Positions 1 to 64,000 of a stretch of DNA of 64,000 nt are shown here, in pieces. The notes under the pieces were generated by a model, which was not told where the DNA came from, did not search any database, and saw only the letters and a program-made list of their open reading frames with translations. The stretch is from NCBI RefSeq assembly GCF_014646055.1, contig NZ_BMMS01000002.1, forward strand, positions 203,729 to 267,728, in the 5' to 3' direction. The position numbers and the translations under genes were made by a program. This DNA comes from Wenjunlia tyrosinilytica (GTDB lineage: Bacteria; Actinomycetota; Actinomycetes; Streptomycetales; Streptomycetaceae). The number at the start of each line of letters is the position of its first letter. Position 1 is the first letter of the stretch.

Positions 1-181
1 TCCCCGTGACGCCCGCTCCGTCGAGGTCGCCCTCACCCCGGCGGGCCGCCGCCTCTTCGCCGAGGCCGACGCCACGCGCCGCGCCTGCCTGGCCCCCGTC
101 TTCGGGGACGTCCTGGACGAGGCCGACCTCCAGGCCCTGACCGAGGTCTGGCGCAAGCTCAAGCAGCACAGGAACGCCTGA
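1..181 (+). CDS. MarR-family transcriptional regulator, C-terminal fragment
   Basis: Only the last 59 codons are in the window, read in the frame that starts at base 2 and ends in TGA at 179-181. The peptide begins PRDARSVEVALTPAGRRLF. This matches the end of the winged-helix wing in MarR proteins (D-x-R-x-x-x-V-x-LT-x-x-G-x-x-L) followed by the C-terminal dimerisation helix. MarR dimers usually repress a neighbouring gene, but the N-terminal part and any divergent partner lie outside the window, so no target or ligand can be proposed. The gene converges with gltD; a tandem repeat and a terminator-like hairpin lie between them. Confidence 0.75.
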   Translation, partial: PRDARSVEVALTPAGRRLFAEADATRRACLAPVFGDVLDEADLQALTEVWRKLKQHRNA

Positions 182-197
182 CGCCGCGGCGGCGCAG

Positions 198-262
198 CGG
201 GCGGTACTTCCGGGCAGTACTTCCGGGCGGTACTTCCAGGCAGTACCTCCGGGCGGCACTCC
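198..262. repeat. 13-bp tandem repeat, five copies, 3' of the MarR gene
   Basis: Five contiguous 13-bp units related to CGGGCGGTACTTC start at 198, 211, 224, 237 and 250; the last two are degenerate. The array starts 16 bp after the MarR stop codon and is non-coding. It is one of many stop-proximal repeats in this window. Confidence 0.85.
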
Positions 263-286
263 CGCGCGACACCCCGTACAACGCCC

Positions 287-320
287 GATGCCCGCCTCCC
301 CTGTCGGGGAAGCGGGCATC
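287..320. terminator. Hairpin terminator between the MarR gene and gltD
   Basis: GATGCCCGC at 287-295 pairs exactly with GCGGGCATC at 312-320, and the interior CTCCCC/GGGGAA adds further pairs around a TGTC loop. It lies 13 bp after the gltD stop and between convergent genes, so it can serve both directions. There is no U-tract, as usual in Streptomyces. Confidence 0.65.
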
Positions 321-333
321 ACCGGCTTCGGGC

Positions 334-1786
334 TCAGACCATCAGCGGCCGGTCCGTCGGGCGGACCGGGGACGGCAGCGCCGTCCCACCGCTGAGGAAG
401 CGGTCGACGGCGGCCGCCGCCGAGCGCCCCTCGGCGATGGCCCACACGATCAGCGACTGGCCGCGCCCGGCGTCGCCCGCCACGAAGACCCCGGGGACGT
501 TCGTGGCGAACTCACCGTCACGGGCCACATTGCCGCGGCCGTCCAGCTCCAGGCCGAGCTGCTCGATCATCCCGCTGCCCTTCTCGGGGCCGACGAAGCC
601 CATGGCGAGGGTGACCAACTGCGCCGGGATGGAGCGCTCGCTGCCCGCAACGGGCTCGAACCTGCCGTCCTTGAACTCCACCTCCACCAGGTGCAAGGAC
701 TGGACATTGCCGTCCTCGTCGCCCTCGAAGTGGGTCGTGGAGACGGCGTAGACCCGCTCGCCGCCCTCCTCGTGGGCGGAGGTGACCTTGTAGGTCATCG
801 GGTAGGTCGGCCAGGGCTGGCCGGCCGGGCGCTCGTCGCCGGGACGCGGCATGATCTCCAGCTGGGTGACCGAGGCCGCGCCCTGGCGGTGGGCGGTGCC
901 CACGCAGTCCGCGCCGGTGTCGCCGCCGCCGATGACCACGACGTGCTTGCCCTCCGCCGTGATCGGCGGGGTGACGAAGTCGCCCTCCTGCACCTTGTTG
1001 GCCAGGGGCAGGTACTCCATGGCCTGGTGGACGCCGTTGAGCTCCCGGCCGGGCACGGGCAGGTCGCGCCAGGCGGTGGCACCGGCGGCGATGACGACGG
1101 CGTCGTAGCGCTTGCGCAGCTTGGCCGCGTCGATGTCGGTGCCGATCTGCACACCGGTGCGGAACTTGGTCCCCTCCGCGCGCATCTGCTCGATACGGCG
1201 GTTGATGTGCCGCTTCTCCATCTTGAACTCGGGGATGCCGTACCGCAGCAGCCCGCCGATGCGGTCGGCGCGCTCGTAGACCGCGACGGTGTGGCCGGCG
1301 CGGGTCAGCTGCTGGGCGGCGGCCAGGCCCGCGGGCCCGGAGCCGATGACGGCGACGGTCTTGCCGGACAGGCGCTCCGGGGGCTGCGGGGTGACGTCCC
1401 CGCTCTCCCACGCCTTGTCGATGATGGAGACCTCGACGTTCTTGATGGTCACCGGGTCCTGGTTGATGCCCAGCACACAGGCGGTCTCGCAGGGGGCGGG
1501 GCACAGGCGCCCGGTGAACTCGGGGAAGTTGTTGGTCGCGTGCAGCCGCTCGCTCGCGCCCTTCCAGTCGTCGCGCCAGGCCAGGTCGTTCCACTCGGGG
1601 ATGAGGTTCCCGAGCGGGCAGCCCTGGTGGCAGAACGGGATGCCGCAGTCCATGCAGCGGCCGGCCTGCTTGGTGATGATCGGCAGGAGGCCGCCGGGGA
1701 CGTAGACCTCGTTCCAGTCCTTCACCCGCTCGTCGACCGGACGCCGGTCGCAGAGCTGCCGCCCGGTGGTCAGGAAGCCCTTCGGG

Positions 1787-1794
<8 letters not shown>
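334..1794 (-). CDS. gltD: Glutamate synthase (NADPH) small subunit GltD
   Basis: The 486-residue beta subunit of glutamate synthase passes electrons from NADPH through FAD and iron-sulfur clusters to GltB, for glutamine + 2-oxoglutarate to 2 glutamate in the cytoplasm. The N-terminal cysteine motifs [14 protein letters not shown] (about residues 47-60) and CPAPCETAC (about 98-106) are the cluster ligands. An FAD-binding [11 protein letters not shown] follows near residue 151 and an NADPH-binding GGGDTGADC near residue 290, with the late [12 protein letters not shown] motif. Length is typical of bacterial GltD. The ATG at 1794 overlaps the gltB stop in an 8-nt ATGGCTGA, so translation is probably coupled to gltB. 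Confidence 0.97.
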
Positions 1795-6382
<4,588 letters not shown>

Positions 6383-6466
6383 CGGCTCTCCCGTCGTCGT
6401 CATGGCATATGCCTTTGGCGTAAGGACATGCGCAAGGGACGACGTTGGCCCTCTGCGATTTCGTGC

Positions 6467-6495
6467 AGGTTACATGATGACTTGAGCTCTCGAAA
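6467..6495 (-). promoter_or_regulatory. Candidate gltB promoter
   Basis: On the minus strand TAACCT (6467-6472) is a good -10 box, with TTTCGA 17 nt upstream (6490-6495) as a weak -35. The region is flanked by TTGAG...CTCAA, an imperfect inverted repeat, and is distinctly AT-richer than its surroundings. It would give a leader of roughly 80 nt before the 6382 start. Confidence 0.4.
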
Positions 6496-6614
6496 AGCGG
6501 ATACTCAATTCCAGCATGTGGACTTCCAGGGGGTGCGCGCGAGGGGGCGACGGTGCCCGTGGCGCCACGATCTGATTCCCGGTGGCGAGACCTTCGAAAC
6601 CCGCTGGTAACGCG

Positions 6615-7343
6615 TCACCCTACAGCGGTGCCGAACAACGTTCCCAGGAGGAATGTCACACCGGCGGCGGCTCCGCCGAGCACGAGCTGACGCAGCCCGC
6701 TGTAGAGCCAGGAACGGGCGGTCACCCGCGCGACCAGCGCACCGCAGGCGAACAGGCCGACCAGGGCGACCACGACCGCCGCCCACAGCTGGGTGGCGCC
6801 CAGCAGATACGGCAGGACCGGCAGGATCGCCCCGAGGCCGAACGACACGAACGAGGACACGGCGGCCGTGGTGGGCGACGGCAGATCGCCCGGGTCGATG
6901 CCCAGCTCCTCGCGGGCGTGGATCTCCAGGGCCTGCTCGGGGTCGTGGGAGAGCTGCTCGGCCACCCGCTCGGCGAGATCCCGGTCCACACCGCGCGCCA
7001 CATAGCGGTCGGCCAGCTCACGCTGCTCGTCCACGGGGTTGCGGCGCAGCTCGCGGCGCTCCACCTCCAGCTCCGCCTCGACCAGGTCGCGCTGAGAGGC
7101 CACGGAGGTGTACTCGCCCGCCGCCATGGAGAACGCGCCCGCGGCCAGACCGGCGAGACCGGCGATGATCACGGTCTGTCGCGAGACGTCACCGCCGGCC
7201 ACACCGGTCATCAGGGCGAGGTTCGAGACCAGGCCGTCCATCGCTCCGAACACCGCGGGGCGCAGCCAGCCACCGGTCACGTCGCGGTGGCTGTGGTCGT
7301 CCCGGTGGACGGCGGCTATGGAGAGTGCTTCGGTGGCGGCCAT
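6615..7343 (-). CDS. VIT1/CCC1-family iron/manganese transporter
   Basis: This 242-residue membrane protein belongs to the vacuolar iron transporter family, which exports or sequesters Fe2+/Mn2+. The N-terminal part has the family pattern WLRPAVFGAMDGLVSNLALM (first helix, with metal-path Asp and Asn), followed by a second helix rich in small residues (AGLAAGAFSMAAGEYTSVAS, containing the conserved AGEY/S). A charged Glu-rich cytoplasmic segment (EAELEVERRELRRNP and following) is the metal-binding region of the family. Three hydrophobic segments follow (about 160-182, 187-207, 215-240). I start at ATG 7343; the frame is open far upstream but that stretch is low-complexity. TACTGT lies 7 nt before this ATG, and two iron boxes lie further upstream, suggesting iron-dependent control. 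Confidence 0.85.
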   Translation of the reverse strand: MAATEALSIAAVHRDDHSHRDVTGGWLRPAVFGAMDGLVSNLALMTGVAGGDVSRQTVIIAGLAGLAAGAFSMAAGEYTSVASQRDLVEAELEVERRELRRNPVDEQRELADRYVARGVDRDLAERVAEQLSHDPEQALEIHAREELGIDPGDLPSPTTAAVSSFVSFGLGAILPVLPYLLGATQLWAAVVVALVGLFACGALVARVTARSWLYSGLRQLVLGGAAAGVTFLLGTLFGTAVG

Positions 7344-7350
7344 GCCCTCG

Positions 7351-7356
7351 ACAGTA
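7351..7356 (-). promoter_or_regulatory. -10 box of a leaderless VIT-gene promoter
   Basis: TACTGT on the minus strand ends 7 nt before the ATG at 7343, so transcription would begin at or next to the start codon. TGGAAA sits 17 nt upstream as a weak -35, directly adjoining the first iron box. Confidence 0.4.
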
Positions 7357-7381
7357 GCCGGGGTGACGGTAGCTTTCCAGC

Positions 7382-7400
7382 AAGGTAAGGCTGCCCGAAC
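7382..7400. promoter_or_regulatory. Iron box 1 (DmdR/IdeR/DtxR-type operator)
   Basis: AAGGTAAGGCTGCCCGAAC resembles the actinobacterial iron-box consensus TTAGGTTAGGCTNNCCTAA, keeping AGG-A-GGCT-CC-AA. Its centre is about 48 bp upstream of the VIT start, just outside the proposed -35. A position upstream of -35 is where IdeR activates, rather than represses, iron-storage genes in mycobacteria. Confidence 0.65.
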
Positions 7401-7415
7401 AACGCTCTGACCAGC

Positions 7416-7434
7416 AAGGTTAGGCTTTCCGAAC
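7416..7434. promoter_or_regulatory. Iron box 2 (DmdR/IdeR/DtxR-type operator)
   Basis: AAGGTTAGGCTTTCCGAAC matches the iron-box consensus at about 16 of 19 positions, including the diagnostic GGTTAGGCT core. It repeats box 1 at a 34-bp offset, close to three helical turns, so two regulator dimers could bind on the same face. Confidence 0.75.
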
Positions 7435-7506
7435 CCCCGGACGGTGAGTCGGCCGGAGGTCGGTGAGGGGTCGGCGGGGGGTCGGCGGGGGCGTCCCGGA
7501 AACGGC

Positions 7507-7540
7507 GAGGGCCGCCCTGCCGAAGTGGCGGGCGGCCCTC
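7507..7540 (-). terminator. Terminator downstream of lgt
   Basis: GAGGGCCGCCC (7507-7517) pairs exactly with GGGCGGCCCTC (7530-7540) around a 12-nt loop. It starts 45 bp after the lgt stop codon and separates lgt from the iron-box region. Confidence 0.75.
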
Positions 7541-7584
7541 GTTCGAGGTGCTTCAGGTGTTGGAGGCGCCTTGGATCCGCGGCG

Positions 7585-8727
7585 CTACTTCTCGGCGCCG
7601 TTGCCGACCTTGCGGTTGCCGCCGGACTCGGCGTCCGCCGCGGCCTCGGACTCGCCGTTCGCCGATTCCCCGGCCTTGGACAGGTCCGGCTTCCCCGTGG
7701 CCCTGGTCTCGGCGTTCCCGGCGCTGTCGGCGCTGTCGGCCTCGGCGGCACCGCTCGGCTTCGACCCATTGGCCTTGGCGTCGGCGGCCCTGCCGTCGTC
7801 GGCCCTGTCCTCGCCGGCCCTGTCCTCGCCGGTCCTGCCGTCGCCCGCCTCGGCTTCGGCGGCGTCCGCGGTGCTCTCGGCCTGCTCCCCCTCGGCGAGC
7901 GCGGCCCGGGGCTCCACGATCTCCTCGCGGCCCGGCCGCTTCTTCGCCGAGATCACGAGGTACGCCACCGCCCCGGCGAAGACCAGGATCGACGTCCAGT
8001 CGTTCAGGCGCAGGCCCAGGATGTGGTGGGCCTCGTCGATGCGCAGGTACTCGATCCAGAACCGGCCCACGGTGTACGCGGCCACGTAGAGCGCGAACGC
8101 GCGCCCGTGCCCGAGCCGGAACCTCTTGTCCGCCCAGATCACCAGCAGGGCCACGCCGATGCACCACAGGAACTCGTACAGGAACGTCGGGTGGTACGTG
8201 GCGACGTCCATGCTCCCGGCCGGGCGCTTGTCCGGGTCGATCCTCACCGCCCACGGCAGGGTGGTGGGCTTGCCGTAGAGCTCCTGGTTGAACCAGTTGC
8301 CCCAGCGGCCCACGGCCTGGGCCAGCGCGATACCGGGGGCCACCGAGTCCGCGTACGCGGGCAGGGCGATGCCGCGGCGGCGGCAGCCGATCCAGGCGCC
8401 GAGCGCTCCGAGGGCGATCGCGCCCCAGATACCGAGGCCGCCCTCCCAGATCTTGAGGGCGTCGACCGGGTGGCCGCCCTTGCCGAAGTACGGCTCGTAC
8501 GTCGTGATGACGTGGTAGAGCCGCCCGCCGATCAGGCCGAAGGGCACCGCCCACACGGCGATGTCCGCGACGGTCCCACTCTGTCCGCCCCGGGCGATCC
8601 ATCGCCGGTTGCCGAGCCAGATGGCGATGAAGACGCCGAGGATGATGCAGAACGCGTAGCCGCGCAGCGGGATCGGACCGAGATAGATCACGCCGCGAGA
8701 GGGGCTGGGGATGTATGCGAGTTCCAT
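7585..8727 (-). CDS. lgt: Prolipoprotein diacylglyceryl transferase Lgt
   Basis: Lgt attaches diacylglycerol to the lipobox cysteine of prolipoproteins, the first step of lipoprotein maturation in the membrane. The 380-residue protein starts MELAYIPSP at ATG 8727. It shows the periplasmic loop GGRLYHVITTYEPYF (the family R/H region), the signature VGRWGNWFNQELYGKPT (about residues 137-153) and about seven membrane segments. Beyond residue 275 a hydrophilic tail of roughly 100 residues, rich in Ala, Glu, Asp and Gly with repeats such as GEDRAGEDRADD, extends the core enzyme; such tails occur in streptomycete Lgt. The second processing enzyme, lspA, is at 56 kb in the same window. Confidence 0.95.
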   Translation of the reverse strand: MELAYIPSPSRGVIYLGPIPLRGYAFCIILGVFIAIWLGNRRWIARGGQSGTVADIAVWAVPFGLIGGRLYHVITTYEPYFGKGGHPVDALKIWEGGLGIWGAIALGALGAWIGCRRRGIALPAYADSVAPGIALAQAVGRWGNWFNQELYGKPTTLPWAVRIDPDKRPAGSMDVATYHPTFLYEFLWCIGVALLVIWADKRFRLGHGRAFALYVAAYTVGRFWIEYLRIDEAHHILGLRLNDWTSILVFAGAVAYLVISAKKRPGREEIVEPRAALAEGEQAESTADAAEAEAGDGRTGEDRAGEDRADDGRAADAKANGSKPSGAAEADSADSAGNAETRATGKPDLSKAGESANGESEAAADAESGGNRKVGNGAEK

Positions 8728-8752
8728 GGCAGGGATGACGCTACTACGTGAA

Positions 8753-8793
8753 CGAGCGATGCCGCCGCCCCGGGAGGGCGGCGGCATCGCTCG
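8753..8793. terminator. Perfect 18-bp hairpin upstream of lgt
   Basis: Bases 8753-8770 are the exact reverse complement of 8776-8793, with a 5-nt loop (CGGGA). It terminates the DsbA-like gene that ends at 8970. Its edge is only 25 bp from the lgt ATG, leaving little room for an independent lgt promoter. Confidence 0.8.
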
Positions 8794-8837
8794 CGTTCTC
8801 GGCCCGGGGCCGCTTCGGGGCCGGTTCCGGGCTGTTT

Positions 8838-8902
8838 CCACCGGCTTTTCCCACCGCCCTTTCCCAACGGCCTTTCCCAACGGCTTCGCCCACCGGCTTG
8901 GT
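8838..8902. repeat. Degenerate 13-bp tandem repeat, five copies
   Basis: Units related to CCAACGGCCTTTC start at 8838, 8851, 8864, 8877 and 8890. The array is non-coding and lies 67 bp downstream of the DsbA-like gene's stop codon, before the strong hairpin. Confidence 0.75.
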
Positions 8903-8969
8903 CCGCGGCCTTTGCGGTCGTCGGAAGCCGCCGTCGGGCGGGCGGCCGATGGCCGCCCGCCGCGGACGG

Positions 8970-9776
8970 TCAGGAGCCCGTCGGCGAGGGCGCCTTCTTC
9001 TGCAGGGCGTCGACCTTCTGCTCCAGCCGCTGCGGGGTGAGCGGGTTCTGCTGGTCGGCGTTGAGGTTCTCGCCGTTGAGCAGGATGGTCGGGGTGGAGG
9101 TGTACCCGGACTTGTTGAACGCGTTCTGGGACTTCTTCACCCAGCCGTCGTAGGTGCCGTTGTCGACGCACGCCTCGAACGCCTTGTTGCCCTTGAGCGC
9201 CGGGACCCGCTGGGCGAGCCGGATGAGCGTGTCCTTGTTGCCGAAAGCGTCCTGGGTCTCGGGCGGCTGGTTGGCGTAGAGCACGTCGTGGTACTCACGG
9301 AACGCTCCCGCGTCCTGGGCGCAGGCGGCGGCGTTGGCCGCGTTCTTGGAGCCGGAGCCCCCGAGGTTGTTGTCGATGAACGCGACCAGGTGGTACTCGG
9401 TCCTGAGCCTGCCCTGGTCCTCGAGCCGGGCGATCGTGCCGTGGAAGGCCTTCTCGAACTGGCCGCAGGCAGGGCAGCGGAAGTCCTCGTAGACGGTGAG
9501 GGCGGCCTTGGCGTCGGCCCTGCCGACCGGGATGACCAGCCTGCCCTCGCCGATCGTGCCCTTCGGTGTCGCCACGGGCTTGTCGGACGCCGAGTTGTCA
9601 CCGCCGCCGCGGTTCGACACCAGGACACCGACGACGGCCGCGATGGCCAGGACCGCGACCACCACACCGAGGACGGTGAGCAGCCTCAGGCGTTTCGCCT
9701 TGGACTCCTGCCGTCGGCGTTCCTCCTGCAGCCGCGCACGGGCGGTGCGCTTTCCCTCTCGGTTGTTCTCGCTCAC
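8970..9776 (-). CDS. Membrane-anchored DsbA-like thioredoxin-domain protein
   Basis: The 268-residue protein starts VSENNREGK at GTG 9776. A basic Arg/Lys-rich cytoplasmic segment (residues 1-30) is followed by one membrane anchor (about 31-53) and an extracytoplasmic DsbA/thioredoxin-fold domain. The redox motif is CPAC (Cys101, Cys104) in YEDFRCPACGQFE, and the cis-Pro loop is TSTPTILLNG. Proteins of this type act in oxidative folding of secreted proteins; the exact partner is unknown. A related protein with CPYC lies at 47.5 kb. It lies downstream of trpA (223 bp apart) and may be transcribed separately. Confidence 0.85.
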   Translation of the reverse strand: MSENNREGKRTARARLQEERRRQESKAKRLRLLTVLGVVVAVLAIAAVVGVLVSNRGGGDNSASDKPVATPKGTIGEGRLVIPVGRADAKAALTVYEDFRCPACGQFEKAFHGTIARLEDQGRLRTEYHLVAFIDNNLGGSGSKNAANAAACAQDAGAFREYHDVLYANQPPETQDAFGNKDTLIRLAQRVPALKGNKAFEACVDNGTYDGWVKKSQNAFNKSGYTSTPTILLNGENLNADQQNPLTPQRLEQKVDALQKKAPSPTGS

Positions 9777-9915
9777 CCCATGACGAACGAGGCGGGTGGC
9801 CCGCCGTGACCGGCCCGGACGGCCATTCCCCCGAAAGAGATCGATTCTCCTCGGGGGCGCCGCCGGGCCGGTCACCGCGGACGCGGTGCTGTCGCCGGGC
9901 CCGCGCGCCTAACGG

Positions 9916-9990
9916 CTTGCGCGGCCGCGGCTTGCGGTGCCACGGCTTGTGCGGCCACAGCTTGTGCGGCCACAGCTTGTGCGGCCACAG
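9916..9990. repeat. 15-bp tandem repeat, five copies, 3' of trpA
   Basis: Units of CTTGTGCGGCCACAG occur exactly at 9946, 9961 and 9976, with degenerate copies at 9916 and 9931. The array starts 8 bp after the trpA stop codon in non-coding DNA. Confidence 0.9.
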
Positions 9991-9998
9991 CTTTGGGG

Positions 9999-10805
9999 CT
10001 AAGCGCGCGAGCGCACACCCTTGGCCAGTTCCCCGGCCAGTTCCCTGACCCCGGCGAGCCCGGTCTCGACATCCTCGGCGTCGAGCAGGCGCTTGACGAA
10101 AGCGGACCCCACGATCACGCCGTCGGCGAACCCGGCGACCTCGGCGGCCTGCTCGGCGTTGGACACCCCGAGTCCGACGCAGACCGGCAGATCGGTCGTG
10201 GCCCGGGTGCGCCGGACCAGGTCCTCGGCCTGCGCGCCCACGCTCCGACGGGTGCCGGTGACGCCCATGAGCGAGGCCGCGTACACGAAACCGGTCCCGG
10301 CCGCGGTGATCTTCGCCAGCCGCTCGTCACGGTTGCTCGGGGCGACCACGAAGACGGTGGCCAGTCCGTACTTGTCGGCGGCCCCGCGCCACAGGTCGGC
10401 CTCCTCGACCGGCAGGTCGGGCAGGATGGCGCCCGCTCCCCCGGCCGCGGCCAGCTCGGCGGCGAACCGCTCGACTCCGTAGCGGTCCACGGGGTTCCAG
10501 TAGGTCATCACCAGCACGGGTGCCCCGGCGGCGGTGACCTCCTTGACCGTCCGCAGCACATCGGCGATGCGCACGCCCTGACGCAGGGCGATGTCGTCGG
10601 CGGTCTGGATGACGGGGCCGTCGAGGACCGGGTCGCTGTGCGGCAGGCCGATCTCGACGATGTCGCAGCCGCCCTCGATCATGGCGGTGACGGCGCGGAC
10701 GCCGTCGCCGATGGTGGGAAAGCCCGCCGGCAGGTAGCCGACCAGGGCGGCCCGGTTCTCCGCCTTGGCCGCGGCCAGCACGGAACTGAGGTCGCGCACG
10801 CTCAC
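9999..10805 (-). CDS. trpA: Tryptophan synthase alpha subunit
   Basis: TrpA cleaves indole-3-glycerol phosphate to indole and glyceraldehyde 3-phosphate and passes indole to TrpB. The 268-residue TIM-barrel protein carries the signature LPAGFPT and, further on, [20 protein letters not shown], which holds the catalytic Glu and the conserved D-P-x-x-DGP loop. GVTGTR and the late GLGVSN phosphate-binding region are also present. The GTG start at 10805 overlaps the trpB stop (GTGA), and GGAGGG upstream gives a good ribosome binding site, so the two subunits are translationally coupled for stoichiometric complex formation. Confidence 0.97.
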
Positions 10806-12046
10806 TTGCCCTCCTGCGAACCGTTGTAGAGGCCGAAGTAGCGAGCGGCCGTGTCCATGTCCTTGTCCCCGCGTCCGGAGAGGTTGACGACCATCAGGCC
10901 GTCGGGGCCGAGCTCCTTGCCCAGTTCCAGGGCCCCGGCGAGGGCGTGGGCGCTCTCGATCGCCGGGATGATGCCCTCGGTGCGCGAGAGCAGGCGCAGC
11001 GCCTCCATCGCGTCGGCGTCGGTGACCGCGCGGTACTCGGCCCGCCCGGAGTCCTTCAGCCAGGAGTGCTCGGGGCCGATGCCCGGGTAGTCCAGGCCCG
11101 CGGAGATCGAGTAGGGCTCGACGATCTGGCCGTCCTCGTCCTGGAGCACGTAGGAGCGCGAGCCGTGCAGCACACCGGGCTCGCCCGCGGTCAGGGTGGC
11201 CGCGTGCTCGCCGGAGTCGACTCCGTGACCGCCGGCCTCGAGGCCGACCAGCCGCACCCCGGCGTCCGGGATGAAGGCGTGGAAGAGGCCGATGGCGTTG
11301 GAGCCGCCGCCGACGCAGGCCACGACGGCGTCCGGGAGGCGTCCGGTGCGCTCCTGGATCTGGCGGCGGGCCTCGACACCGATCACCCGGTGGAAGTCGC
11401 GGACCATGACCGGGAAGGGGTGGGGTCCGGCGACCGTGCCGAGCAGGTAGTGGGTGTTGTCGACGTTGGCCACCCAGTCGCGGAACGCCTCGTTGATCGC
11501 GTCCTTGAGCGTGCGGCTGCCCGAGGCCACCGGGACGACGTCGGCGCCGAGCATGCGCATCCGGGCGACGTTGAGCGCCTGGCGCTGGGTGTCGACTTCG
11601 CCCATGTAGACGACGCACTCGAGGTCGAGCAGGGCGCACGCGGTCGCGGTGGCGACGCCGTGCTGGCCGGCGCCGGTCTCGGCGATCACACGGGTCTTGC
11701 CCATGCGCTTGGTCAGCAGGGCCTGGCCGAGCACATTGTTGATCTTGTGCGAGCCGGTGTGGTTGAGGTCCTCGCGCTTGAGGAAGACGCGGGCGCCGCC
11801 CGCGTGCTCGGCGAAGCGCTTGACCTCGGTGAGGGCACTGGGGCGCCCGGTGTAGTTGACGAGCAGGTCATTGAGCTGAGCGGCGAACTCGGGGTCGGAC
11901 TTGGCCTTCTCGTACTCCTCGGCGACCTGGTCGATCGCGGCCACGAGGGCCTCGGGCACGAATTTGCCGCCGAACTCCCCGAAGTAACCGCGTGCGGAAG
12001 GCACCTGGCCGTCGAGGTCGGGCAGGAAAGTCTCTTGCGTGGACAT
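10802..12046 (-). CDS. trpB: Tryptophan synthase beta subunit
   Basis: This PLP enzyme condenses indole with serine to give tryptophan. The 414-residue protein has the PLP lysine in HTGSHKINN, the channel and active-site ETGAGQHG, and the PLP-phosphate loop [10 protein letters not shown]; the glycine-rich [10 protein letters not shown] near the N-terminus is typical. The ATG at 12046 follows GAGGGG at suitable spacing. It is the short TrpB1 form expected to pair with TrpA, which overlaps it downstream; trpM lies 77 bp upstream. Confidence 0.97.
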
Positions 12047-12123
12047 GTCTGGTCCCCTCGGTGAGAGGTTGAGAAAAGGGTATGGCGAAAGGCTCGGCCG
12101 ATGAGCGGTGAAGCGGTGGGGCT

Positions 12124-12309
12124 TCAGCCGAGAAGACGCCATCGCCTCCCCTGGACCTGTCCTGGCTCGCAGCCGATCACATACCGGCAGCAGCGGCCGA
12201 GCACCCGGCGTGCGGGGGCCCGGCAGCCGCGCGGGCGGCAGCCGCGCTGGAGGTCGGCGCCGAGACGCAAGGGGGGCGTCGCGGCGGCGCTCGGCGCAGC
12301 GGTCGGCAT
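12124..12309 (-). CDS. trpM: TrpM, small tryptophan biosynthesis modulator
   Basis: This 61-residue basic protein lies between trpC and trpB, with its ATG 6 nt after the trpC stop. The core reads [17 protein letters not shown], then [17 protein letters not shown]. That pattern (GCRAPARRV...RYVIG-EPGQ--G-RWR) is what I recall for the actinobacterial TrpM/TrpX family first studied in S. coelicolor, where it occupies the same position and was reported to modulate tryptophan production and development. Molecular activity is unknown. No signal peptide or membrane segment is seen; four cysteines are present. The assignment rests on both sequence pattern and location. Confidence 0.75.
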
Positions 12310-12315
12310 GGCCGG

Positions 12316-13125
12316 TCAGCCCCGCCCGTGCCGCAGCGCCGGGTGGGCACCAGCGGCCACGAGGTCGGCGACGGCCGTCCTGGGGTCCCGGCCCGTGACC
12401 AAGGACTCGCCGACGAGGACGGCGTCGGCGCCGTCGTTTGCGTAGGCGATCAGGTCGTGCGGGCCGCGGACGCCGGACTCGGCGATCGTGACGATGTGGT
12501 CCGGGATCTCGGGCGCGACCCGGGCGAAGTTGCCGCGGTCGACCTCGAGCGTCTTGAGGTTGCGGGCGTTGACGCCGATGACCTTCGCGCCGGCGTCCAC
12601 CGCGCGCTCGGCCTCGTCCTCGTCGTGGACCTCGACCAGCGGGGTGAGCCCGATGGACTCGGCCCGCTCGATGAGGGAGACCAGGGCCTCCTGGTCGAGG
12701 GCGGCCACGATGAGGAGGGCGAGGTCGGCGCCGTAGGCGCGGGCCTCCCACAGCTGGTAGGAGGTGACGATGAAGTCCTTGCGCAGGACGGGGATGTCCA
12801 CCCGGCCGCGTACGGCCTCGAGGTCGGCGAGGGAGCCGCCGAACTTGCGCTGCTCGGTCAGCACACTGATCACGGACGCGCCGCCCGCCTCGTAGTCGGC
12901 CGCGAGGCCGGCCGGGTCGGCGATGGCCGCGAGGGCACCCTTGGAGGGGCTGGAGCGTTTGACCTCGCAGATGACCTTCACGCTGTCACCGCGCAGCGCG
13001 GCCGCGCCGTCCTTGGCAGCGGGCGCCTTCGCAGCGCGCTCCTTGAGTTCGTCGAGGGAGACGCTGGCCTGACGCTCGGCGAGGTCGGCACGGACTCCGT
13101 CGATGATCTCGTCGAGCACACTCAC
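12316..13125 (-). CDS. trpC: Indole-3-glycerol phosphate synthase
   Basis: TrpC closes the indole ring, converting CdRP to indole-3-glycerol phosphate. The 269-residue TIM barrel shows the signature [13 protein letters not shown] (catalytic Glu and Lys), VLRKDFIV with the second catalytic Lys, GVNARNLKT and ESGV. It is the first gene of the trpC-trpM-trpB-trpA run. The start is GTG 13125 with AAGGGG upstream. No trpF or trpD is found in the window, so the substrate must come from PriA (see hisA) and enzymes encoded elsewhere. Confidence 0.96.
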
Positions 13126-13280
13126 GCGAGGTACCCCTTCCGTAGGCGGTCACGTGATCCGGTCACGCATGCCGATGGTATCCGGCGGTGGCCCCCCGTC
13201 CCTCATCCGGGCGGAACGAGTCCCACAGAGTGGACAACTCGGGGCAAGTGGTAGGGCCTTATGCGCTGGTCAGGAGGGTG

Positions 13281-13697
13281 TTACGGGGCCAGAACGGATC
13301 CGAACGGGAGATTGCGGACCAGCATGAACACGAGGGCGAGGGCCATGATCAGCCAACCCTGGACCGGCCGGAAACGGAGGTCCATGGGGCGGCCGCGCGC
13401 GGCCCGGTGGAACCAGAGGCCGAGGAACACGGCGAAGAGGCCGAAGGCGGCCACCGCGAGGGCGTTGAAGCCGAGGGCCGCGGTGAGGTCGCCGTGCGCG
13501 ATGGCGTGCGCGCTGCGCAGGCCGCCGCAGCCGGGGCAGTAGATCCCGGTGAGCCGCAGGAGGGGGCAGACGGGATAGTGGCCCGGCCGGTTGGGATCGA
13601 CGAGGCCGACGTAGGTGAACGCGGCGGCGGCACCGACCGCGGTGGCGGTGGGCGCGAGGAGCCTGGTCACGGCCGGGACCGCTGTGGTCTGGTTCAC
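13281..13697 (-). CDS. DUF2752 membrane protein
   Basis: The 138-residue protein has three hydrophobic segments (about residues 10-32, 75-97 and 110-130) and the DUF2752 signature CPLLRLTGIYCPGCGGLR, ending in the CPxCGGxRxxH motif. The family is common in actinobacteria and some Bacteroidetes; its function is unknown, though the cysteines suggest metal or redox chemistry at the membrane face. The start is taken at GTG 13697. It lies upstream of trpC in the same direction and just downstream of the HGxxPAAW gene, so it may belong to the trp transcription unit. Confidence 0.8.
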   Translation of the reverse strand: MNQTTAVPAVTRLLAPTATAVGAAAAFTYVGLVDPNRPGHYPVCPLLRLTGIYCPGCGGLRSAHAIAHGDLTAALGFNALAVAAFGLFAVFLGLWFHRAARGRPMDLRFRPVQGWLIMALALVFMLVRNLPFGSVLAP

Positions 13698-13774
13698 CCC
13701 GGCATTGTCCCCCGAGCGCGGCGGGCACGCGCGGGCACGGCGCCGCTTGGGGCGCCGCGCCCGGGCGGGAGTTC

Positions 13775-13981
13775 TCAGCGGCCGGTGGCGGGGGCCTTGC
13801 CCATGCCCGCCATCTGCATGGCCTTGCCGACGACGCCGCCGAGGGCCACGACGGCGAGGCCGACCCACATCAGGACGGGGCTGGCCAGGACCACGGCACC
13901 GCCCGCCACGCAGAAGCCGATGAACGCGATTATCACGCCCGTCCAGGCGGCCGGGGTGTTTCCGTGGTGGCTTGCCGACAT
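13775..13981 (-). CDS. HGxxPAAW-family small membrane protein
   Basis: The 68-residue protein begins MSASHHGNTPAAWTGV, exactly the HG-x-x-PAAW motif that names this actinobacterial family. Two membrane helices follow (about residues 15-32 and 35-54), and the tail is Met/Gly/Lys-rich. AAGGAG is well placed before ATG 13981. Function is unknown. The gene sits between trpE/TIGR02234 and DUF2752-trpC in the streptomycete trp region. Confidence 0.85.
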   Translation of the reverse strand: MSASHHGNTPAAWTGVIIAFIGFCVAGGAVVLASPVLMWVGLAVVALGGVVGKAMQMAGMGKAPATGR

Positions 13982-14223
13982 GAGTGCTCCTTGTCCTGTC
14001 CCAGTGCCCGACGGCGGGCACGCGGCCCATTCTCCCCGACCCCGAATCCAGCCCCGGACCGGGTCCCCGGTCCGGGGAGGAAGAGGGTTCCAGGTGAGAC
14101 GTGTGAGCCGGAAGAGGCGACGGATGGGACATGTGTGGCAAGCCGAGTGATCAGCACCACTGCGCTCCGGCCGCCGGCCGCGAGGGCGCATGACGACGCA
14201 ACGCCGACGGGAAGCCGCCCCAG

Positions 14224-14725
14224 CCGGGCGGGCGGGACCGACGCCACACGCGGGCGCACCCCGCGACAACCGGGACGGCGACGTGCGCCCCCGGACTCGC
14301 GTAGGACCCCCGCGACAGCCGGGACGGCGACGTGCGCAGCCTGGGATCGGGCGCTTCCCCCAGGACCCACTCCGGAGCCGGTCGGCGAAGCCACACGCCC
14401 AGGACGTCGGCCCGGCCCCCAGCCGGGCGGGCGGGACCGACGCCACACGCGGGCGCCCCCCGACAACCGGGACGGCGACGTCCGCCCCCCGGACTCGCGT
14501 AGGACCCCCGCGACAGCCGGGACGGCGACGTGCGCAGCCTGGGATCGGGCGCTTCCCCCCGGACCCACTCCGGAGCCGGTCGGCGCAGCCACACGCCCAG
14601 GACGTCGGCCCGGCCCCCAGCCGGGCGGGCGGGGCCGACGCCACACGCGGGCGCCCCCCGCGACAGCCGGGACGGCGACGTCCGCCCCCCGGACTCGCGT
14701 AGGACCCCCGCGACAGCCGGGACGG
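14224..14725. repeat. 199-bp tandem repeat (2.5 copies) in the trp cluster
   Basis: The 765-bp gene-free gap between the HGxxPAAW gene and the Trp-region membrane protein is dominated by a direct repeat. Copies start at 14224, 14423 and 14621 (periods 199 and 198 bp); the third stops at 14725, 22 bp from the next gene's stop. Each unit contains two copies of a 23-bp core related to CAGCCGGGACGGCGACGT, so the core occurs six times. Copies differ by a few substitutions and one-base indels that break any reading frame. Bases 13990-14223 show no gene. Confidence 0.95.
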
Positions 14726-14746
14726 TCCCCTCGCCCTCCGCAGGGG

Positions 14747-15358
14747 TTACTTGTCGCCCGCCGTCGGGTCCTCGCCTCGGTCCAGCGCCTTCCACATGTC
14801 TTCGGGGCGGTCCGCGTCGCGCGGCGCGGGGCGGCGGGCGCCGGGGGCCTCGTAGCGGGAGGACATGCCCGGCCAGTCGCGGCCTCGGGCCAGCGCCACC
14901 AGGCCCGCGAGCAGGAGCAGCAGGCCGCCCACCGCCGTGACCCAGGGCCAGGCGGTGTGGGAGACACCGGTGGCCACCGCGTTGGACAACCCCGTGGCCT
15001 TGGCGGCGGCCTCGTTCAGAGCCTCGGTGTCCCCGGCGCCCAGCACGGCCGCCGTGATCACTCCCGCCCCGGACAGGGCCAGCAGCGCCGAGACAGCCAG
15101 TCGCCCAGCCCCGCGCACCGCGAAGACCGCCACGAGCGCGGCCAACCCGACGAGGGCGAGGGCTGCGGGGACGGCCGTCACCTCCCGCCCGCTCACCGTG
15201 AGCGCGAACGCCCCCTGCCTGCCCTCCGCCCAGGTGCGGCCCACCGAGAGGAGCACCAGCGCCGCCCCCGCGACCCCGAGGACCAGGGCGGCGGCGATGG
15301 CGCCGCGCGCGGGGGGCCGCCCGGTCTCGGGGGCTGGGTTCTCGGTCATGGTGCTCAC
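14747..15358 (-). CDS. Trp-region conserved membrane protein (TIGR02234 family)
   Basis: The 203-residue protein starts VSTMTENP at GTG 15358, which overlaps the trpE stop as GTGA. Four membrane segments are visible (about residues 18-38, 60-80, 86-106 and 133-155), with a short hydrophilic C-terminal tail. TIGR02234 was defined from its constant place next to trp genes in actinobacteria; its activity is unknown. Coupling to trpE suggests a link to tryptophan or anthranilate handling, but this is only inferred from position. Confidence 0.8.
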
Positions 15359-16890
15359 TTGGCTCCGGTTCGGGACCCCGCGGGGGTGATCGTCGACGCG
15401 GTGGCGATCGCCCGCAGCACGGCCGCCGCCTTGTTGCGGCATTCGGTGTCCTCGGCCACCGGATCGGAGTCGGCGACCACTCCCGCCCCCGCCTGCACAT
15501 AGGCGGTGCCGTCACGCAGCAGGGCGGTGCGGATGGCGATGGCGGTGTCGGAGTCGCCCGCGAAGTCCAGATAGCCCACGCAGCCGCCGTACAGACCGCG
15601 CCGGGTCGGCTCCAGCTCCTCGATGATGCGCATCGCCCGCGGCTTGGGCGCCCCGGAGAGCGTCCCCGCCGGGAAGCACGCGGTGAGCACGTCGAAGGCC
15701 GTGCGTCCCGCCGCCACCTCACCGACCACCGTCGAGACGATGTGCATGACATGGCTGTAGCGCTCCACGGACATGAAGTCCACGACCTCGACACTGCCCG
15801 GGCGGCAGACCCGCCCGAGGTCGTTGCGCCCGAGGTCCACGAGCATCAGGTGCTCGGCCCGTTCCTTGGGGTCGGCCAGCAGCTCCGCCGCGAGGTCGGC
15901 GTCCTCCTGCGGCGTGGCACCGCGCGGCCGGGTCCCGGCGATGGGGTGCGCCATCGCCCGCCCGTCCTCGACCTTGACCAGCGCCTCGGGGCTGGAGCCC
16001 ACGACGTCGAACCCCTCGAACCGCAGCAGGTACATGTACGGGCTGGGGTTGGTGGCGCGCAGCACCCGGTAGACGTCGAGGGCGCTGGCCTCGCACGGTG
16101 CCTCGAACCGCTGCGAGGGCACGACCTGGAAGGCCTCCCCCGCGCGGATCTGCTCCTTGATGTCCTCGACGGCATCCTGGTAGGCCGGGCCTCCCCAGTG
16201 GTGGGTGTACTCGGGCACACCGCTGGGCTCGAACGCCGAGGGTCGGGTGTCGACGGGCCTCGCCAGATCGGCCGCCATCGTGTCCAGCCGGGCGACGGCG
16301 TCGGCGTAGGCGGCGTCCACGCCGGTGTCGAGGTCGTTGTGGTTGATGGCGTTGGCGATCAGCCACACGGTGCCGTCCTCGTGGTCCAGGACGGCGAGGT
16401 CGGAGGCGAGGAGCATGGTCAGCTCGGGCAGCTTCAGGTCGTCCCGGGCGATCTCCGGCAGCTTCTCCAGGTGCCGGACCACGTCGTAGCCGAGGTAGCC
16501 GACCATGCCGCCGGTGAACGGGGGAAGCTTCAGCAGGCCGTCGAGGTCGTGCGGGGTGTGCAGTGCCTCGATCGTGGCCCGCAGGGCGGCCAGCGGATCC
16601 CCCTCGGTGGGCACGCCCACGGGGGGCGCGCCGAGCCAGTGCGCCTGGCCGTCCCTTTCCTGGAGCGTGGCCGCGCTGCGTACGCCGATGAAGGAGTAGC
16701 GCGACCAGGACCGGCCGTTCTCCGCGGACTCCAGCAGGAAGGTGCCGGTGCGCTCGGCGGCGAGCTTGCGGTAGAGGCCGACCGGGGTGTCGCCGTCCGC
16801 GAGGAAGCGCCGGGTGACGGGGATGACCCGGCGGTCGGCGGCGAGTTTGCGGAAGGTGTCGAGGTCGGGGGTGACGATGCCCGTGGTCAT
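15355..16890 (-). CDS. trpE: Anthranilate synthase component I
   Basis: TrpE converts chorismate and ammonia into anthranilate, the first committed step to tryptophan. The 511-residue protein has the N-terminal feedback motif [18 protein letters not shown], which binds tryptophan in this family. The catalytic chorismate-binding domain shows [24 protein letters not shown] and GAPKPRAM. No fused TrpG domain is present, so a separate glutaminase is needed. hisI ends 11 bp upstream and the TIGR02234 gene overlaps downstream. Confidence 0.96.
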
Positions 16891-16901
16891 GTCTGCGCAG
16901 C

Positions 16902-17267
16902 CTAGTGGGCCCCGCCGAGCGGCAGCTCATCAGCGTCGAAACACGTGCGGTCCCCGGTGTGGCAGGCGGCCCCCACCTGGTCGACCTTGACGAGCACGGT
17001 GTCGCCGTCGCAGTCGAGGGCGACGGATTTCACCCGCTGCACATGCCCGGAGGTGTCGCCCTTGACCCAGTACTCCTGGCGGCTGCGGCTCCAGTACGTG
17101 CAGCGGCCGGTGGTGAGGGTGCGGTGCAGTGCCTCGTCGTCCATCCAGCCGAGCATGAGCACCTCTCCGGTGTCGTACTGCTGGGCGACGGCGGGGAAGA
17201 GGCCGTTGGGGTCGCGCTTGAGGCGGGCGGCGACGTTCGGGTCGAGGCCGGACGGGCGTGCAGACAT
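16902..17267 (-). CDS. hisI: Phosphoribosyl-AMP cyclohydrolase
   Basis: The 121-residue HisI opens the purine ring of PR-AMP, the third step of histidine synthesis. Metal ligands appear as [11 protein letters not shown] and CHTGDRTCF; the start of the domain is [20 protein letters not shown]. It is the monofunctional form without a HisE domain. The gene stands apart from the main his operon and instead heads the trpE group. The ATG at 17267 has GGAGG almost adjacent, while CACAAT 6 nt upstream hints at leaderless initiation. Confidence 0.95.
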
Positions 17268-17382
17268 GCCTCCATTGTGCCGCCGCGACGACCCTGCCGC
17301 GGTCATGGCCGACGACTGCGGCGTTGTACGACTTTCGTCGTGCCGCGGCCTCAATGTCACTCGTTTGGGGCATGCTTCGGAC

Positions 17383-18270
17383 ATGACCGCGCCACCACCG
17401 CCTCCGCCGCCGAACGAACCTCCGAACGCCGGGGGAGGCTTCGGCCCACCGCAGGGCTTCGGCCCACCGCCCGAGGGCTACGGCTACCCGGGGCCGGCCG
17501 ACGGCCCACCGCCGGACCAGGGCGGCTACGGCTACCCGGGCGGATACGGCGGTCCGGGCGGCTATGGCAACGCGATGCCGCCGGGACCGCCCTATCCCCC
17601 GCCGGGCGGGCCGGGTCCCGGAGGCGGCGGCCGCAACGGCCCGATAGCCGCCGCCGTCATCGGCGGGGTCGTCGTCCTCGCGCTGGCCGTGGGCGGCGCC
17701 GTGGCCCTCATGGGCGGCGGCGACGGGAAGAAGCACCCCGAGGCCGCGGACAGCAGCACGGTTCCGAGCCCGAGTGTGTCGCCGACGCCGTCGTTCACGC
17801 CGACGTTCTCCCCCGAGCCGCTGCCGTCGATCTCGATTCCCATGCCGAGCATCAACTTCAGCGACCTGTACCCGAGCAACCTGTTCTCCAGCACACCCCG
17901 CCCCACCGGGAGCACCATCCCGTACGTGGCCCTCAAGCCGGGCCAGTGCTTCAACACCCCCGGCCTGGACAAGAGCGTGGACCACATCGTCACGCTGTCG
18001 TGCAGCAAGCCGCACGACGGGGAGGTCATCGGCAACGCCACGCTGTCGGGCACCTTCTCCTCCGACAAGGCCATATCCACGAAGGCCGGCGAGCTGTGCC
18101 GGCCGAAGGCGGACCGGGCCGCCAAGAGGCAGGCGGACGGCCGGATCTACTACAACTACGTGCTCCATCCGGTCCTCAGCACCTACCAGGTGGGCATCAA
18201 GACCGTCTCGTGCTCCCTGACCGCGAGCAACAAGCAGGGCGGCCGGAAGCTCACCCACCCCCTGAAGTAG
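17383..18270 (+). CDS. Pro/Gly-rich membrane protein with septum-formation-like domain
   Basis: The 295-residue protein has a Pro-, Gly- and Tyr-rich N-terminal cytoplasmic region (about 1-85), one membrane segment (about 88-108) and a low-complexity Pro/Ser linker. A C-terminal extracytoplasmic domain begins [15 protein letters not shown] and continues [15 protein letters not shown]. The GQCF...CSKPHDGEV pattern matches the actinobacterial septum-formation domain (PF13845), which has a conserved cysteine pair. Function is not established. There is no Shine-Dalgarno before ATG 17383. It is divergent from hisI. Confidence 0.7.
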
Positions 18271-18285
18271 ACGCAGGTGAAGTGG

Positions 18286-18345
18286 GTGAAGTGGAGGCCG
18301 GTGAAGTGGAGGCCGGTGAAGTGGAGGCCGGTGAAGTGGAGGCCG
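18286..18345. repeat. 15-bp tandem repeat, four perfect copies
   Basis: GTGAAGTGGAGGCCG is repeated exactly at 18286, 18301, 18316 and 18331, with partial copies just before. The array begins 15 bp after the stop of the septum-formation-domain gene and is followed by a GC-rich terminator-like stretch. Confidence 0.95.
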
Positions 18346-18430
18346 ACCGGCCCCCGGGGCGGGCCCGGCCCCCTGCGGCGCCAGGGCGCGCCGGGCCCCG
18401 TCCCCGGGCGTACCGCCGTAGGGTTGAGGC

Positions 18431-19066
18431 ATGTCGACTCATGCCCAGCGTGAACGTCTTCTCCTGGCCGACCTGCTGGAGAGCGTCGGACCCGACGCTC
18501 CGACGCTGTGCACCGGCTGGACGACCCGTGATCTGGCGGCCCATCTCGTCGTGCGCGAGCGGCGCGGCGACGCCGCCGGAGGCGTGGTGATCAAGGCCCT
18601 CGCCCCCCGCCTGGAGAAGGTGCAGGCCGAGTTCACGGCGAAGCCGTACGAGGAGCTGGTGCGGCTGTTCCACTCGGGGCCGCCGCGCTTCTCCCCGTTC
18701 GCCCTCAAGCAGGTGGACGAGGCGGCGAACACCGTGGAGTTCTTCGTGCACGGCGAGGACGTCCGGCGGGCGCAGCCGGACTGGGCGCCGCGGGAGATCG
18801 ACCCGGTGTTCGCGGACGCGCTGTGGAAACGCTTGGAGGCGTCGGCCAAGATGCTGGGCCGCAAGATCCCCTCGGGTCTGGTGCTGCGCCGCGGCAACGG
18901 CCAGACGGTCGTGGCGCACAAGGGTGTCCCCGTGGTCACGGTGCACGGTGAGCCCAGTGAGCTGATGATGTTCATGTTCGGCCGTACCGAGCACGCCGAT
19001 GTGGAGATCGAGGGCGACAAGGACGCAATCGCGAAAGTGCTCTCGCGGCCGCAGTTGGGCATCTGA
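18431..19066 (+). CDS. TIGR03085-family (MDMPI/DinB-like) protein
   Basis: The 211-residue protein has the MDMPI/DinB-like four-helix N-terminal fold: CTGWTTRDLAAHLVVRERRGD carries the conserved W-x-x-x-D-L-x-x-H metal-site motif, and FFVHGEDVRRAQPDW the downstream H-x-E-D-x-R motif. It matches the actinobacterial TIGR03085 group. Related proteins are mycothiol-dependent or metal-binding enzymes, but no substrate can be named. TAGGGT ends 6 nt before ATG 18431, suggesting a leaderless transcript. Confidence 0.75.
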   Translation: MSTHAQRERLLLADLLESVGPDAPTLCTGWTTRDLAAHLVVRERRGDAAGGVVIKALAPRLEKVQAEFTAKPYEELVRLFHSGPPRFSPFALKQVDEAANTVEFFVHGEDVRRAQPDWAPREIDPVFADALWKRLEASAKMLGRKIPSGLVLRRGNGQTVVAHKGVPVVTVHGEPSELMMFMFGRTEHADVEIEGDKDAIAKVLSRPQLGI

Positions 19067-19153
19067 CCTGGGCAGAGGCGGGCATGGGCGGGGGGGGCCA
19101 CCGGTAGGCGACCGGTGGCCCCTCGGAATTTTCGCGTGCGCTTCCCTCGTTAG

Positions 19154-19170
19154 CGATATATCGTCGATAT
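19154..19170. promoter_or_regulatory. AT-rich overlapping palindromes upstream of the ABC exporter
   Basis: CGATATATCG (19154-19163) is a perfect palindrome. It overlaps a second, odd-centred one, ATATCGTCGATAT (19158-19170). This is a striking AT-rich island 27 bp before the exporter start, in the place of a core promoter. It looks like an operator; the regulator is not encoded nearby. Confidence 0.5.
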
Positions 19171-19196
19171 GACTTGCCGTTCGATCATGGAGGCAC

Positions 19197-21173
19197 ATGC
19201 CCAGCCCCTCCCGCCCTGCCGAGCTGCGCCGCATAGCCAGGCTCTTCGGGCCGTACAAGGCGCAACTCACCACCGTCCTGGTCCTCATCGGAGCCGCCTC
19301 CGCGGTCTCCCTCGTCTCCCCGTTCCTCCTGCGCGCGATCCTCGACACCGCGATCCCCCAGGGCCGGACGGGGCTGCTGTCGCTCCTCGCGCTCGGGATG
19401 ATCACCGTCTCGGTCGTCAACAGCGTGCTCAACGTCACCCAGACCTTCATCTCCACGAGTGTCGGCCAGCGCGTCATGCACGACCTGCGGGTGCGCGTCT
19501 ACGCCCATCTCCAGCGGCTCTCGCTCGGGTTCTTCACCCGCACCAGGACCGGTGAGATCCAGTCCCGCATCGCCAACGACATCGGCGGGATGCAGTCGTT
19601 CGTGACCAACACGGCGACCACGATCGTCTCCAGCGTGACCACGGTGGTCGCCACCGTCGTCGCCATGTTCGCGCTCGACTGGCGGCTGACGCTCATCTCT
19701 CTGGCGCTCCTGCCCGTCTTCGTCTGGATCAGCCGAAGCGTCGGGGCCGAGCGGCGCCGGATCACCCGCAAGCGCCAGGAGAAGATGGCACTGCTCACCT
19801 CCAGCGTCGAGGAGTCGCTGTCGATCAGCGGCATCCTGCTCGGGCGCACCATGGGGCGGGGGCCCAGCCTGGTCGAGGACTTCACCCGGCAGTCCGACGA
19901 GCTCGCCGAGCTCGAAGTGCGCTCGTCCATGGCCGGACGCTGGCGGCAGTCGTCGATCCAGATGGTCATGGCGGTCATCCCGGCGGCGATCTACTGGGGC
20001 GCCGGTCTGACGGTGGCCAACGGCCGGGGGATCATCTCGGTCGGCACGATCGTCGCCTTCGTCACCCTGCAGAACGCGCTGTTCGGGCCCGCGATGTCCC
20101 TGATGCGGGTGGGCGTGCAGATGCAGAGCAGCCTGGCCCTGTTCACCCGCGTCTTCGAGTACCTCGACCAGACCCCCGAGATCACCGAGAAGCCGCACCC
20201 CGTGACCGTGGACCGGGAGGACATCCGAGGCGAACTCGCCTTCGAGGACGTCGACTTCCGGCACACCGCCGACTCCCCGCTCGTGCTGCGGGAGATCTCG
20301 CTGCGTGTACCGGCCGGCGGCAGCCTGGCGCTGGTCGGTGAGACCGGTTCGGGCAAGTCCACGCTCGCCCAGCTGTCCGCCCGCCTCTACGACCCGTTCC
20401 GGGGGCGGGTCACCCTGGACGGGGCCGATCTGCGGGAGCTGTCCTTCGACACCGTGGCGGACGCGGTCGGGATGGTCTCGCAGGAGACGTATCTACTCCA
20501 TGCCTCGATAGCGGACAACCTGCGGTTCGCCAAGCCCGGCGCCACCGACGAGGAACTGGAGGCGGCCTGCCGGGCCGCGCGCATCCACGACCGGATCGCC
20601 GAGCTTCCGGACGGCTACGAGACGCTGGTCGGCGAGCGCGGACACCGCTTCTCCGGCGGAGAGAAACAGCGCCTGGCCATCGCGCGAACCCTGCTGCGCA
20701 ACCCTCCGGTCCTCGTGCTCGACGAGGCGACCAGCGCCCTGGACAACCGCACCGAGCAGGAGGTCCAGCGGGCTCTGGACACGCTGGCGAAGGGCCGGAC
20801 GACGATCACCATCGCCCACCGTCTGTCCACGATCCGGGGCGCCGACCGCATCGCGGTCCTGCACCGGGGGCAGGTCGTGGAGTACGGCAGCCACGACGAC
20901 CTGCTGGCCCTCGACGGGCGTTATGCCCGGCTGTACCACCGCGACGGCTCACTGCCGGAAGCGGACCCCATCGAAGCGGACCCCGTCGAAGCGGACCCCA
21001 TGGAGCCGGGCAGCATCGGAACGGACACCATCGGAACGGACACCGCAGAGGCGGACACCAGGCAGGCGGACACCGCCGAGACCTCTCCCGTGGGGACCGG
21101 CGCGGTCACCTCACCCACGGGGCCGAAGGCCGTCGAACACGAGGGCCAGGAGCCGGCCGGCGTCCTCGGGTGA
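19197..21173 (+). CDS. ABC exporter with fused membrane and ATPase domains
   Basis: The 658-residue half-transporter has an ABC type I exporter membrane domain with six helices (about residues 15-290). The nucleotide-binding domain shows Walker A GETGSGKST (about 386), signature FSGGEKQRLAIA, Walker B VLVLDEATSALD and H-loop IAHRLST. It should form a homodimer or pair with another half; the substrate is unknown. The start ATG 19197 has GGAGG 7 nt upstream. The last 70 residues form an acidic tail of 5-residue repeats (EADPI, EADPV, EADPM, GTDTI), encoded by a 15-bp repeat. Confidence 0.9.
   Translation: MPSPSRPAELRRIARLFGPYKAQLTTVLVLIGAASAVSLVSPFLLRAILDTAIPQGRTGLLSLLALGMITVSVVNSVLNVTQTFISTSVGQRVMHDLRVRVYAHLQRLSLGFFTRTRTGEIQSRIANDIGGMQSFVTNTATTIVSSVTTVVATVVAMFALDWRLTLISLALLPVFVWISRSVGAERRRITRKRQEKMALLTSSVEESLSISGILLGRTMGRGPSLVEDFTRQSDELAELEVRSSMAGRWRQSSIQMVMAVIPAAIYWGAGLTVANGRGIISVGTIVAFVTLQNALFGPAMSLMRVGVQMQSSLALFTRVFEYLDQTPEITEKPHPVTVDREDIRGELAFEDVDFRHTADSPLVLREISLRVPAGGSLALVGETGSGKSTLAQLSARLYDPFRGRVTLDGADLRELSFDTVADAVGMVSQETYLLHASIADNLRFAKPGATDEELEAACRAARIHDRIAELPDGYETLVGERGHRFSGGEKQRLAIARTLLRNPPVLVLDEATSALDNRTEQEVQRALDTLAKGRTTITIAHRLSTIRGADRIAVLHRGQVVEYGSHDDLLALDGRYARLYHRDGSLPEADPIEADPVEADPMEPGSIGTDTIGTDTAEADTRQADTAETSPVGTGAVTSPTGPKAVEHEGQEPAGVLG
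20958..21077 (+). repeat. In-frame 15-bp repeat in the ABC exporter tail
   Basis: Eight 15-bp units related to GAAGCGGACCCCATC run from 20958 to 21077. The first three are near-identical and later ones diverge. They encode the acidic 5-residue repeats at the C-terminus, outside the conserved ATPase fold. Confidence 0.9.
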
Positions 21174-21225
21174 GTCCTCCACCGCGAGCGACGGACCGCC
21201 CCCGCACCACCCTCACCGCATCACC

Positions 21226-21996
21226 TCAGCGCACGGGGTGCCCGGCCTGCCGCAGGGCGTCCTTGACCTGGGAGATCCGCAGGTCACCGAAGTGGAAGAC
21301 ACTCGCGGCCAGCACCGCGTCCGCGCCCGAGGCCACAGCCGGGGCGAAGTCGCCGAGCCCGCCCGCGCCGCCGGAGGCGATGACCGGAACGGCCACCTCC
21401 TTGCGCACGGCCGCGATCATCTCGGTGTCGTAGCCGTCCTTGGTGCCGTCGGCGTCCATCGAGTTGAGCAGGATCTCGCCCGCGCCGAGCCCGGCGGCGC
21501 GGGCCGCCCACTCGACCGCGTCGATCCCGGTGCCGCGGCGGCCGCCGTGCGTGGTGACCTCGAACCCGGAGGGCGTGCTGGTGCCCTCCGGGCAGCGGCG
21601 GGCGTCCACCGACAGCACGAGCACCTGGCGGCCGAACCGCTCGGCGATCTCCCGGACCAGTTCCGGCCGGGCGATGGCGGCGGTGTTGACGCCGACCTTG
21701 TCGGCGCCCGCCCTCAGCAGCTTGTCGACGTCCCCGGCCGTGCGGACGCCGCCGCCCACGGTCAGCGGGATGAAGACCTGCTCCGCGGTGCGGCGCACCA
21801 CGTCGTAGGTGGTCTCCCGGTCCCCGGAGGAGGCGGTGATGTCGAGGAAGACCAGTTCGTCGGCGCCCTCGGCGTCGTAGACCTTGGCCATCTCCACCGG
21901 GTCGCCCGCGTCCCGCAGGTTCTGGAAGTTGACGCCCTTCACCACCCGGCCGTTGTCCACGTCCAGGCACGGGATGACCCGTACGGCCAAGCTCAC
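21226..21996 (-). CDS. hisF: Imidazole glycerol phosphate synthase cyclase subunit
   Basis: HisF uses ammonia from HisH to turn PRFAR into IGP and AICAR. The 256-residue TIM barrel begins with [15 protein letters not shown], containing the catalytic Asp; the second catalytic Asp lies in [14 protein letters not shown], and the phosphate loops GGGVR and SGGAGG are present. The GTG start at 21996 overlaps the ridA stop (GTGA). It is the last gene of the his operon. Confidence 0.97.
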
Positions 21997-22427
21997 TGCT
22001 TCGCTCCTGATCCCCTGTAGGCGTCGACTTCCACCTCGACGAGCATCCGCGAGTCCACGAAGCCCGAGACCACGAGCATCGTGGCCGCCGGGCGGACGGC
22101 GTCGAACAGCTCCTTGTGGGCCCGGCCCACCGCTTCCACGTCACGGGAGTGGACGATGTACATCCGGGTGCGGACGACGTCGGCGGCGGTCAGCCCCAGC
22201 TCTTCCAGGGCCTTGACGGCCACCGCGAACGCCGTCCTGGCCTGCTCGTAGGGGTCGCCCTCGTGCTCGATGCCACCGCCGACGAAGGCGGTGCAGCCGG
22301 AGACGTGGACATGGTCCCCCGCCTCGGCGGCCCGGGAGTAGCCGAAGGCCTCCTCCCAGTAGTTGTCGGACGAGACGCGGCGCGAGCCGACCCCCGGCCG
22401 GGGGTCGGGAGTGGGTTCTGCGGTCAT
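21993..22427 (-). CDS. RidA-family protein in the his operon
   Basis: The 144-residue protein has the RidA/YjgF trimeric fold pattern: [31 protein letters not shown] and VVRTRMYIV with the conserved Arg, ending [15 protein letters not shown]. RidA enzymes hydrolyse reactive enamine/imine intermediates from PLP enzymes. It overlaps both neighbours by 4 nt (hisA stop/ATG, and its own stop/hisF GTG), so it is locked into the his operon. A role in protecting or assisting the pathway is inferred from context only. It belongs to the broad Rid family; the subfamily cannot be fixed by eye. Confidence 0.85.
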
Positions 22428-23155
22428 CGGGACACTGCCTCCAACGCCTCTTCGAGGGTGAACGCCTGGTCGTACAGGGCCTTGCCCGTAATGGCGCCCT
22501 CCACACCTTCCGGCACGAGTGCGGCGAGCGCGCGCAGATCGTCCAGCGAGGAGATGCCGCCGCTGGCGACGACCGGCTTGACGGTCGCCTTGCACACATT
22601 GCGCAGCAGTTCCAGGTTCGGCCCGGTCATCATGCCGTCCTTGGCGACGTCGGTGACCACGTAGCGCGAGCAGCCGTCGGCGTCGAGGCGGGCCAGGGTC
22701 TCGTACAGGTCGCCGCCGTCGCGGGTCCAGCCGCGGCCCCGCAGGGTGGTGCCGCGTACGTCCAGGCCCACCGCGATGCGGTCGCCGTACTCGGCGATGG
22801 CCTTGCGCACCCAGTCGGGGGACTCCAGGGCGGCGGTGCCGAGGTTGACGCGGGTGCAGCCGGTGGCCAGGGCCGCGCGCAGCGAGTCGTCGTCGCGGAT
22901 GCCACCGGACAGCTCCACGGCCACGTCGAGGCGGCCGACGACCTCGGCGAGCTGCTCGCGGTTGTCACCGGTGCCGAAGGCCGCGTCGAGGTCCACCAGG
23001 TGAATCCACTCCGCGCCCGCCTCCTGCCAGGCGAGGGCGGCGGCCAGCGGGTCGCCGTAGCCGGTCTCGGTGCCGGACTCGCCCTGCACCAGGCGGACGG
23101 CCTGGCCGTCACGGACATCGACGGCGGGCAGGAGCACGAGGCGGTTGCTGCTCAT
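22424..23155 (-). CDS. priA: Phosphoribosyl isomerase A (bifunctional HisA/TrpF)
   Basis: The 243-residue TIM barrel isomerises ProFAR to PRFAR. It starts [19 protein letters not shown] with catalytic Asp (about residue 13); the second catalytic Asp lies in [15 protein letters not shown]. In Streptomyces and mycobacteria this gene encodes PriA, which also performs the TrpF isomerisation (PRA to CdRP). The absence of trpF from the trp genes here agrees with that. It overlaps ridA by ATGA, and hisH lies 58 bp upstream. Confidence 0.93.
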
Positions 23156-23213
23156 GAGCGGGATTCTCTCCGGTTGGCGGTTCGGAACAGCAGGGTAGAT
23201 CGGGACAGCGGGA

Positions 23214-23846
23214 TCACAGGGTCTCGAGCCAGTTGCGCAGAAGCCGGGCCCCGGCCTCGCCGGACTTCTCCGGGTGGAACTGGGTGGCCCACAGCGGCCC
23301 GTTCTCCACCGCGGCCACGAACGGCTCGCCGTGGTGGGACCAGGTCACCTGCGGAGCGCGCAGGTGCTCGGCGGGTTCGAGCTCCCAGGTGCGCACGGCG
23401 TAGGAGTGGACGAAGTAGTACCGGGCCTCCGCGTCGAGTCCGGCGAACAGTGCACTGTCCTGCGGGGCCTTCACGGTGTTCCAGCCCATGTGCGGGACGA
23501 CGGGCGCGTGCAGCGGCTCCACGGTGCCGGGCCACTCGTCGCACCCGGCGGTCTCCACACCGTGCTCGACACCGCGCGAGAACAGGACCTGCATCCCGAC
23601 GCAGATGCCCATCACCGGGCGCCCCCCGGACAGCCGGCGGCCGATGATCCAGTCGCCGCGCGCCTCGGTCAGCCCGCGCATGCACGCGGCGAACGCCCCG
23701 ACGCCGGGGACGAGCAGTCCATGGGCGTTCATCGCCTCGTCGAAGTCGGCGGTGATCTCCACGTCGGCGCCGGCGTGGGCCAGCGCGCGCTCGGCGGAGC
23801 GGACGTTCCCGAAACCGTAGTCGAAGACGACTACGCGCTTGCTCAT
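23214..23846 (-). CDS. hisH: Imidazole glycerol phosphate synthase glutaminase subunit
   Basis: The 210-residue class I glutamine amidotransferase supplies ammonia to HisF. Catalytic Cys lies in [10 protein letters not shown], and the His/Glu pair in the late TQFHPEKSG. The N-terminal [11 protein letters not shown] and LLVPGVGAF are typical. The ATG at 23846 has GAGG upstream. The gap upstream to the 50-residue ORF carries three copies of a 10-bp GAAACGGGCC-like repeat (about 23863-23892). Confidence 0.96.
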
Positions 23847-23899
23847 CGTGAGAGCCTCTTTCGAAACGGGCTGAAACGGGCCGAAACGGGCCGTATGGG

Positions 23900-24052
23900 C
23901 TACAGCCGCATCAGACCGGCGCCGAGTGACATCACGGCACCGAGGCCGAGCAGCACGATCACGCCGGTGGGCAGCTTCTGCTTGATGAAGGAGATCACGC
24001 CTCCGGCCAGGAAGAGACCGAGCGCGATGAAGGCGATGGCACCTTTGTCCAT
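23900..24052 (-). CDS. Small two-helix membrane protein in the his operon
   Basis: A 50-codon [21 protein letters not shown] and onward, encodes two hydrophobic helices (about residues 4-20 and 29-48) linked by [10 protein letters not shown], a compact hairpin membrane protein. It lies between hisB and hisH in the operon direction, as in other streptomycetes to my knowledge. Its codon use is GC3-biased. Function is unknown. Confidence 0.75.
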
Positions 24053-24080
24053 GTCCACTACAGCGTCCTCCGGTGCAGCG

Positions 24081-24341
24081 TCATCTGGTTCGCTTCTCCG
24101 CCCGCAAGGCGAAGGCGACGACCCAACGATCCCCACCGCCGGGCAGCCTCGCGCGCGACGCTCACAGTCATCTGGTTCGCTTCTCCGCCCGCAAGGCGAA
24201 GGCGACGACCCAACGATCCCCACCGCCGGGCAGCCTCGCGCGCGACGCTCACAGTCATCTGGTTCGCTTCTCCGCCCGCAAGGCGAAGGCGACGACCCAA
24301 CGACCCCCACCGCCGGGCAGCCTCGCGCGCGACGCTCACAG
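24081..24341. repeat. 87-bp tandem repeat (3 exact-length copies) at the end of hisB
   Basis: Three contiguous 87-bp units start at 24081, 24168 and 24255. They are near-identical; a visible difference is ACGATCCC versus ACGACCCC in the third. The unit nearest hisB contains the hisB stop codon (24336-24338), and each unit carries the CGACGCTCACAG sequence that includes it. The array fills almost all of the 283-bp gap to the 50-residue ORF. 87 is a multiple of three, so several frames stay open through the array, but no plausible protein is formed. Confidence 0.97.
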
Positions 24342-24926
24342 TGCGCCCTTCGTCGACGGGATGCCCGTCTGGCGCGGGTCGAGCTCGCAGGCGTACCGCA
24401 GGGCGCGGGCGAGCGCCTTGAACTGGCACTCCACGATGTGGTGCGCGTTGCGCCCGTAGGGCACATGGACGTGCAGGGCGATCTGCGCCTGGGCGACGAA
24501 GGACTCCAGGATGTGCCGGGTCATCGTCGTGTCGTAGGAGCCGATCATCGGCGCCATGTTCTCGGGCTCGGTGTGCACCAGGTAGGGGCGGCCGGACAGG
24601 TCCACGGTCACCTGGGCCAGCGACTCGTCCAGGGGGACGGAGGCGTTGGCGAACCGGACGATGCCCCGCTTGTCGCCGAGCGCCTGCTTGAAGGCGGCAC
24701 CGAGCGCGAGCGAGGTGTCCTCGATCGTGTGATGGGTGTCGATGTGCAGGTCGCCCTCGGTCTTCGCGGTCAGGTCGAACAGACCGTGGCGCCCGAGCTG
24801 GTCCAGCATGTGGTCGAAGAAGCCGACGCCGGTCGAGACGTCGACCCTGCCGGTGCCGTCGAGGTCTATCTCGACGACGACCGAGGTCTCCTTGGTGGTG
24901 CGTTCCACACGGCCAACGCGGGTCAT
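24336..24926 (-). CDS. hisB: Imidazoleglycerol-phosphate dehydratase
   Basis: The 196-residue monofunctional IGPD dehydrates IGP to imidazole acetol phosphate. Mn-binding histidine motifs are clear: [22 protein letters not shown] and [21 protein letters not shown]. No phosphatase domain is fused, as normal in actinobacteria. The ATG at 24926 overlaps the hisC stop as ATGA. The 3' end runs into the 87-bp tandem repeat. Confidence 0.97.
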
Positions 24927-26029
24927 GGGGTGGACTCCTTCTTCAGCTTGCGTACCGCGTCGAGGAACGCGTCGTTCTCCTCCGGGGTGCCCGCGGTGAC
25001 CCGCAGCCAGCCCGGTACGCCGTTGTCCCGGACCAGGACACCGCGCTCCAGCAGCGCCCGCCAGGCCTCGTGGGAGTCGGCGAACCGGCCGAACTGGACG
25101 AAGTTCGCGTCCGACTCGGTGACCTCGCAGCCGACCGCCCGCAGCTCCTCGACGAGGCGGTCCCGCTCGCCCTTGAGCTGCTCGACGTACTTCAGCAGGG
25201 TATCGGTGTGCTCCAGGGCCGCGAGCGCGGTGGCCTGGGTGACGGCGGACAGGTGGTAGGGCAGACGCACCAGCTGGACCGCGTCGACCACCGCCTGGTT
25301 GGCGGCGAGGTACCCCAGGCGCAGCCCTGCGGCTCCGAACGCCTTGGACATGGTGCGGGAGACCACCAGGTTCCGGCGTCCCTCGATCAGCCGCAGCAGC
25401 GAGGGGCGGTGCGAGAACTCCACGTACGCCTCGTCCACGACGACCAGCGACGGCTTGGCGTCCTGGGCGGCGTCGTGCAGGGCGATCACGGTCTCGGCCT
25501 CGACGGCCGTGCCGGTGGGATTGTTCGGCGAGCAGATGAACAGCACATCGGGCCGGTGCTCGGCGATGGCGGCCCTGGCCCTGTCGATGTCGACGGTGAA
25601 GTCGTCGTTACGGGGGCCGCTGAGCCACCCGGTGCCGGTGCCGCGTGAGATCAGGGCGTGCATCGAGTACGAGGGCTCGAATCCGAGCGCGGTGCGGCCG
25701 GGGCCGCCGAAGGCCTGGAGGAGCTGCTGGATGACCTCGTTGGACCCGTTGGCCGCCCAGACGTTCGCGGTCGCGACGGCGTGGCCGGTGGTGCGGGTGA
25801 GGTAGGCGGCCAGCTCCGTGCGCAGCTCGACCGCGTCCCGGTCCGGGTAGCGGTTGAGGTGTCGGGCGGCCTCGGTGACCCGTTCGACGATACGGGCGAC
25901 CAGGGGCTCGGGCAGCGGGTAGGGGTTCTCGTTCGTGTTCAGCCGAACCGGGACGTCGAGCTGCGGAGCTCCGTACGGTGACTTTCCGCGCAGCTCGTCC
26001 CGGATGGGCAGGTCGTCGATCCGGGTCAC
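24923..26029 (-). CDS. hisC: Histidinol-phosphate aminotransferase
   Basis: The 368-residue fold-type I PLP enzyme converts imidazole acetol phosphate and glutamate to histidinol phosphate. Key signatures are [11 protein letters not shown] near the N-terminus, [19 protein letters not shown] (PLP-binding Asp/Tyr) and the PLP lysine in [17 protein letters not shown]. The GTG start at 26029 overlaps the hisD stop (GTGA). Confidence 0.97.
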
Positions 26030-27333
26030 TCGTTCGGGACCTTCCAGTCGAACCTGGCCTTGACCGCGGCGCCGTGCGCGGGCAGGTCCTCGGCCTCGGC
26101 CAGGGTGACGACGTGGTGCGCCACCTCCGCCAGGGCCTCTCGGGTGTAGTCGATCACGTGGATCCCGCGCAGGAAGGACTGCACGGACAGGCCCGAGGAG
26201 TGGCAGGCGCAGCCACCGGTGGGCAGGACGTGATTCGACCCGGCGGCGTAGTCGCCGAGGGAGACCGGCGCGTGGGCGCCCACGAAGATCGCCCCGGCGT
26301 TCCTGACCCGGGCGGCGACGGCGGGGGCGTCGGCGGTGATGATCTCCAGGTGCTCGGCCGCGTAGGCGTCGACGACGCGCAGGCCCTGTTCGAGGCCGTC
26401 CACGAGGACGATGCCGGACTGGCGGCCGGACAGCGCCTCGGTGATGCGCTCGCTGTGCTTGGTGAGGGCGACCTGCTTGTCGAGCTCGGCCTCCACGGCG
26501 TCGGCGAGCGCGGGGGAGTCGGTGACGAGGACGGCCGCGGCCACCGGGTCGTGCTCGGCCTGGCTGATCAGGTCGGACGCCACGTGGGCGGCGTCCGCGG
26601 TGTCGTCGGCGAGCACGGCGATCTCGGTCGGACCGGCCTCGGAGTCGATGCCGATCCTGCCCTTGAGCAGGCGCTTGGCGGCGGCCACGTAGATATTGCC
26701 GGGGCCGGTGACCATATTGGCCGCTGGGCACTCCTGGGTGCCGTAGGCGAACATGGCGACGGCCTGGGCGCCGCCTGCCGCGTAGACCTCGTCCACACCG
26801 AGCAGCGCGCACGCGGCGAGGATCGTGGGGTGCGGCAGGCCGCCGAACTCCTTCTGCGGCGGCGAGGCGACGGCCATGGAGGCCACCCCGGCCTCCTGGG
26901 CCGGAACGACGTTCATCACAACGGACGACGGGTAGACCGCGCGGCCGCCGGGCACGTAGAGGCCGACCCGCTCGACCGGGACCCAGCGCTCGCTGACCGA
27001 GCCCCCGGGCACGACCTCGGTGGTGGTGTCGGTGCGGCGCTGGTCGCGGTGGACCAGGCGGGCACGGCGGATGGACTCCTCGAGGGCGGCGCGGACCTTG
27101 GGGTCGAGCTCGGCCAGCGCCTTGTACAGCTCCTCGGCGGGGACCCGGACCCGGGTCAGCCGCACTCCGTCGAATGTCTCCGCGTACTCGATCAGCGCCT
27201 CGGTGCCACGATGGCGCACGTCGTCGCAGATCGGCCGCACCTTCTCCAGGGCGGCCTCGACGTCGAGCTCGGCACGGGGCAGCAGGTCGCGCGGGTCCGC
27301 GAGGGAGCCACGCAGATCGATTCGGGAGATCAC
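26026..27333 (-). CDS. hisD: Histidinol dehydrogenase
   Basis: HisD carries out the last two steps of histidine synthesis with two NAD+. The 435-residue protein shows [42 protein letters not shown], the catalytic AAEHLEI (Glu-His pair) and [16 protein letters not shown] for zinc binding. I start at GTG 27333. It is the first gene of the his operon, and no Shine-Dalgarno is seen; instead TACACT lies 7 nt before the GTG, so the operon mRNA is probably leaderless. Confidence 0.97.
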
Positions 27334-27340
27334 GCTGCCA

Positions 27341-27346
27341 AGTGTA
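27341..27346 (-). promoter_or_regulatory. -10 box of a leaderless his operon promoter
   Basis: TACACT on the minus strand ends 7 nt before the hisD GTG, which places the transcription start at the start codon. No ribosome binding site exists at this start, which supports leaderless translation. Confidence 0.5.
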
Positions 27347-27413
27347 GAGACGCCGGGCCCCGGCTGCTGCGGTCCATCACTCCTTGAGACGCCGGTCTTG
27401 AGCCGCGGACGGC

Positions 27414-27439
27414 CGTTCCTCGCCCCCGGGCGAGGAACG
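27414..27439. promoter_or_regulatory. 12-bp perfect inverted repeat between divergent hisD and membrane gene
   Basis: CGTTCCTCGCCC (27414-27425) and GGGCGAGGAACG (27428-27439) are exact reverse complements separated by CC. The two flanking genes diverge, so a terminator is not expected here; an operator or a hairpin in one 5' region are the alternatives. It lies about 70 bp from the proposed hisD -10 box and 78 bp from the GTG of the other gene. Confidence 0.55.
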
Positions 27440-27516
27440 ATCAAACCCGTCCCATGGATGATCGGCTTTCGGTAGCGTCTCGACCGCAGTCGGTTGCCAT
27501 GGAGGGGGCGTCGTCC

Positions 27517-29070
27517 GTGTCCGAGCCGCCGAGCGACTTCACCGCGTCCGAACGGGAGATGTGGCGGGCGTTCCGCGCCGGCGAGGTGCACGACCTGCGC
27601 ACCGGCGTCCCCGAGCTGGACAACCCCGGCACCAGCCGTATCTGGGGGCCCGAGCGGACCGTGCGGGCCAGCGCCGTGGCCCGCCTCCTGCTCGACGGGC
27701 CGCCCGCCGACTCCGGCCGGGTGTGCTGCCTGAAGCTGTCGGGTGCCCGGATCTCCGGCCAGCTCAACCTCTCCGGCGGCACGGTCGCCCCCTATATCGA
27801 GCTGCACAACTGCCAGTTCGAACAGCAGGTCCTCATGCCCGAGTGCAGCTTCACCACGCTCCGCATGGTGCGCTGCGCCATACCCCGCATCGAGGCCGCC
27901 CGGCTGTCCACGGAGGGCGATCTGCACCTTCCTCAGTGCACCGTCCCCGGCGGTATCCGCCTGACCGACGCCCACATCGGCACCGACCTCCTGCTCAACC
28001 AGCTCGTGGTCAGCGCCGACCGGCACGGCCGCGCCATCGCCGCCGACGGCCTGAGCGTGGCCCAGGACGTCGAGGCCGAGCTGGTCAAGGCCACCGGCGA
28101 GGTCAGCCTGCGCAGCGCCCGCATCGGGGGGCGGCTGAGCCTGCGCGGCAGCGCGCTGCGCAACACCACGGGCCGGTACGCGCTCAACGCGGCACGCATC
28201 ACCATCGAGCACACCCTCTACCTGAGCTCGGGATGGGTCAGCGGCACCCTCAGCGGCACCGGGACACCGCCGGGCGGGGTGCGCACCCGGCACTTCACCT
28301 GCGACGGCGGGGTTCGGCTGGACGACGGCCGGTTCGGCAACGCGCTCGTGGTGGACCGGGCGCGCTTCCAGCTCACCACGAGCCAGGAGCTGTCCCTGCG
28401 CCGGATCCAGACCCCGGAGCTGCGCTTCACCCCGGAGCGGCCCCCGACGGGGCGGATCGTGCTCGCCGGCGCCAAGATCGGCAACCTGGTGACCGAGGCC
28501 GCGTGCTGGCCCGGCGCCGGACTGATAGACCTGTCCGGCTTCGCCTACGAGTCGCTGCGCCCCACCGGCCCGTTCCCGCTGCCCGCCCGCCTCGCCTGGC
28601 TGTCCGCGGCCACCCCGGAGTACAGCCCGGAGCCTTACGAGCAGCTGGCCACGGCGCTGCGCGCGGACGGCATGGACGAGGACGCCCGCGAGGTGCTCCT
28701 GGCCAAGCAGCGGCGCCGCCGCGAGACGCTGCCGCTGGCGGCGAGGCTGTGGGGATACGCGCAGGACATCACCGTCGCCTACGGCTACCGCCCGGGCCGG
28801 GCGGCCTGGTGGATGGCCGTGCTGTGGGCGATCGGCTCGGTCGTCTTCGCCCTCAACCCCCCGCCGGAGCTGAAGCAGGGCGAGGGGCCCAACTGGAATC
28901 CGGCGCTGTACGCGCTGGACCTCCTCCTGCCGGTCATCGACCTCGGCCAGGACAGCGCCTGGCGCCCGAGCGGCTGGGAGCAGTGGGCGGCCACCCTGCT
29001 GGTGCTCCTCGGCTGGATCCTCGCCACGACCGTCGCCGCGGGCGCCTCCCGCCTGCTGCGCAGGAGTTGA
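27517..29070 (+). CDS. Membrane protein with repeat-rich N-terminal domain, function unknown
   Basis: The 517-residue protein has a long N-terminal domain (about residues 55-390) with repeating short hydrophobic strands, for example [34 protein letters not shown] and [17 protein letters not shown]. This I-x-G-x-L-x-L periodicity suggests a beta-helix like pentapeptide or bactofilin folds. Two C-terminal membrane helices follow (about 430-450 and 490-512). Homologues in Streptomyces are often labelled membrane-associated oxidoreductase, but I see no nucleotide-binding motif. I chose GTG 27517 because GGAGGGGG lies 8 nt upstream; an ATG at 27499 is also in frame. Confidence 0.6.
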
Positions 29071-29214
29071 CGGCGCCGTCGTCGAACCGGCTTGCGGAGG
29101 CTCCCCGTTCGGGAGCCGCCCGCTCCGCTTCACGGTTGAAGACTTTGGCGCTGGGGCATGTTGCTGCCGTTACGTTCCGGCAATACGTTCTCCTCTCCCG
29201 CCAGAAGGAGTCCC

Positions 29215-30582
29215 ATGAACGTGCGCACCAGATCGGCCCTGGCCGGGTCGCTCGTCACCGCCCTGGCACTGCCCCTCGCCGCCTGCGGCGGCGGCTCCGG
29301 CAAAGGGGCGGGTGACACCGTCGAGGTCGTGTACAACCGCAGCACCGACAACAACAACCGGGTCATGGACGACTATCTCGCCAAGGTGAAGAAGGGCTAC
29401 GAGAAGGCCAACCCGGGCAAGAAGGTCAAGCTGGTGCCGATCCAGGCCCCGCAGGGCGACTACTACAGCAAGGTGCAGCTCATGCTGCGCTCGCCGCGTA
29501 CCGCGCCCGACCTCGTGTACGAGGACACCTTCCTCATCAACTCCGACATCAAGAGCGGCTACTTGAGGCCCCTCGACGACTACCTCTCGGGCTGGAAGTC
29601 CTGGAGCCATTTCATCGGCACCGCCAAGGCGGCGGCCAAGGCGCAGGACGGCAAGACCTACGGCGTTCCCGACGGCACCGACACCCGTGGACTCTGGTAC
29701 AACAAAAAGCTGTTACGGCAAGCCGGGCTCCCCGTGCCGTGGCGGCCGAAGAACTGGGCCGACATCCTGGACGCGGCCCGTACGGTCCGCAAGAAGCTCC
29801 CCGGTGTGATCCCGATGCACATCTACACGGGCAAGGGCCCTGGTGAGGCATCGTCCATGCAGGGCTTCGAGATGCTGCTCTACGGCACCGGCGACGGCAC
29901 GGGACTGTACGACGCCGGCAAGAAGAAGTGGGTCACGGGCAGCAAGGGCTTCAAGGACTCCCTCACCTTCCTCGACACCCTGTTCGAGGAGAAGCTCGGG
30001 CCGCCGAAGGAGGACGCGCTCGACCCCAACGTGAGCACCACCGTGGCCACGCAGTGGCTGCCCGAGGGCAAGCTGGCGATCGACCTCGACGGCTCCTGGA
30101 TGGGCAACAATTGGATCGAGTCCGGTGCCAAGCCCTGGCCGAAGTGGTCCGAGGTGCTGGGCCAGGCGCCCATGCCCACCCAGAACGGGCAGGCGCCCGG
30201 CAGGGTGAGCCTGTCCGGCGGCTGGACCTGGGCCATTCCCGCCAAGGCGGGCAACCCCGGCCAGGCCTTCGACTTCATCAAGGCGCTCCAGACGAAGGAC
30301 AACGCCGTCGACTACAACGTCCGCAGCGCGAACATCGCAGTGCGCGACGACGTCGCCTCAGACCCCGCCTATCTGAAGTCCATGCCGGGCATCGACTTCT
30401 TCACCGGACTCGTCGGGGTCACCAAGTACCGCCCGGCGCTGCCCGAGTACCCGCAGATCTCCACCGCCGTCCAGGAGGCCATGGAGTCGGTGACCACCGG
30501 CCAGGCGGACCCGGCCAAGGCCCAGAAGACGTACGACGACGCGGTCAGGAACGCCACCGACGGCGCCGTGACCAGTGGTTGA
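29215..30582 (+). CDS. ABC sugar transporter substrate-binding lipoprotein
   Basis: The 455-residue extracellular solute-binding protein (family 1) has a signal peptide ending in the lipobox LAAC, with the lipidated Cys at position 24, followed by a Gly/Ser linker. The mature part has YNRSTDNNNRVMDDYLAKVKKGYEKANPG and the family-typical GVPDGTDTRGLWYNKKLL and LPEGKLAIDLDGSWMG. AGAAGGAG precedes ATG 29215. Two permeases and a GH38 mannosidase follow, so a manno-oligosaccharide or mannoside is the likely ligand. No ATPase gene is in the cluster; Streptomyces often use a shared MsiK ATPase for such systems. Confidence 0.9.
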   Translation: MNVRTRSALAGSLVTALALPLAACGGGSGKGAGDTVEVVYNRSTDNNNRVMDDYLAKVKKGYEKANPGKKVKLVPIQAPQGDYYSKVQLMLRSPRTAPDLVYEDTFLINSDIKSGYLRPLDDYLSGWKSWSHFIGTAKAAAKAQDGKTYGVPDGTDTRGLWYNKKLLRQAGLPVPWRPKNWADILDAARTVRKKLPGVIPMHIYTGKGPGEASSMQGFEMLLYGTGDGTGLYDAGKKKWVTGSKGFKDSLTFLDTLFEEKLGPPKEDALDPNVSTTVATQWLPEGKLAIDLDGSWMGNNWIESGAKPWPKWSEVLGQAPMPTQNGQAPGRVSLSGGWTWAIPAKAGNPGQAFDFIKALQTKDNAVDYNVRSANIAVRDDVASDPAYLKSMPGIDFFTGLVGVTKYRPALPEYPQISTAVQEAMESVTTGQADPAKAQKTYDDAVRNATDGAVTSG

Positions 30583-30591
30583 CGGACCGCC

Positions 30592-31536
30592 ATGACAACC
30601 TCCGTGACAACGATGTCCCGGCAGGCGCAACCGAAGGGCGCGGGCCCTCGCCCCTCGCGTCCTTCCCGGGCCACCCGCACCCGCCGCACGCTGGTGCGGG
30701 GTCTGCCGGTACTGCCCGCCCTGGTGCTGCTCGCGCTCTTCCTGGCCGGCCCCATCGGCTACTGCGTGTACTACGCCTTCACCGACATGCGGCTCAGCGG
30801 GGCCTCCGCGACGAACTTCGTCGGCCTCGACAACTTCCGGCACGCCTTCGCCGCCGAGGGCTTCCTCAACGCCGTGTGGCTCACCCTCGTGTTCACCGTG
30901 CTCTCGGCGGTCGTCGGCCAGAACACCCTGGGCCTCGCCCTCGCCGCGTTGATGCGCCACGCGTCGAAGGCGGTCCGCGCGGTCACCGGCACCCTGGTGA
31001 TCGCCGCCTGGGTGCTGCCCGAGGTGGTGGCCGCGTATCTGCTGTACGCGTTCTTCCGCAAGGAGGGCGAGCTGAACGCCATCCTCGACGCGCTCCGCCT
31101 GCCGTCGCAGAACTGGCTCTACACCCTGCCGATCCTGGCGGTGTCCATGGCCAATGTCTGGCGCGGCACGGCGTTCTCCATGCTGATCTACTCGGCGGCG
31201 CTGGGCGAGGTGCCCCGGGAGATCGAGGAGGCCGCGGAGGTCGACGGCGCGGGCCGGTGGCAGCAGCTGTGGCATGTCACCCTGCCGCTGATCCGCCGCT
31301 CCATCGGGACCAATCTGATGCTCAACACCCTCCAGACGCTCTCGGTCTTCGGCCTGATCTACACCATGACCAGGGGCGGGCCGGGCGACCGCAGCCAGAC
31401 CCTGCCGCTGTACATGTACGAACAGGCCTTCAAGAACAGCCTCATCGGGTACGGCACGGCGGTGGCGCTGATGCTCCTCGTGGTGGGGGGCCTGTTCTCC
31501 GCGGTGTACATGAGGCTGCTGCGAACGGAGGTGTGA
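30592..31536 (+). CDS. ABC sugar transporter permease 1 (MalF-like)
   Basis: The 314-residue protein has six membrane helices, and the cytoplasmic EAA loop reads EIEEAAEVDGAGRWQQLWHVTLP (about residues 210-232), which docks the ATPase. The start at ATG 30592 lies 9 nt after the lipoprotein gene's stop. It carries a basic Arg-rich N-terminal extension before helix 1 (PVLPALVLLALFLAGP). It forms the membrane channel with the following permease. Confidence 0.92.
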   Translation: MTTSVTTMSRQAQPKGAGPRPSRPSRATRTRRTLVRGLPVLPALVLLALFLAGPIGYCVYYAFTDMRLSGASATNFVGLDNFRHAFAAEGFLNAVWLTLVFTVLSAVVGQNTLGLALAALMRHASKAVRAVTGTLVIAAWVLPEVVAAYLLYAFFRKEGELNAILDALRLPSQNWLYTLPILAVSMANVWRGTAFSMLIYSAALGEVPREIEEAAEVDGAGRWQQLWHVTLPLIRRSIGTNLMLNTLQTLSVFGLIYTMTRGGPGDRSQTLPLYMYEQAFKNSLIGYGTAVALMLLVVGGLFSAVYMRLLRTEV

Positions 31537-31538
31537 CG

Positions 31539-32366
31539 ATGTCCGACCGCCGCCGGACCGAGCGCCTCGTGGCCGACGCCTGCCTCGCCGTCGTGGCCGC
31601 GTGCTTCGCGCTGCCGCTGCTGTGGCTGGTGCTGGCCTCCGTCAACGGGCACGCCGATCTGCGGGTCGCTGTCCCCCACCCGTTCACCACCGGCAACTTC
31701 CGCTCCGTCCTCAACACCGACACCACCTACCGGCCCATGCTGAACAGCCTGGTGCTGTGCGGCGGGGCGACCGCGCTGTGCGTGGGGTGCGCGGTGCTCG
31801 CCGCGTATCCGCTCTCCCGCTACCGGTCGCGGCTGAAGCGGCCTTTCCTGATCACCATCCTGTTCGCGACCGGTCTGCCGATCACCGCGGTGATGGTGCC
31901 GGTGTACGGGATGTTCGTCCAGGTCGACCTGATCGACACCATGTACGGCACGGTCTACTTCCTGGCCGCGTCCGCCCTGCCGTTCGCGATCTGGCTGATG
32001 AAGAACTTCATGGACGGCGTGCCCATGGTCCTGGAGGAGGCCGCCTGGACGGACGGGGCTTCGCCGATGCAGACGCTGCGGCGGGTCGTGCTGCCGCTGA
32101 TGTGGCCGGGGGTGGTGGTCGTGACGATCTACACGTTCATCGCCATGTGGGGGAACTTCTTCGTCCCCTATCTGCTCCTGCTCTCCCCCGACCAGTTGCC
32201 CGCGTCGGTGAGCATCTTCAACTTCTTCAGCGCCCGCGGGACAGTCCAGTACGGGCAGCTGGCCGCGTTCTCGGTCCTGTACTCGCTGCCCGTGGTGGTG
32301 CTCTACACGGTGATGTCGCGCAGGCTGGGTGGAGGCTTCGCGCTCGGCGGCGCCCTCAAGGGCTGA
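31539..32366 (+). CDS. ABC sugar transporter permease 2 (MalG-like)
   Basis: The 275-residue inner-membrane partner has six helices, and the EAA loop reads VLEEAAWTDGASPMQTLRRVVLP. The ATG at 31539 starts 2 nt after the stop of permease 1, with GGAGG upstream, indicating coupling. The stop codon lies directly at the start of a 15-bp tandem repeat that separates it from the mannosidase gene. Confidence 0.92.
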   Translation: MSDRRRTERLVADACLAVVAACFALPLLWLVLASVNGHADLRVAVPHPFTTGNFRSVLNTDTTYRPMLNSLVLCGGATALCVGCAVLAAYPLSRYRSRLKRPFLITILFATGLPITAVMVPVYGMFVQVDLIDTMYGTVYFLAASALPFAIWLMKNFMDGVPMVLEEAAWTDGASPMQTLRRVVLPLMWPGVVVVTIYTFIAMWGNFFVPYLLLLSPDQLPASVSIFNFFSARGTVQYGQLAAFSVLYSLPVVVLYTVMSRRLGGGFALGGALKG

Positions 32367-32453
32367 GCCGGGTACGCAGGAGCCGGGTACCCAGGAGCCG
32401 GGTACGCAGGAGACGGCGCACAGGAGCCGGGTACCCAGGAGACGGCGCACAGG
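32366..32453. repeat. 15-bp tandem repeat between permease and mannosidase genes
   Basis: Six contiguous units of 15 or 14 bp, related to AGCCGGGTACGCAGG, start at 32366, 32381, 32396, 32411, 32425 and 32440. The first unit begins at the last base of the permease stop codon. Two units carry the variant AGACGGCGCACAGG. The array is non-coding and lies inside what should be one operon. Confidence 0.92.
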
Positions 32454-32525
32454 AGCCGGGCGGGCCGGGAGAAGCACACAGGACCAGCAGGACTACAGGA
32501 GCACTCTCAGGAGTAGGAGTACGTC

Positions 32526-35519
32526 ATGCATGACGACCGCCTCCAGGTCGAGCAGCGCCTCGACCGGGTCCTGCGGGAGCGGATCCGGCCTGCCGTCCAC
32601 GCGGAGTCCGTGCCGCTGGCGGCGACCGTGTGGCATGCGCCCGGTGAGCCCGTTCCCGTCGCCGAGGCCCTCGGCGCCGCGTATACGCCGGTCGGGGTCG
32701 GGCATCGCTGGGGCCCGCCGTGGGGCACCAGCTGGTTCCGGCTGACCGGGGAGGTGCCGCGGCAGTGGGCGGGGCGGACGGTGGAGGCCGTGGTCGATCT
32801 GGGATTCGGGATGGACCACCCCGGCTTCTCCGTCGAGGGCCTGGTCTACCGGCCGGACGCCACAGCGGTGAAGGGGCTCCATCCGCGCAGCCATTGGCTC
32901 CGGATCGCGGACTCGGCCAGGGGCGGCGAGTCCGTCGACTTCTTCGTCGAGGCCGCCGCGAACCCGCTGATCGCCGGGCCGGTCACCCCGTTCGGCGACA
33001 CCCGCACCGCCCCGGACGAGCCGCTGTACCGCCTGACCCGCCTCGATCTGGCGGTCTTCGACCAGCGGGTGTGGGAGCTGGTCCAGGACCTCGACGTGCT
33101 GGGGCAGTTGATGCACGAGCTGCCCGTGGAGACCCCGCGCCGCTGGGAGATCCTGCGGGCGGTCGAGCGGTGCCTGGACGCGCTCGACCTCGACGACGTC
33201 TCCGGCAGCGCGGGTGCGGCTCGCGGCGAGCTCGCCGGGGCGCTGGCGGCGCCGGCGCACACCTCCGCCCACCGGGTCTCGGCGGTCGGCCACGCCCACA
33301 TCGACTCGGCATGGCTGTGGCCGCTGCGCGAGACCGTCCGCAAGGTCGCCAGGACCGCCTCCAACGTCACCGACCTGATGGACGACCACCCCGGGTTCGT
33401 CTTCGCGATGTCGCAGGCCCAGCAGCTCGCGTGGATCAAGGAGCACCGGCCCGAGGTGTACGAGCGGGTGCGCGCCAAGGTCGTGCTCGGCCAGTTCGTG
33501 CCGGTGGGCGGGATGTGGGTGGAGTCCGACACGAACATGCCGGGAGGGGAGGCGCTGGCGCGGCAGTTCGTGCACGGCAAGCGCTTCTACCTGGAGGAGT
33601 TCGGCATCGAGACCGAGGAGGTCTGGCTGCCGGACTCGTTCGGCTACTCCGCGGCGCTGCCGCAACTGGTGAAGCTGTCCGGATCGCGGTGGTTCCTCAC
33701 GCAGAAGATCTCCTGGAGCGCGGTGAACCGGTTCCCGCACCACTCCTTCCGCTGGGAGGGGCTGGACGGGACCCGGGTGTTCACGCACTTCCCTCCCGTG
33801 GACACGTACAACGGCGAGTTCTCCGGGCGGGAGATGGCGCATCTGGTGGGCAACTTCCGGGACAAGGGCTCGGCCACCCGCTCGCTGGTGCCGTTCGGCT
33901 GGGGCGACGGGGGCGGCGGTCCCACCCGGGAGATGCTGGCGCGGGCGAAGCGGCTGCGCGATCTGGAGGGGTCGCCGCGCGTGGAGATCGAGAAGCCGTC
34001 GGAGTTCTTCGCCAAGGCGGAGGCCGAGTACCCGGACGCGCCCGTGTGGGTGGGCGAGCTGTACCTGGAACTGCACCGGGGGACGTACACCTCGCAGGCC
34101 AGGACCAAGCAGGGCAACCGGCGCTCGGAGTCCCTGCTGCGCGAGGCGGAGCTGTGGGCGGCGACGGCGGCGGTGCGCGGGGACTTCGCCTACCCGTACG
34201 AGACGCTGGACCGCGTCTGGAAGACGGTCCTGCTGCACCAGTTCCACGACATCCTGCCGGGTTCCTCGATCGCGTGGGTGCACCGTGAGGCGCGCCGGAC
34301 GTACGAGGAGGTGGCACGCGAGCTCAACGCGATCGTGGAGGCGGCCCAGCGCTCGCTGGCCGGGCCGGGCACGGGCACGGTGGTCTTCAACGCGGCTCCG
34401 CACGCCCGCTCGGGGGTGCCCGGGGGCGGAGCCTGCTCGGTGGAGCGCGCCGCGCCGGATGTGGAGGTGGCCGAGCTCCCCGGGGGTGGCCGGCTCCTGG
34501 ACAACGGTCTGCTGAGGGTCACCGTGGACGCGCGCGGCCTGATCACCTCCGTGTACGACATCGCCGACGAGCGCGAGTCCCTGGCGCCGGGGCAGCCCGC
34601 CAACCTCCTCCAGCTCCACCACGACCTGCCCAACCACTGGGACGCGTGGGACGTGGACGCGTTCTACCGCAATACCGTCACCGACCTCGTGGACGCCGAC
34701 GAGGTGAGCCTGGTCGCCAAGAACGCGACGGCCGCGGTGCGGGTCGTGCGCACCTTCGGCGCCTCGCGGGTCGAGCAGACGATCGCGCTGCGGGCGGGCT
34801 CTGCGACGGTCGACATGGAGACGGTGGTGGACTGGCATGAGCGGGAGAAGTTCCTCAAGGCCGCCTTCCCGCTGGATGTACGGGCGGACCGCTCGGCGGC
34901 CGAGACGCAGTTCGGGCATCTGTACCGGGCCACCCACACCAACACCAGCTGGGAGGCGGCGAAGTTCGAGATCTGCGCCCACCGCTTCCTGCACGTGGCC
35001 GAGCCCGGCTGGGGAGCGGCTCTGGTGAACGACTCGACCTACGGCCACGACGTGACCCGGACGGTGCGCGAGGACGGCGGGACGACGACCACGGTGCGGT
35101 TGTCCCTGCTGCGGGCCCCGCGCTTCCCCGACCCGGACACCGATCAGGGCACGCACGCGTTCCGGTACGCCCTGGTGCCCGGCGCGGACATCGGGGACGC
35201 CGTGAGGGAGGGCTACCGCATCAATCTGCCCGAGCGCAGGGTCCCCGGGGGCGGCTGGGTGGCCCCGCTGGTGTCGGTGGACGACGACGCGGTGGTGGTC
35301 GAGGCGGTGAAGCTGGCCGACGACGGCAGCGGCGATGTGGTGGTGCGGCTGTACGAGTCCCGCGGAGGGCGCGCCCGGACCCGGCTAACGGCGGGCTTCG
35401 AGGTGGCGTCGGTGTCGGTGACGGATCTGCTGGAGCGGCCGCTGTCCGAGGGCGGCCCGGAACTGTCGCTGCGTCCGTTCGAGATCGTGACTCTGCGCCT
35501 GCGGCGGGGCGCGCCCTAG
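32526..35519 (+). CDS. Alpha-mannosidase, glycoside hydrolase family 38
   Basis: The 997-residue cytoplasmic-type GH38 enzyme hydrolyses terminal alpha-mannosides and has no signal peptide. The zinc-binding motif VGHAHIDSAWLWPLRET is near residue 255; the nucleophile Asp is in WVESDTNMPGGEALARQF (about 335). LLHQFHDILPGSSI supplies the last zinc His, followed by the C-terminal beta domains. Length matches the bacterial/vacuolar Ams1-type subgroup. It follows the ABC importer genes, so imported mannosides are probably degraded inside the cell. Confidence 0.93.
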   Translation: MHDDRLQVEQRLDRVLRERIRPAVHAESVPLAATVWHAPGEPVPVAEALGAAYTPVGVGHRWGPPWGTSWFRLTGEVPRQWAGRTVEAVVDLGFGMDHPGFSVEGLVYRPDATAVKGLHPRSHWLRIADSARGGESVDFFVEAAANPLIAGPVTPFGDTRTAPDEPLYRLTRLDLAVFDQRVWELVQDLDVLGQLMHELPVETPRRWEILRAVERCLDALDLDDVSGSAGAARGELAGALAAPAHTSAHRVSAVGHAHIDSAWLWPLRETVRKVARTASNVTDLMDDHPGFVFAMSQAQQLAWIKEHRPEVYERVRAKVVLGQFVPVGGMWVESDTNMPGGEALARQFVHGKRFYLEEFGIETEEVWLPDSFGYSAALPQLVKLSGSRWFLTQKISWSAVNRFPHHSFRWEGLDGTRVFTHFPPVDTYNGEFSGREMAHLVGNFRDKGSATRSLVPFGWGDGGGGPTREMLARAKRLRDLEGSPRVEIEKPSEFFAKAEAEYPDAPVWVGELYLELHRGTYTSQARTKQGNRRSESLLREAELWAATAAVRGDFAYPYETLDRVWKTVLLHQFHDILPGSSIAWVHREARRTYEEVARELNAIVEAAQRSLAGPGTGTVVFNAAPHARSGVPGGGACSVERAAPDVEVAELPGGGRLLDNGLLRVTVDARGLITSVYDIADERESLAPGQPANLLQLHHDLPNHWDAWDVDAFYRNTVTDLVDADEVSLVAKNATAAVRVVRTFGASRVEQTIALRAGSATVDMETVVDWHEREKFLKAAFPLDVRADRSAAETQFGHLYRATHTNTSWEAAKFEICAHRFLHVAEPGWGAALVNDSTYGHDVTRTVREDGGTTTTVRLSLLRAPRFPDPDTDQGTHAFRYALVPGADIGDAVREGYRINLPERRVPGGGWVAPLVSVDDDAVVVEAVKLADDGSGDVVVRLYESRGGRARTRLTAGFEVASVSVTDLLERPLSEGGPELSLRPFEIVTLRLRRGAP

Positions 35520-35539
35520 GGGCCGTGGGGCGCGACGCG

Positions 35540-35545
35540 TACCCT
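35540..35545 (+). promoter_or_regulatory. -10 box of a leaderless promoter
   Basis: TACCCT ends 8 nt before GTG 35554. No Shine-Dalgarno is present, so the next gene is probably transcribed from its start codon, independently of the mannosidase operon 34 bp upstream. Confidence 0.5.
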
Positions 35546-35553
35546 TGCTCTCT

Positions 35554-36276
35554 GTGACCGTGTCGCTTCCTCTCTTCCCCCTCAATTCGGTTCTCTACCC
35601 GGGGCTCGTCCTTCCCCTGAACGTCTTCGAGGACCGCTACCGCCGACTCGTGGCGGACCTCGAGGCGCAGCCCGAGGACGTTCCCCGGCGGTTCGGGGTG
35701 GTGGCGATCAGGGACGGCAGCGAGGCCGCTCCCGTGGCGTCCTCGGGCAATGAGGCGGCGGGCGCCGCCGCGGGGTTCGGCAAGGACCTGACGAGGTCGC
35801 TGTACCCCGTGGGGTGCGTTGCCGAGATCGCCTCGGTCCAGACGCTGGGCGACGGCAGCTCGGAGCTGATCTCCTCGGGCACGACCCGTTTCCGTGTGCT
35901 GGCGATCGACGCGACGGGGCCGTATCTGACCGCCGAGGTGGAGGAGCTGCCGGAGCAGCGGGGCGACGGGGCGGGTGCGCTGGCGGCGGGGGTCGCGCGG
36001 GCGTTCCGGACGTACCAGCAGAGGCTGGCGGGGGCCCGCGAGAGTACGTTGACGGCCCTGCAGGAGCTGCCGGACGATCCGTCCGTGCTGTCGTACCTGG
36101 TCGCCGCGGCGACCGTCGCGGACACCGCGGTCAAACAGCGGCTGCTGGAGGCCCCGGACACGGCGGCCCGGCTGTCCGCCGAGCTGGAGCTGCTGCGGCG
36201 GGAGATCGCGGTGCTGCGCGAGCTGCCGTCGCTGCCCGCGGTGGAGCTGACGCGCAAGGCGCCCAGCCCGAACTAG
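35554..36276 (+). CDS. LON peptidase substrate-binding domain protein
   Basis: The 240-residue protein is a stand-alone version of the Lon N-terminal substrate-recognition domain: VSLPLFPLNSVLYPGLVLPLNVFEDRYRRL is the classical start, followed by GVVAIRDG, VGCVAEIASVQTL and a C-terminal helical bundle. No ATPase or protease domain follows. Such proteins are widespread in actinobacteria and their role is unclear. I start at GTG 35554, which fits the leaderless promoter; TTG 35545 is an alternative. The YbaK gene starts 8 nt downstream of its stop. Confidence 0.85.
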   Translation: MTVSLPLFPLNSVLYPGLVLPLNVFEDRYRRLVADLEAQPEDVPRRFGVVAIRDGSEAAPVASSGNEAAGAAAGFGKDLTRSLYPVGCVAEIASVQTLGDGSSELISSGTTRFRVLAIDATGPYLTAEVEELPEQRGDGAGALAAGVARAFRTYQQRLAGARESTLTALQELPDDPSVLSYLVAAATVADTAVKQRLLEAPDTAARLSAELELLRREIAVLRELPSLPAVELTRKAPSPN

Positions 36277-36284
36277 GAGGGGTC

Positions 36285-36854
36285 GTGGGCAGGAAGGCAG
36301 TCGACAGGAAGGGCGCCGACAAGAAGGGCGCCGACAAGAAGGGCGCGGACAGGAAAGGCGCGGACAGGAAGGGCAGGGGCGGCGGGGGGACGCCGGCGAC
36401 CGTGGCGCTGACCTCGGCCGGGGTGGCGTTCACCGTGCACTCCTACGAGCACGACCCCTCGGTGGCCGGTTACGGGGAGGAGGCGGCCGCGGCGATGGGC
36501 ACGGACCCCGGGCGCATCTTCAAGACGCTGGTCGCCGATGTGGACGGGGCGCTGACCGTGGCCGTGGTGCCGGTGACCGGGGCGCTGGACCTCAAGGCCC
36601 TGGCGGTCGCGGCCGGGGGCAAGAAGGCGGCCATGGCGGACCCGGCTGCGGCCGAGCGCACAACGGGCTACGTGCGCGGCGGCATCTCCCCGCTGGGGAT
36701 GCGCAAGCGCCTGCCGACGGTGGTGGACGCGACGGCGCTGGCCCACGAGACGGTCTTCGTCTCGGCGGGCAGACGCGGGCTGGAGGTCGAACTCGTCCCG
36801 GCCGACCTCGTCCGCCTCACCTGCGCCGCCACGGCCGCGATCGGGAAGCCCTGA
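36285..36854 (+). CDS. YbaK/EbsC-family Cys-tRNA(Pro) deacylase-like protein
   Basis: The 189-residue protein has the YbaK fold: PGRIFKTLVADVDG with the functional Lys, followed by VVPVTGALDLKALA and the late YVRGGISPLGMRKRLP. These editing enzymes hydrolyse mischarged aminoacyl-tRNA. GTG 36285 follows TAGGAGGGG. The first 30 residues are an unusual basic extension of 5-residue repeats (DRKGA, DKKGA), encoded by five 15-bp units at about 36302-36373. That segment is absent from typical YbaK proteins and may help bind RNA or simply be an expanded repeat. Confidence 0.85.
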   Translation: MGRKAVDRKGADKKGADKKGADRKGADRKGRGGGGTPATVALTSAGVAFTVHSYEHDPSVAGYGEEAAAAMGTDPGRIFKTLVADVDGALTVAVVPVTGALDLKALAVAAGGKKAAMADPAAAERTTGYVRGGISPLGMRKRLPTVVDATALAHETVFVSAGRRGLEVELVPADLVRLTCAATAAIGKP

Positions 36855-36953
36855 TCACCCGAGAGTGATCGTCCGTGCGCGAGGGGTTGTGTGGACAGTC
36901 CAGTGCGGCGACTATCCGACAAACACACTCCGACGCTGCGGAGAGGACGCGAC

Positions 36954-37028
36954 ATGCCATCGAAGCGAAGCCGCAAACGCAAAGCGCGCCGCAGACGCAA
37001 AGCCAACCACGGCCGACTCCCCGCCTGA
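36954..37028 (+). CDS. Candidate 50S ribosomal protein bL37 (24 aa)
   Basis: A 24-codon ORF encodes a peptide beginning MPSKRSRKRKARRRR and ending KANHGRLPA. About 60 percent of its residues are Lys or Arg. The 24-residue length, the K/R-rich head and the KANHG tail closely match mycobacterial bL37 as I remember it (M. smegmatis bL37, 24 residues, ending KANHGKRPNA), a protein found in cryo-EM of the 50S subunit. GGAGAGGA lies 6-8 nt before the ATG. Codons such as AAA, CGA and AGA are atypical for this genome, as expected for a short basic gene. It is too short for normal gene callers. Confidence 0.65.
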   Translation: MPSKRSRKRKARRRRKANHGRLPA

Positions 37029-37060
37029 CCGAACGGGCCCGCCCCCGCGGCGCCGGAACG

Positions 37061-37738
37061 TCAGCTCTGGTCCTTGCCGGGGGCGGGCGGTGGATCGGCG
37101 CTCTCGGGGGAGCCCCAGCCGGGCCAGTCGGGCAGGGGCGGGGACGGGTCGCGGGGGCCGAAGGCGGCGGTGAGGATCAGATGGCCGGCCATCGCCAGGG
37201 CGGGCCAGGCCAGCAGGGCGCCCTTGGCCTGGAGTTTCAGCGGGCCGTCGAAGACCTTGCCCGAGCCGACCTCTTTGGCGTGGGCGACGATGTCCGACGT
37301 CGGCCCGAGCGCCATCCCGAGGCGCCAGCCGACCACCGAGGCCAGCACCGCGCCCACGGCCAGCCCGATCACCACCGCGATACCGCCGGTGCGGCGCAGC
37401 AGGAAGACCACCAGTGCGCTCAGCAGGCCGAAGGCCGCCCCCAGCAGGGTGAACCAGCCGTCGATCCCGATGGCCTGCTCGCCCTCGCTGTCCTTGAGGT
37501 ACACCGCCTTGCCGTCCGAGATCATCGGTATCCGGGGCGCCAGCCACAGCCACGCCAGTCCGAGCAGCACTCCGGAGACGGCGACCGCGAGGGCCACGAT
37601 CGCGCCCGCACGCGCGTCCTTGGCCAGGTCCTGCGTGCTGTGGCGCGGACCGATGCCGCTCGAACCCGGCAAAGGCTCACCCTCCTCGGCTGGAGCGGCG
37701 TACGGATGCGGTCCGGGGGGAGTCTTCGGTGCGGTCAC
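37061..37738 (-). CDS. Four-helix membrane protein (DUF2567-like)
   Basis: The 225-residue protein starts VTAPKTPPGPHPYAAP. A Pro-rich cytoplasmic N-terminus precedes four membrane helices (about residues 47-70, 98-118, 126-150 and 176-196). The first extracellular loop reads RIPMISDGKAVYLKDSEGEQAIG. The C-terminal tail is Pro-rich. This layout resembles the actinobacterial DUF2567 family of unknown function, an assignment made from overall pattern and therefore tentative. It converges with the bL37-like ORF. Confidence 0.6.
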   Translation of the reverse strand: MTAPKTPPGPHPYAAPAEEGEPLPGSSGIGPRHSTQDLAKDARAGAIVALAVAVSGVLLGLAWLWLAPRIPMISDGKAVYLKDSEGEQAIGIDGWFTLLGAAFGLLSALVVFLLRRTGGIAVVIGLAVGAVLASVVGWRLGMALGPTSDIVAHAKEVGSGKVFDGPLKLQAKGALLAWPALAMAGHLILTAAFGPRDPSPPLPDWPGWGSPESADPPPAPGKDQS

Positions 37739-37794
37739 CCGGCCATGGTCCCACGATGATTCGAACGGCGTTGCCTGGGTTCCCTCGTGAGTGA

Positions 37795-38625
37795 CTACCT
37801 CGTCGCTGCCCGTCGGTACGCCCACGTGGCGACGGCCAGCGATGCGACGCCCACGCCCGCGCACACCGAGAGGTCCGCGAGGACCGCCACCCAGTCGGGT
37901 GAGGCGTCGAAGGAGCGGGCGAAGGCCTCCACACCGTAGGTGGAGGGCAGCAGATCCCGCAGCCACTGGATCGGGGCGGGGAGGTTGGAGGCCGGCAGCA
38001 CGCCCAGCAGGAGCGCCGCGGACATCCCCATCTGACCGAAGAGGGTCGCCAGCTCCTGGCGGGGGGCGAGAAGCCCCAGCGCGGCCCCCAGACCCGCCAG
38101 CGCGGCACCGGCCAGGGGTATGACCGCCGCCAGCACCCACAGGTGCGCCAGGGGCAGACCGAACAGCGCCGAGCCCGCCACCGCCGTCACCACCGCCCCC
38201 GGGACCGTGAAGGAGGCATACGCGGCCGCCGCGCCCAGCACCACCGACGCCGGGGGCACCGGGAGGGTGGCATAGGTGTCGAGGCCGCCGGAGGCACGCA
38301 GTGAGCCGAAGTACTGCGCCAGCAGGTTCAGCGCGACGAAGGCCACGACGAGAACGCTCGAGCCCGCCACGACGGCCCGCGCCGCCTCGCCGTCACCGCC
38401 GTCCACCACCCCGCGCATCATGATCATGATGCCCACGGACTGGAAGGTGGCCACGAACAGCAGCGGCATCCTGGCCACCCGCGCCCTGGACAGCTGGGCA
38501 CGGTAGACGGCGGCCAGCGAGGGCAGCAGACGGGCCCGCGGGGCCAGCGGGGCGGCCTCGGCCGCCGCCACCGGCTCTTGGCGCAGGACCGGGACCAGGG
38601 CCTCGGCCGGAACGGTGCTCACCAC
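37795..38625 (-). CDS. ABC-2 type transporter permease
   Basis: The 276-residue protein has six hydrophobic segments in the ABC-2 arrangement, with the family region LRASGGLDTYATLPVPPASVVLG after the second helix and LPSTYGVEAFAR near the last. It starts at GTG 38625 with GAGGGG 5 nt upstream, 13 bp after the ATPase gene's stop. With that ATPase it should form a small exporter of unknown substrate. Confidence 0.88.
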   Translation of the reverse strand: MVSTVPAEALVPVLRQEPVAAAEAAPLAPRARLLPSLAAVYRAQLSRARVARMPLLFVATFQSVGIMIMMRGVVDGGDGEAARAVVAGSSVLVVAFVALNLLAQYFGSLRASGGLDTYATLPVPPASVVLGAAAAYASFTVPGAVVTAVAGSALFGLPLAHLWVLAAVIPLAGAALAGLGAALGLLAPRQELATLFGQMGMSAALLLGVLPASNLPAPIQWLRDLLPSTYGVEAFARSFDASPDWVAVLADLSVCAGVGVASLAVATWAYRRAATR

Positions 38626-38638
38626 GGATTCCCCTCGT

Positions 38639-39661
38639 TCACTGCTTCACCAGGCCCTCTCCCCTGCCGCCCAGCATCAGGTACACGTCCTCCAGGCTCG
38701 GCGTGGCCAGGGTGAAGTCGTCCAGCGCGGCGAACGCGGGGCCGCCGGTCACGGTGGCCACCACCGCCCGCGCCTGATCGTGCGGCATCCGCAGGCTCCA
38801 GCGGCGGCCGGAGCACTGGGCCCGGCCCTCCAGCGCGGCGATCTCCGGGACGCTCAGCGGCGGGTCCTCCCGCCACACCAGGTCGAGCCTGACCTCGCCC
38901 GCCACGAGCGCCTTGAGCCCGGCCGGGGTGTCGCACGCGATGACGCGGCCCCGGTCGATGACCGCCACCCGGTCGAGCACGGTCTCGGCCTCGATCACAT
39001 TGTGGGTCACCAGCAGGACCGTGGTGCCGCGCTCGGCCCTGCGCCGGTCCACGGCCGCCCACACCGCCCGCCGGGCCACCGGGTCCATTCCCGTGGTGGG
39101 CTCGTCGAGCACCAGGACGGGCCGCTCGCCGACGAGCACGGCGGCGAAGCACGCCAGCCGCCGCTGGCCACCGGACAGGCGCCGGATGGGGCGCGAGGCC
39201 AGCTCCTCCAGGCCGAGTTCGGCCAGGACCTCGTCCCGCCGGGCCCTGGCGGTGCGCACGTCGAGTCCCCGCAGCCGGCCGGTGGTCTCGGCGGCCAGCG
39301 CCACGGTGAGGTCGTCCAGGGCGCTGGAGTCCTGCCCGAGGTAGCCGATCAGGCGCGAGGCGCGGTCGGGGTGGCGCACCAGGTCGTGGCCGAGGACGTC
39401 CACCGTCCCCGAGTCGGGCCTGAGCAGGCCGGTGAGCTGGCGCACGAGGGTCGACTTTCCGGCGCCGTTGGGCCCGAGGATCCCGAAGACCTCGCCGCGG
39501 CGCACGTCGAAGGTGATGCCGTCGTTGGCGCGCACGGCCGCGGCGGGGGCTGAGCGGCCGCGCCCGCCGGGGTATGTCCTGACCAGGTCGCGTACGGTGC
39601 ACACGGCCTCGCGGGCCTGCGCGGCGGCCTCGGCCGTCATCGGTCCTGTACGCGTACTCAC
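38639..39661 (-). CDS. ABC transporter ATP-binding protein (ABC-2 exporter)
   Basis: The 340-residue DrrA/CcmA-like ATPase has Walker A GPNGAGKST (about residue 65), signature LSGGQRRLACFAA, Walker B VLVLDEPTTGMD and switch His VTHN. A roughly 90-residue C-terminal extension follows, as is common in this group. I start at GTG 39661 because TACTCT lies 8 nt upstream, giving a leaderless transcript. It pairs with the downstream permease. Confidence 0.9.
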   Translation of the reverse strand: MSTRTGPMTAEAAAQAREAVCTVRDLVRTYPGGRGRSAPAAAVRANDGITFDVRRGEVFGILGPNGAGKSTLVRQLTGLLRPDSGTVDVLGHDLVRHPDRASRLIGYLGQDSSALDDLTVALAAETTGRLRGLDVRTARARRDEVLAELGLEELASRPIRRLSGGQRRLACFAAVLVGERPVLVLDEPTTGMDPVARRAVWAAVDRRRAERGTTVLLVTHNVIEAETVLDRVAVIDRGRVIACDTPAGLKALVAGEVRLDLVWREDPPLSVPEIAALEGRAQCSGRRWSLRMPHDQARAVVATVTGGPAFAALDDFTLATPSLEDVYLMLGGRGEGLVKQ

Positions 39662-39669
39662 GACCAACG

Positions 39670-39675
39670 AGAGTA
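39670..39675 (-). promoter_or_regulatory. -10 box of a leaderless promoter (ABC-2 operon)
   Basis: TACTCT on the minus strand ends 8 nt before GTG 39661, and no ribosome binding site is visible at that start. Confidence 0.45.
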
Positions 39676-39761
39676 CGCTGCGCGCCGCGTCACGCGCGCC
39701 ACGGGCCCCCTTGCCGACCTCTCACCCGCGGCCCGGCCCCGGCCTCGCCCGCGGCGGTCCC

Positions 39762-41012
39762 TCACTCCGTCGGCGCGGGACGCTCGGCTGCGGTCCTGGC
39801 ATCCACCTCGCGCCAGAAGCCCGCCCGAATGGCGTACCGGTCGTGCTCGTCGATCTGGTCGTCCTTGTGGGCGAGCAGGCCGAACCTCGCCGCGTAGCGC
39901 AGCAGCTCCCCGTCCACCCGGTGCGGGATGCGCGGGTACTCGGCCGACAGCGCGTTCAGATGCGCGGGATCGGTGAGCCGGGCGATCCAGCGGCGGGCGA
40001 AGACCTGGCCCACCTCGAACGGGTCGCCGCCGACCGTGGTGATGTCCTCCTCGCGGTCCGCCCAGCGCTGCTCGGCGGTGGTGAGCTGGGCGAGGGTCGG
40101 CAGGTTCTCGTGCGGGGCGTCGGGCCCGGGAGCTCCCCGTTCGACCCAGCCCCGGTCCGAGGACCAGCGCAGCACCGCGGCATGCGGCTGGCCGGGTTGC
40201 CCTGGTTGTCCCGGGTGTCCGGGGTGTCCGGGGTGCGGCGGGTGTCCGGCGGCGGAGTGGCGGCCGAGTCCCGCGAGATCCTTCGGCGTGGGCACGCCCT
40301 TGGACGAGGGGTGCTCCTCGGTGGCGGCGGGGCTCTCCCCGTTCTGCCCGGACGCGGGCCGCTCCTCGACCTGCTTGGACGGCGGCGCGGACTCCGGCAG
40401 CGGCGCGGAGAGGATGGCGGCGATCTCCGGGCGCGGGGTGATCGGGGCGCACACGGCCGCGACCTCGCGCGCCTTGACCGCCAGGGTGATCCACTCGCGA
40501 TCGAGCACGCGTCGCTCGTCGGCCTCGGCGACAAGGTCCTCGGACTGGTTGTAGTCCCCGTCGGCGGCCTGGACCGCCCACAGATGGACCGCCACCCCGT
40601 GCTCCTTGGCCGCCATCATGCCGGGCAGCAGATCACCGTCCCCGGTGACCAGCACGACGTCCGAGCACGCGCGGTTGCGGGCGAGTTCGGACAGTTCGGC
40701 GTGCATGGCCGCGTCCACGCCCTTCTGCGCCCACCGCCCGTCGGTCCTGGTCAGCGCGCCGAGCCGCACCGTCACCCGGGGCATCACCCGCAGCCTTCGG
40801 TGCTCGGGCTGGGGCACGCGGTCGGGGGCACCGTCGAACCAGTAGATGCGCAGCAGCGGCTGCCCCGTCTCGGCCTCCGCGCGCTCGCGCAGGCCCTGGA
40901 TCAATGCGGTGTGGTCGACGGTGATGCTGGATCGGGCGGGTTCCCCGGCCAGGAGGCTGGCGGCGGCGCCCAACAGATAACCGGCGTCCACCAGGACGAC
41001 GCAGCGGTCCAC
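39762..41012 (-). CDS. NYN-domain (PIN-like nuclease fold) protein
   Basis: The 416-residue protein has an N-terminal NYN/LabA-like domain: CVVLVDAGYLLGAAASLL with the first acidic residue, GVDAAMHAEL, and DVVLVTGDGDLLPGM with the final acidic cluster. Such domains are metal-dependent RNases in several families. A Pro/Gly/His-rich linker (repeats PGHPGHPGQPGQPGQP, about residues 270-290) joins it to a C-terminal domain of about 110 residues with WADREEDITTVGGDPFEVG and FARRWIARL. I choose GTG 41012, which has AGAGGTGG upstream; an ATG 30 nt further out is possible. Confidence 0.75.
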   Translation of the reverse strand: MDRCVVLVDAGYLLGAAASLLAGEPARSSITVDHTALIQGLRERAEAETGQPLLRIYWFDGAPDRVPQPEHRRLRVMPRVTVRLGALTRTDGRWAQKGVDAAMHAELSELARNRACSDVVLVTGDGDLLPGMMAAKEHGVAVHLWAVQAADGDYNQSEDLVAEADERRVLDREWITLAVKAREVAAVCAPITPRPEIAAILSAPLPESAPPSKQVEERPASGQNGESPAATEEHPSSKGVPTPKDLAGLGRHSAAGHPPHPGHPGHPGQPGQPGQPHAAVLRWSSDRGWVERGAPGPDAPHENLPTLAQLTTAEQRWADREEDITTVGGDPFEVGQVFARRWIARLTDPAHLNALSAEYPRIPHRVDGELLRYAARFGLLAHKDDQIDEHDRYAIRAGFWREVDARTAAERPAPTE

Positions 41013-41205
41013 GTTCCACCTCTTCCGGTCGGCCCCCGGCACGGATTTCCTTGAGTCTGCCCGACTACGCGAGGGTTATTGGACCGAACTCGATCATCGG
41101 CGTGGCGAATTGGCCCACAAACCATTCTGCCCGAAATGCGCAGTCTGTCGTTCCGTGTAAGCCTGGTCGCGGCCCGTCATCAACGTTCTCCTTGGAGGAA
41201 TGATC

Positions 41206-41370
41206 ATGGCCAAGAACAAGGCCCAGGCCCGCAACGGACGCTCCAAGAGCGCGACCCCGGAAGCCCCGGAGCAGGGCGGGAACGCCGCGATGGAGACCCA
41301 GGAACAGCCTTCCGAGACCTTCTCCCGACCAGCCCAGGGGCGCAAGGGGAAGAAGTTCGGACACAACTAG
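41206..41370 (+). CDS. Small basic hydrophilic protein conserved in Streptomyces
   Basis: The 54-residue ORF starts MAKNKAQARNGRSKS, has a Gln/Glu-rich middle and ends GRKGKKFGHN. I recall similar short proteins with MAKNK heads and K-RFGHN tails in other streptomycetes, without known function. The second ATG (41206) is preferred because GGAGG is 7 nt upstream; ATG 41200 is too close. A perfect terminator follows 22 bp after the stop. Confidence 0.65.
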   Translation: MAKNKAQARNGRSKSATPEAPEQGGNAAMETQEQPSETFSRPAQGRKGKKFGHN

Positions 41371-41391
41371 GGTCTCTCGCGAACGGTCAAA

Positions 41392-41419
41392 GGGCACTGC
41401 TGGGAGACCAGCAGTGCCC
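41392..41419. terminator. Bidirectional terminator between small gene and dnaE
   Basis: GGGCACTGCTGG (41392-41403) and CCAGCAGTGCCC (41408-41419) form a perfect 12-bp stem with a GAGA tetraloop between convergent genes. The 127 bp from here to the dnaE stop hold only degenerate CCCCGGCG repeats. Confidence 0.85.
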
Positions 41420-41546
41420 CTCGCGCTTCCCCCGGCGACCCGGTGCCGCTCGAGCGTCCCGCGCCCGCGCAGTGCGGCCGTGCCCCGGCGACGCTCCCCC
41501 GGCGCCATTCCCCGGGGCCCTCCCCCGGCGCGCCGGACGGCTACCC

Positions 41547-44500
41547 CTACTCCGCCTTGGCCGGACCCATCAAGCAGGCGGGCCCCAGCAGCGCCTTGAG
41601 ATCGCCGAACAGCGCCGGATCGGGGGTGACCCGGTGACGCAGCCGGTAGACGGTCGTCTTGTGCACACCCTCCGCGCGCAGCCGCACCTCGGTGTTGCCC
41701 CTGTGGTGGGTGAGGACTTCGCCGAGCTTGGCGACCAGTGCGGGGTTGACCCTGACCATGGGGATCGAGATCGCCACCGGCGCGTTGTGGGCGGCGTCGG
41801 ACAGGTCGGGCACCGTGAGCTCCATGGCGACCAGCCGGGGGACGTCCTCGCGCTTGTCCAGGCGGCCCTTGACGAAGACGACGGCGTCCTCGACGAGTTG
41901 CGTGGAGACCAGTTGGTAGGTGGCGGGGAAGAACATGCAGTCGATCGAACCCGCGAGATCCTCCACCGTGGCGATGGCCCAGGCGTTGCCCTGCTTGGTC
42001 ATCTTCCGCTGCAGGCCCGAGATGATGCCGCCGATGGTGACGATGGCCCCGTCGGAGCGCTCGTCGCCGGTCAGCGCCGCGATGGCGCAGTCGGACTTCT
42101 CATTGAGCACGTGCTCGATGCCGAACAGCGGGTGGTCGGAGACATAGAGGCCGAGCATCTCCCGCTCGTTGGCGAGCAGGTAGGTCTTCTCCCATTCGAC
42201 GTCGGAGAATTCCACGTCGAGGCCGAAGCCGGGCGCGTCGTCCGCCGCGTCGTCGTCGCCGAGGCCGCCGAAGAGGTCGAACTGGCCCTCGGCCTCCTTG
42301 CGCTTGACCCCCACCACGTTGTCGATCATGGGCTCGTACTTCTCCACGAGCCCCTTGCGGGTGTGGCCCATCTCGTCGAACGCCCCGGCCTTGATCAGCG
42401 ACTCGACGGTCCGCTTGTTGCAGACCACCGACTCGACCTTGTCCAGGAAGTCCGGGAACGAGGTGTAGCGGCCCTTGGACTTGCGGCAGCGCACGATGGA
42501 CTCGACGACGTTCGCCCCGACGTTCCGCACCGCGGTGAGCCCGAAGCGGACCTGGTCATCACCCCTCGGGGTGAAGTCGGCATCGGACTCATTGACGTCC
42601 GGCGGCAGGACCTTGATGCCCATGCGCCGGCACTCGTTGAGGTAGATCGCCGACTTGTCCTTGTCGTCGCGCACGGAGGTCAGGAGCGCGGACATGTACT
42701 CGGCCGGGTAGTTGGCCTTGAGGTAGGCGGTCCAGTAGGAGACCAGGCCGTACGCGGAGGAGTGCGCCTTGTTGAACGCGTAGCCCGCGAACGGCACCAG
42801 CACGTCCCACACGGCCTGGATGGCCTCGTCGGAGTAGCCGCGCTCGCGGCAGCCCTTCTGGAAGGGGACGAACTCCTTGTCCAGGACCTCCTGTTTCTTC
42901 TTGCCCATCGCGCGGCGCAGCAGGTCCGCCTGGCCGAGGGAGTACCCGGCGAGCACCTGGGCGGCCTTTTGCACCTGCTCCTGGTACACGATGAGGCCGT
43001 GGGTGACATCGAGGACCTCCCGCAGCGGCTCCTCGAGCTCCGGGTGGATCGGGATGATCTCCTGCTGTTTGTTCTTGCGCAGGGCGTAGTTGATGTGGGA
43101 GTTCATTCCCATCGGGCCCGGCCGGTAGAGGGCCGAGACCGCGGAGATGTCCTCGAAGTTGTCGGGCTTCATCATGCGCAGCAGGGCGCGCATGGGCCCG
43201 CCGTCGAACTGGAAGACACCGAGGGTGTCACCGCGTCCGAGCAGTTCGTACGTCTTGGCGTCGTCCAGCGGCAGGTCGAGCAGGACGAGGTCGATGCCCT
43301 TGTTCTTCTTGATCGCCTTGACGGCGTCGTCCATGATCGTGAGGTTGCGCAGGCCCAGGAAGTCCATCTTCAGCAGGCCCAGCGACTCGCAGGTGGGGTA
43401 GTCCCACTGCGTGATGGTCACCCCGTCGGAGTGCCTGACCCAGACCGGGATGTGGTCGGTGAGGGTCTCCGACGACATGATCACACCGGCGGCGTGGACA
43501 CCCATCTGCCGCACCAGGCCCTCCAGGCCCCTGGCGGTGTCGACGACCTTCTTCACGTCCGGCTCGTTCTCGTACATCCCGCGGATCTCGCCCGCCTCGC
43601 CGTAGCGCGGGTGCGAGGAGTCGGTGATGCCGGACAGGGGGATGCCCTTGCCCAGGACGTCCGGCGGCATCGCCTTGGTGAGGCGGTCGCCCATGGCGTA
43701 CGGATAGCCCAGGACGCGGCCCGCGTCCTTGATCGCGTTCTTGGCCTTGATCCGCCCGTAGGTGGCGATCATGGCGACCTTGTCGGAGCCGTACTTCTCC
43801 GTGACGTACCGGATCACGTCACCGCGCCCACGCTCGTCGAAGTCGATGTCGACATCGGGCATGGACACGCGCTCGGGGTTGAGGAACCGCTCGAAGATCA
43901 GGCCGTGCTCGAGGGGGTCGAGGTCGGTGATGCGCATGGCGTAGGCGACCAGGGAGCCCGCCGCGGAGCCTCGGCCGGGGCCGACCGCCACCCCGTTGTT
44001 CTTCGCCCACTGGATGAAGTCGGCGACGACGAGGAAGTAGCCGGGGAACCCCATCTGGCAGATGGTGTTCATCTCGTACTCCGCCTGCCGGCGGTGCTCC
44101 TCGTCGTACCCGTTGGGGAAGCGCAGGTCCATCCCGCGCCACACCTCGGCGCGGAAGAACTCGTCCTCGGAGTCGTACCCCTCCGGGACGGGGAAGCGCG
44201 GCATGAGGTTCTTGAACTCGAACATGCCGGTGGCGTCGACACGCTGGGCGATCAGCAACTGGCTGTTGCGGCACCCCTCCTGCCAGGCGTCGGAGCTGTC
44301 GATGGCGTACATCTCGTCGGCCGACTTCAGGTAGTAGCCGGTGCCGTCGAAGCGGAAGCGGTCGGGGTCGGTCAGCGTCTTGCCGGTCTGCACGCACAGC
44401 AGGGCGTCGTGCGAGACGGCCTCCTCCGCGTAGGTGTAGTGGCTGTCGTTGGTGACGACCGGGGGGATGCCCAGCTTCTTGCCGACCTCGAGGAGGCCGT

Positions 44501-45107
44501 CCCTGACCCGCTTCTCGATCTCGATGCCGTGGTCCATCAGCTCCAGGAAGTAGTTCTCCTTGCCGAAGATCTCCTGGTAGTACGCGGCCGCCTTGAGCGC
44601 CTCGTCGAACTGGCCCAGGCGCAGCCGGGTCTGCACCTCGCCGGAGGGGCAGCCGGTGGAGGCCATCAGCCCCTCGGCGTGCTCGGCGATGATCTCCTTG
44701 TCCATACGGGGCCACTTGACCAGCCAGCCCTCCGCGTAGGAGCGGGAGGTGAGCTTGAACAGGTTGTGCAGGCCCGTCTTGTTCCGCGCCCAGATCGTCT
44801 TGTGCAGATAGGCACCGGAGGCGGAGACGTCGTCGCGCTTCTGGCCGGGGGTGCCCCAGGTGATCCGCTTCTTGTTGGCCCTGGACTCCGGGGCGATGTA
44901 CGCCTCGATGCCGATCACCGGGGTGATCCCGGCGCCGGTGGCCTGGGTGTAGAAGTCGTGGGCCCCGTGCATATTGCCGTGGTCGGTCATGGCGACATGC
45001 GTCATCCCGAGCCGATTGGCCTCCTTGAACATGTCCTTCAGCCGGGCCGCCCCGTCGAGCAGCGAGTATTCGGTGTGGACATGCAGGTGCGCGAACGGCT
45101 TGGTCAC
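41547..45107 (-). CDS. dnaE: DNA polymerase III alpha subunit
   Basis: The 1186-residue replicative polymerase starts VTKPFAHLHVHTEYSLLDG. That is the PHP domain with its metal histidines. The polymerase active site is PDVDIDFDERGRGDV (about residue 420), and GPGRGSAAGSLVAYAM is the family signature before it. A helix-hairpin-helix region, an OB-fold (GGIISGLQRKMTKQGNAWA) and a short C-terminal part follow. Length equals other actinobacterial DnaE1. GTG 45107 has GGAAGG 8 nt upstream, and the frame upstream of it is spurious. Confidence 0.97.
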   Translation of the reverse strand: MTKPFAHLHVHTEYSLLDGAARLKDMFKEANRLGMTHVAMTDHGNMHGAHDFYTQATGAGITPVIGIEAYIAPESRANKKRITWGTPGQKRDDVSASGAYLHKTIWARNKTGLHNLFKLTSRSYAEGWLVKWPRMDKEIIAEHAEGLMASTGCPSGEVQTRLRLGQFDEALKAAAYYQEIFGKENYFLELMDHGIEIEKRVRDGLLEVGKKLGIPPVVTNDSHYTYAEEAVSHDALLCVQTGKTLTDPDRFRFDGTGYYLKSADEMYAIDSSDAWQEGCRNSQLLIAQRVDATGMFEFKNLMPRFPVPEGYDSEDEFFRAEVWRGMDLRFPNGYDEEHRRQAEYEMNTICQMGFPGYFLVVADFIQWAKNNGVAVGPGRGSAAGSLVAYAMRITDLDPLEHGLIFERFLNPERVSMPDVDIDFDERGRGDVIRYVTEKYGSDKVAMIATYGRIKAKNAIKDAGRVLGYPYAMGDRLTKAMPPDVLGKGIPLSGITDSSHPRYGEAGEIRGMYENEPDVKKVVDTARGLEGLVRQMGVHAAGVIMSSETLTDHIPVWVRHSDGVTITQWDYPTCESLGLLKMDFLGLRNLTIMDDAVKAIKKNKGIDLVLLDLPLDDAKTYELLGRGDTLGVFQFDGGPMRALLRMMKPDNFEDISAVSALYRPGPMGMNSHINYALRKNKQQEIIPIHPELEEPLREVLDVTHGLIVYQEQVQKAAQVLAGYSLGQADLLRRAMGKKKQEVLDKEFVPFQKGCRERGYSDEAIQAVWDVLVPFAGYAFNKAHSSAYGLVSYWTAYLKANYPAEYMSALLTSVRDDKDKSAIYLNECRRMGIKVLPPDVNESDADFTPRGDDQVRFGLTAVRNVGANVVESIVRCRKSKGRYTSFPDFLDKVESVVCNKRTVESLIKAGAFDEMGHTRKGLVEKYEPMIDNVVGVKRKEAEGQFDLFGGLGDDDAADDAPGFGLDVEFSDVEWEKTYLLANEREMLGLYVSDHPLFGIEHVLNEKSDCAIAALTGDERSDGAIVTIGGIISGLQRKMTKQGNAWAIATVEDLAGSIDCMFFPATYQLVSTQLVEDAVVFVKGRLDKREDVPRLVAMELTVPDLSDAAHNAPVAISIPMVRVNPALVAKLGEVLTHHRGNTEVRLRAEGVHKTTVYRLRHRVTPDPALFGDLKALLGPACLMGPAKAE

Positions 45108-45260
45108 CGAGCAGGCCTTCCGGATCGGTCGGGTGGGTTCGGCGACAAGCCTTGCACACCGGTCTGACATCCTGCCGGGGTACCGGGGACGACACCCGGA
45201 CCCGGGACCGGCACACCCGGGGAAGCACACCGGGACAGGGATTCGAGGAGGCACCCCCAG

Positions 45261-46595
45261 ATGTCGACGACGACCGGGGACGGCAAGCGCGGTAAGACCA
45301 TACTGGAGGTCTTCGAGGGCGCGTTCGGTGAGCTGCTGGCCCGCGACCCCGCGGCGTTCCGGGTGAAGTTCCGGAAGATGGCCGGTTCGGCGTTCGCGTT
45401 CTACCGCGGCACGGCCTGCCTCTTCTACGCGGACGCGCAGGAGGGCGCCACTCACGGCTTCGCGGCCGGTGAGCGCTTCCTGGACGAGCGGACCAGCCGG
45501 GTGTGGATCCACGGCGACCTGCACGCGGAGAACTTCGGCACCTACATGGCCTCCAACGGCCGCCTGGTCTTCAATGTCAACGACTTCGACGAGGCCTACG
45601 TCGGCCCCTACCTGTGGGACCTCCAGCGCTTCGCCGCCTCCGTCGCGCTGATCGGCTACTCCAAGGCCCTGGCCGACGAGACGATCTCCGATCTGGTGCG
45701 GGCCTACGCCGGTGCCTACCGCGCCCGTGTCCGTGAGCTCGCGGGCGACGACACCGGCTCGGCCACCCCGTTGACGCTGGACACCGCCCAGGGACCGCTG
45801 CTGGACGCGCTGCGCCACGCGCGCAGCCAGACGCGGTTCGGGCTGCTCGACACGATGACCGACGTCCGCGACTGGGAACGGCGCTTCTCCTCCGGCGGCG
45901 GGGCCATCGAGCTCGACCCGGCCACGCGCGCCAAGGTGCTCGACGCCTTCGAGGCGTATGTCGCGACACTGCCCGAGGACAGCAGGAACAAGCCGGAGAG
46001 CTACCGGGTCAAGGACGTGGTGGGCCGCCGCGGCATCGGCATCGGAAGCGCGGGCCTGCCCTCGTACAACCTCCTCCTCGAGGGCAACACCGACGCCCTC
46101 GAGAACGACGTCGTGATCTATATGAAGCAGGGGCAGACCCCCGCGGTCAGCCACCACATCACCGACCCGGCGGTCCGCGGCTACTTCCGGCACGAGGGCC
46201 ATCGCACGGTGATCTCCCAGCGGGCCCTCCAGGCGCACTCCGACCCATGGCTGGGCTGGACGGAGCTCGACGGTGCCGGGCAGCTCGTCGCCGAGGTCTC
46301 CCCGTACGCGGTGGACCTGGACTGGTCGGACATCGACGACCAGGACGAGATCCGCGCGGTGGTGCGGGACCTCGGCCGGGCGACGGCGACGATGCACGCG
46401 GCCGCCGACGACGAGAGCGGGCACTCGCTGGTGCCGTTCTCCACCGAGGACGCGATCGACCAGGTGATCGGCGCCGACGGAGAGGGATTCGCCGAGGTCC
46501 TGGTGGACTTCGCCCACTCGTACGGGGCCCGGGCCCGGGCGGACCACCAGACGTTCGTGGACCTGTTCCGCAACGGGCGCATCCCCGGGCTGTGA
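45261..46595 (+). CDS. DUF2252 family protein
   Basis: The 444-residue protein has the DUF2252 pattern, distantly kinase-like: FYRGTACLFYAD, VWIHGDLHAENFGTY (resembling the HGDLHxxN catalytic loop of aminoglycoside phosphotransferases), VFNVNDFDEAYVGPYLWDLQRFAAS (resembling the DFD metal loop) and GIGSAGLPSYNLLLEG. The family's substrate is unknown. GAGGAGG precedes ATG 45261. It is divergent from dnaE, and its stop is followed by a long 15-bp repeat array. Confidence 0.85.
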   Translation: MSTTTGDGKRGKTILEVFEGAFGELLARDPAAFRVKFRKMAGSAFAFYRGTACLFYADAQEGATHGFAAGERFLDERTSRVWIHGDLHAENFGTYMASNGRLVFNVNDFDEAYVGPYLWDLQRFAASVALIGYSKALADETISDLVRAYAGAYRARVRELAGDDTGSATPLTLDTAQGPLLDALRHARSQTRFGLLDTMTDVRDWERRFSSGGGAIELDPATRAKVLDAFEAYVATLPEDSRNKPESYRVKDVVGRRGIGIGSAGLPSYNLLLEGNTDALENDVVIYMKQGQTPAVSHHITDPAVRGYFRHEGHRTVISQRALQAHSDPWLGWTELDGAGQLVAEVSPYAVDLDWSDIDDQDEIRAVVRDLGRATATMHAAADDESGHSLVPFSTEDAIDQVIGADGEGFAEVLVDFAHSYGARARADHQTFVDLFRNGRIPGL

Positions 46596-46634
46596 GCCAG
46601 GGGGCCGTGCGCCTTGCGGCCCTGCGCCTTCAGG

Positions 46635-46754
46635 CGCCGCGCGTTGGGGCGCTCGGTCTTCAGGCGCTCGGTCTTCAGGCGCCGCGCGATGGGGCGCTCG
46701 GTCTTCAGGCGCTCGGTCTTCAGGCGCCGCGCGTTGGGGCGCTCGGTCTTTAGG
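46635..46754. repeat. 15-bp tandem repeat with 45-bp higher order, eight units
   Basis: Two 15-bp units alternate in a B-A-A order: B is CGCCGCGCGTTGGGG and A is CGCTCGGTCTTCAGG. B starts at 46635, 46680 and 46725; A fills 46650, 46665, 46695, 46710 and 46740. The array begins 39 bp after the DUF2252 stop and occupies most of the gap to the next gene. Confidence 0.95.
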
Positions 46755-46791
46755 CGGTGCGTATGCGCCGCCTGCCAGACTTGCCGTCGAC

Positions 46792-47457
46792 ATGGACGGG
46801 ACGACCACGCAGCTCAGGCTGGCACGCGCAGCGCTCTTCACGGCGCTGTGCGTGACGTTGTCCGCGACCTCCCACATCTGGCTCTCCCGCTCGCCCCTGC
46901 CTCTGGCCACGCTCGGCCTGGCGGGGGCGGGCGTTTTCGCGGCCGCGTTCGGGCTGGCCGGCCGCGAGCGGGGCCTGTGGCAGATAGCGGCGGTGCTGAT
47001 CCCGTTCGAGCTGGCCGTCGACTTCCTGTTCACCAAGGGCCAGGACACCTGCTACGGCGCCTCCGGCGGCCCGGTGGCAGGCTCCTTCCGCTCGATGGCC
47101 GGGGTGCTGCTGTGCAGCAGCGGTGACGCGGCGGGCGCCGCCCCCGGCGTGGGGCGCGGCGCGGTCGAGCTGCCGAGCGGCTTCGTCTCGCCGTGGCTCC
47201 TGCTCGCCGCGCATGTCCTGGTCGGGCTCATGGCCGCGTGGTGGCTGCGCCAGGGCGAGCGGGCGGCCTTCGGGCTGCTGCGCACCCTGGCCGCGTACGC
47301 CACCGCGCCGCTGCGGCTCGTACTCGCGGTGCTCGCTCCCGCCGAGCGCCCCTCTCCCGTGCACCCCCACCGGGCCGACGGTCCCTCGCCCGTCGAAGCG
47401 GCGGTGCGGCTGTGTATCGGGCGGCGCGGTCCGCCCATGGCGGCCCCGGCCCGCTGA
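46792..47457 (+). CDS. Multi-helix membrane protein of unknown function
   Basis: The 221-residue protein has five likely membrane helices (about residues 9-27, 34-54, 60-78, 128-148 and 158-182). A loop after helix 3 contains two cysteines (GQDTCYG and LLCSSG). I do not recognise the family. It precedes the DsbA-like gene by 66 bp in the same direction, and the cysteine-bearing outer loop fits a redox or metal theme, but that is speculation. Confidence 0.6.
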   Translation: MDGTTTQLRLARAALFTALCVTLSATSHIWLSRSPLPLATLGLAGAGVFAAAFGLAGRERGLWQIAAVLIPFELAVDFLFTKGQDTCYGASGGPVAGSFRSMAGVLLCSSGDAAGAAPGVGRGAVELPSGFVSPWLLLAAHVLVGLMAAWWLRQGERAAFGLLRTLAAYATAPLRLVLAVLAPAERPSPVHPHRADGPSPVEAAVRLCIGRRGPPMAAPAR

Positions 47458-47523
47458 CCGGCGTTCCCTTCGACGACGCGGTCCGGGCCACACGCGCCAG
47501 GAGTACACCACCGCGACCACGGG

Positions 47524-48432
47524 ATGCGATCCGTCATGGGCACCAAAGCCACCGGCAAGAACACCGCCAAGAACACCGCCGAGAACACCGGCGAGAACAC
47601 CGCCGAGAACACCCGCAGGAACGAGAAGGGCAGCACCACCGGCCAGTCCGCCCGCGACCGTCTGCGGGCCGAGCGGGAGCGCGAGGCCAAGCGGGGCCGC
47701 GTCCGCCGCCAGTTCACCGTCGCCGGCGCGGTCGTCGCCGTGCTGGCCCTCGCCACCGGCATCGGCGTCGCCCTCGCCGACAGCGGCGGGGGCAGCGGCG
47801 CCAAGGACTCGGCGGCGGCCAAGCTTCCGCTGACGGTCCCCGCCGCCGCGGCCGCCTCCGCCGAGGACGGCACGGTCATCACCTACGGCGACAAGAAGGC
47901 CAAGAACACCCTCACGATCTACGAGGACCCGCGCTGCCCGTACTGCGCCCTCTTCGAGCAGGCCAACGGCGACACGGTGAAGAAGCTCGCCGACCAGGGC
48001 CGGTTCAAGGTCGAGTACCGCTTCGCCACCTTCCTCGACGACGCCCTCGGCGGCCAGGGCTCCAAGCGGGCGCTCAACGCCCTCGGCGCCGCGGCCGACC
48101 AGGGCAGCGGCCCCTTCCTGGCCCTGCACAAGGTCCTCTACGCCAACCACCCCGACGAGCACGACGACGCCTACGCCTCCACCGGCCATCTGCTGGATCT
48201 GGCGGGCAAGGTGGACGGACTGCGGAATCCGGCGTTCGACAAGGCGGTCAAGGACCTCACCTACATGCCGTGGGTGAACAAGGTCGGCCGGGCCTTCGAC
48301 GCCGGCGGGGTGAAGGGCACCCCCACGGTCCTGCTCAACGGCAGGAAGCTCCCCGTCCTCAACGAGCGGGCGCAGTCGGTCACGCCCCAGCAGTTCACCG
48401 CCCTGGTGGACAAGGAGCTCGGCGGCAAGTAA
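47524..48432 (+). CDS. Membrane-anchored DsbA-like thioredoxin-domain protein (second copy)
   Basis: The 302-residue protein starts [13 protein letters not shown] (Met5 is an alternative start). Its N-terminus carries 4-residue repeats ([12 protein letters not shown]), encoded by 12-bp repeats, then a basic Arg-rich stretch, a membrane anchor (about 64-86) and a DsbA-fold domain. The redox motif is CPYC in [13 protein letters not shown], and the cis-Pro loop is [10 protein letters not shown]. It is a paralogue of the CPAC protein at 9 kb; the shared EDxRCPxC, R-x-EY and K-x-xPTxLLNG layout supports this. It probably acts on secreted disulfide proteins. Confidence 0.85.
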
Positions 48433-48442
48433 CAGTGCGTCA

Positions 48443-48472
48443 ACGGCGGCCCGGGCAGCCCCGGGCCGCCGT
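48443..48472 (+). terminator. Terminator after the second DsbA-like gene
   Basis: Bases 48443-48455 and 48460-48472 form a perfect 13-bp stem with a 4-nt CAGC loop, 11 bp after the stop codon. Confidence 0.85.
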
Positions 48473-48539
48473 CGGGGAACGCCGGACGACCGGCAAAAGA
48501 ACTCTTGTCCACCCCCTCCCCGGACACGCTACTCGCACG

Positions 48540-48545
48540 TAACCT
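48540..48545 (+). promoter_or_regulatory. -10 box of a leaderless phoD promoter
   Basis: TAACCT ends 8 nt before GTG 48554, and no Shine-Dalgarno is present. I looked for 11-bp PHO-box repeats in the 100 bp upstream and found none that convinces. Confidence 0.5.
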
Positions 48546-48553
48546 GTGTCGCC

Positions 48554-50227
48554 GTGACCGACACCTCTGCCACCGACTCACCCGTTTCCCCCGCGAAGTC
48601 GCCCGCCCGCCGCACGGTCGTCAAGGCCGTGGCCGCGGGGACCGCGGGGGCCGCGCTGATCCCGCTGGGGGTCACCGCCCTCGCCTCGGCCGCCGAGGCC
48701 TCCGTCTTCCTCCATGGCGTCGCCTCCGGCGATCCGCTGCCCGACGGCATCCTGCTGTGGACCCGTGTGACGCCGACCCCCGACGCGACTCCGGGCTCGG
48801 GCAAGGGGCCGAGCACGGATGTCGAGTGGACCGTCGCCACCGACAAGGAGTTCACGCACGTGGTCGCGCACGGGACGGTGACCACCGGCCCCGACGTGGA
48901 CCACACCGTCAAGGCGGACGTGCGCGGCCTCACCCCCGGCACCGAGTACTGGTACCGCTTCACCGCCTCGGGCGCCCGGTCCGCGGTGGGACGCACCCGG
49001 ACCACCCCCGCCCGGGACGCCTCCGTCGACCGGCTCCGTCTGGGCACCGTCTCCTGCGCCAACTGGGAGGCGGGCTACTTCTCCCCGTACCGGCACCTCA
49101 ACGAGCGCGGCGACCTGGACGCGGTGCTCTTCCTCGGCGACTACATATACGAGTACAAGTCGGGTGAATTCGCCGCCCGCGACACCGTGGTGAGACCGCA
49201 CCAGCCCGCCCACGAGATCATCTCCCTCGCCGACTACCGCCTGCGGCACGGCACCTACAAGACCGACCAGGACCTCCAGGCCCTGCACGCGTCCCTGCCG
49301 GCCATCGCCATCTGGGACGACCACGAGTTCGCCGACAACGCCACCTCCGTGGGCGCCAACAACCACCAGCCCGACACCGAGGGCGACTGGAAGGCCCGCG
49401 TCGCCGCGGCCAAGCAGGCGTACTTCGAGTGGATGCCGGTGCGTCCGTCCACAGCGGGCACCACCTACCGGCAGCTGCGCTACGGCAAGCTCGCCGACAT
49501 CTCCCTGCTCGACCTGCGCTCGTTCCGCTCGGCGCAGGGCGGCTGGGGCCCCAGCGGCGGCGTGGACGACCCGGACCGCACCATCACCGGCGACGCCCAG
49601 ATGCAGTGGCTGAAGTCCTCGCTGACCCGCTCCGACGCCACCTGGCGCCTGGTCGGCAACTCGGTGATGATCTCCCCCGTCGCCTTCCTCTCCCTGCCGG
49701 CGTTCCTGCTGCGCCCGCTGGCGAAGCTGCTCGGGCTGCCCCAAGAGGGACTGGCGATCAACACCGACCAGTGGGACGGCTACACCGCCGACCGCCGTGA
49801 GCTGCTGGGGCATCTCAAGCAGCACGGCATCCGCAACACCGTGTTCCTCACCGGCGACATCCACTCGGCATGGGCGAGCGACGTGCCCAACGAGGCCGCC
49901 ACGTACCCGGCCTCGGGCTCGGTCGCCACGGAGTTCACCGTCACCTCGGTGACGTCGGACAACGTCGACGACATTCTCAAGGTGCCGCCGCAGACGGTCT
50001 CCCTGGCGGGTGTGGCCGCGATCAAGGCCGCCAACCCGCATGTGAAGTGGATCGACCTGGACTCGCACGGCTTCGGCGTCCTCGATGTGACCCCGGACCG
50101 TACGCAGATGGACTACTACGTGGTCTCCGACCGCACCAAGCGGGACGCCACGGCCAAGTGGGCGCGCTCGTACCGCACGGCGTCGGGCAGCCAGCGGGTG
50201 GAGCGGGCCGACTCCCCCGTTCGCTGA
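48554..50227 (+). CDS. phoD: PhoD-type alkaline phosphatase/phosphodiesterase, Tat-exported
   Basis: The 557-residue enzyme releases phosphate from organic esters outside the cell. The Tat signal is [12 protein letters not shown] (about residues 19-30) with a hydrophobic stretch ending near ASAAEA. A fibronectin-like N-terminal PhoD domain ([21 protein letters not shown]) is followed by the metallophosphatase domain: [33 protein letters not shown] and [13 protein letters not shown] supply the Fe/Ca ligands. Length is typical of PhoD. Confidence 0.93.
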
Positions 50228-50296
50228 CACTTACACGGAACAAACAAACATCCGAGAAACTGCAACCGAATCGGGGATTTCAGCTTCTACCCCGGT

Positions 50297-50830
50297 GTGG
50301 GGGCGCAGAAGCCACGCCAGGAGCGGCGGGGGTCCGTACGGATCGCCGCCGCCGCGGTGTGCCTGGCGCTGTCCTTCGGCCTGCTCGTGCACAGCGGGGC
50401 GTGGGACGCGATGCGCGCCCGCATGCGTTCGTCGCGGTGGGAACCGCAGAAACCCACGGGGCACGATCACCTCACGGCGAGGATGCGCGCGGTCCGGGCC
50501 GCGGTCACCGAGAAGTTCGAGCTTCCCGCCGGATCCGGATGCTTTCGCGAGGACGGGGGGATCGAAGGCGGAGGCGAGCACCCGCTCGGGCGCGCCTGCG
50601 ACTTCATGCTCGGTCCGGCGGGCGAGCGGGCCACGGGCAGTTCGGGCCGCCTCGGCAGGCGGATAGCCGCCTGGGCACGGGACAACGCGGACAAGTACGG
50701 GATCTGGTACGTGATTTACGAGCAGCGGATCTGGTCGAGCCGCTGGCCGCAGCGCGGCAACAAGCCGATGGAGGACCGGGGTTCGATCACTCAGAACCAC
50801 TTCGACCATGTGCACATCTCGGTCTACTGA
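50297..50830 (+). CDS. Secreted protein with ARB_07466-like (M15/D-Ala-D-Ala carboxypeptidase-type) domain
   Basis: The 177-residue protein has one N-terminal anchor or signal (about residues 15-33). A domain from HLTARMRAVRAAVTEKF on contains HPLGRACDFM (H-x6-D) and NHFDHVHISVY (H-x2-H). This H...D...HxH arrangement is that of zinc peptidases of the M15/LAS type, and the whole matches actinobacterial ARB_07466-like domains. It may act on peptidoglycan, but the substrate is unproven. The start is weak: GTG 50297 lacks a ribosome binding site. The stop lies in a short 11-12-bp triplication (GGTCTACTGA units, 50821-50852). Confidence 0.65.
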   Translation: MGAQKPRQERRGSVRIAAAAVCLALSFGLLVHSGAWDAMRARMRSSRWEPQKPTGHDHLTARMRAVRAAVTEKFELPAGSGCFREDGGIEGGGEHPLGRACDFMLGPAGERATGSSGRLGRRIAAWARDNADKYGIWYVIYEQRIWSSRWPQRGNKPMEDRGSITQNHFDHVHISVY

Positions 50831-50882
50831 TCGTCTACTGATCGGTCTACTGACGCTGCAGGAGCACGATATGAATCGGAAC

Positions 50883-50977
50883 TTGATCGCCAAGTCGTCC
50901 GATTCAGTCACATTTGATCAGAAGCACTACATCAGTTGAGTAAATCCGATCAAAAAACATCGGCAACACGGTAGCCT
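50883..50977 (+). promoter_or_regulatory. AT-rich promoter region of the metalloprotease gene
   Basis: This is the most AT-rich stretch of the window. TTGATC occurs at 50883; TTTGATC (50913-50919) forms an inverted repeat with GATCAAA (50948-50954). TAGCCT (50972-50977) is a possible -10, with the GATCAAA arm covering the expected -35. An operator overlapping -35 would suit growth-phase or developmental control. Confidence 0.4.
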
Positions 50978-51026
50978 CCCCGAGGCGCGGGGAGCAGCCC
51001 CACGCCTTTGCAAGCAAGGAGAGTTG

Positions 51027-52028
51027 ATGCGACGCTCTGCCGTACTGAACCACCGGTCCCGCAACCGCTACCTGTCGGTGGCGTTCGTGGCCGGTTCCCT
51101 GGCTCTGGCCCCGCTCGTCGGCGGCCAGTTCGGTGGCGCCCCTACGGCGACCGAGGCCAAGGCCGCCAGCAAGGGCTCCCACCTGTGCCCGACCAAGGAC
51201 AGCCACGCGCAGGCCAACGCCCGTATGAAGACCGGCACCGACCCCAAGGGTGACCCGAACACCGTCACCGCCAAGCAGAGCAAGGCGATCGAGGCGGACC
51301 TGCAGAAGCAGCTCGCCCGCTCCAGCGCTCGCGGAACCGGTGCCGCCCTCGGCACCACGGAGACCATCCCGGTCTACTTCCACGTCGTCCACGACGGGTC
51401 CAAGGGCAAGCTCAGCAAGGCCAAGGTCACCAAGCAGATATCGGTCCTCAACGACGCCTTCGGCGGCAAGGGCACGAACAACTACAAGACCCGCTACAAG
51501 TTCGTGCTCAAGGCGGTCGACTACACGAACAACGCGTCCTGGTACAACGGTCTCACCGATGACACGCCCGAAGAGCGTGCCATGAAGACCAAGCTCCACA
51601 AGGGCAAGGCCGGCACGCTCAACCTGTACTCGGCCAACCTCGGCCAGGACCTGCTCGGCTGGGCGACCTTCCCGAACTGGTACAAGGACAACCCGGAGAT
51701 GGACGGCGTCGTGCTCCTCGACGAGTCGCTGCCCGGTGGCAGTGCGACGAACTTCAACGAGGGCGACACCGCCACCCACGAGGTCGGCCACTGGATGGGT
51801 CTGTTCCACACCTTCGAGGGTGGTTGCAGCATCGGTGACCACGTCCGTGACACCCCGCGCGAGGCCAGCCCCGCGTCGGGCTGCCCGACGGGCCGCGACA
51901 CCTGCCCCGAGGCGGGCAAGGACCCGATCCACAACTTCATGGACTACTCGTACGACAAGTGCATGACGCAGTTCACCAAGTACCAGGTGAAGCGCATGGA
52001 CCAGTTCTTCAAGGCCTACCGCGACTAG
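51027..52028 (+). CDS. Secreted M43-type zinc metalloprotease
   Basis: The 333-residue protein has a signal peptide (MRRSAVLNHRSRNRY, then a hydrophobic segment to about residue 42) and probably a propeptide. The catalytic domain has zinc motif HEVGHWMGLFHTFEGGC (near residue 250) and the later Met-turn NFMDYSYDKCMTQFT. This is the pappalysin (M43) pattern of extended HExxHxxGxxH plus cysteines. ATG 51027 has AAGGAGA upstream; a TTG one codon earlier is also open. Expected to be exported by Sec and to act outside the cell. Confidence 0.88.
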   Translation: MRRSAVLNHRSRNRYLSVAFVAGSLALAPLVGGQFGGAPTATEAKAASKGSHLCPTKDSHAQANARMKTGTDPKGDPNTVTAKQSKAIEADLQKQLARSSARGTGAALGTTETIPVYFHVVHDGSKGKLSKAKVTKQISVLNDAFGGKGTNNYKTRYKFVLKAVDYTNNASWYNGLTDDTPEERAMKTKLHKGKAGTLNLYSANLGQDLLGWATFPNWYKDNPEMDGVVLLDESLPGGSATNFNEGDTATHEVGHWMGLFHTFEGGCSIGDHVRDTPREASPASGCPTGRDTCPEAGKDPIHNFMDYSYDKCMTQFTKYQVKRMDQFFKAYRD

Positions 52029-52106
52029 CCATGAGCACGTCCTCACCGGGCACCCTCCGATGGGACGGCTCCTGATGAGAGTCCGGTGAGAGTCCGGTGA
52101 GACGGG

Positions 52107-52140
52107 GCGGCGCCGGTTCCCTTCGGGGAGCCGGCGCCGC
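52107..52140 (+). terminator. Terminator with UUCG tetraloop after the metalloprotease gene
   Basis: GCGGCGCCGGTTCCC and GGGAGCCGGCGCCGC pair over 15 bp (one G-U) around a TTCG loop closed by C-G, the very stable UUCG tetraloop. Just before it an 11-bp unit (GAGAGTCCGGT) is duplicated. The rest of the 262-bp gap to the MscS gene shows no gene. Confidence 0.85.
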
Positions 52141-52290
52141 TGCGCTTCCGCGGCCGATCACCCGTCCGGGCGGTCCGGGCGCTCCTGACCGCCCGCTTCC
52201 GCGCCCGTTGGGGCCATCCGGAGTACGGCCGTCCGGGGGGTCCGGCACGGGCACATGCATGCCCCCTGCGATTCCGGATAGCCGAGGGGG

Positions 52291-53568
52291 ATGACCGAGA
52301 GCCTCCTGAGACCTCTGATCGCCACGGCGAGTGCCCTCGTTCTCACCGGCCTGGTGGGATGGCTGGTCGACCGGGTGCTGCGGCGCACGGCGCGGCGGCA
52401 CCCGCACACACCGCTGTGGCCCCTGCTGCGCCGCTGCCGCATACCCCTGCAGCTGACCGTCGCCACCGCCACGCTCGCGGCCGTCCGGCCCACCTCGGGG
52501 CTGGTAAGGGGCCATCAGGCGGTGATCCAGCACTGCCTCGCCCTGGCCACGATCGCCTTCAGCGCGTGGCTGGCCTCCCGTGTCCTGTCCGCCGTCGTCG
52601 AACCGTCCATCACCAGGTACGCGGCGGTCAGCCGTGACTACGCGCGGGTGCGCCGGGTGCGTACCCAGGTGACCCTGATCCGGCGCATCCTCACCATGAC
52701 CGTCACGGTCATCGCCATCGCCGTGATGCTGATGACGTTCCCGCAGGCCCGAGCCGCCGGGACCAGCGTCCTGGCCTCGGCCGGGGTGCTCGGCATCGTG
52801 GTCGGCATAGCCGCCCAGTCCACGCTGGGCAACCTGTTCGCCGGGCTGCAGATCGCCTTCGGTGACTCCGTGCGCATCGGCGACGTCGTGGTGTTCAACG
52901 GCGAATGGGGCACCGTGGAGGAGATCACCCTCACCTATGTGGTGCTTCTCACATGGGACGAGCGGCGCATCGTCATGCCCGTGTCCCACTTCGCGGGCGA
53001 GCCCTTCGAGAACTGGTCGCGCCGCGACCCCCGGATGACCGGCACCGTCTTCCTGCACCTCGACCACGCCACCCCGGTCGACGAGCTGCGCGAGGAGCTC
53101 GGCCGGGTGGTCGAGGCCTCCTCCCAGTGGGACGGGCGGTCCTGGGGCCTGGTGGTCACCGACACCACCCCCTCGACCATCCAACTGCGCGCCCTGGTCA
53201 CGGCGAAGGACCCCGACGCCCTGTGGAACCTGCGCTGCGAGGTGCGCGAGAAACTCATCGCGTTCGTCCGCGACCACCATCCCGAGTCCCTGCCCCGGAT
53301 CACGACGTCACCGGCCATCACCGGCAATCCGGCCATCACAGGCAATGGGGCCGGGGAGATCGCGCAGGACCGGCGGACCGCCGACGGCCTTCGGGCCTTC
53401 GGGGACCCGCAGACCTCGGAGGGCAGGTTCTTCGCCGAGCGGCGCCCCTCCGCGAGCGCGTTCGCGGCCCCCGGCAGCACGGTCACAGGTCGGCGAGAAA
53501 GCCCATCGCGCAAGCCCACGCACGAGCGGCAGCCCGATCGTCCCAGTCGGGCAGATCGGGGTCGGTGA
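52291..53568 (+). CDS. MscS-family mechanosensitive channel
   Basis: The 425-residue protein has four N-terminal membrane helices (about residues 5-27, 50-70, 80-103 and 130-150). The pore helix and beta domain of MscS are clear: VLASAGVLGIVVGIAAQSTLGNLFAGLQIAF, then GDSVRIGDVVVFNGEWGTVEEITLTYVVLLTWDERRIVMP. The last 90 residues are low-complexity (PAITGNPAITGNG) and end in an Arg/Pro-rich tail. The final 86 bp overlap the convergent dienelactone hydrolase gene, so the tail is antisense to that enzyme's C-terminus. ATG 52291 follows GAGGGGG immediately. Confidence 0.9.
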   Translation: MTESLLRPLIATASALVLTGLVGWLVDRVLRRTARRHPHTPLWPLLRRCRIPLQLTVATATLAAVRPTSGLVRGHQAVIQHCLALATIAFSAWLASRVLSAVVEPSITRYAAVSRDYARVRRVRTQVTLIRRILTMTVTVIAIAVMLMTFPQARAAGTSVLASAGVLGIVVGIAAQSTLGNLFAGLQIAFGDSVRIGDVVVFNGEWGTVEEITLTYVVLLTWDERRIVMPVSHFAGEPFENWSRRDPRMTGTVFLHLDHATPVDELREELGRVVEASSQWDGRSWGLVVTDTTPSTIQLRALVTAKDPDALWNLRCEVREKLIAFVRDHHPESLPRITTSPAITGNPAITGNGAGEIAQDRRTADGLRAFGDPQTSEGRFFAERRPSASAFAAPGSTVTGRRESPSRKPTHERQPDRPSRADRGR

Positions 53569-54052
53569 ACAGATGCCCGGCGCCGTGGTACCGGTGCACC
53601 TCCACATCGGCCCCGGCCCGGCGCATCCGCAGATACCAGGCGTTGAGCCAGTCCTCGGTCTCGAACGGGTCGGGCTCGGCGGCATGGAGCTGCACCGGCA
53701 GCTCCGTGGAGGTGTCGTCGGCGATGTCCGCGGTGCCGTGCATCAGCAGCAGGCCCCGGGCATTGCTGTCGGCGAGCGCGACATGCTGCGCCAGAGCCCC
53801 GCCGAGCGAGAATCCGGCGTACACCAGGCCCTCGTCGGACAGGGGCGCGGCGGCGGCGACGGCCCGCTTGAGGAGTTCATCGGTGCCGATCTCCTCGCGG
53901 ATCGCCATCCCCTCCTCGACCGTGTCCACCACCCGGCCGTCGTACAGGTCCGGCACATGCACCTCGTGCCCGGCGCCCCGCAGCAGCTCCGCCGCCGCGT
54001 TCACCGCGGGCCGCAGCCCGTAGGCCGAGTGAAAAAGCACCAACCGAGCCAC
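53483..54052 (-). CDS. Dienelactone hydrolase family protein
   Basis: The 189-residue alpha/beta hydrolase starts VARLVLFHSAYGLRPAV, the usual first strand of the small actinobacterial DLH group. The nucleophile elbow is GFSLGG with Ser, where classical dienelactone hydrolase has Cys. The Asp lies in VQLHAAEPDPFE and the His in HRYHGAGHLFTD. The substrate is unknown. An in-frame GTG at 54109 overlaps the upstream remnant's stop (GTGA) and would add 19 charged residues; homology favours 54052. Its 3' end overlaps the MscS gene by 86 bp. Confidence 0.85.
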   Translation of the reverse strand: MARLVLFHSAYGLRPAVNAAAELLRGAGHEVHVPDLYDGRVVDTVEEGMAIREEIGTDELLKRAVAAAAPLSDEGLVYAGFSLGGALAQHVALADSNARGLLLMHGTADIADDTSTELPVQLHAAEPDPFETEDWLNAWYLRMRRAGADVEVHRYHGAGHLFTDPDLPDWDDRAAARAWACAMGFLADL

Positions 54053-54105
54053 GCCTCGTCCCAACCTCTCCTCGGACCTGTCCGCCCATCCTCTCAGGCG
54101 CTCGG

Positions 54106-54425
54106 TCACGTCTCCCAGTCGCGCATGCTGCGCAGGTCCGGACGGCGCAGCACGCGGTCCACGAGCTCGGGGTCGGCTCCGGGCTCGGAGCGGGGCCCAG
54201 CACCTCGTGCCGGGCCGCGGAGAGCATCTCGCCCTCGATCTGCCGGTAGCGCTTGAGCCGCTCGGAACGTTTCCGCAATGACTCGCGCTGTTCCTCGCTC
54301 CAGGCGTCCGGGCTGATCTTGGCGAGCAGGTCGGTGTTGCGCGGCCCCGAACAACCTCATCAGCAGGGGTGAGGGCAGCCTCAGCCGCCCCGCGAACGGC
54401 ACCACCACGATGGCCGAGCGCAGGG
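54106..54425 (-). pseudogene. Collapsed remnant of a probable Na+/H+ antiporter gene
   Basis: Reading leftward, one frame gives VVVPFAGRLRLPSPLLMRLFG, which resembles the first helix of actinobacterial CPA1 antiporters (RL-LPSPVLMTLLG). A second frame then gives NTDLLAKISPDAWSEEQ..., then SERLKRYRQIEGEMLSAARHE, and the first frame resumes for RSEPGADPELVDRVLRR and RDWET-stop. The middle helices (some 400 residues) are missing. Two compensating one-base shifts are seen, an extra G near 54351 (GGGG) and a lost base near 54199. A functional protein is unlikely. Confidence 0.55.
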
Positions 54426-54430
54426 GCTCG

Positions 54431-54940
54431 CTACAGCGCCTTGCGCATCGCCCGGTGCTGGATGCCGCTGCCGTCGTCGAACAGCGGGCCGAAGCCGCGG
54501 TATCCCAGGCGCTCGTAGAACGGCACCACCTGGACCTGCGCCTCCAGGTACACCCCGGCCAGGCCGAGCCGCCGCGCCTCGGCCTCCAGGGCACGGACCA
54601 GCGTGGCGCCGAGACCGGTGCCCCTGGCGGCGCCGAGGACGGCGAGACGGCCGAGGACGGCGTCCCGCTCGTGGCCGCCGTTCTTGGCGGAGGCGACCGC
54701 TCCGGTCAGCATGCGGACGGTGCCCAGCGGCTCGCCGTCCGCGTCCGCGGCCAGCAGGTGGACGGTCCCCAGGTCGGCGCCGTCGTACGCGTCCCACTCG
54801 GCCTCGTCGGGGATGCCCTGCTCGACGACGAAGACCTCCTTGCGGATGGCGTGCACCGCCTCGATCTCCGCCTCGTCGGCGACCCTCACCGCCGCCTCGC
54901 CGGACGTCCCTCCCCGCTCGGGCGTTCCCCGCTCAGGCAC
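54431..54940 (-). CDS. GNAT-family N-acetyltransferase
   Basis: The 169-residue protein has the GNAT fold: [27 protein letters not shown] (ElaA-like start), LGTVRMLTG, the acetyl-CoA loop [18 protein letters not shown] and [14 protein letters not shown] at the end. The acceptor is unknown. GTG 54940 overlaps the rluD stop in an 8-nt GTGCCTGA, so it is co-translated with rluD. Confidence 0.88.
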
Positions 54941-55874
54941 TCTCCGCCCTCACCATCTCCAGCGCCCCCGCGAGATCCTCGGGGTACTCGCTCTCGAACT
55001 CCACCCAGCGCCCGTCGGCCGGGTGCTCGAACCCCAGGCGCACGGCGTGCAGCCACTGCCGGGAGACGCCCAGCCGCTTGGCCAGCGTCGGGTCGGCGCC
55101 GTAGGTCAGGTCGCCCACGCACGGGTGGCGCAGCGCGGACATGTGCACCCGGATCTGGTGGGTGCGGCCGGTCTCCAGCTTGATGTCGAGCAGGCTGGCG
55201 GCGCGGAACGCCTCGATGGCGTCGTAGTGCGTGACGCTCGGCTTGCCGTTGGCCACGACGGCCCATTTGTAGTCGTGGTTCGGATGCCGGTCGATCGGGG
55301 CGTCCACGGTGCCGCGCATCGGGTCGGGGTGGCCCTGGACCAGGGCGTGGTAGCGCTTGTCCACGGTCCGGTCGCGGAACTGCTGTTTGAGCAGGGTGTA
55401 GGCGATCTCGGACTTGGCGACGACCATCAGGCCGGAGGTGCCGACGTCCAGCCGGTGGACGATGCCCTGGCGCTCGGAGGCTCCGGAGGTGGAGATGCGG
55501 TAGCCGGCGGCGGCGAGGCCACCGATCACGGTGGTACCCGTCCAGCCGGGGCTGGGGTGCGCGGCCACGCCGACCGGCTTGTCGACCACGACGACATGAT
55601 CGTCGTCATGGACGATCGTCATACCGGGAACGGGCTCCGCGACGACCCGCACCGGCGCCGGGGGCGGCGGGAGCTCCACCTCGAGCCACGCGCCCGCGCT
55701 CACCCGGTCCGACTTGGCCGCCGAGGCGCCGTCCAGCAGAACCTTCCCCGAGGCCGCGAGCTCGGCCGCCTTGGTGCGGGAGAAGCCGAACATCCGGGCG
55801 AGTGCGGCATCGACACGCTCGCCTTCGAGGCCGTCGGGAACGGGCAGGGTGCGGGTCTGCGGAAGCGTGCTCAC
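54933..55874 (-). CDS. rluD: RluA/RluD-family ribosomal large subunit pseudouridine synthase
   Basis: The 313-residue enzyme has an N-terminal S4 RNA-binding domain ([31 protein letters not shown]) and a pseudouridine synthase domain with catalytic Asp in [28 protein letters not shown] and [12 protein letters not shown] are also diagnostic. The usual target of RluD is 23S rRNA helix 69, but the exact site here is inferred. It lies 24 bp downstream of lspA, the conserved lspA-rluD pairing. Confidence 0.93.
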
Positions 55875-55898
55875 CCCGTCGAGTATGCCGGACCCCGC

Positions 55899-56531
55899 TC
55901 AATCCTCGTGAACGTCCCTGTGGACGTCGTTGTGAACGTCGTTGTGAACGTCCTCGTGGACGTCCTTGCGAACGTCCTTGTGAATGGTGCCGTCCGGGGA
56001 GGAGCCGCGGAAGGACAGCAGGACGATCAGGATGCCGCCGCAGACGATCGCGGAGTCGGCGAGGTTGAACACGGCGAAATGCGCCGGAGCGATGAAGTCG
56101 ACGACCTTGCCCTGGAAGATCCCCGGAGAGCGGAAGATGCGGTCGGTGAGGTTGCCCAGCGCTCCGCCGAGCAGGAGCCCCAGCGCAATCGCCCACGGCA
56201 GGCTGTAGAGCTTGCGGGCGATCCTGGCGATCACAACGATCACGATCGTGGCGATCAGTGTGAAGACGACGGTCATCGCCTCGCCGATGCCGAAGGCGGC
56301 TCCGGCGTTGCGGATGGCCTCGAGCTGGAGGTACTGCCCGATCAGCTCGATCGGTGCGCGGTGCTCCAGCCTCGAGACCACGAGCATCTTGCTGACCAGG
56401 TCAATGCCGTAGGCGAAGGCGGCCACGACGAGCAACGTCATGATCCGGCGCCTGCCGTTCGGCCGCGCCTGCTCGGGCGCCTCCGTCTCGGCATCCTCGG
56501 GCGTACTGATGGTCTGCTCCGCCTTCGTCAC
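55899..56531 (-). CDS. lspA: Lipoprotein signal peptidase II
   Basis: The 210-residue aspartic membrane protease cleaves prolipoproteins after Lgt modification. It has four membrane helices. The family motifs are [24 protein letters not shown] with catalytic Asp, and [15 protein letters not shown] with the second Asp. The start GTG 56531 lies 7 nt after TACCCT, suggesting a leaderless message. The last 27 residues are a repeat of DVH-x units ([20 protein letters not shown]), encoded by 12-bp repeats at about 55902-55983. That His/Asp-rich tail is unusual for LspA and could bind metal. Confidence 0.94.
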
Positions 56532-56538
56532 GAGAACG

Positions 56539-56544
56539 AGGGTA
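56539..56544 (-). promoter_or_regulatory. -10 box of a leaderless lspA promoter
   Basis: TACCCT on the minus strand ends 7 nt before GTG 56531, in the 35-bp gap after ddbA, so lspA-rluD can be transcribed independently. Confidence 0.45.
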
Positions 56545-56566
56545 CGACACACACGTCCGAGCGGGC

Positions 56567-58882
56567 TCAGCGGCGCTCTTGCCTCTGCTTGCACTCCACG
56601 CAGAGGGTGGCGCGGGGGAACGCCTGGAGCCTGGCCTTGCCGATCGGGTTCCCGCAGGACTCGCAGTAGCCGTAGGTGCCCGTCTCCAGGCGTCCGAGGG
56701 CGTGCTCGTTCTGGCGGAGCATCTCCCTGGCGTTGTTCGCGAGGGACATCTCGTGCTCGCGGGACATGTTCTTGGTGCCGGTGTCCGCGTCGTCGTCACC
56801 GGCGCCGTCGCCGGAGTCCCGCAGGAGTCCGGAGATCGACTCCTGGGCGGCGGTGATCTCGCCGTTGAGCCGCTCGACGTCGGCGAGGAGCCCGGCACGC
56901 AGCTCCTCGACCTCCTCCGTGGTCCACGGGTCCTCACCGGTCCTGACCGGCAGCTCGCCGGGCTCCACCCCGGCCGCAGCCCGTGCCTTCGGCACGGCGG
57001 ATCCGGCGGGAGCCGGAGTCCGAACAGCAGTCGCTCTCTTCTTCGCCACCACTGACCTGGCTCCCGTCTTCTGTTGTTTCTGGGTCTGGTGATTCCCGGT
57101 CTTCGACCCGCCCGCGGCAGCGGCCCTCTTGGCAGCGGTGCTGCCAGGGGCAGCCTTCTTGGCAGCGGTGCTGCCGGGGGCGGCCTTCTTCGCGGAGGTC
57201 TTCACCGCAGCGCTCTTGCCCGCGGCGGCCTTCGCGGGGGCCTTCTTGGACGCAGCCTTCTTCGCCGCCGGGACCCCGCCCGCGGCGGCGGACTTCTTGG
57301 CGGCGGGCTTCTTGACGGCACCCTTCGCGGGGGCCTTCTTGGCAGCGGCCTTCTTCACGGCGGGCTTCTTGACGGCGGGCTTCACCGCCGCAGCCCGGCC
57401 CTCACCGGTCCCTGGCGCCCTGACCCCGGCCGCGGAGGTCTTCCGGGCAGCGGACTTCGGCGACGCCTTCTTCGCAGGAGTCTTCGCCGCTGACCTCGAC
57501 GCCGTTGCTTCGACGTCACCGGTCCCGGCAGCCATGACCCCGGCCGAGGACGTCTTGGCCGCCGAAGTCTTCCGCGCCGCAGGCTTCCTCGCGGACGTCG
57601 TCCCCGTCGCGGTCTCCCCCGCGGCCGTTCCGGCGGCCCTGGTCCCCGCCGCCGTCCCCCGCGCCGTCGTCTTCGCCGGAGCCTTCCTCGCGGGAGCCTT
57701 CTTCGCCGCCGTCTTCGCCGTCGCCGTCTTCGTAGCGCCGGTCGTCGCGGCCGCTGTCTTCTTGGCCACCGACTTCTTGGCGCCGGTCGCCGCGCCCGCT
57801 GTCTTCCTCGCCACCGACTTCTTGGCCGTTGTCTTCTTGGCCGCTGTCTTCTTCGCGGCCGTCTTCTTCGCGGCTGTCTCGGTCGCGACCGTCTTCGTCG
57901 CCGCCGACCTCTTCACCGCCGCCTTAGTCGCGGCTGCCTTCGTCGCGGCCGTCTTCGTCGCGGGGGCCTTAGTCGCCGACGGCTTCTTCACCGCCGTCTT
58001 CTTCGCGGCTGTCTCGGTCGCGACCGTCTTCGTCGCCGCCGACCTCTTCACCGCCGCCTTAGTCGCGGCCGTCTTCGTCGCGGGGGCCTTAGTCGCCGAC
58101 GGCTTCTTCACCGCCGTCTTCTTCGGGGCTGTCTTCTTCGGGGCTGTCTTCTTCGCGGCCGTCTTCGTCGCCGCCGCTCTCGTCGCGGGTGTCTTCTTCG
58201 ACGCGACCTTCTTCGCCGTGCTCTTCTCCGCAGGCGTGCCCGCGGCCCCGCCCGCGGCCGTCCTCGTCACGGCCTTCTTCACCCCCGCCGACCTCGTCGC
58301 CGCCGACTTTTCCCCAGCCGCCTCAGTCGCGCCCGCCTTCGTCGCCGCCGACTTCTTCACCGCCGCCTTAGTCGCGGCTGTCTTCGTCGCCGCCGACTTC
58401 TTCACCGCCGCTCTCGTCGCGGGTGTCCTCCTCGACGCGACCTTCTTCGCCGCGTCCTTCTCCGCAGGCGTGCCCGCGGCCCCGCCCGCGGCCGTCCTCG
58501 TCACGGCCTTCTTCGCCCCCGCCGACCTCGTCGCCGCCGACTTTTCCCCAGCCGCCTCAGTCGCGGCCGCCTTCGTCGCCGCCGCTCTCGTCGCGGGTGT
58601 CCTCCTCGACGCGACCTTCTTCGCCGTGCTCTTCTCCGCAGGCGTGCCCGCGGCCCCGCCCGCGGCCCTTCTCGTCATGGCCCGCTTCGCCCCCGCGACC
58701 GCCTTCTTCGCCGTGGCCGTGGCCTTCTTCGCCCCCGCCGTCACCTTCCCCGTCGCTGTCCTGGCCGTGGTCGTCGCCTTCTTCGTCGTGGTGTTCTTCT
58801 TCCTCGCCGCAGGCCTGGTGGCGGCCCGCTCGGCGGCCGACCGCGGGGCAGCCCCGGTGCCCGCCTTGCTCTTGTCCACCAT
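56567..58882 (-). CDS. ddbA: Histone-like DksA/TraR zinc-finger protein (DdbA-type)
   Basis: The 771-residue protein fuses a very long Lys/Ala/Thr-rich N-terminal domain (about 1-610), resembling eukaryotic H1 and the HupS tail with KKTA, AKKT and ATKA units, to a C-terminal TraR/DksA domain. That domain has a coiled helical pair ([20 protein letters not shown]) and the four-Cys zinc finger [10 protein letters not shown]...[11 protein letters not shown]. coelicolor DdbA, at the same place before ileS, was described as a histone-DksA hybrid nucleoid protein. The tail here is far longer than I would expect and contains 58-, 78- and 40-residue-period internal repeats. GTG 58879 is an alternative start; AAGGGG precedes. 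Confidence 0.85.
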
Positions 58883-59080
58883 CGCCGCGACCCCTTCACA
58901 TATTGTGATCTTGCTCGCGAACCGTGCCGGAACGATAAATCGACTCCAGTCCTTCGGCAACGGGGCGCGCCGCCTTCCCACCCACCCAGCCCTAAGGCAG
59001 ATGACCTGCCTGCTTTGTGCCCATCTGCCGAGCCCGTAATCTCGGCGCGGCCTTTCCCCCGTTCCCCGTACACTGGTGCC

Positions 59081-59342
59081 TGCGAAAGGCGTGGAAGGGG
59101 ACGAGTAGCGCCGCTAGCAGCCGAGAGCGACCCGGGGACGGTGTGAGCCCGGGGGCCTGCGCGACGTGAAGATCACCCCGGAGCCGCCGGAGGAAAGCTC
59201 CCGCACGAGCGAGTAGAACCGGCATCGCGACCCCAATGAGGGGGCCGCAGACCCATGAGTCCGCGGTCAAGGAGGGTGGTACCGCGGGAGCACGCGCTCT
59301 CGTCCCTCCGTCGGACAGCTCTTTCCGCCGGAGGCAGAACCG
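59081..59342 (+). promoter_or_regulatory. Translational T-box riboswitch of ileS
   Basis: The T-box core AGGGTGGTACCGCG (59273-59286) is canonical. GGAGGG (59271-59276) can pair with CCCTCC (59304-59309) as antisequestrator. Alternatively CCTCCGTCGG (59305-59314) pairs with CCGCCGGAGG (59325-59334), which hides the ileS Shine-Dalgarno GGAGG (59330-59334). Uncharged tRNA-Ile should favour the first state. An ATC at 59172-59174, in GTGAAGATCACC, is the candidate isoleucine specifier. TACACT (59069-59074) is the likely -10, giving a leader of about 260 nt. No U-tract terminator is present, so control is translational, as in other actinobacterial ileS T-boxes. Confidence 0.93.
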
Positions 59343-62300
59343 ATGACGCAGTACCGCCAGGTCCCCGCCCAGGTCGACCTGCCCGCGCTCGAGCACGAGG
59401 TGCTCGAGTTCTGGCACGCGAACAAGGTGTTCGCCCGCTCCCTCGAGCAGAGCGACGGCAAGCCCGAGTGGGTCTTCTACGAGGGCCCGCCCACCGCCAA
59501 CGGCATGCCCGGCGCCCACCACATCGAGGCCCGCGTCTTCAAGGACGTCTTCCCGCGCTTCAAGACCATGCAGGGGCACCACGTCACCCGCAAGGCGGGC
59601 TGGGACTGCCATGGCCTCCCGGTCGAGCTGGCCGTCGAGAAGGAGCTGGGCTTCTCCGGCAAGCAGGACATCGAGGCGTACGGCATCGCCGAGTTCAACG
59701 CCAGGTGCCGCGAGTCCGTCCTGCGCCACGTGGGCGCGTTCGCCGAGCTCACCGAGCGCATGGGCTACTGGGTCGACCTCGACCAGGCGTACCGGACGAT
59801 GGACCCCGAGTACGTCGACTCCGTCTGGTGGTCGCTCAAGCAGATCTTCGACAAGGGCCTGCTGGTCCAGGACTACCGCGTCGCCCCCTGGTGCCCCCGC
59901 TGCGGCACCGGCCTGTCCGACCACGAGCTCGCCCAGGGCTACGAGACGGTCGTCGACCCCTCCGTCTTCGTCCGCTTCCCTCTGACCTCCGGCCCCCTCG
60001 CGGGCGAGGCCGCCCTGCTGGTCTGGACGACGACCCCCTGGACGCTGGTGTCCAACACCGCTGTCGCCGCCCATCCCGGTGTCACCTACGTCGTGGCCAC
60101 CGACGGCACCGAGAAGCTCGTCGTCGCCGAGCCGCTGCTGGACAAGGCCCTCGGCGAGGGCTGGACCGCCACCGGGGAGTCCTTCACCGGCCGCGACATG
60201 GAACGCTGGACGTACCGCCGCCCGTTCGACCTGGTCGAGATCCCGGACGCCCACTACGTCGTCAACGCCGATTACGTCACCACCGAGGACGGCACCGGCC
60301 TGGTCCACCAGTCCCCCGCGTTCGGTGAGGACGACCTCAAGACCTGCCGGGCCTACGGACTGCCGGTGGTGAACCCGGTCCGCCCCGACGGCACCTTCGA
60401 GGAGGGCGTCGACCTGGTCGGCGGCACCTTCTTCAAGAAGGCCGACGAGCACCTCGTGGCCGACCTGGCCGCCCGCGGCCTGCTCTTCAAGCACGTGCCC
60501 TACGAGCACAGCTACCCGCACTGCTGGCGCTGCCACACCGCGCTGCTCTACTACGCGCAGCCGTCGTGGTACATCCGCACCACCGCGATCAAGGACGCCC
60601 TGCTCCGGGAGAACGAGAACACCAACTGGTTCCCCGAGACCGTGAAATACGGCCGGTTCGGCGACTGGCTGAACAACAACATCGACTGGGCGCTGTCCCG
60701 CAACCGCTACTGGGGCACCCCGCTGCCGATCTGGCGCTGCGAGGAGGGCCACCTCACCTGCGCCGGCTCACGCGCCGAGCTGACCGAGCTCAGCGGCCGC
60801 GACCAGTCCTCCCTGGACCCGCACCGGCCGTTCATCGACGACGTGGCCTTCCCCTGCCCCTCCGAGGGTTGCGGGCGGACCGCCACGCGCGTCCCCGAGG
60901 TCATCGACGCCTGGTACGACTCCGGCTCCATGCCGTTCGCGCAGTGGGGCTACCCGTACCGCAACAAGGAGGTCTTCGAGCGCACCTACCCGGCGCAGTT
61001 CATCTCCGAGGCGATCGACCAGACCCGCGGCTGGTTCTACACGCTGATGGCGGTCGGCACGCTCGTCTTCGACAAATCGTCCTACGAGAACGTGGTCTGC
61101 CTCGGCCACATCCTCGCCGAGGACGGCCGCAAGATGTCCAAGCACCTGGGCAACATCCTGGAGCCCATCCCGCTCATGGACCAGCACGGCGCCGACGCCG
61201 TGCGCTGGTTCATGGCCGCGGGCGGCTCTCCCTGGTCCGCGCGCCGCGTCGGCCACAACACCATCCAGGAAGTGGTCCGCAAGACCCTGCTGACCTACTG
61301 GAACACCGTCGCCTTCCAGGCCCTGTACGCCCGCACCTCCGGCTGGGCGCCCAGCGCGAGCGACCCGGCCCCGGCCGAGCGTCCGCTGCTGGACCGCTGG
61401 CTGCTCTCCGAGCTGAACTCCCTGGTGCGCGAGACCACGGCCGCCATGGAGTCGTTCGACACCCAGCGCGCGGGCAAGCTGCTCTCGTCGTTCGTGGACG
61501 ACCTGTCGAATTGGTACGTGCGCCGCTCTCGCCGCCGGTTCTGGCAGGGCGAGCCGGCCGCCCTGGCGACGCTCCACGAGGTCGTCGAGACCGTCACCCG
61601 CCTGCTGGCCCCCCTGGTGCCGTTCATCACCGAGCGGGTCTGGCAGGACCTGGTGCGCCCGGTCACCCCGGACGCCCCGGACTCGGTGCACCTGGCCTCC
61701 TGGCCGGTCGCGGACGAGGCGCTCATCGCCCCCGGACTGCCCGAGCAGATGGCCCTGGTGCGCCGCCTGGTCGAGCTGGGCCGGGCCACCCGGGCCGACT
61801 CCGGCGTGAAGACCCGCCAGCCCCTCTCTCGGGCGCTGATCGCCGCTCCCGGCTTCGCGACGCTCGACCCCGAGCTGCGCGACCAGGTCGCCGAGGAGCT
61901 GAACGTCGCCGAGCTCGCCTCGCTCAGCGAGGTCGGCGGCTCGCTGGTGGACACCTCCGCCAAGGCGAACTTCCGCGCGCTGGGCAAGCGCTTCGGCAAG
62001 GGCACCCAGCCCGTGGCCAGGGCCATCGCCGAGGCGGACGCCGCTGCCCTGTCGGCCGCCCTGCGCGCCGACGGCACCGCCACGGTCACGGTCGACGGCG
62101 AGCAGGTCGCCGTCTCCCCCGACGAGGTCGTCGTCACCGAGACCCCGCGCGAGGGCTGGGCAGTGGCCAACGAGTCCGGAGCGACCGTCGCCCTCGATCT
62201 GCACATCACCCCGGAGCTGCGCCGGGCGGGCCTGGCCCGGGACGCGGTCCGGCTCATCCAGGAGGCCCGCAAGAACAGCGGACTGGATGTCGCCGACCGG

Positions 62301-62489
62301 ATCGCGCTGCGCTGGGAGTCCCGCGACGAGGAGACGGCCGAGGCGCTTTCCGAACATGCGGTTCTGGTGGCGGAGGAGGTTCTCGCCCTTGACTTCGCCC
62401 GCGGAGAGGCCGACGACAGCTTCGGGGAGCCGTTCACGGACGAGCCCCTGGGCCTGACCTTCCGCCTGCGCAGGACCACGCGGCCGTAG
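59343..62489 (+). CDS. ileS: Isoleucyl-tRNA synthetase, IleRS2 type with GXHH signature
   Basis: The 1048-residue class I synthetase charges tRNA-Ile. In place of the usual HXGH signature it has GAHH (residues 57-60, in MPGAHHIEAR); the second motif is KMSKH in EDGRKMSKHLGN. The CP1 editing domain has LLVWTTTPWTLVSNTAVA and a Cys-containing WCPRCGTGLSDHE module; the C-terminal anticodon region follows. This is the eukaryote-like IleRS2 form, a group associated with mupirocin resistance. GGAGG lies 8 nt before ATG 59343, inside the T-box sequestrator. Confidence 0.96.
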   Translation: MTQYRQVPAQVDLPALEHEVLEFWHANKVFARSLEQSDGKPEWVFYEGPPTANGMPGAHHIEARVFKDVFPRFKTMQGHHVTRKAGWDCHGLPVELAVEKELGFSGKQDIEAYGIAEFNARCRESVLRHVGAFAELTERMGYWVDLDQAYRTMDPEYVDSVWWSLKQIFDKGLLVQDYRVAPWCPRCGTGLSDHELAQGYETVVDPSVFVRFPLTSGPLAGEAALLVWTTTPWTLVSNTAVAAHPGVTYVVATDGTEKLVVAEPLLDKALGEGWTATGESFTGRDMERWTYRRPFDLVEIPDAHYVVNADYVTTEDGTGLVHQSPAFGEDDLKTCRAYGLPVVNPVRPDGTFEEGVDLVGGTFFKKADEHLVADLAARGLLFKHVPYEHSYPHCWRCHTALLYYAQPSWYIRTTAIKDALLRENENTNWFPETVKYGRFGDWLNNNIDWALSRNRYWGTPLPIWRCEEGHLTCAGSRAELTELSGRDQSSLDPHRPFIDDVAFPCPSEGCGRTATRVPEVIDAWYDSGSMPFAQWGYPYRNKEVFERTYPAQFISEAIDQTRGWFYTLMAVGTLVFDKSSYENVVCLGHILAEDGRKMSKHLGNILEPIPLMDQHGADAVRWFMAAGGSPWSARRVGHNTIQEVVRKTLLTYWNTVAFQALYARTSGWAPSASDPAPAERPLLDRWLLSELNSLVRETTAAMESFDTQRAGKLLSSFVDDLSNWYVRRSRRRFWQGEPAALATLHEVVETVTRLLAPLVPFITERVWQDLVRPVTPDAPDSVHLASWPVADEALIAPGLPEQMALVRRLVELGRATRADSGVKTRQPLSRALIAAPGFATLDPELRDQVAEELNVAELASLSEVGGSLVDTSAKANFRALGKRFGKGTQPVARAIAEADAAALSAALRADGTATVTVDGEQVAVSPDEVVVTETPREGWAVANESGATVALDLHITPELRRAGLARDAVRLIQEARKNSGLDVADRIALRWESRDEETAEALSEHAVLVAEEVLALDFARGEADDSFGEPFTDEPLGLTFRLRRTTRP

Positions 62490-62519
62490 GTCCCGAAGGG
62501 CCCCGGGAACCCGCACACA

Positions 62520-62550
62520 GGCCGCGTCCACCTGCCCGGTGGACGCGGCC
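62520..62550 (+). terminator. ileS terminator
   Basis: Bases 62520-62532 and 62538-62550 pair over 13 bp around a 5-nt loop (TGCCC), 30 bp after the ileS stop, followed by a short T/C-rich run. Confidence 0.8.
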
Positions 62551-62654
62551 TCCTCGTGTGCCGAAGCGGCTTGCGGACGCGCTCCTCGTGCCCGTGCGAA
62601 TGCGCTGCTCAAGCGTCCGGGAGGCGTTTGCGGAGGAGCCCCGCACAACGCGCG

Positions 62655-62704
62655 GCAAAGGGCCGGGCCCCCAGGGAATCACTCCCGGGGGCCCGGCCCT
62701 TTGC
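62655..62704 (-). terminator. Perfect 18-bp terminator after divIVA
   Basis: Bases 62655-62672 are the exact reverse complement of 62687-62704, around a 14-nt loop. It lies 27 bp after the divIVA stop codon and ends in TTTGC on its right arm, AAAG on the left. Between it and the ileS terminator about 100 bp hold nothing else I can recognise. Confidence 0.85.
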
Positions 62705-62731
62705 CGCTTGCCGCCTACCGCGTCCTGCGGG

Positions 62732-63778
62732 TCAGTTGTCGTCCTCGTCGATGAGGAAGCCGCGCATCGGCGTGGGAGCCTGCTGCAACGGCTGCGGCGC
62801 CTGCGGGCGGACCGGAGCCATCGGCTGCGTCATCGAGGGGGCCATCTGCTGACCGTGGCCGCCGGTGTGGCCGCCCATCTGCTGGTTGCCGCCCATGGAG
62901 TGGTTGCCCCCCATGGTGTGGCCCATCGCGCCGGCACCGGCCGGAGCCATGGACGGCGCTCCCATGCCGCCCATCGAGGGACCCGGCAGCGAGGCCGTCG
63001 CGGGGGTCCGCGGCGGAGCCAGCGAGTCGTCGGCCTGGTTCTCCAGCTGGCGCAGCTGGCTCTCCAGGTACGACTTCAGACGGGTGCGGTACTCGCGCTC
63101 GAAGCCGCGCAGGTCCTCGACCTTGCGCTCCAGCGTGGCACGGGCGCTCTCGAGGGAGCCCATGGCCACACGGTGCTTCTCCTGCGCGTCCCGCTCCAGC
63201 GCGTCGGCCTTGGCGCGGGCGTCGCGCTCGAGGCCCTCGGCGCGGCTGCGCGCCTCGCCGACGATCTTGTTGGCCTCGGAACGGGCCTCCGCGATCGCCT
63301 GGTCCGCGGTCTGCTGCGCCAGCGAGAGCACGCGGGCGGCGCTGTCGCCACCGGGGCCCTGCTGCGGCATGTGCTGAGGGGGACCCTGGGGACCGTGGCC
63401 GGGGAACTGACCGCCGGGTCCGCCCGGTCCCTGGAGCTGTCCTCCAGGACCGGCCGGAAGCTGGGGAGCGCCACCCGGAAGCTGAGGCGGACCCATGTGC
63501 TGCGGCGGCACCGGCTGCGGGCCGGATATGGCGGCGGGCACCGGGCCGTTGGGCCGGTCCTGCGGCTCGGGCTTGCGCATCTGCTGCTGCTGATTCTGCG
63601 CAGCGGCACGAGTCGCGGCGGCAAGCTTCGCCCGCAGGTCCTCGTTCTCCCGGAGCAGTCGGGTCAGCTCGGCCTCAACCTCGTCGAGGAAGGCATCGAC
63701 CTCGTCTTCGTCATAGCCTTCGCGGAGACGGACGGTCGTGAACTGCTTGTTCCGAACATCCTCGGGGGTCAGCGGCAT
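62732..63778 (-). CDS. divIVA: DivIVA (Wag31-type) polar growth protein
   Basis: The 348-residue coiled-coil protein organises tip growth and hyphal branching in Streptomyces. The conserved membrane-binding N-terminus reads MPLTPEDVRNKQFTTVRLREGYDEDEVDAFLDEV, followed by a short coiled coil. A Pro/Gly/Gln-rich linker (about residues 70-145) separates it from a second long coiled coil (about 145-250, SAARVLSLAQQTADQAIAEA on). The Gly/Met/Gln-rich tail ends FLIDEDDN. This is the streptomycete layout. GAGGTGAAG precedes ATG 63778. The yggT gene ends 45 bp upstream, as in the ftsZ-yggT-divIVA end of the dcw cluster. Confidence 0.96.
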   Translation of the reverse strand: MPLTPEDVRNKQFTTVRLREGYDEDEVDAFLDEVEAELTRLLRENEDLRAKLAAATRAAAQNQQQQMRKPEPQDRPNGPVPAAISGPQPVPPQHMGPPQLPGGAPQLPAGPGGQLQGPGGPGGQFPGHGPQGPPQHMPQQGPGGDSAARVLSLAQQTADQAIAEARSEANKIVGEARSRAEGLERDARAKADALERDAQEKHRVAMGSLESARATLERKVEDLRGFEREYRTRLKSYLESQLRQLENQADDSLAPPRTPATASLPGPSMGGMGAPSMAPAGAGAMGHTMGGNHSMGGNQQMGGHTGGHGQQMAPSMTQPMAPVRPQAPQPLQQAPTPMRGFLIDEDDN

Positions 63779-63823
63779 CTCTTCACCTCAACGTGATCGT
63801 CGACAACTGGCAGCCTGCATCGT

Positions 63824-64000
63824 TCACATCAGGCTCCCCACGACGGAAATCAGGATGTAGACGATGATCATCAGTACGAAGAAGGACAGGTCGAGCGCCA
63901 CGCCCCCGAGACGCAGCGGCGGAATGAACCGCCGCAGAAGCTTGAGCGGCGGATCGGTGACAGTGTAGGTGGCCTCGAGGACTACCACCATCGGCTTCGC
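63824..64000 (-). CDS. YggT family membrane protein, C-terminal fragment
   Basis: The last 59 residues are in the window: EATYTVTDPPLKLLRRFIPP, then a membrane helix (LSFFVLMIIVYILISVVGSL) and stop TGA at 63824-63826. V(T)DP-L--LR--IPP-R-GG---D-S is the YggT signature. The N-terminal helix lies outside. YggT proteins sit next to divIVA in the division cluster of Gram-positive bacteria; their role in division or osmotic adaptation is not settled. Confidence 0.88.
   Translation of the reverse strand, partial: AKPMVVVLEATYTVTDPPLKLLRRFIPPLRLGGVALDLSFFVLMIIVYILISVVGSLM

Follow-up and report, generated by a model that had tools for sequence, protein, structure and literature searches.

Does a reading frame of 24 codons, lying behind a gene for a tRNA deacylase, encode the small ribosomal protein bL37, and what place would such a gene have in a genome with a second, unlinked copy? 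The window (the whole stretch of 64,000 nucleotides analysed) belongs to genome G000, which shares its genus (g1) with one other genome in our set, G001. We consider it likely, with a probability of about 0.82, that the frame encodes a bL37-type ribosomal protein, its place on the ribosome being deduced from published structures.

A short reading frame in a slot of its own

The features of the locus, in window coordinates, are:

35545–36276, plus strand: LON substrate-binding-domain protein, 5′ of YbaK (PF02190, 138 bits; start codon provisional)
36285–36854, plus strand: YbaK/EbsC-type Cys-tRNA(Pro) deacylase gene (TIGR00011, 175.5 bits against a cut-off of 153.25; PF04073)
36940–36947, plus strand: Shine-Dalgarno-like GGAGAGGA, with the ATG 6 nt further 3′ (read directly)
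36954–37028, plus strand: reading frame filed in the bL37 family, type C, MPSKRSRKRKARRRRKANHGRLPA; ATG, 24 codons, TGA (read directly)
37061–37738, minus strand: 225-residue protein, convergent with the bL37-family frame and the right border of the slot (start picked by eye)
37795–38625, minus strand: ABC-2 type transporter membrane protein (PF01061), context only
38639–39667, minus strand: ABC transporter ATPase (PF00005), context only

Direct reading bore out what the preliminary description had said of the frame itself, namely an extremely basic ATG-to-TGA frame of 24 codons with a ribosome-binding sequence before it and a gene-sized intergenic slot of its own. Eleven of the first 16 residues are Lys or Arg, and the gap housing the frame measures 206 bases, from the YbaK stop (36854) to the end of the opposite-strand gene (37061). 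YbaK, whose GTG start was picked by eye, serves as the syntenic marker 5′ of the slot, and the LON-domain gene adjoins it in most family loci read, providing a conserved slot context. At its N terminus the YbaK protein is extended by Lys-rich repeats in tandem (RKGADKKGADKKGADRKGADRKG, window 36286–36390). The 225-residue protein found no match in Pfam or in NCBIfam. A scan of 36800–37150 for sigma-70-type promoters found none, which we count against the bL37 reading, and blastn of the 301 bases around the frame against plasmids yielded no match. A tblastn search of plasmids and phages with the peptide was likewise empty, but it has no bearing on mobility, since the low-complexity filter probably hides a query this basic.

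The frame is real and under strong protein-level constraint. The slot copy of G001 (MPSKRSRKRRARRRRRANHGRLPA) is identical to the window peptide at 22 of 24 residues, both replacements being Lys to Arg. In this genus comparison, which rests on two genomes, substitutions affect 13.5 of 19.2 synonymous sites but 2.5 of 49.8 non-synonymous ones (pN/pS 0.07), and variable sites fall at codon positions 1, 2 and 3 in 2, 2 and 12 of the 24 codons. The preliminary description had named the substitution pattern as a check, and the pattern observed is unlike that of non-coding DNA. For the family types A and B defined below, pN/pS was 0.27 (49 distinct sequences) and 0.25 (50), counts that pool all pairs of related sequences and hence pairs that are non-independent.

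Relationship of the peptide to bL37

NF047428, the NCBIfam model of bL37, was the sole NCBIfam match up to E 10 (E 6.7e-7, 29.4 bits), with residues 3–23 aligned (positions 2–22 of 24). The score is 0.6 bits short of the curated cut-off of 30, so the model would not name the peptide; we count this against the bL37 reading and file the gene as a bL37-family homologue, not a certified equivalog. No Pfam model matched, nor did bS22, bTHX or other small basic ribosomal proteins in NCBIfam or Pfam up to E 10, negatives that are limited by the HMMER filters, which drop most weak matches. In the PDB, five sequences matched up to E 10 and every one is a bL37, although one bears only the label ‘peptide’ and some have additional names; the top match was Cutibacterium acnes 8CRX (E 0.01, residues 4–23 aligned). 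Among 14 control genomes searched with NF047428, Corynebacterium glutamicum alone matched at E ≤ 0.001 or 0.01; Caulobacter joined it at E ≤ 0.1, and five matched at E ≤ 10. The bL37-like identity claimed in the preliminary description is thus upheld by profile, PDB matches, conservation and coding constraint, and the mycobacterial ending that it gave, KANHGKRPNA, was read at locus L006.

A six-frame NF047428 search of the whole 8.49-Mb assembly at E ≤ 10 returned two places: the window frame (E 8.1e-5) and an unlinked copy, P0002 (G000:C14:4504-4566, E 2.1e-4), which encodes MSSKRRRKRKARRRRGANHGKLPAS. The stop codon of this second copy is closely followed by short direct repeats (gtgaggaactgct), at about 1398–1490 of locus L002. 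At the C terminus, the window peptide has the ANHG motif and a Pro, with Leu two residues after NHG. Across 135 distinct bL37-like peptides, a set chosen for [N/S]HG, this position is Arg or Lys in 132; Leu occupies it in the remaining three, of which two come from G000 (the window copy and P0002, L002 1492–1569) and one is the slot copy of G001. The Leu is a possible sign of changed contacts, and we count it against the bL37 reading. Its presence in both copies, specific to the genus, points to duplication or gene conversion between them, or else to joint adaptation to a changed pocket.

Global BLOSUM62 scores, with one peptide per type, place the window copy nearest to P0002 (92), followed by types D (78), A (72), B (68) and E (63), C. 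acnes (61) and M. tuberculosis (53). By this measure the slot occupant in genus g1 looks A-like rather than B-like, with replacement, conversion or co-adaptation as candidate routes. These scores also bear on the strongest alternative, that P0002 supplies the main ribosomal bL37, the window gene being a paralogue that arose by relocation or conversion and is used only under certain conditions or is being lost. The presence of two copies in the genome, the closeness of the window copy to P0002 (92, against 68 for type B in the same slot) and the fact that it scores lowest against M. tuberculosis bL37 of the types compared are all in keeping with such a history. Against it, G001 has the slot copy only, by NCBIfam and A1 profile searches, and that copy is strongly constrained; the bL37 model also gives P0002 fewer bits than the window copy (27.9, under the 30-bit cut-off). 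We regard P0002 as the main copy as unlikely, though the alternative deserves to be kept in mind.

bL37 types and their neighbourhoods

To place the slot in context, we located YbaK in 60 of the 61 genomes of the family that were searched; in 13 of the 60 it is followed on its 3′ side by a basic small frame with NHG (G000, G001, G162, G183, G129, G253, G257, G260, G268, G270, G276, G292 and G297). The other 47 YbaK slots lack a bL37-like frame, which counts against the bL37 reading; in this count, L127 and L135 end less than 1 kb past the YbaK stop, and in L102 the YbaK frame runs on. A looser rescan of all 60 loci at full length recovered the same 13, together with additional matches unlike bL37. 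Among 80 named YbaK loci, several of them cut by contig ends, 27 have a bL37-like frame, which in L283 lies about 1.8 kb from YbaK; carriers include Streptantibioticus ferralitis, Streptomyces phaeochromogenes, S. longispororuber and S. indicus, and the highest YbaK identity to the window (82%) belongs to Streptantibioticus ferralitis. Type B (MSKRTRKRKWR...ANHGRRPA) and its variants make up the remaining slot copies; type C was observed in genus g1 alone.

At least five bL37 types (A–E) occur in the family, and their genomic settings vary, an unusual situation for a ribosomal protein. Their neighbourhoods were tallied on 99 loci of 5–10 kb, chosen from search matches and so not representing natural frequencies; 93 could be parsed, the remainder being L214, L218, L220, L221, L229 and the family locus L186, which has a longer type A-like frame. 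Type A is a lone gene found mostly towards contig ends: none of its 39 loci has SigR, RsrA, YbaK or Kdp genes nearby, and neighbours do not recur beyond small groups. Types B and C occupy the YbaK slot, the window copy being type C; YbaK adjoins type B in 12 of 13 loci, with L201 as the exception. Type D (MSKRARKKKARR..KANHGRKPGQ and variants) has a short-chain dehydrogenase beside it in all 11 loci (L202, L203, L206, L384-L391), often with Kdp genes (KdpB in seven, KdpA in six and KdpC in three) and in five with an amino-acid permease. A paralogue of a ribosomal protein thereby has potassium-uptake genes as neighbours. Type E (MSKRGNKRRARKKKGANHGKRPNA and variants), with YbaK, SigR or Kdp nearby in none of 12 loci, is nearest the mycobacterial and Cutibacterium proteins, scoring 86 against M. 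tuberculosis bL37 and reaching 49.5 bits against NF047428. Three further family loci hold other forms outside the types.

DNA patterns were run on 200 genomes of the family: that for type A matched in 104 (one in the reversed control) and that for type B in 34 (none in the control), the latter an undercount since the pattern requires ATG and type B frames with a GTG start in G340 and G341 escape it. Both patterns matched in eight genomes; the idea that A and B exclude one another was dropped, as kinship alone could explain the rest. With NF047428, 140 of the 200 match at E ≤ 0.01 and 54 have a match over the cut-off. The A1 profile, for which at most 43 candidates per genome were scored, matches 158 at E ≤ 0.1, with up to four bL37-like matches per genome. 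Nineteen of the 42 genomes without an A1 match were re-searched by a pattern blind to the RLP tail, which revealed a type B-like frame in G254 and none in the other 18; G331 and G352 also have a B-pattern match though they lack an A1 match. Loss of bL37 in some family genomes looks real, its apparent extent being an upper bound, and together with the 47 empty slots this suggests that the protein may be dispensable.

Type A copies lie closer to contig ends, at a median distance to the nearer end of 7.5% (28 copies) compared with 27% for type B (six) and 32% for type E (six); the difference is significant (Mann-Whitney p 3.4e-4) on contigs over 6.4 Mb with contig ends taken as chromosome ends. 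Three of the 28 type A copies lie beyond 30%, and one of the six type B copies at 4%. Of 54 type A copies, 13 have a motif, TGTGnnAnnnTGGA, at about −50 from the start codon (L166, L170 and L160 among them), against 0.02 expected from shuffles, and none of 26 type B copies has it; the count was made on the very sequences in which the motif had first been spotted by eye. Zinc control of the extra copies through Zur was considered and rejected, a strict Zur-like core being found 5′ of none of 54 type A, 26 type B and 15 other copies.

Beyond the family, NF047428 matched 56 of 246 genomes of the phylum at E ≤ 0.1, where the weakest may be chance matches, and 195 of 296 genomes of the class, window family included, at E ≤ 0.001. 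The genes sigR/sigH and rsrA/rshA encode a thiol-stress sigma factor pair. They lie near bL37 in all 12 class-level loci outside the family (L210-L215 and L217-L222), which are all such matches of the phylum search (11 through protein clusters, L210 through tblastn). The labels were checked on two RsrA (TIGR03988) proteins and one SigH-type (TIGR02947) protein. In most of the 12 the pair is adjacent to bL37; it is about 2.6 kb off in L218 and about 1 kb in L219. None of eight loci from more distant genomes of the phylum shows the association, and none of 12 sigR loci of the window family, those of G000 and G001 included, has a bL37-like frame within about 1.5 kb, a reach that a distance like that in L218 would escape. 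Unlike the 12 class-level genes, then, the window gene is not at a sigR/rsrA locus, and we count this against the bL37 reading. YbaK lies within about 2.1 kb of bL37 in five of the same 12 loci; the two may have been neighbours in an older cluster, of which the slot copy would be a remnant. Among the open-access papers listed, there was no account of bL37 beside sigR/rsrA and no description of streptomycete bL37 types, although the distribution figures of PMC5876184 (Figs S10-S11) may list streptomycetes.

These distributions qualify the preliminary description of the gene as ‘the Streptomyces orthologue’. It is a bL37-family gene, and the family of its genome is taken to be the Streptomycetaceae because most of the named YbaK relatives belong to Streptomyces, but its genus is g1 and not the large genus g2; the definite article does not survive the second, unlinked copy in the genome, the several types in the family and the closer approach of type E to the mycobacterial protein.

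On a tentative and rather unlikely reading, the family types could be alternative isoforms, A–E, with separate homes and probably separate regulation, exchanged under potassium limitation, thiol stress or antibiotics. A gene linked to sigR/rsrA across the class would have become a set of types in the Streptomycetaceae, housed in the YbaK slot, on the chromosome arms with an upstream motif of their own, and in the dehydrogenase-Kdp potassium cluster; swaps at a pocket close to the peptidyl-transferase centre might then tune ribosomes to potassium limitation, thiol stress or ribosome-targeting antibiotics. The literature offers two items that are no more than hints: SigR is induced by translation-inhibiting antibiotics (PMC4921905), and a title cited in PMC5472717 connects Zur and sigma-R with alternative ribosomal protein genes of S. 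coelicolor.

A probable place on the ribosome and known counterparts

In M. smegmatis, bL37 consists of a helix of about 13 residues and a loop; the pocket that it occupies is made up of H39, H40, H41/H42, H72 and H89, the last of which it contacts on the buried side, and bL37 is said to be limited to actinobacterial species (PMC5876184). The C. acnes protein also contacts the 5S tip, and its authors propose a link between functional centres (PMC10085706); the exact function was stated as still open in 2018 (PMC6133939). By comparison with these structures, the Lys/Arg-rich N-terminal half of the window protein would be a short helix and the ANHGRLPA tail would make a loop, the two together filling a 23S/5S rRNA pocket close to the peptidyl-transferase centre that is lined by H39, H40, the H41/H42 joint, H72 and H89. 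From there the protein would support both H89 and the 5S rRNA tip, and the window gene would presumably be one of two interchangeable copies in the genome.

A peptide so basic could instead act mainly off the ribosome, for instance as an antimicrobial, an effect reported for C. acnes bL37, which inhibits the growth of Staphylococcus epidermidis and S. aureus (PMC10085706), and the patchy, relocated copies of the streptomycetes might suit such a role. We consider this improbable: inspection of the 24 residues by eye shows no export signal, the neighbours with Pfam matches (two genes upstream and two transporter genes downstream) are not of the antimicrobial-peptide type, and the structurally solved relatives are ribosomal chains. 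A chance frame in GC-rich DNA, which a short, Arg-rich frame overlapped by other open frames might bring to mind, is very improbable indeed and already contradicted by the codon-position pattern against G001, the recurrent slot and the profile match.

A ribosomal bL37 in the window would matter for two reasons. The protein adjoins the peptidyl-transferase centre and 5S rRNA, and antibiotic producers that have multiple divergent copies in new locations, or in some cases apparently lack the gene, would be natural material for studying its function. In addition, a family cut-off can leave a 24-codon ribosomal protein gene unnamed.

The same rRNA pocket is occupied in Borreliella burgdorferi by the N-terminal extension of uL30 (PMC10618245), a functional analogue only, which is part of a larger protein and has no separate gene. 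Streptomyces coelicolor likewise has small ribosomal proteins in more than one version, the Zur-controlled, cysteine-less rpmG/B and rpmF paralogues (PMC5472717), but the bL37 peptides lack a zinc-ligand pattern by eye. The best PDB match, C. acnes bL37, is seen in structure 8CRX within the pocket, below the tip of 5S rRNA (PMC10085706); its tail is KRPNA where the window has RLPA, and in L219, which encodes the same stretch as C. acnes bL37, the gene is the one about 1 kb from sigR/rsrA.

With the bL37 of Mycobacterium smegmatis and M. tuberculosis (for example PDB 5o60/5o61 and 7kgb) the window protein shares a length of 24 residues, a Lys/Arg-rich N-terminal half, the ANHG motif and a Pro near the C terminus. 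The tails differ, GRLPA in the window and GKRPNA/S in mycobacteria, as do the settings: the window gene stands beside YbaK and has a second genomic copy, whereas mycobacterial bL37 stands beside sigH/rshA.
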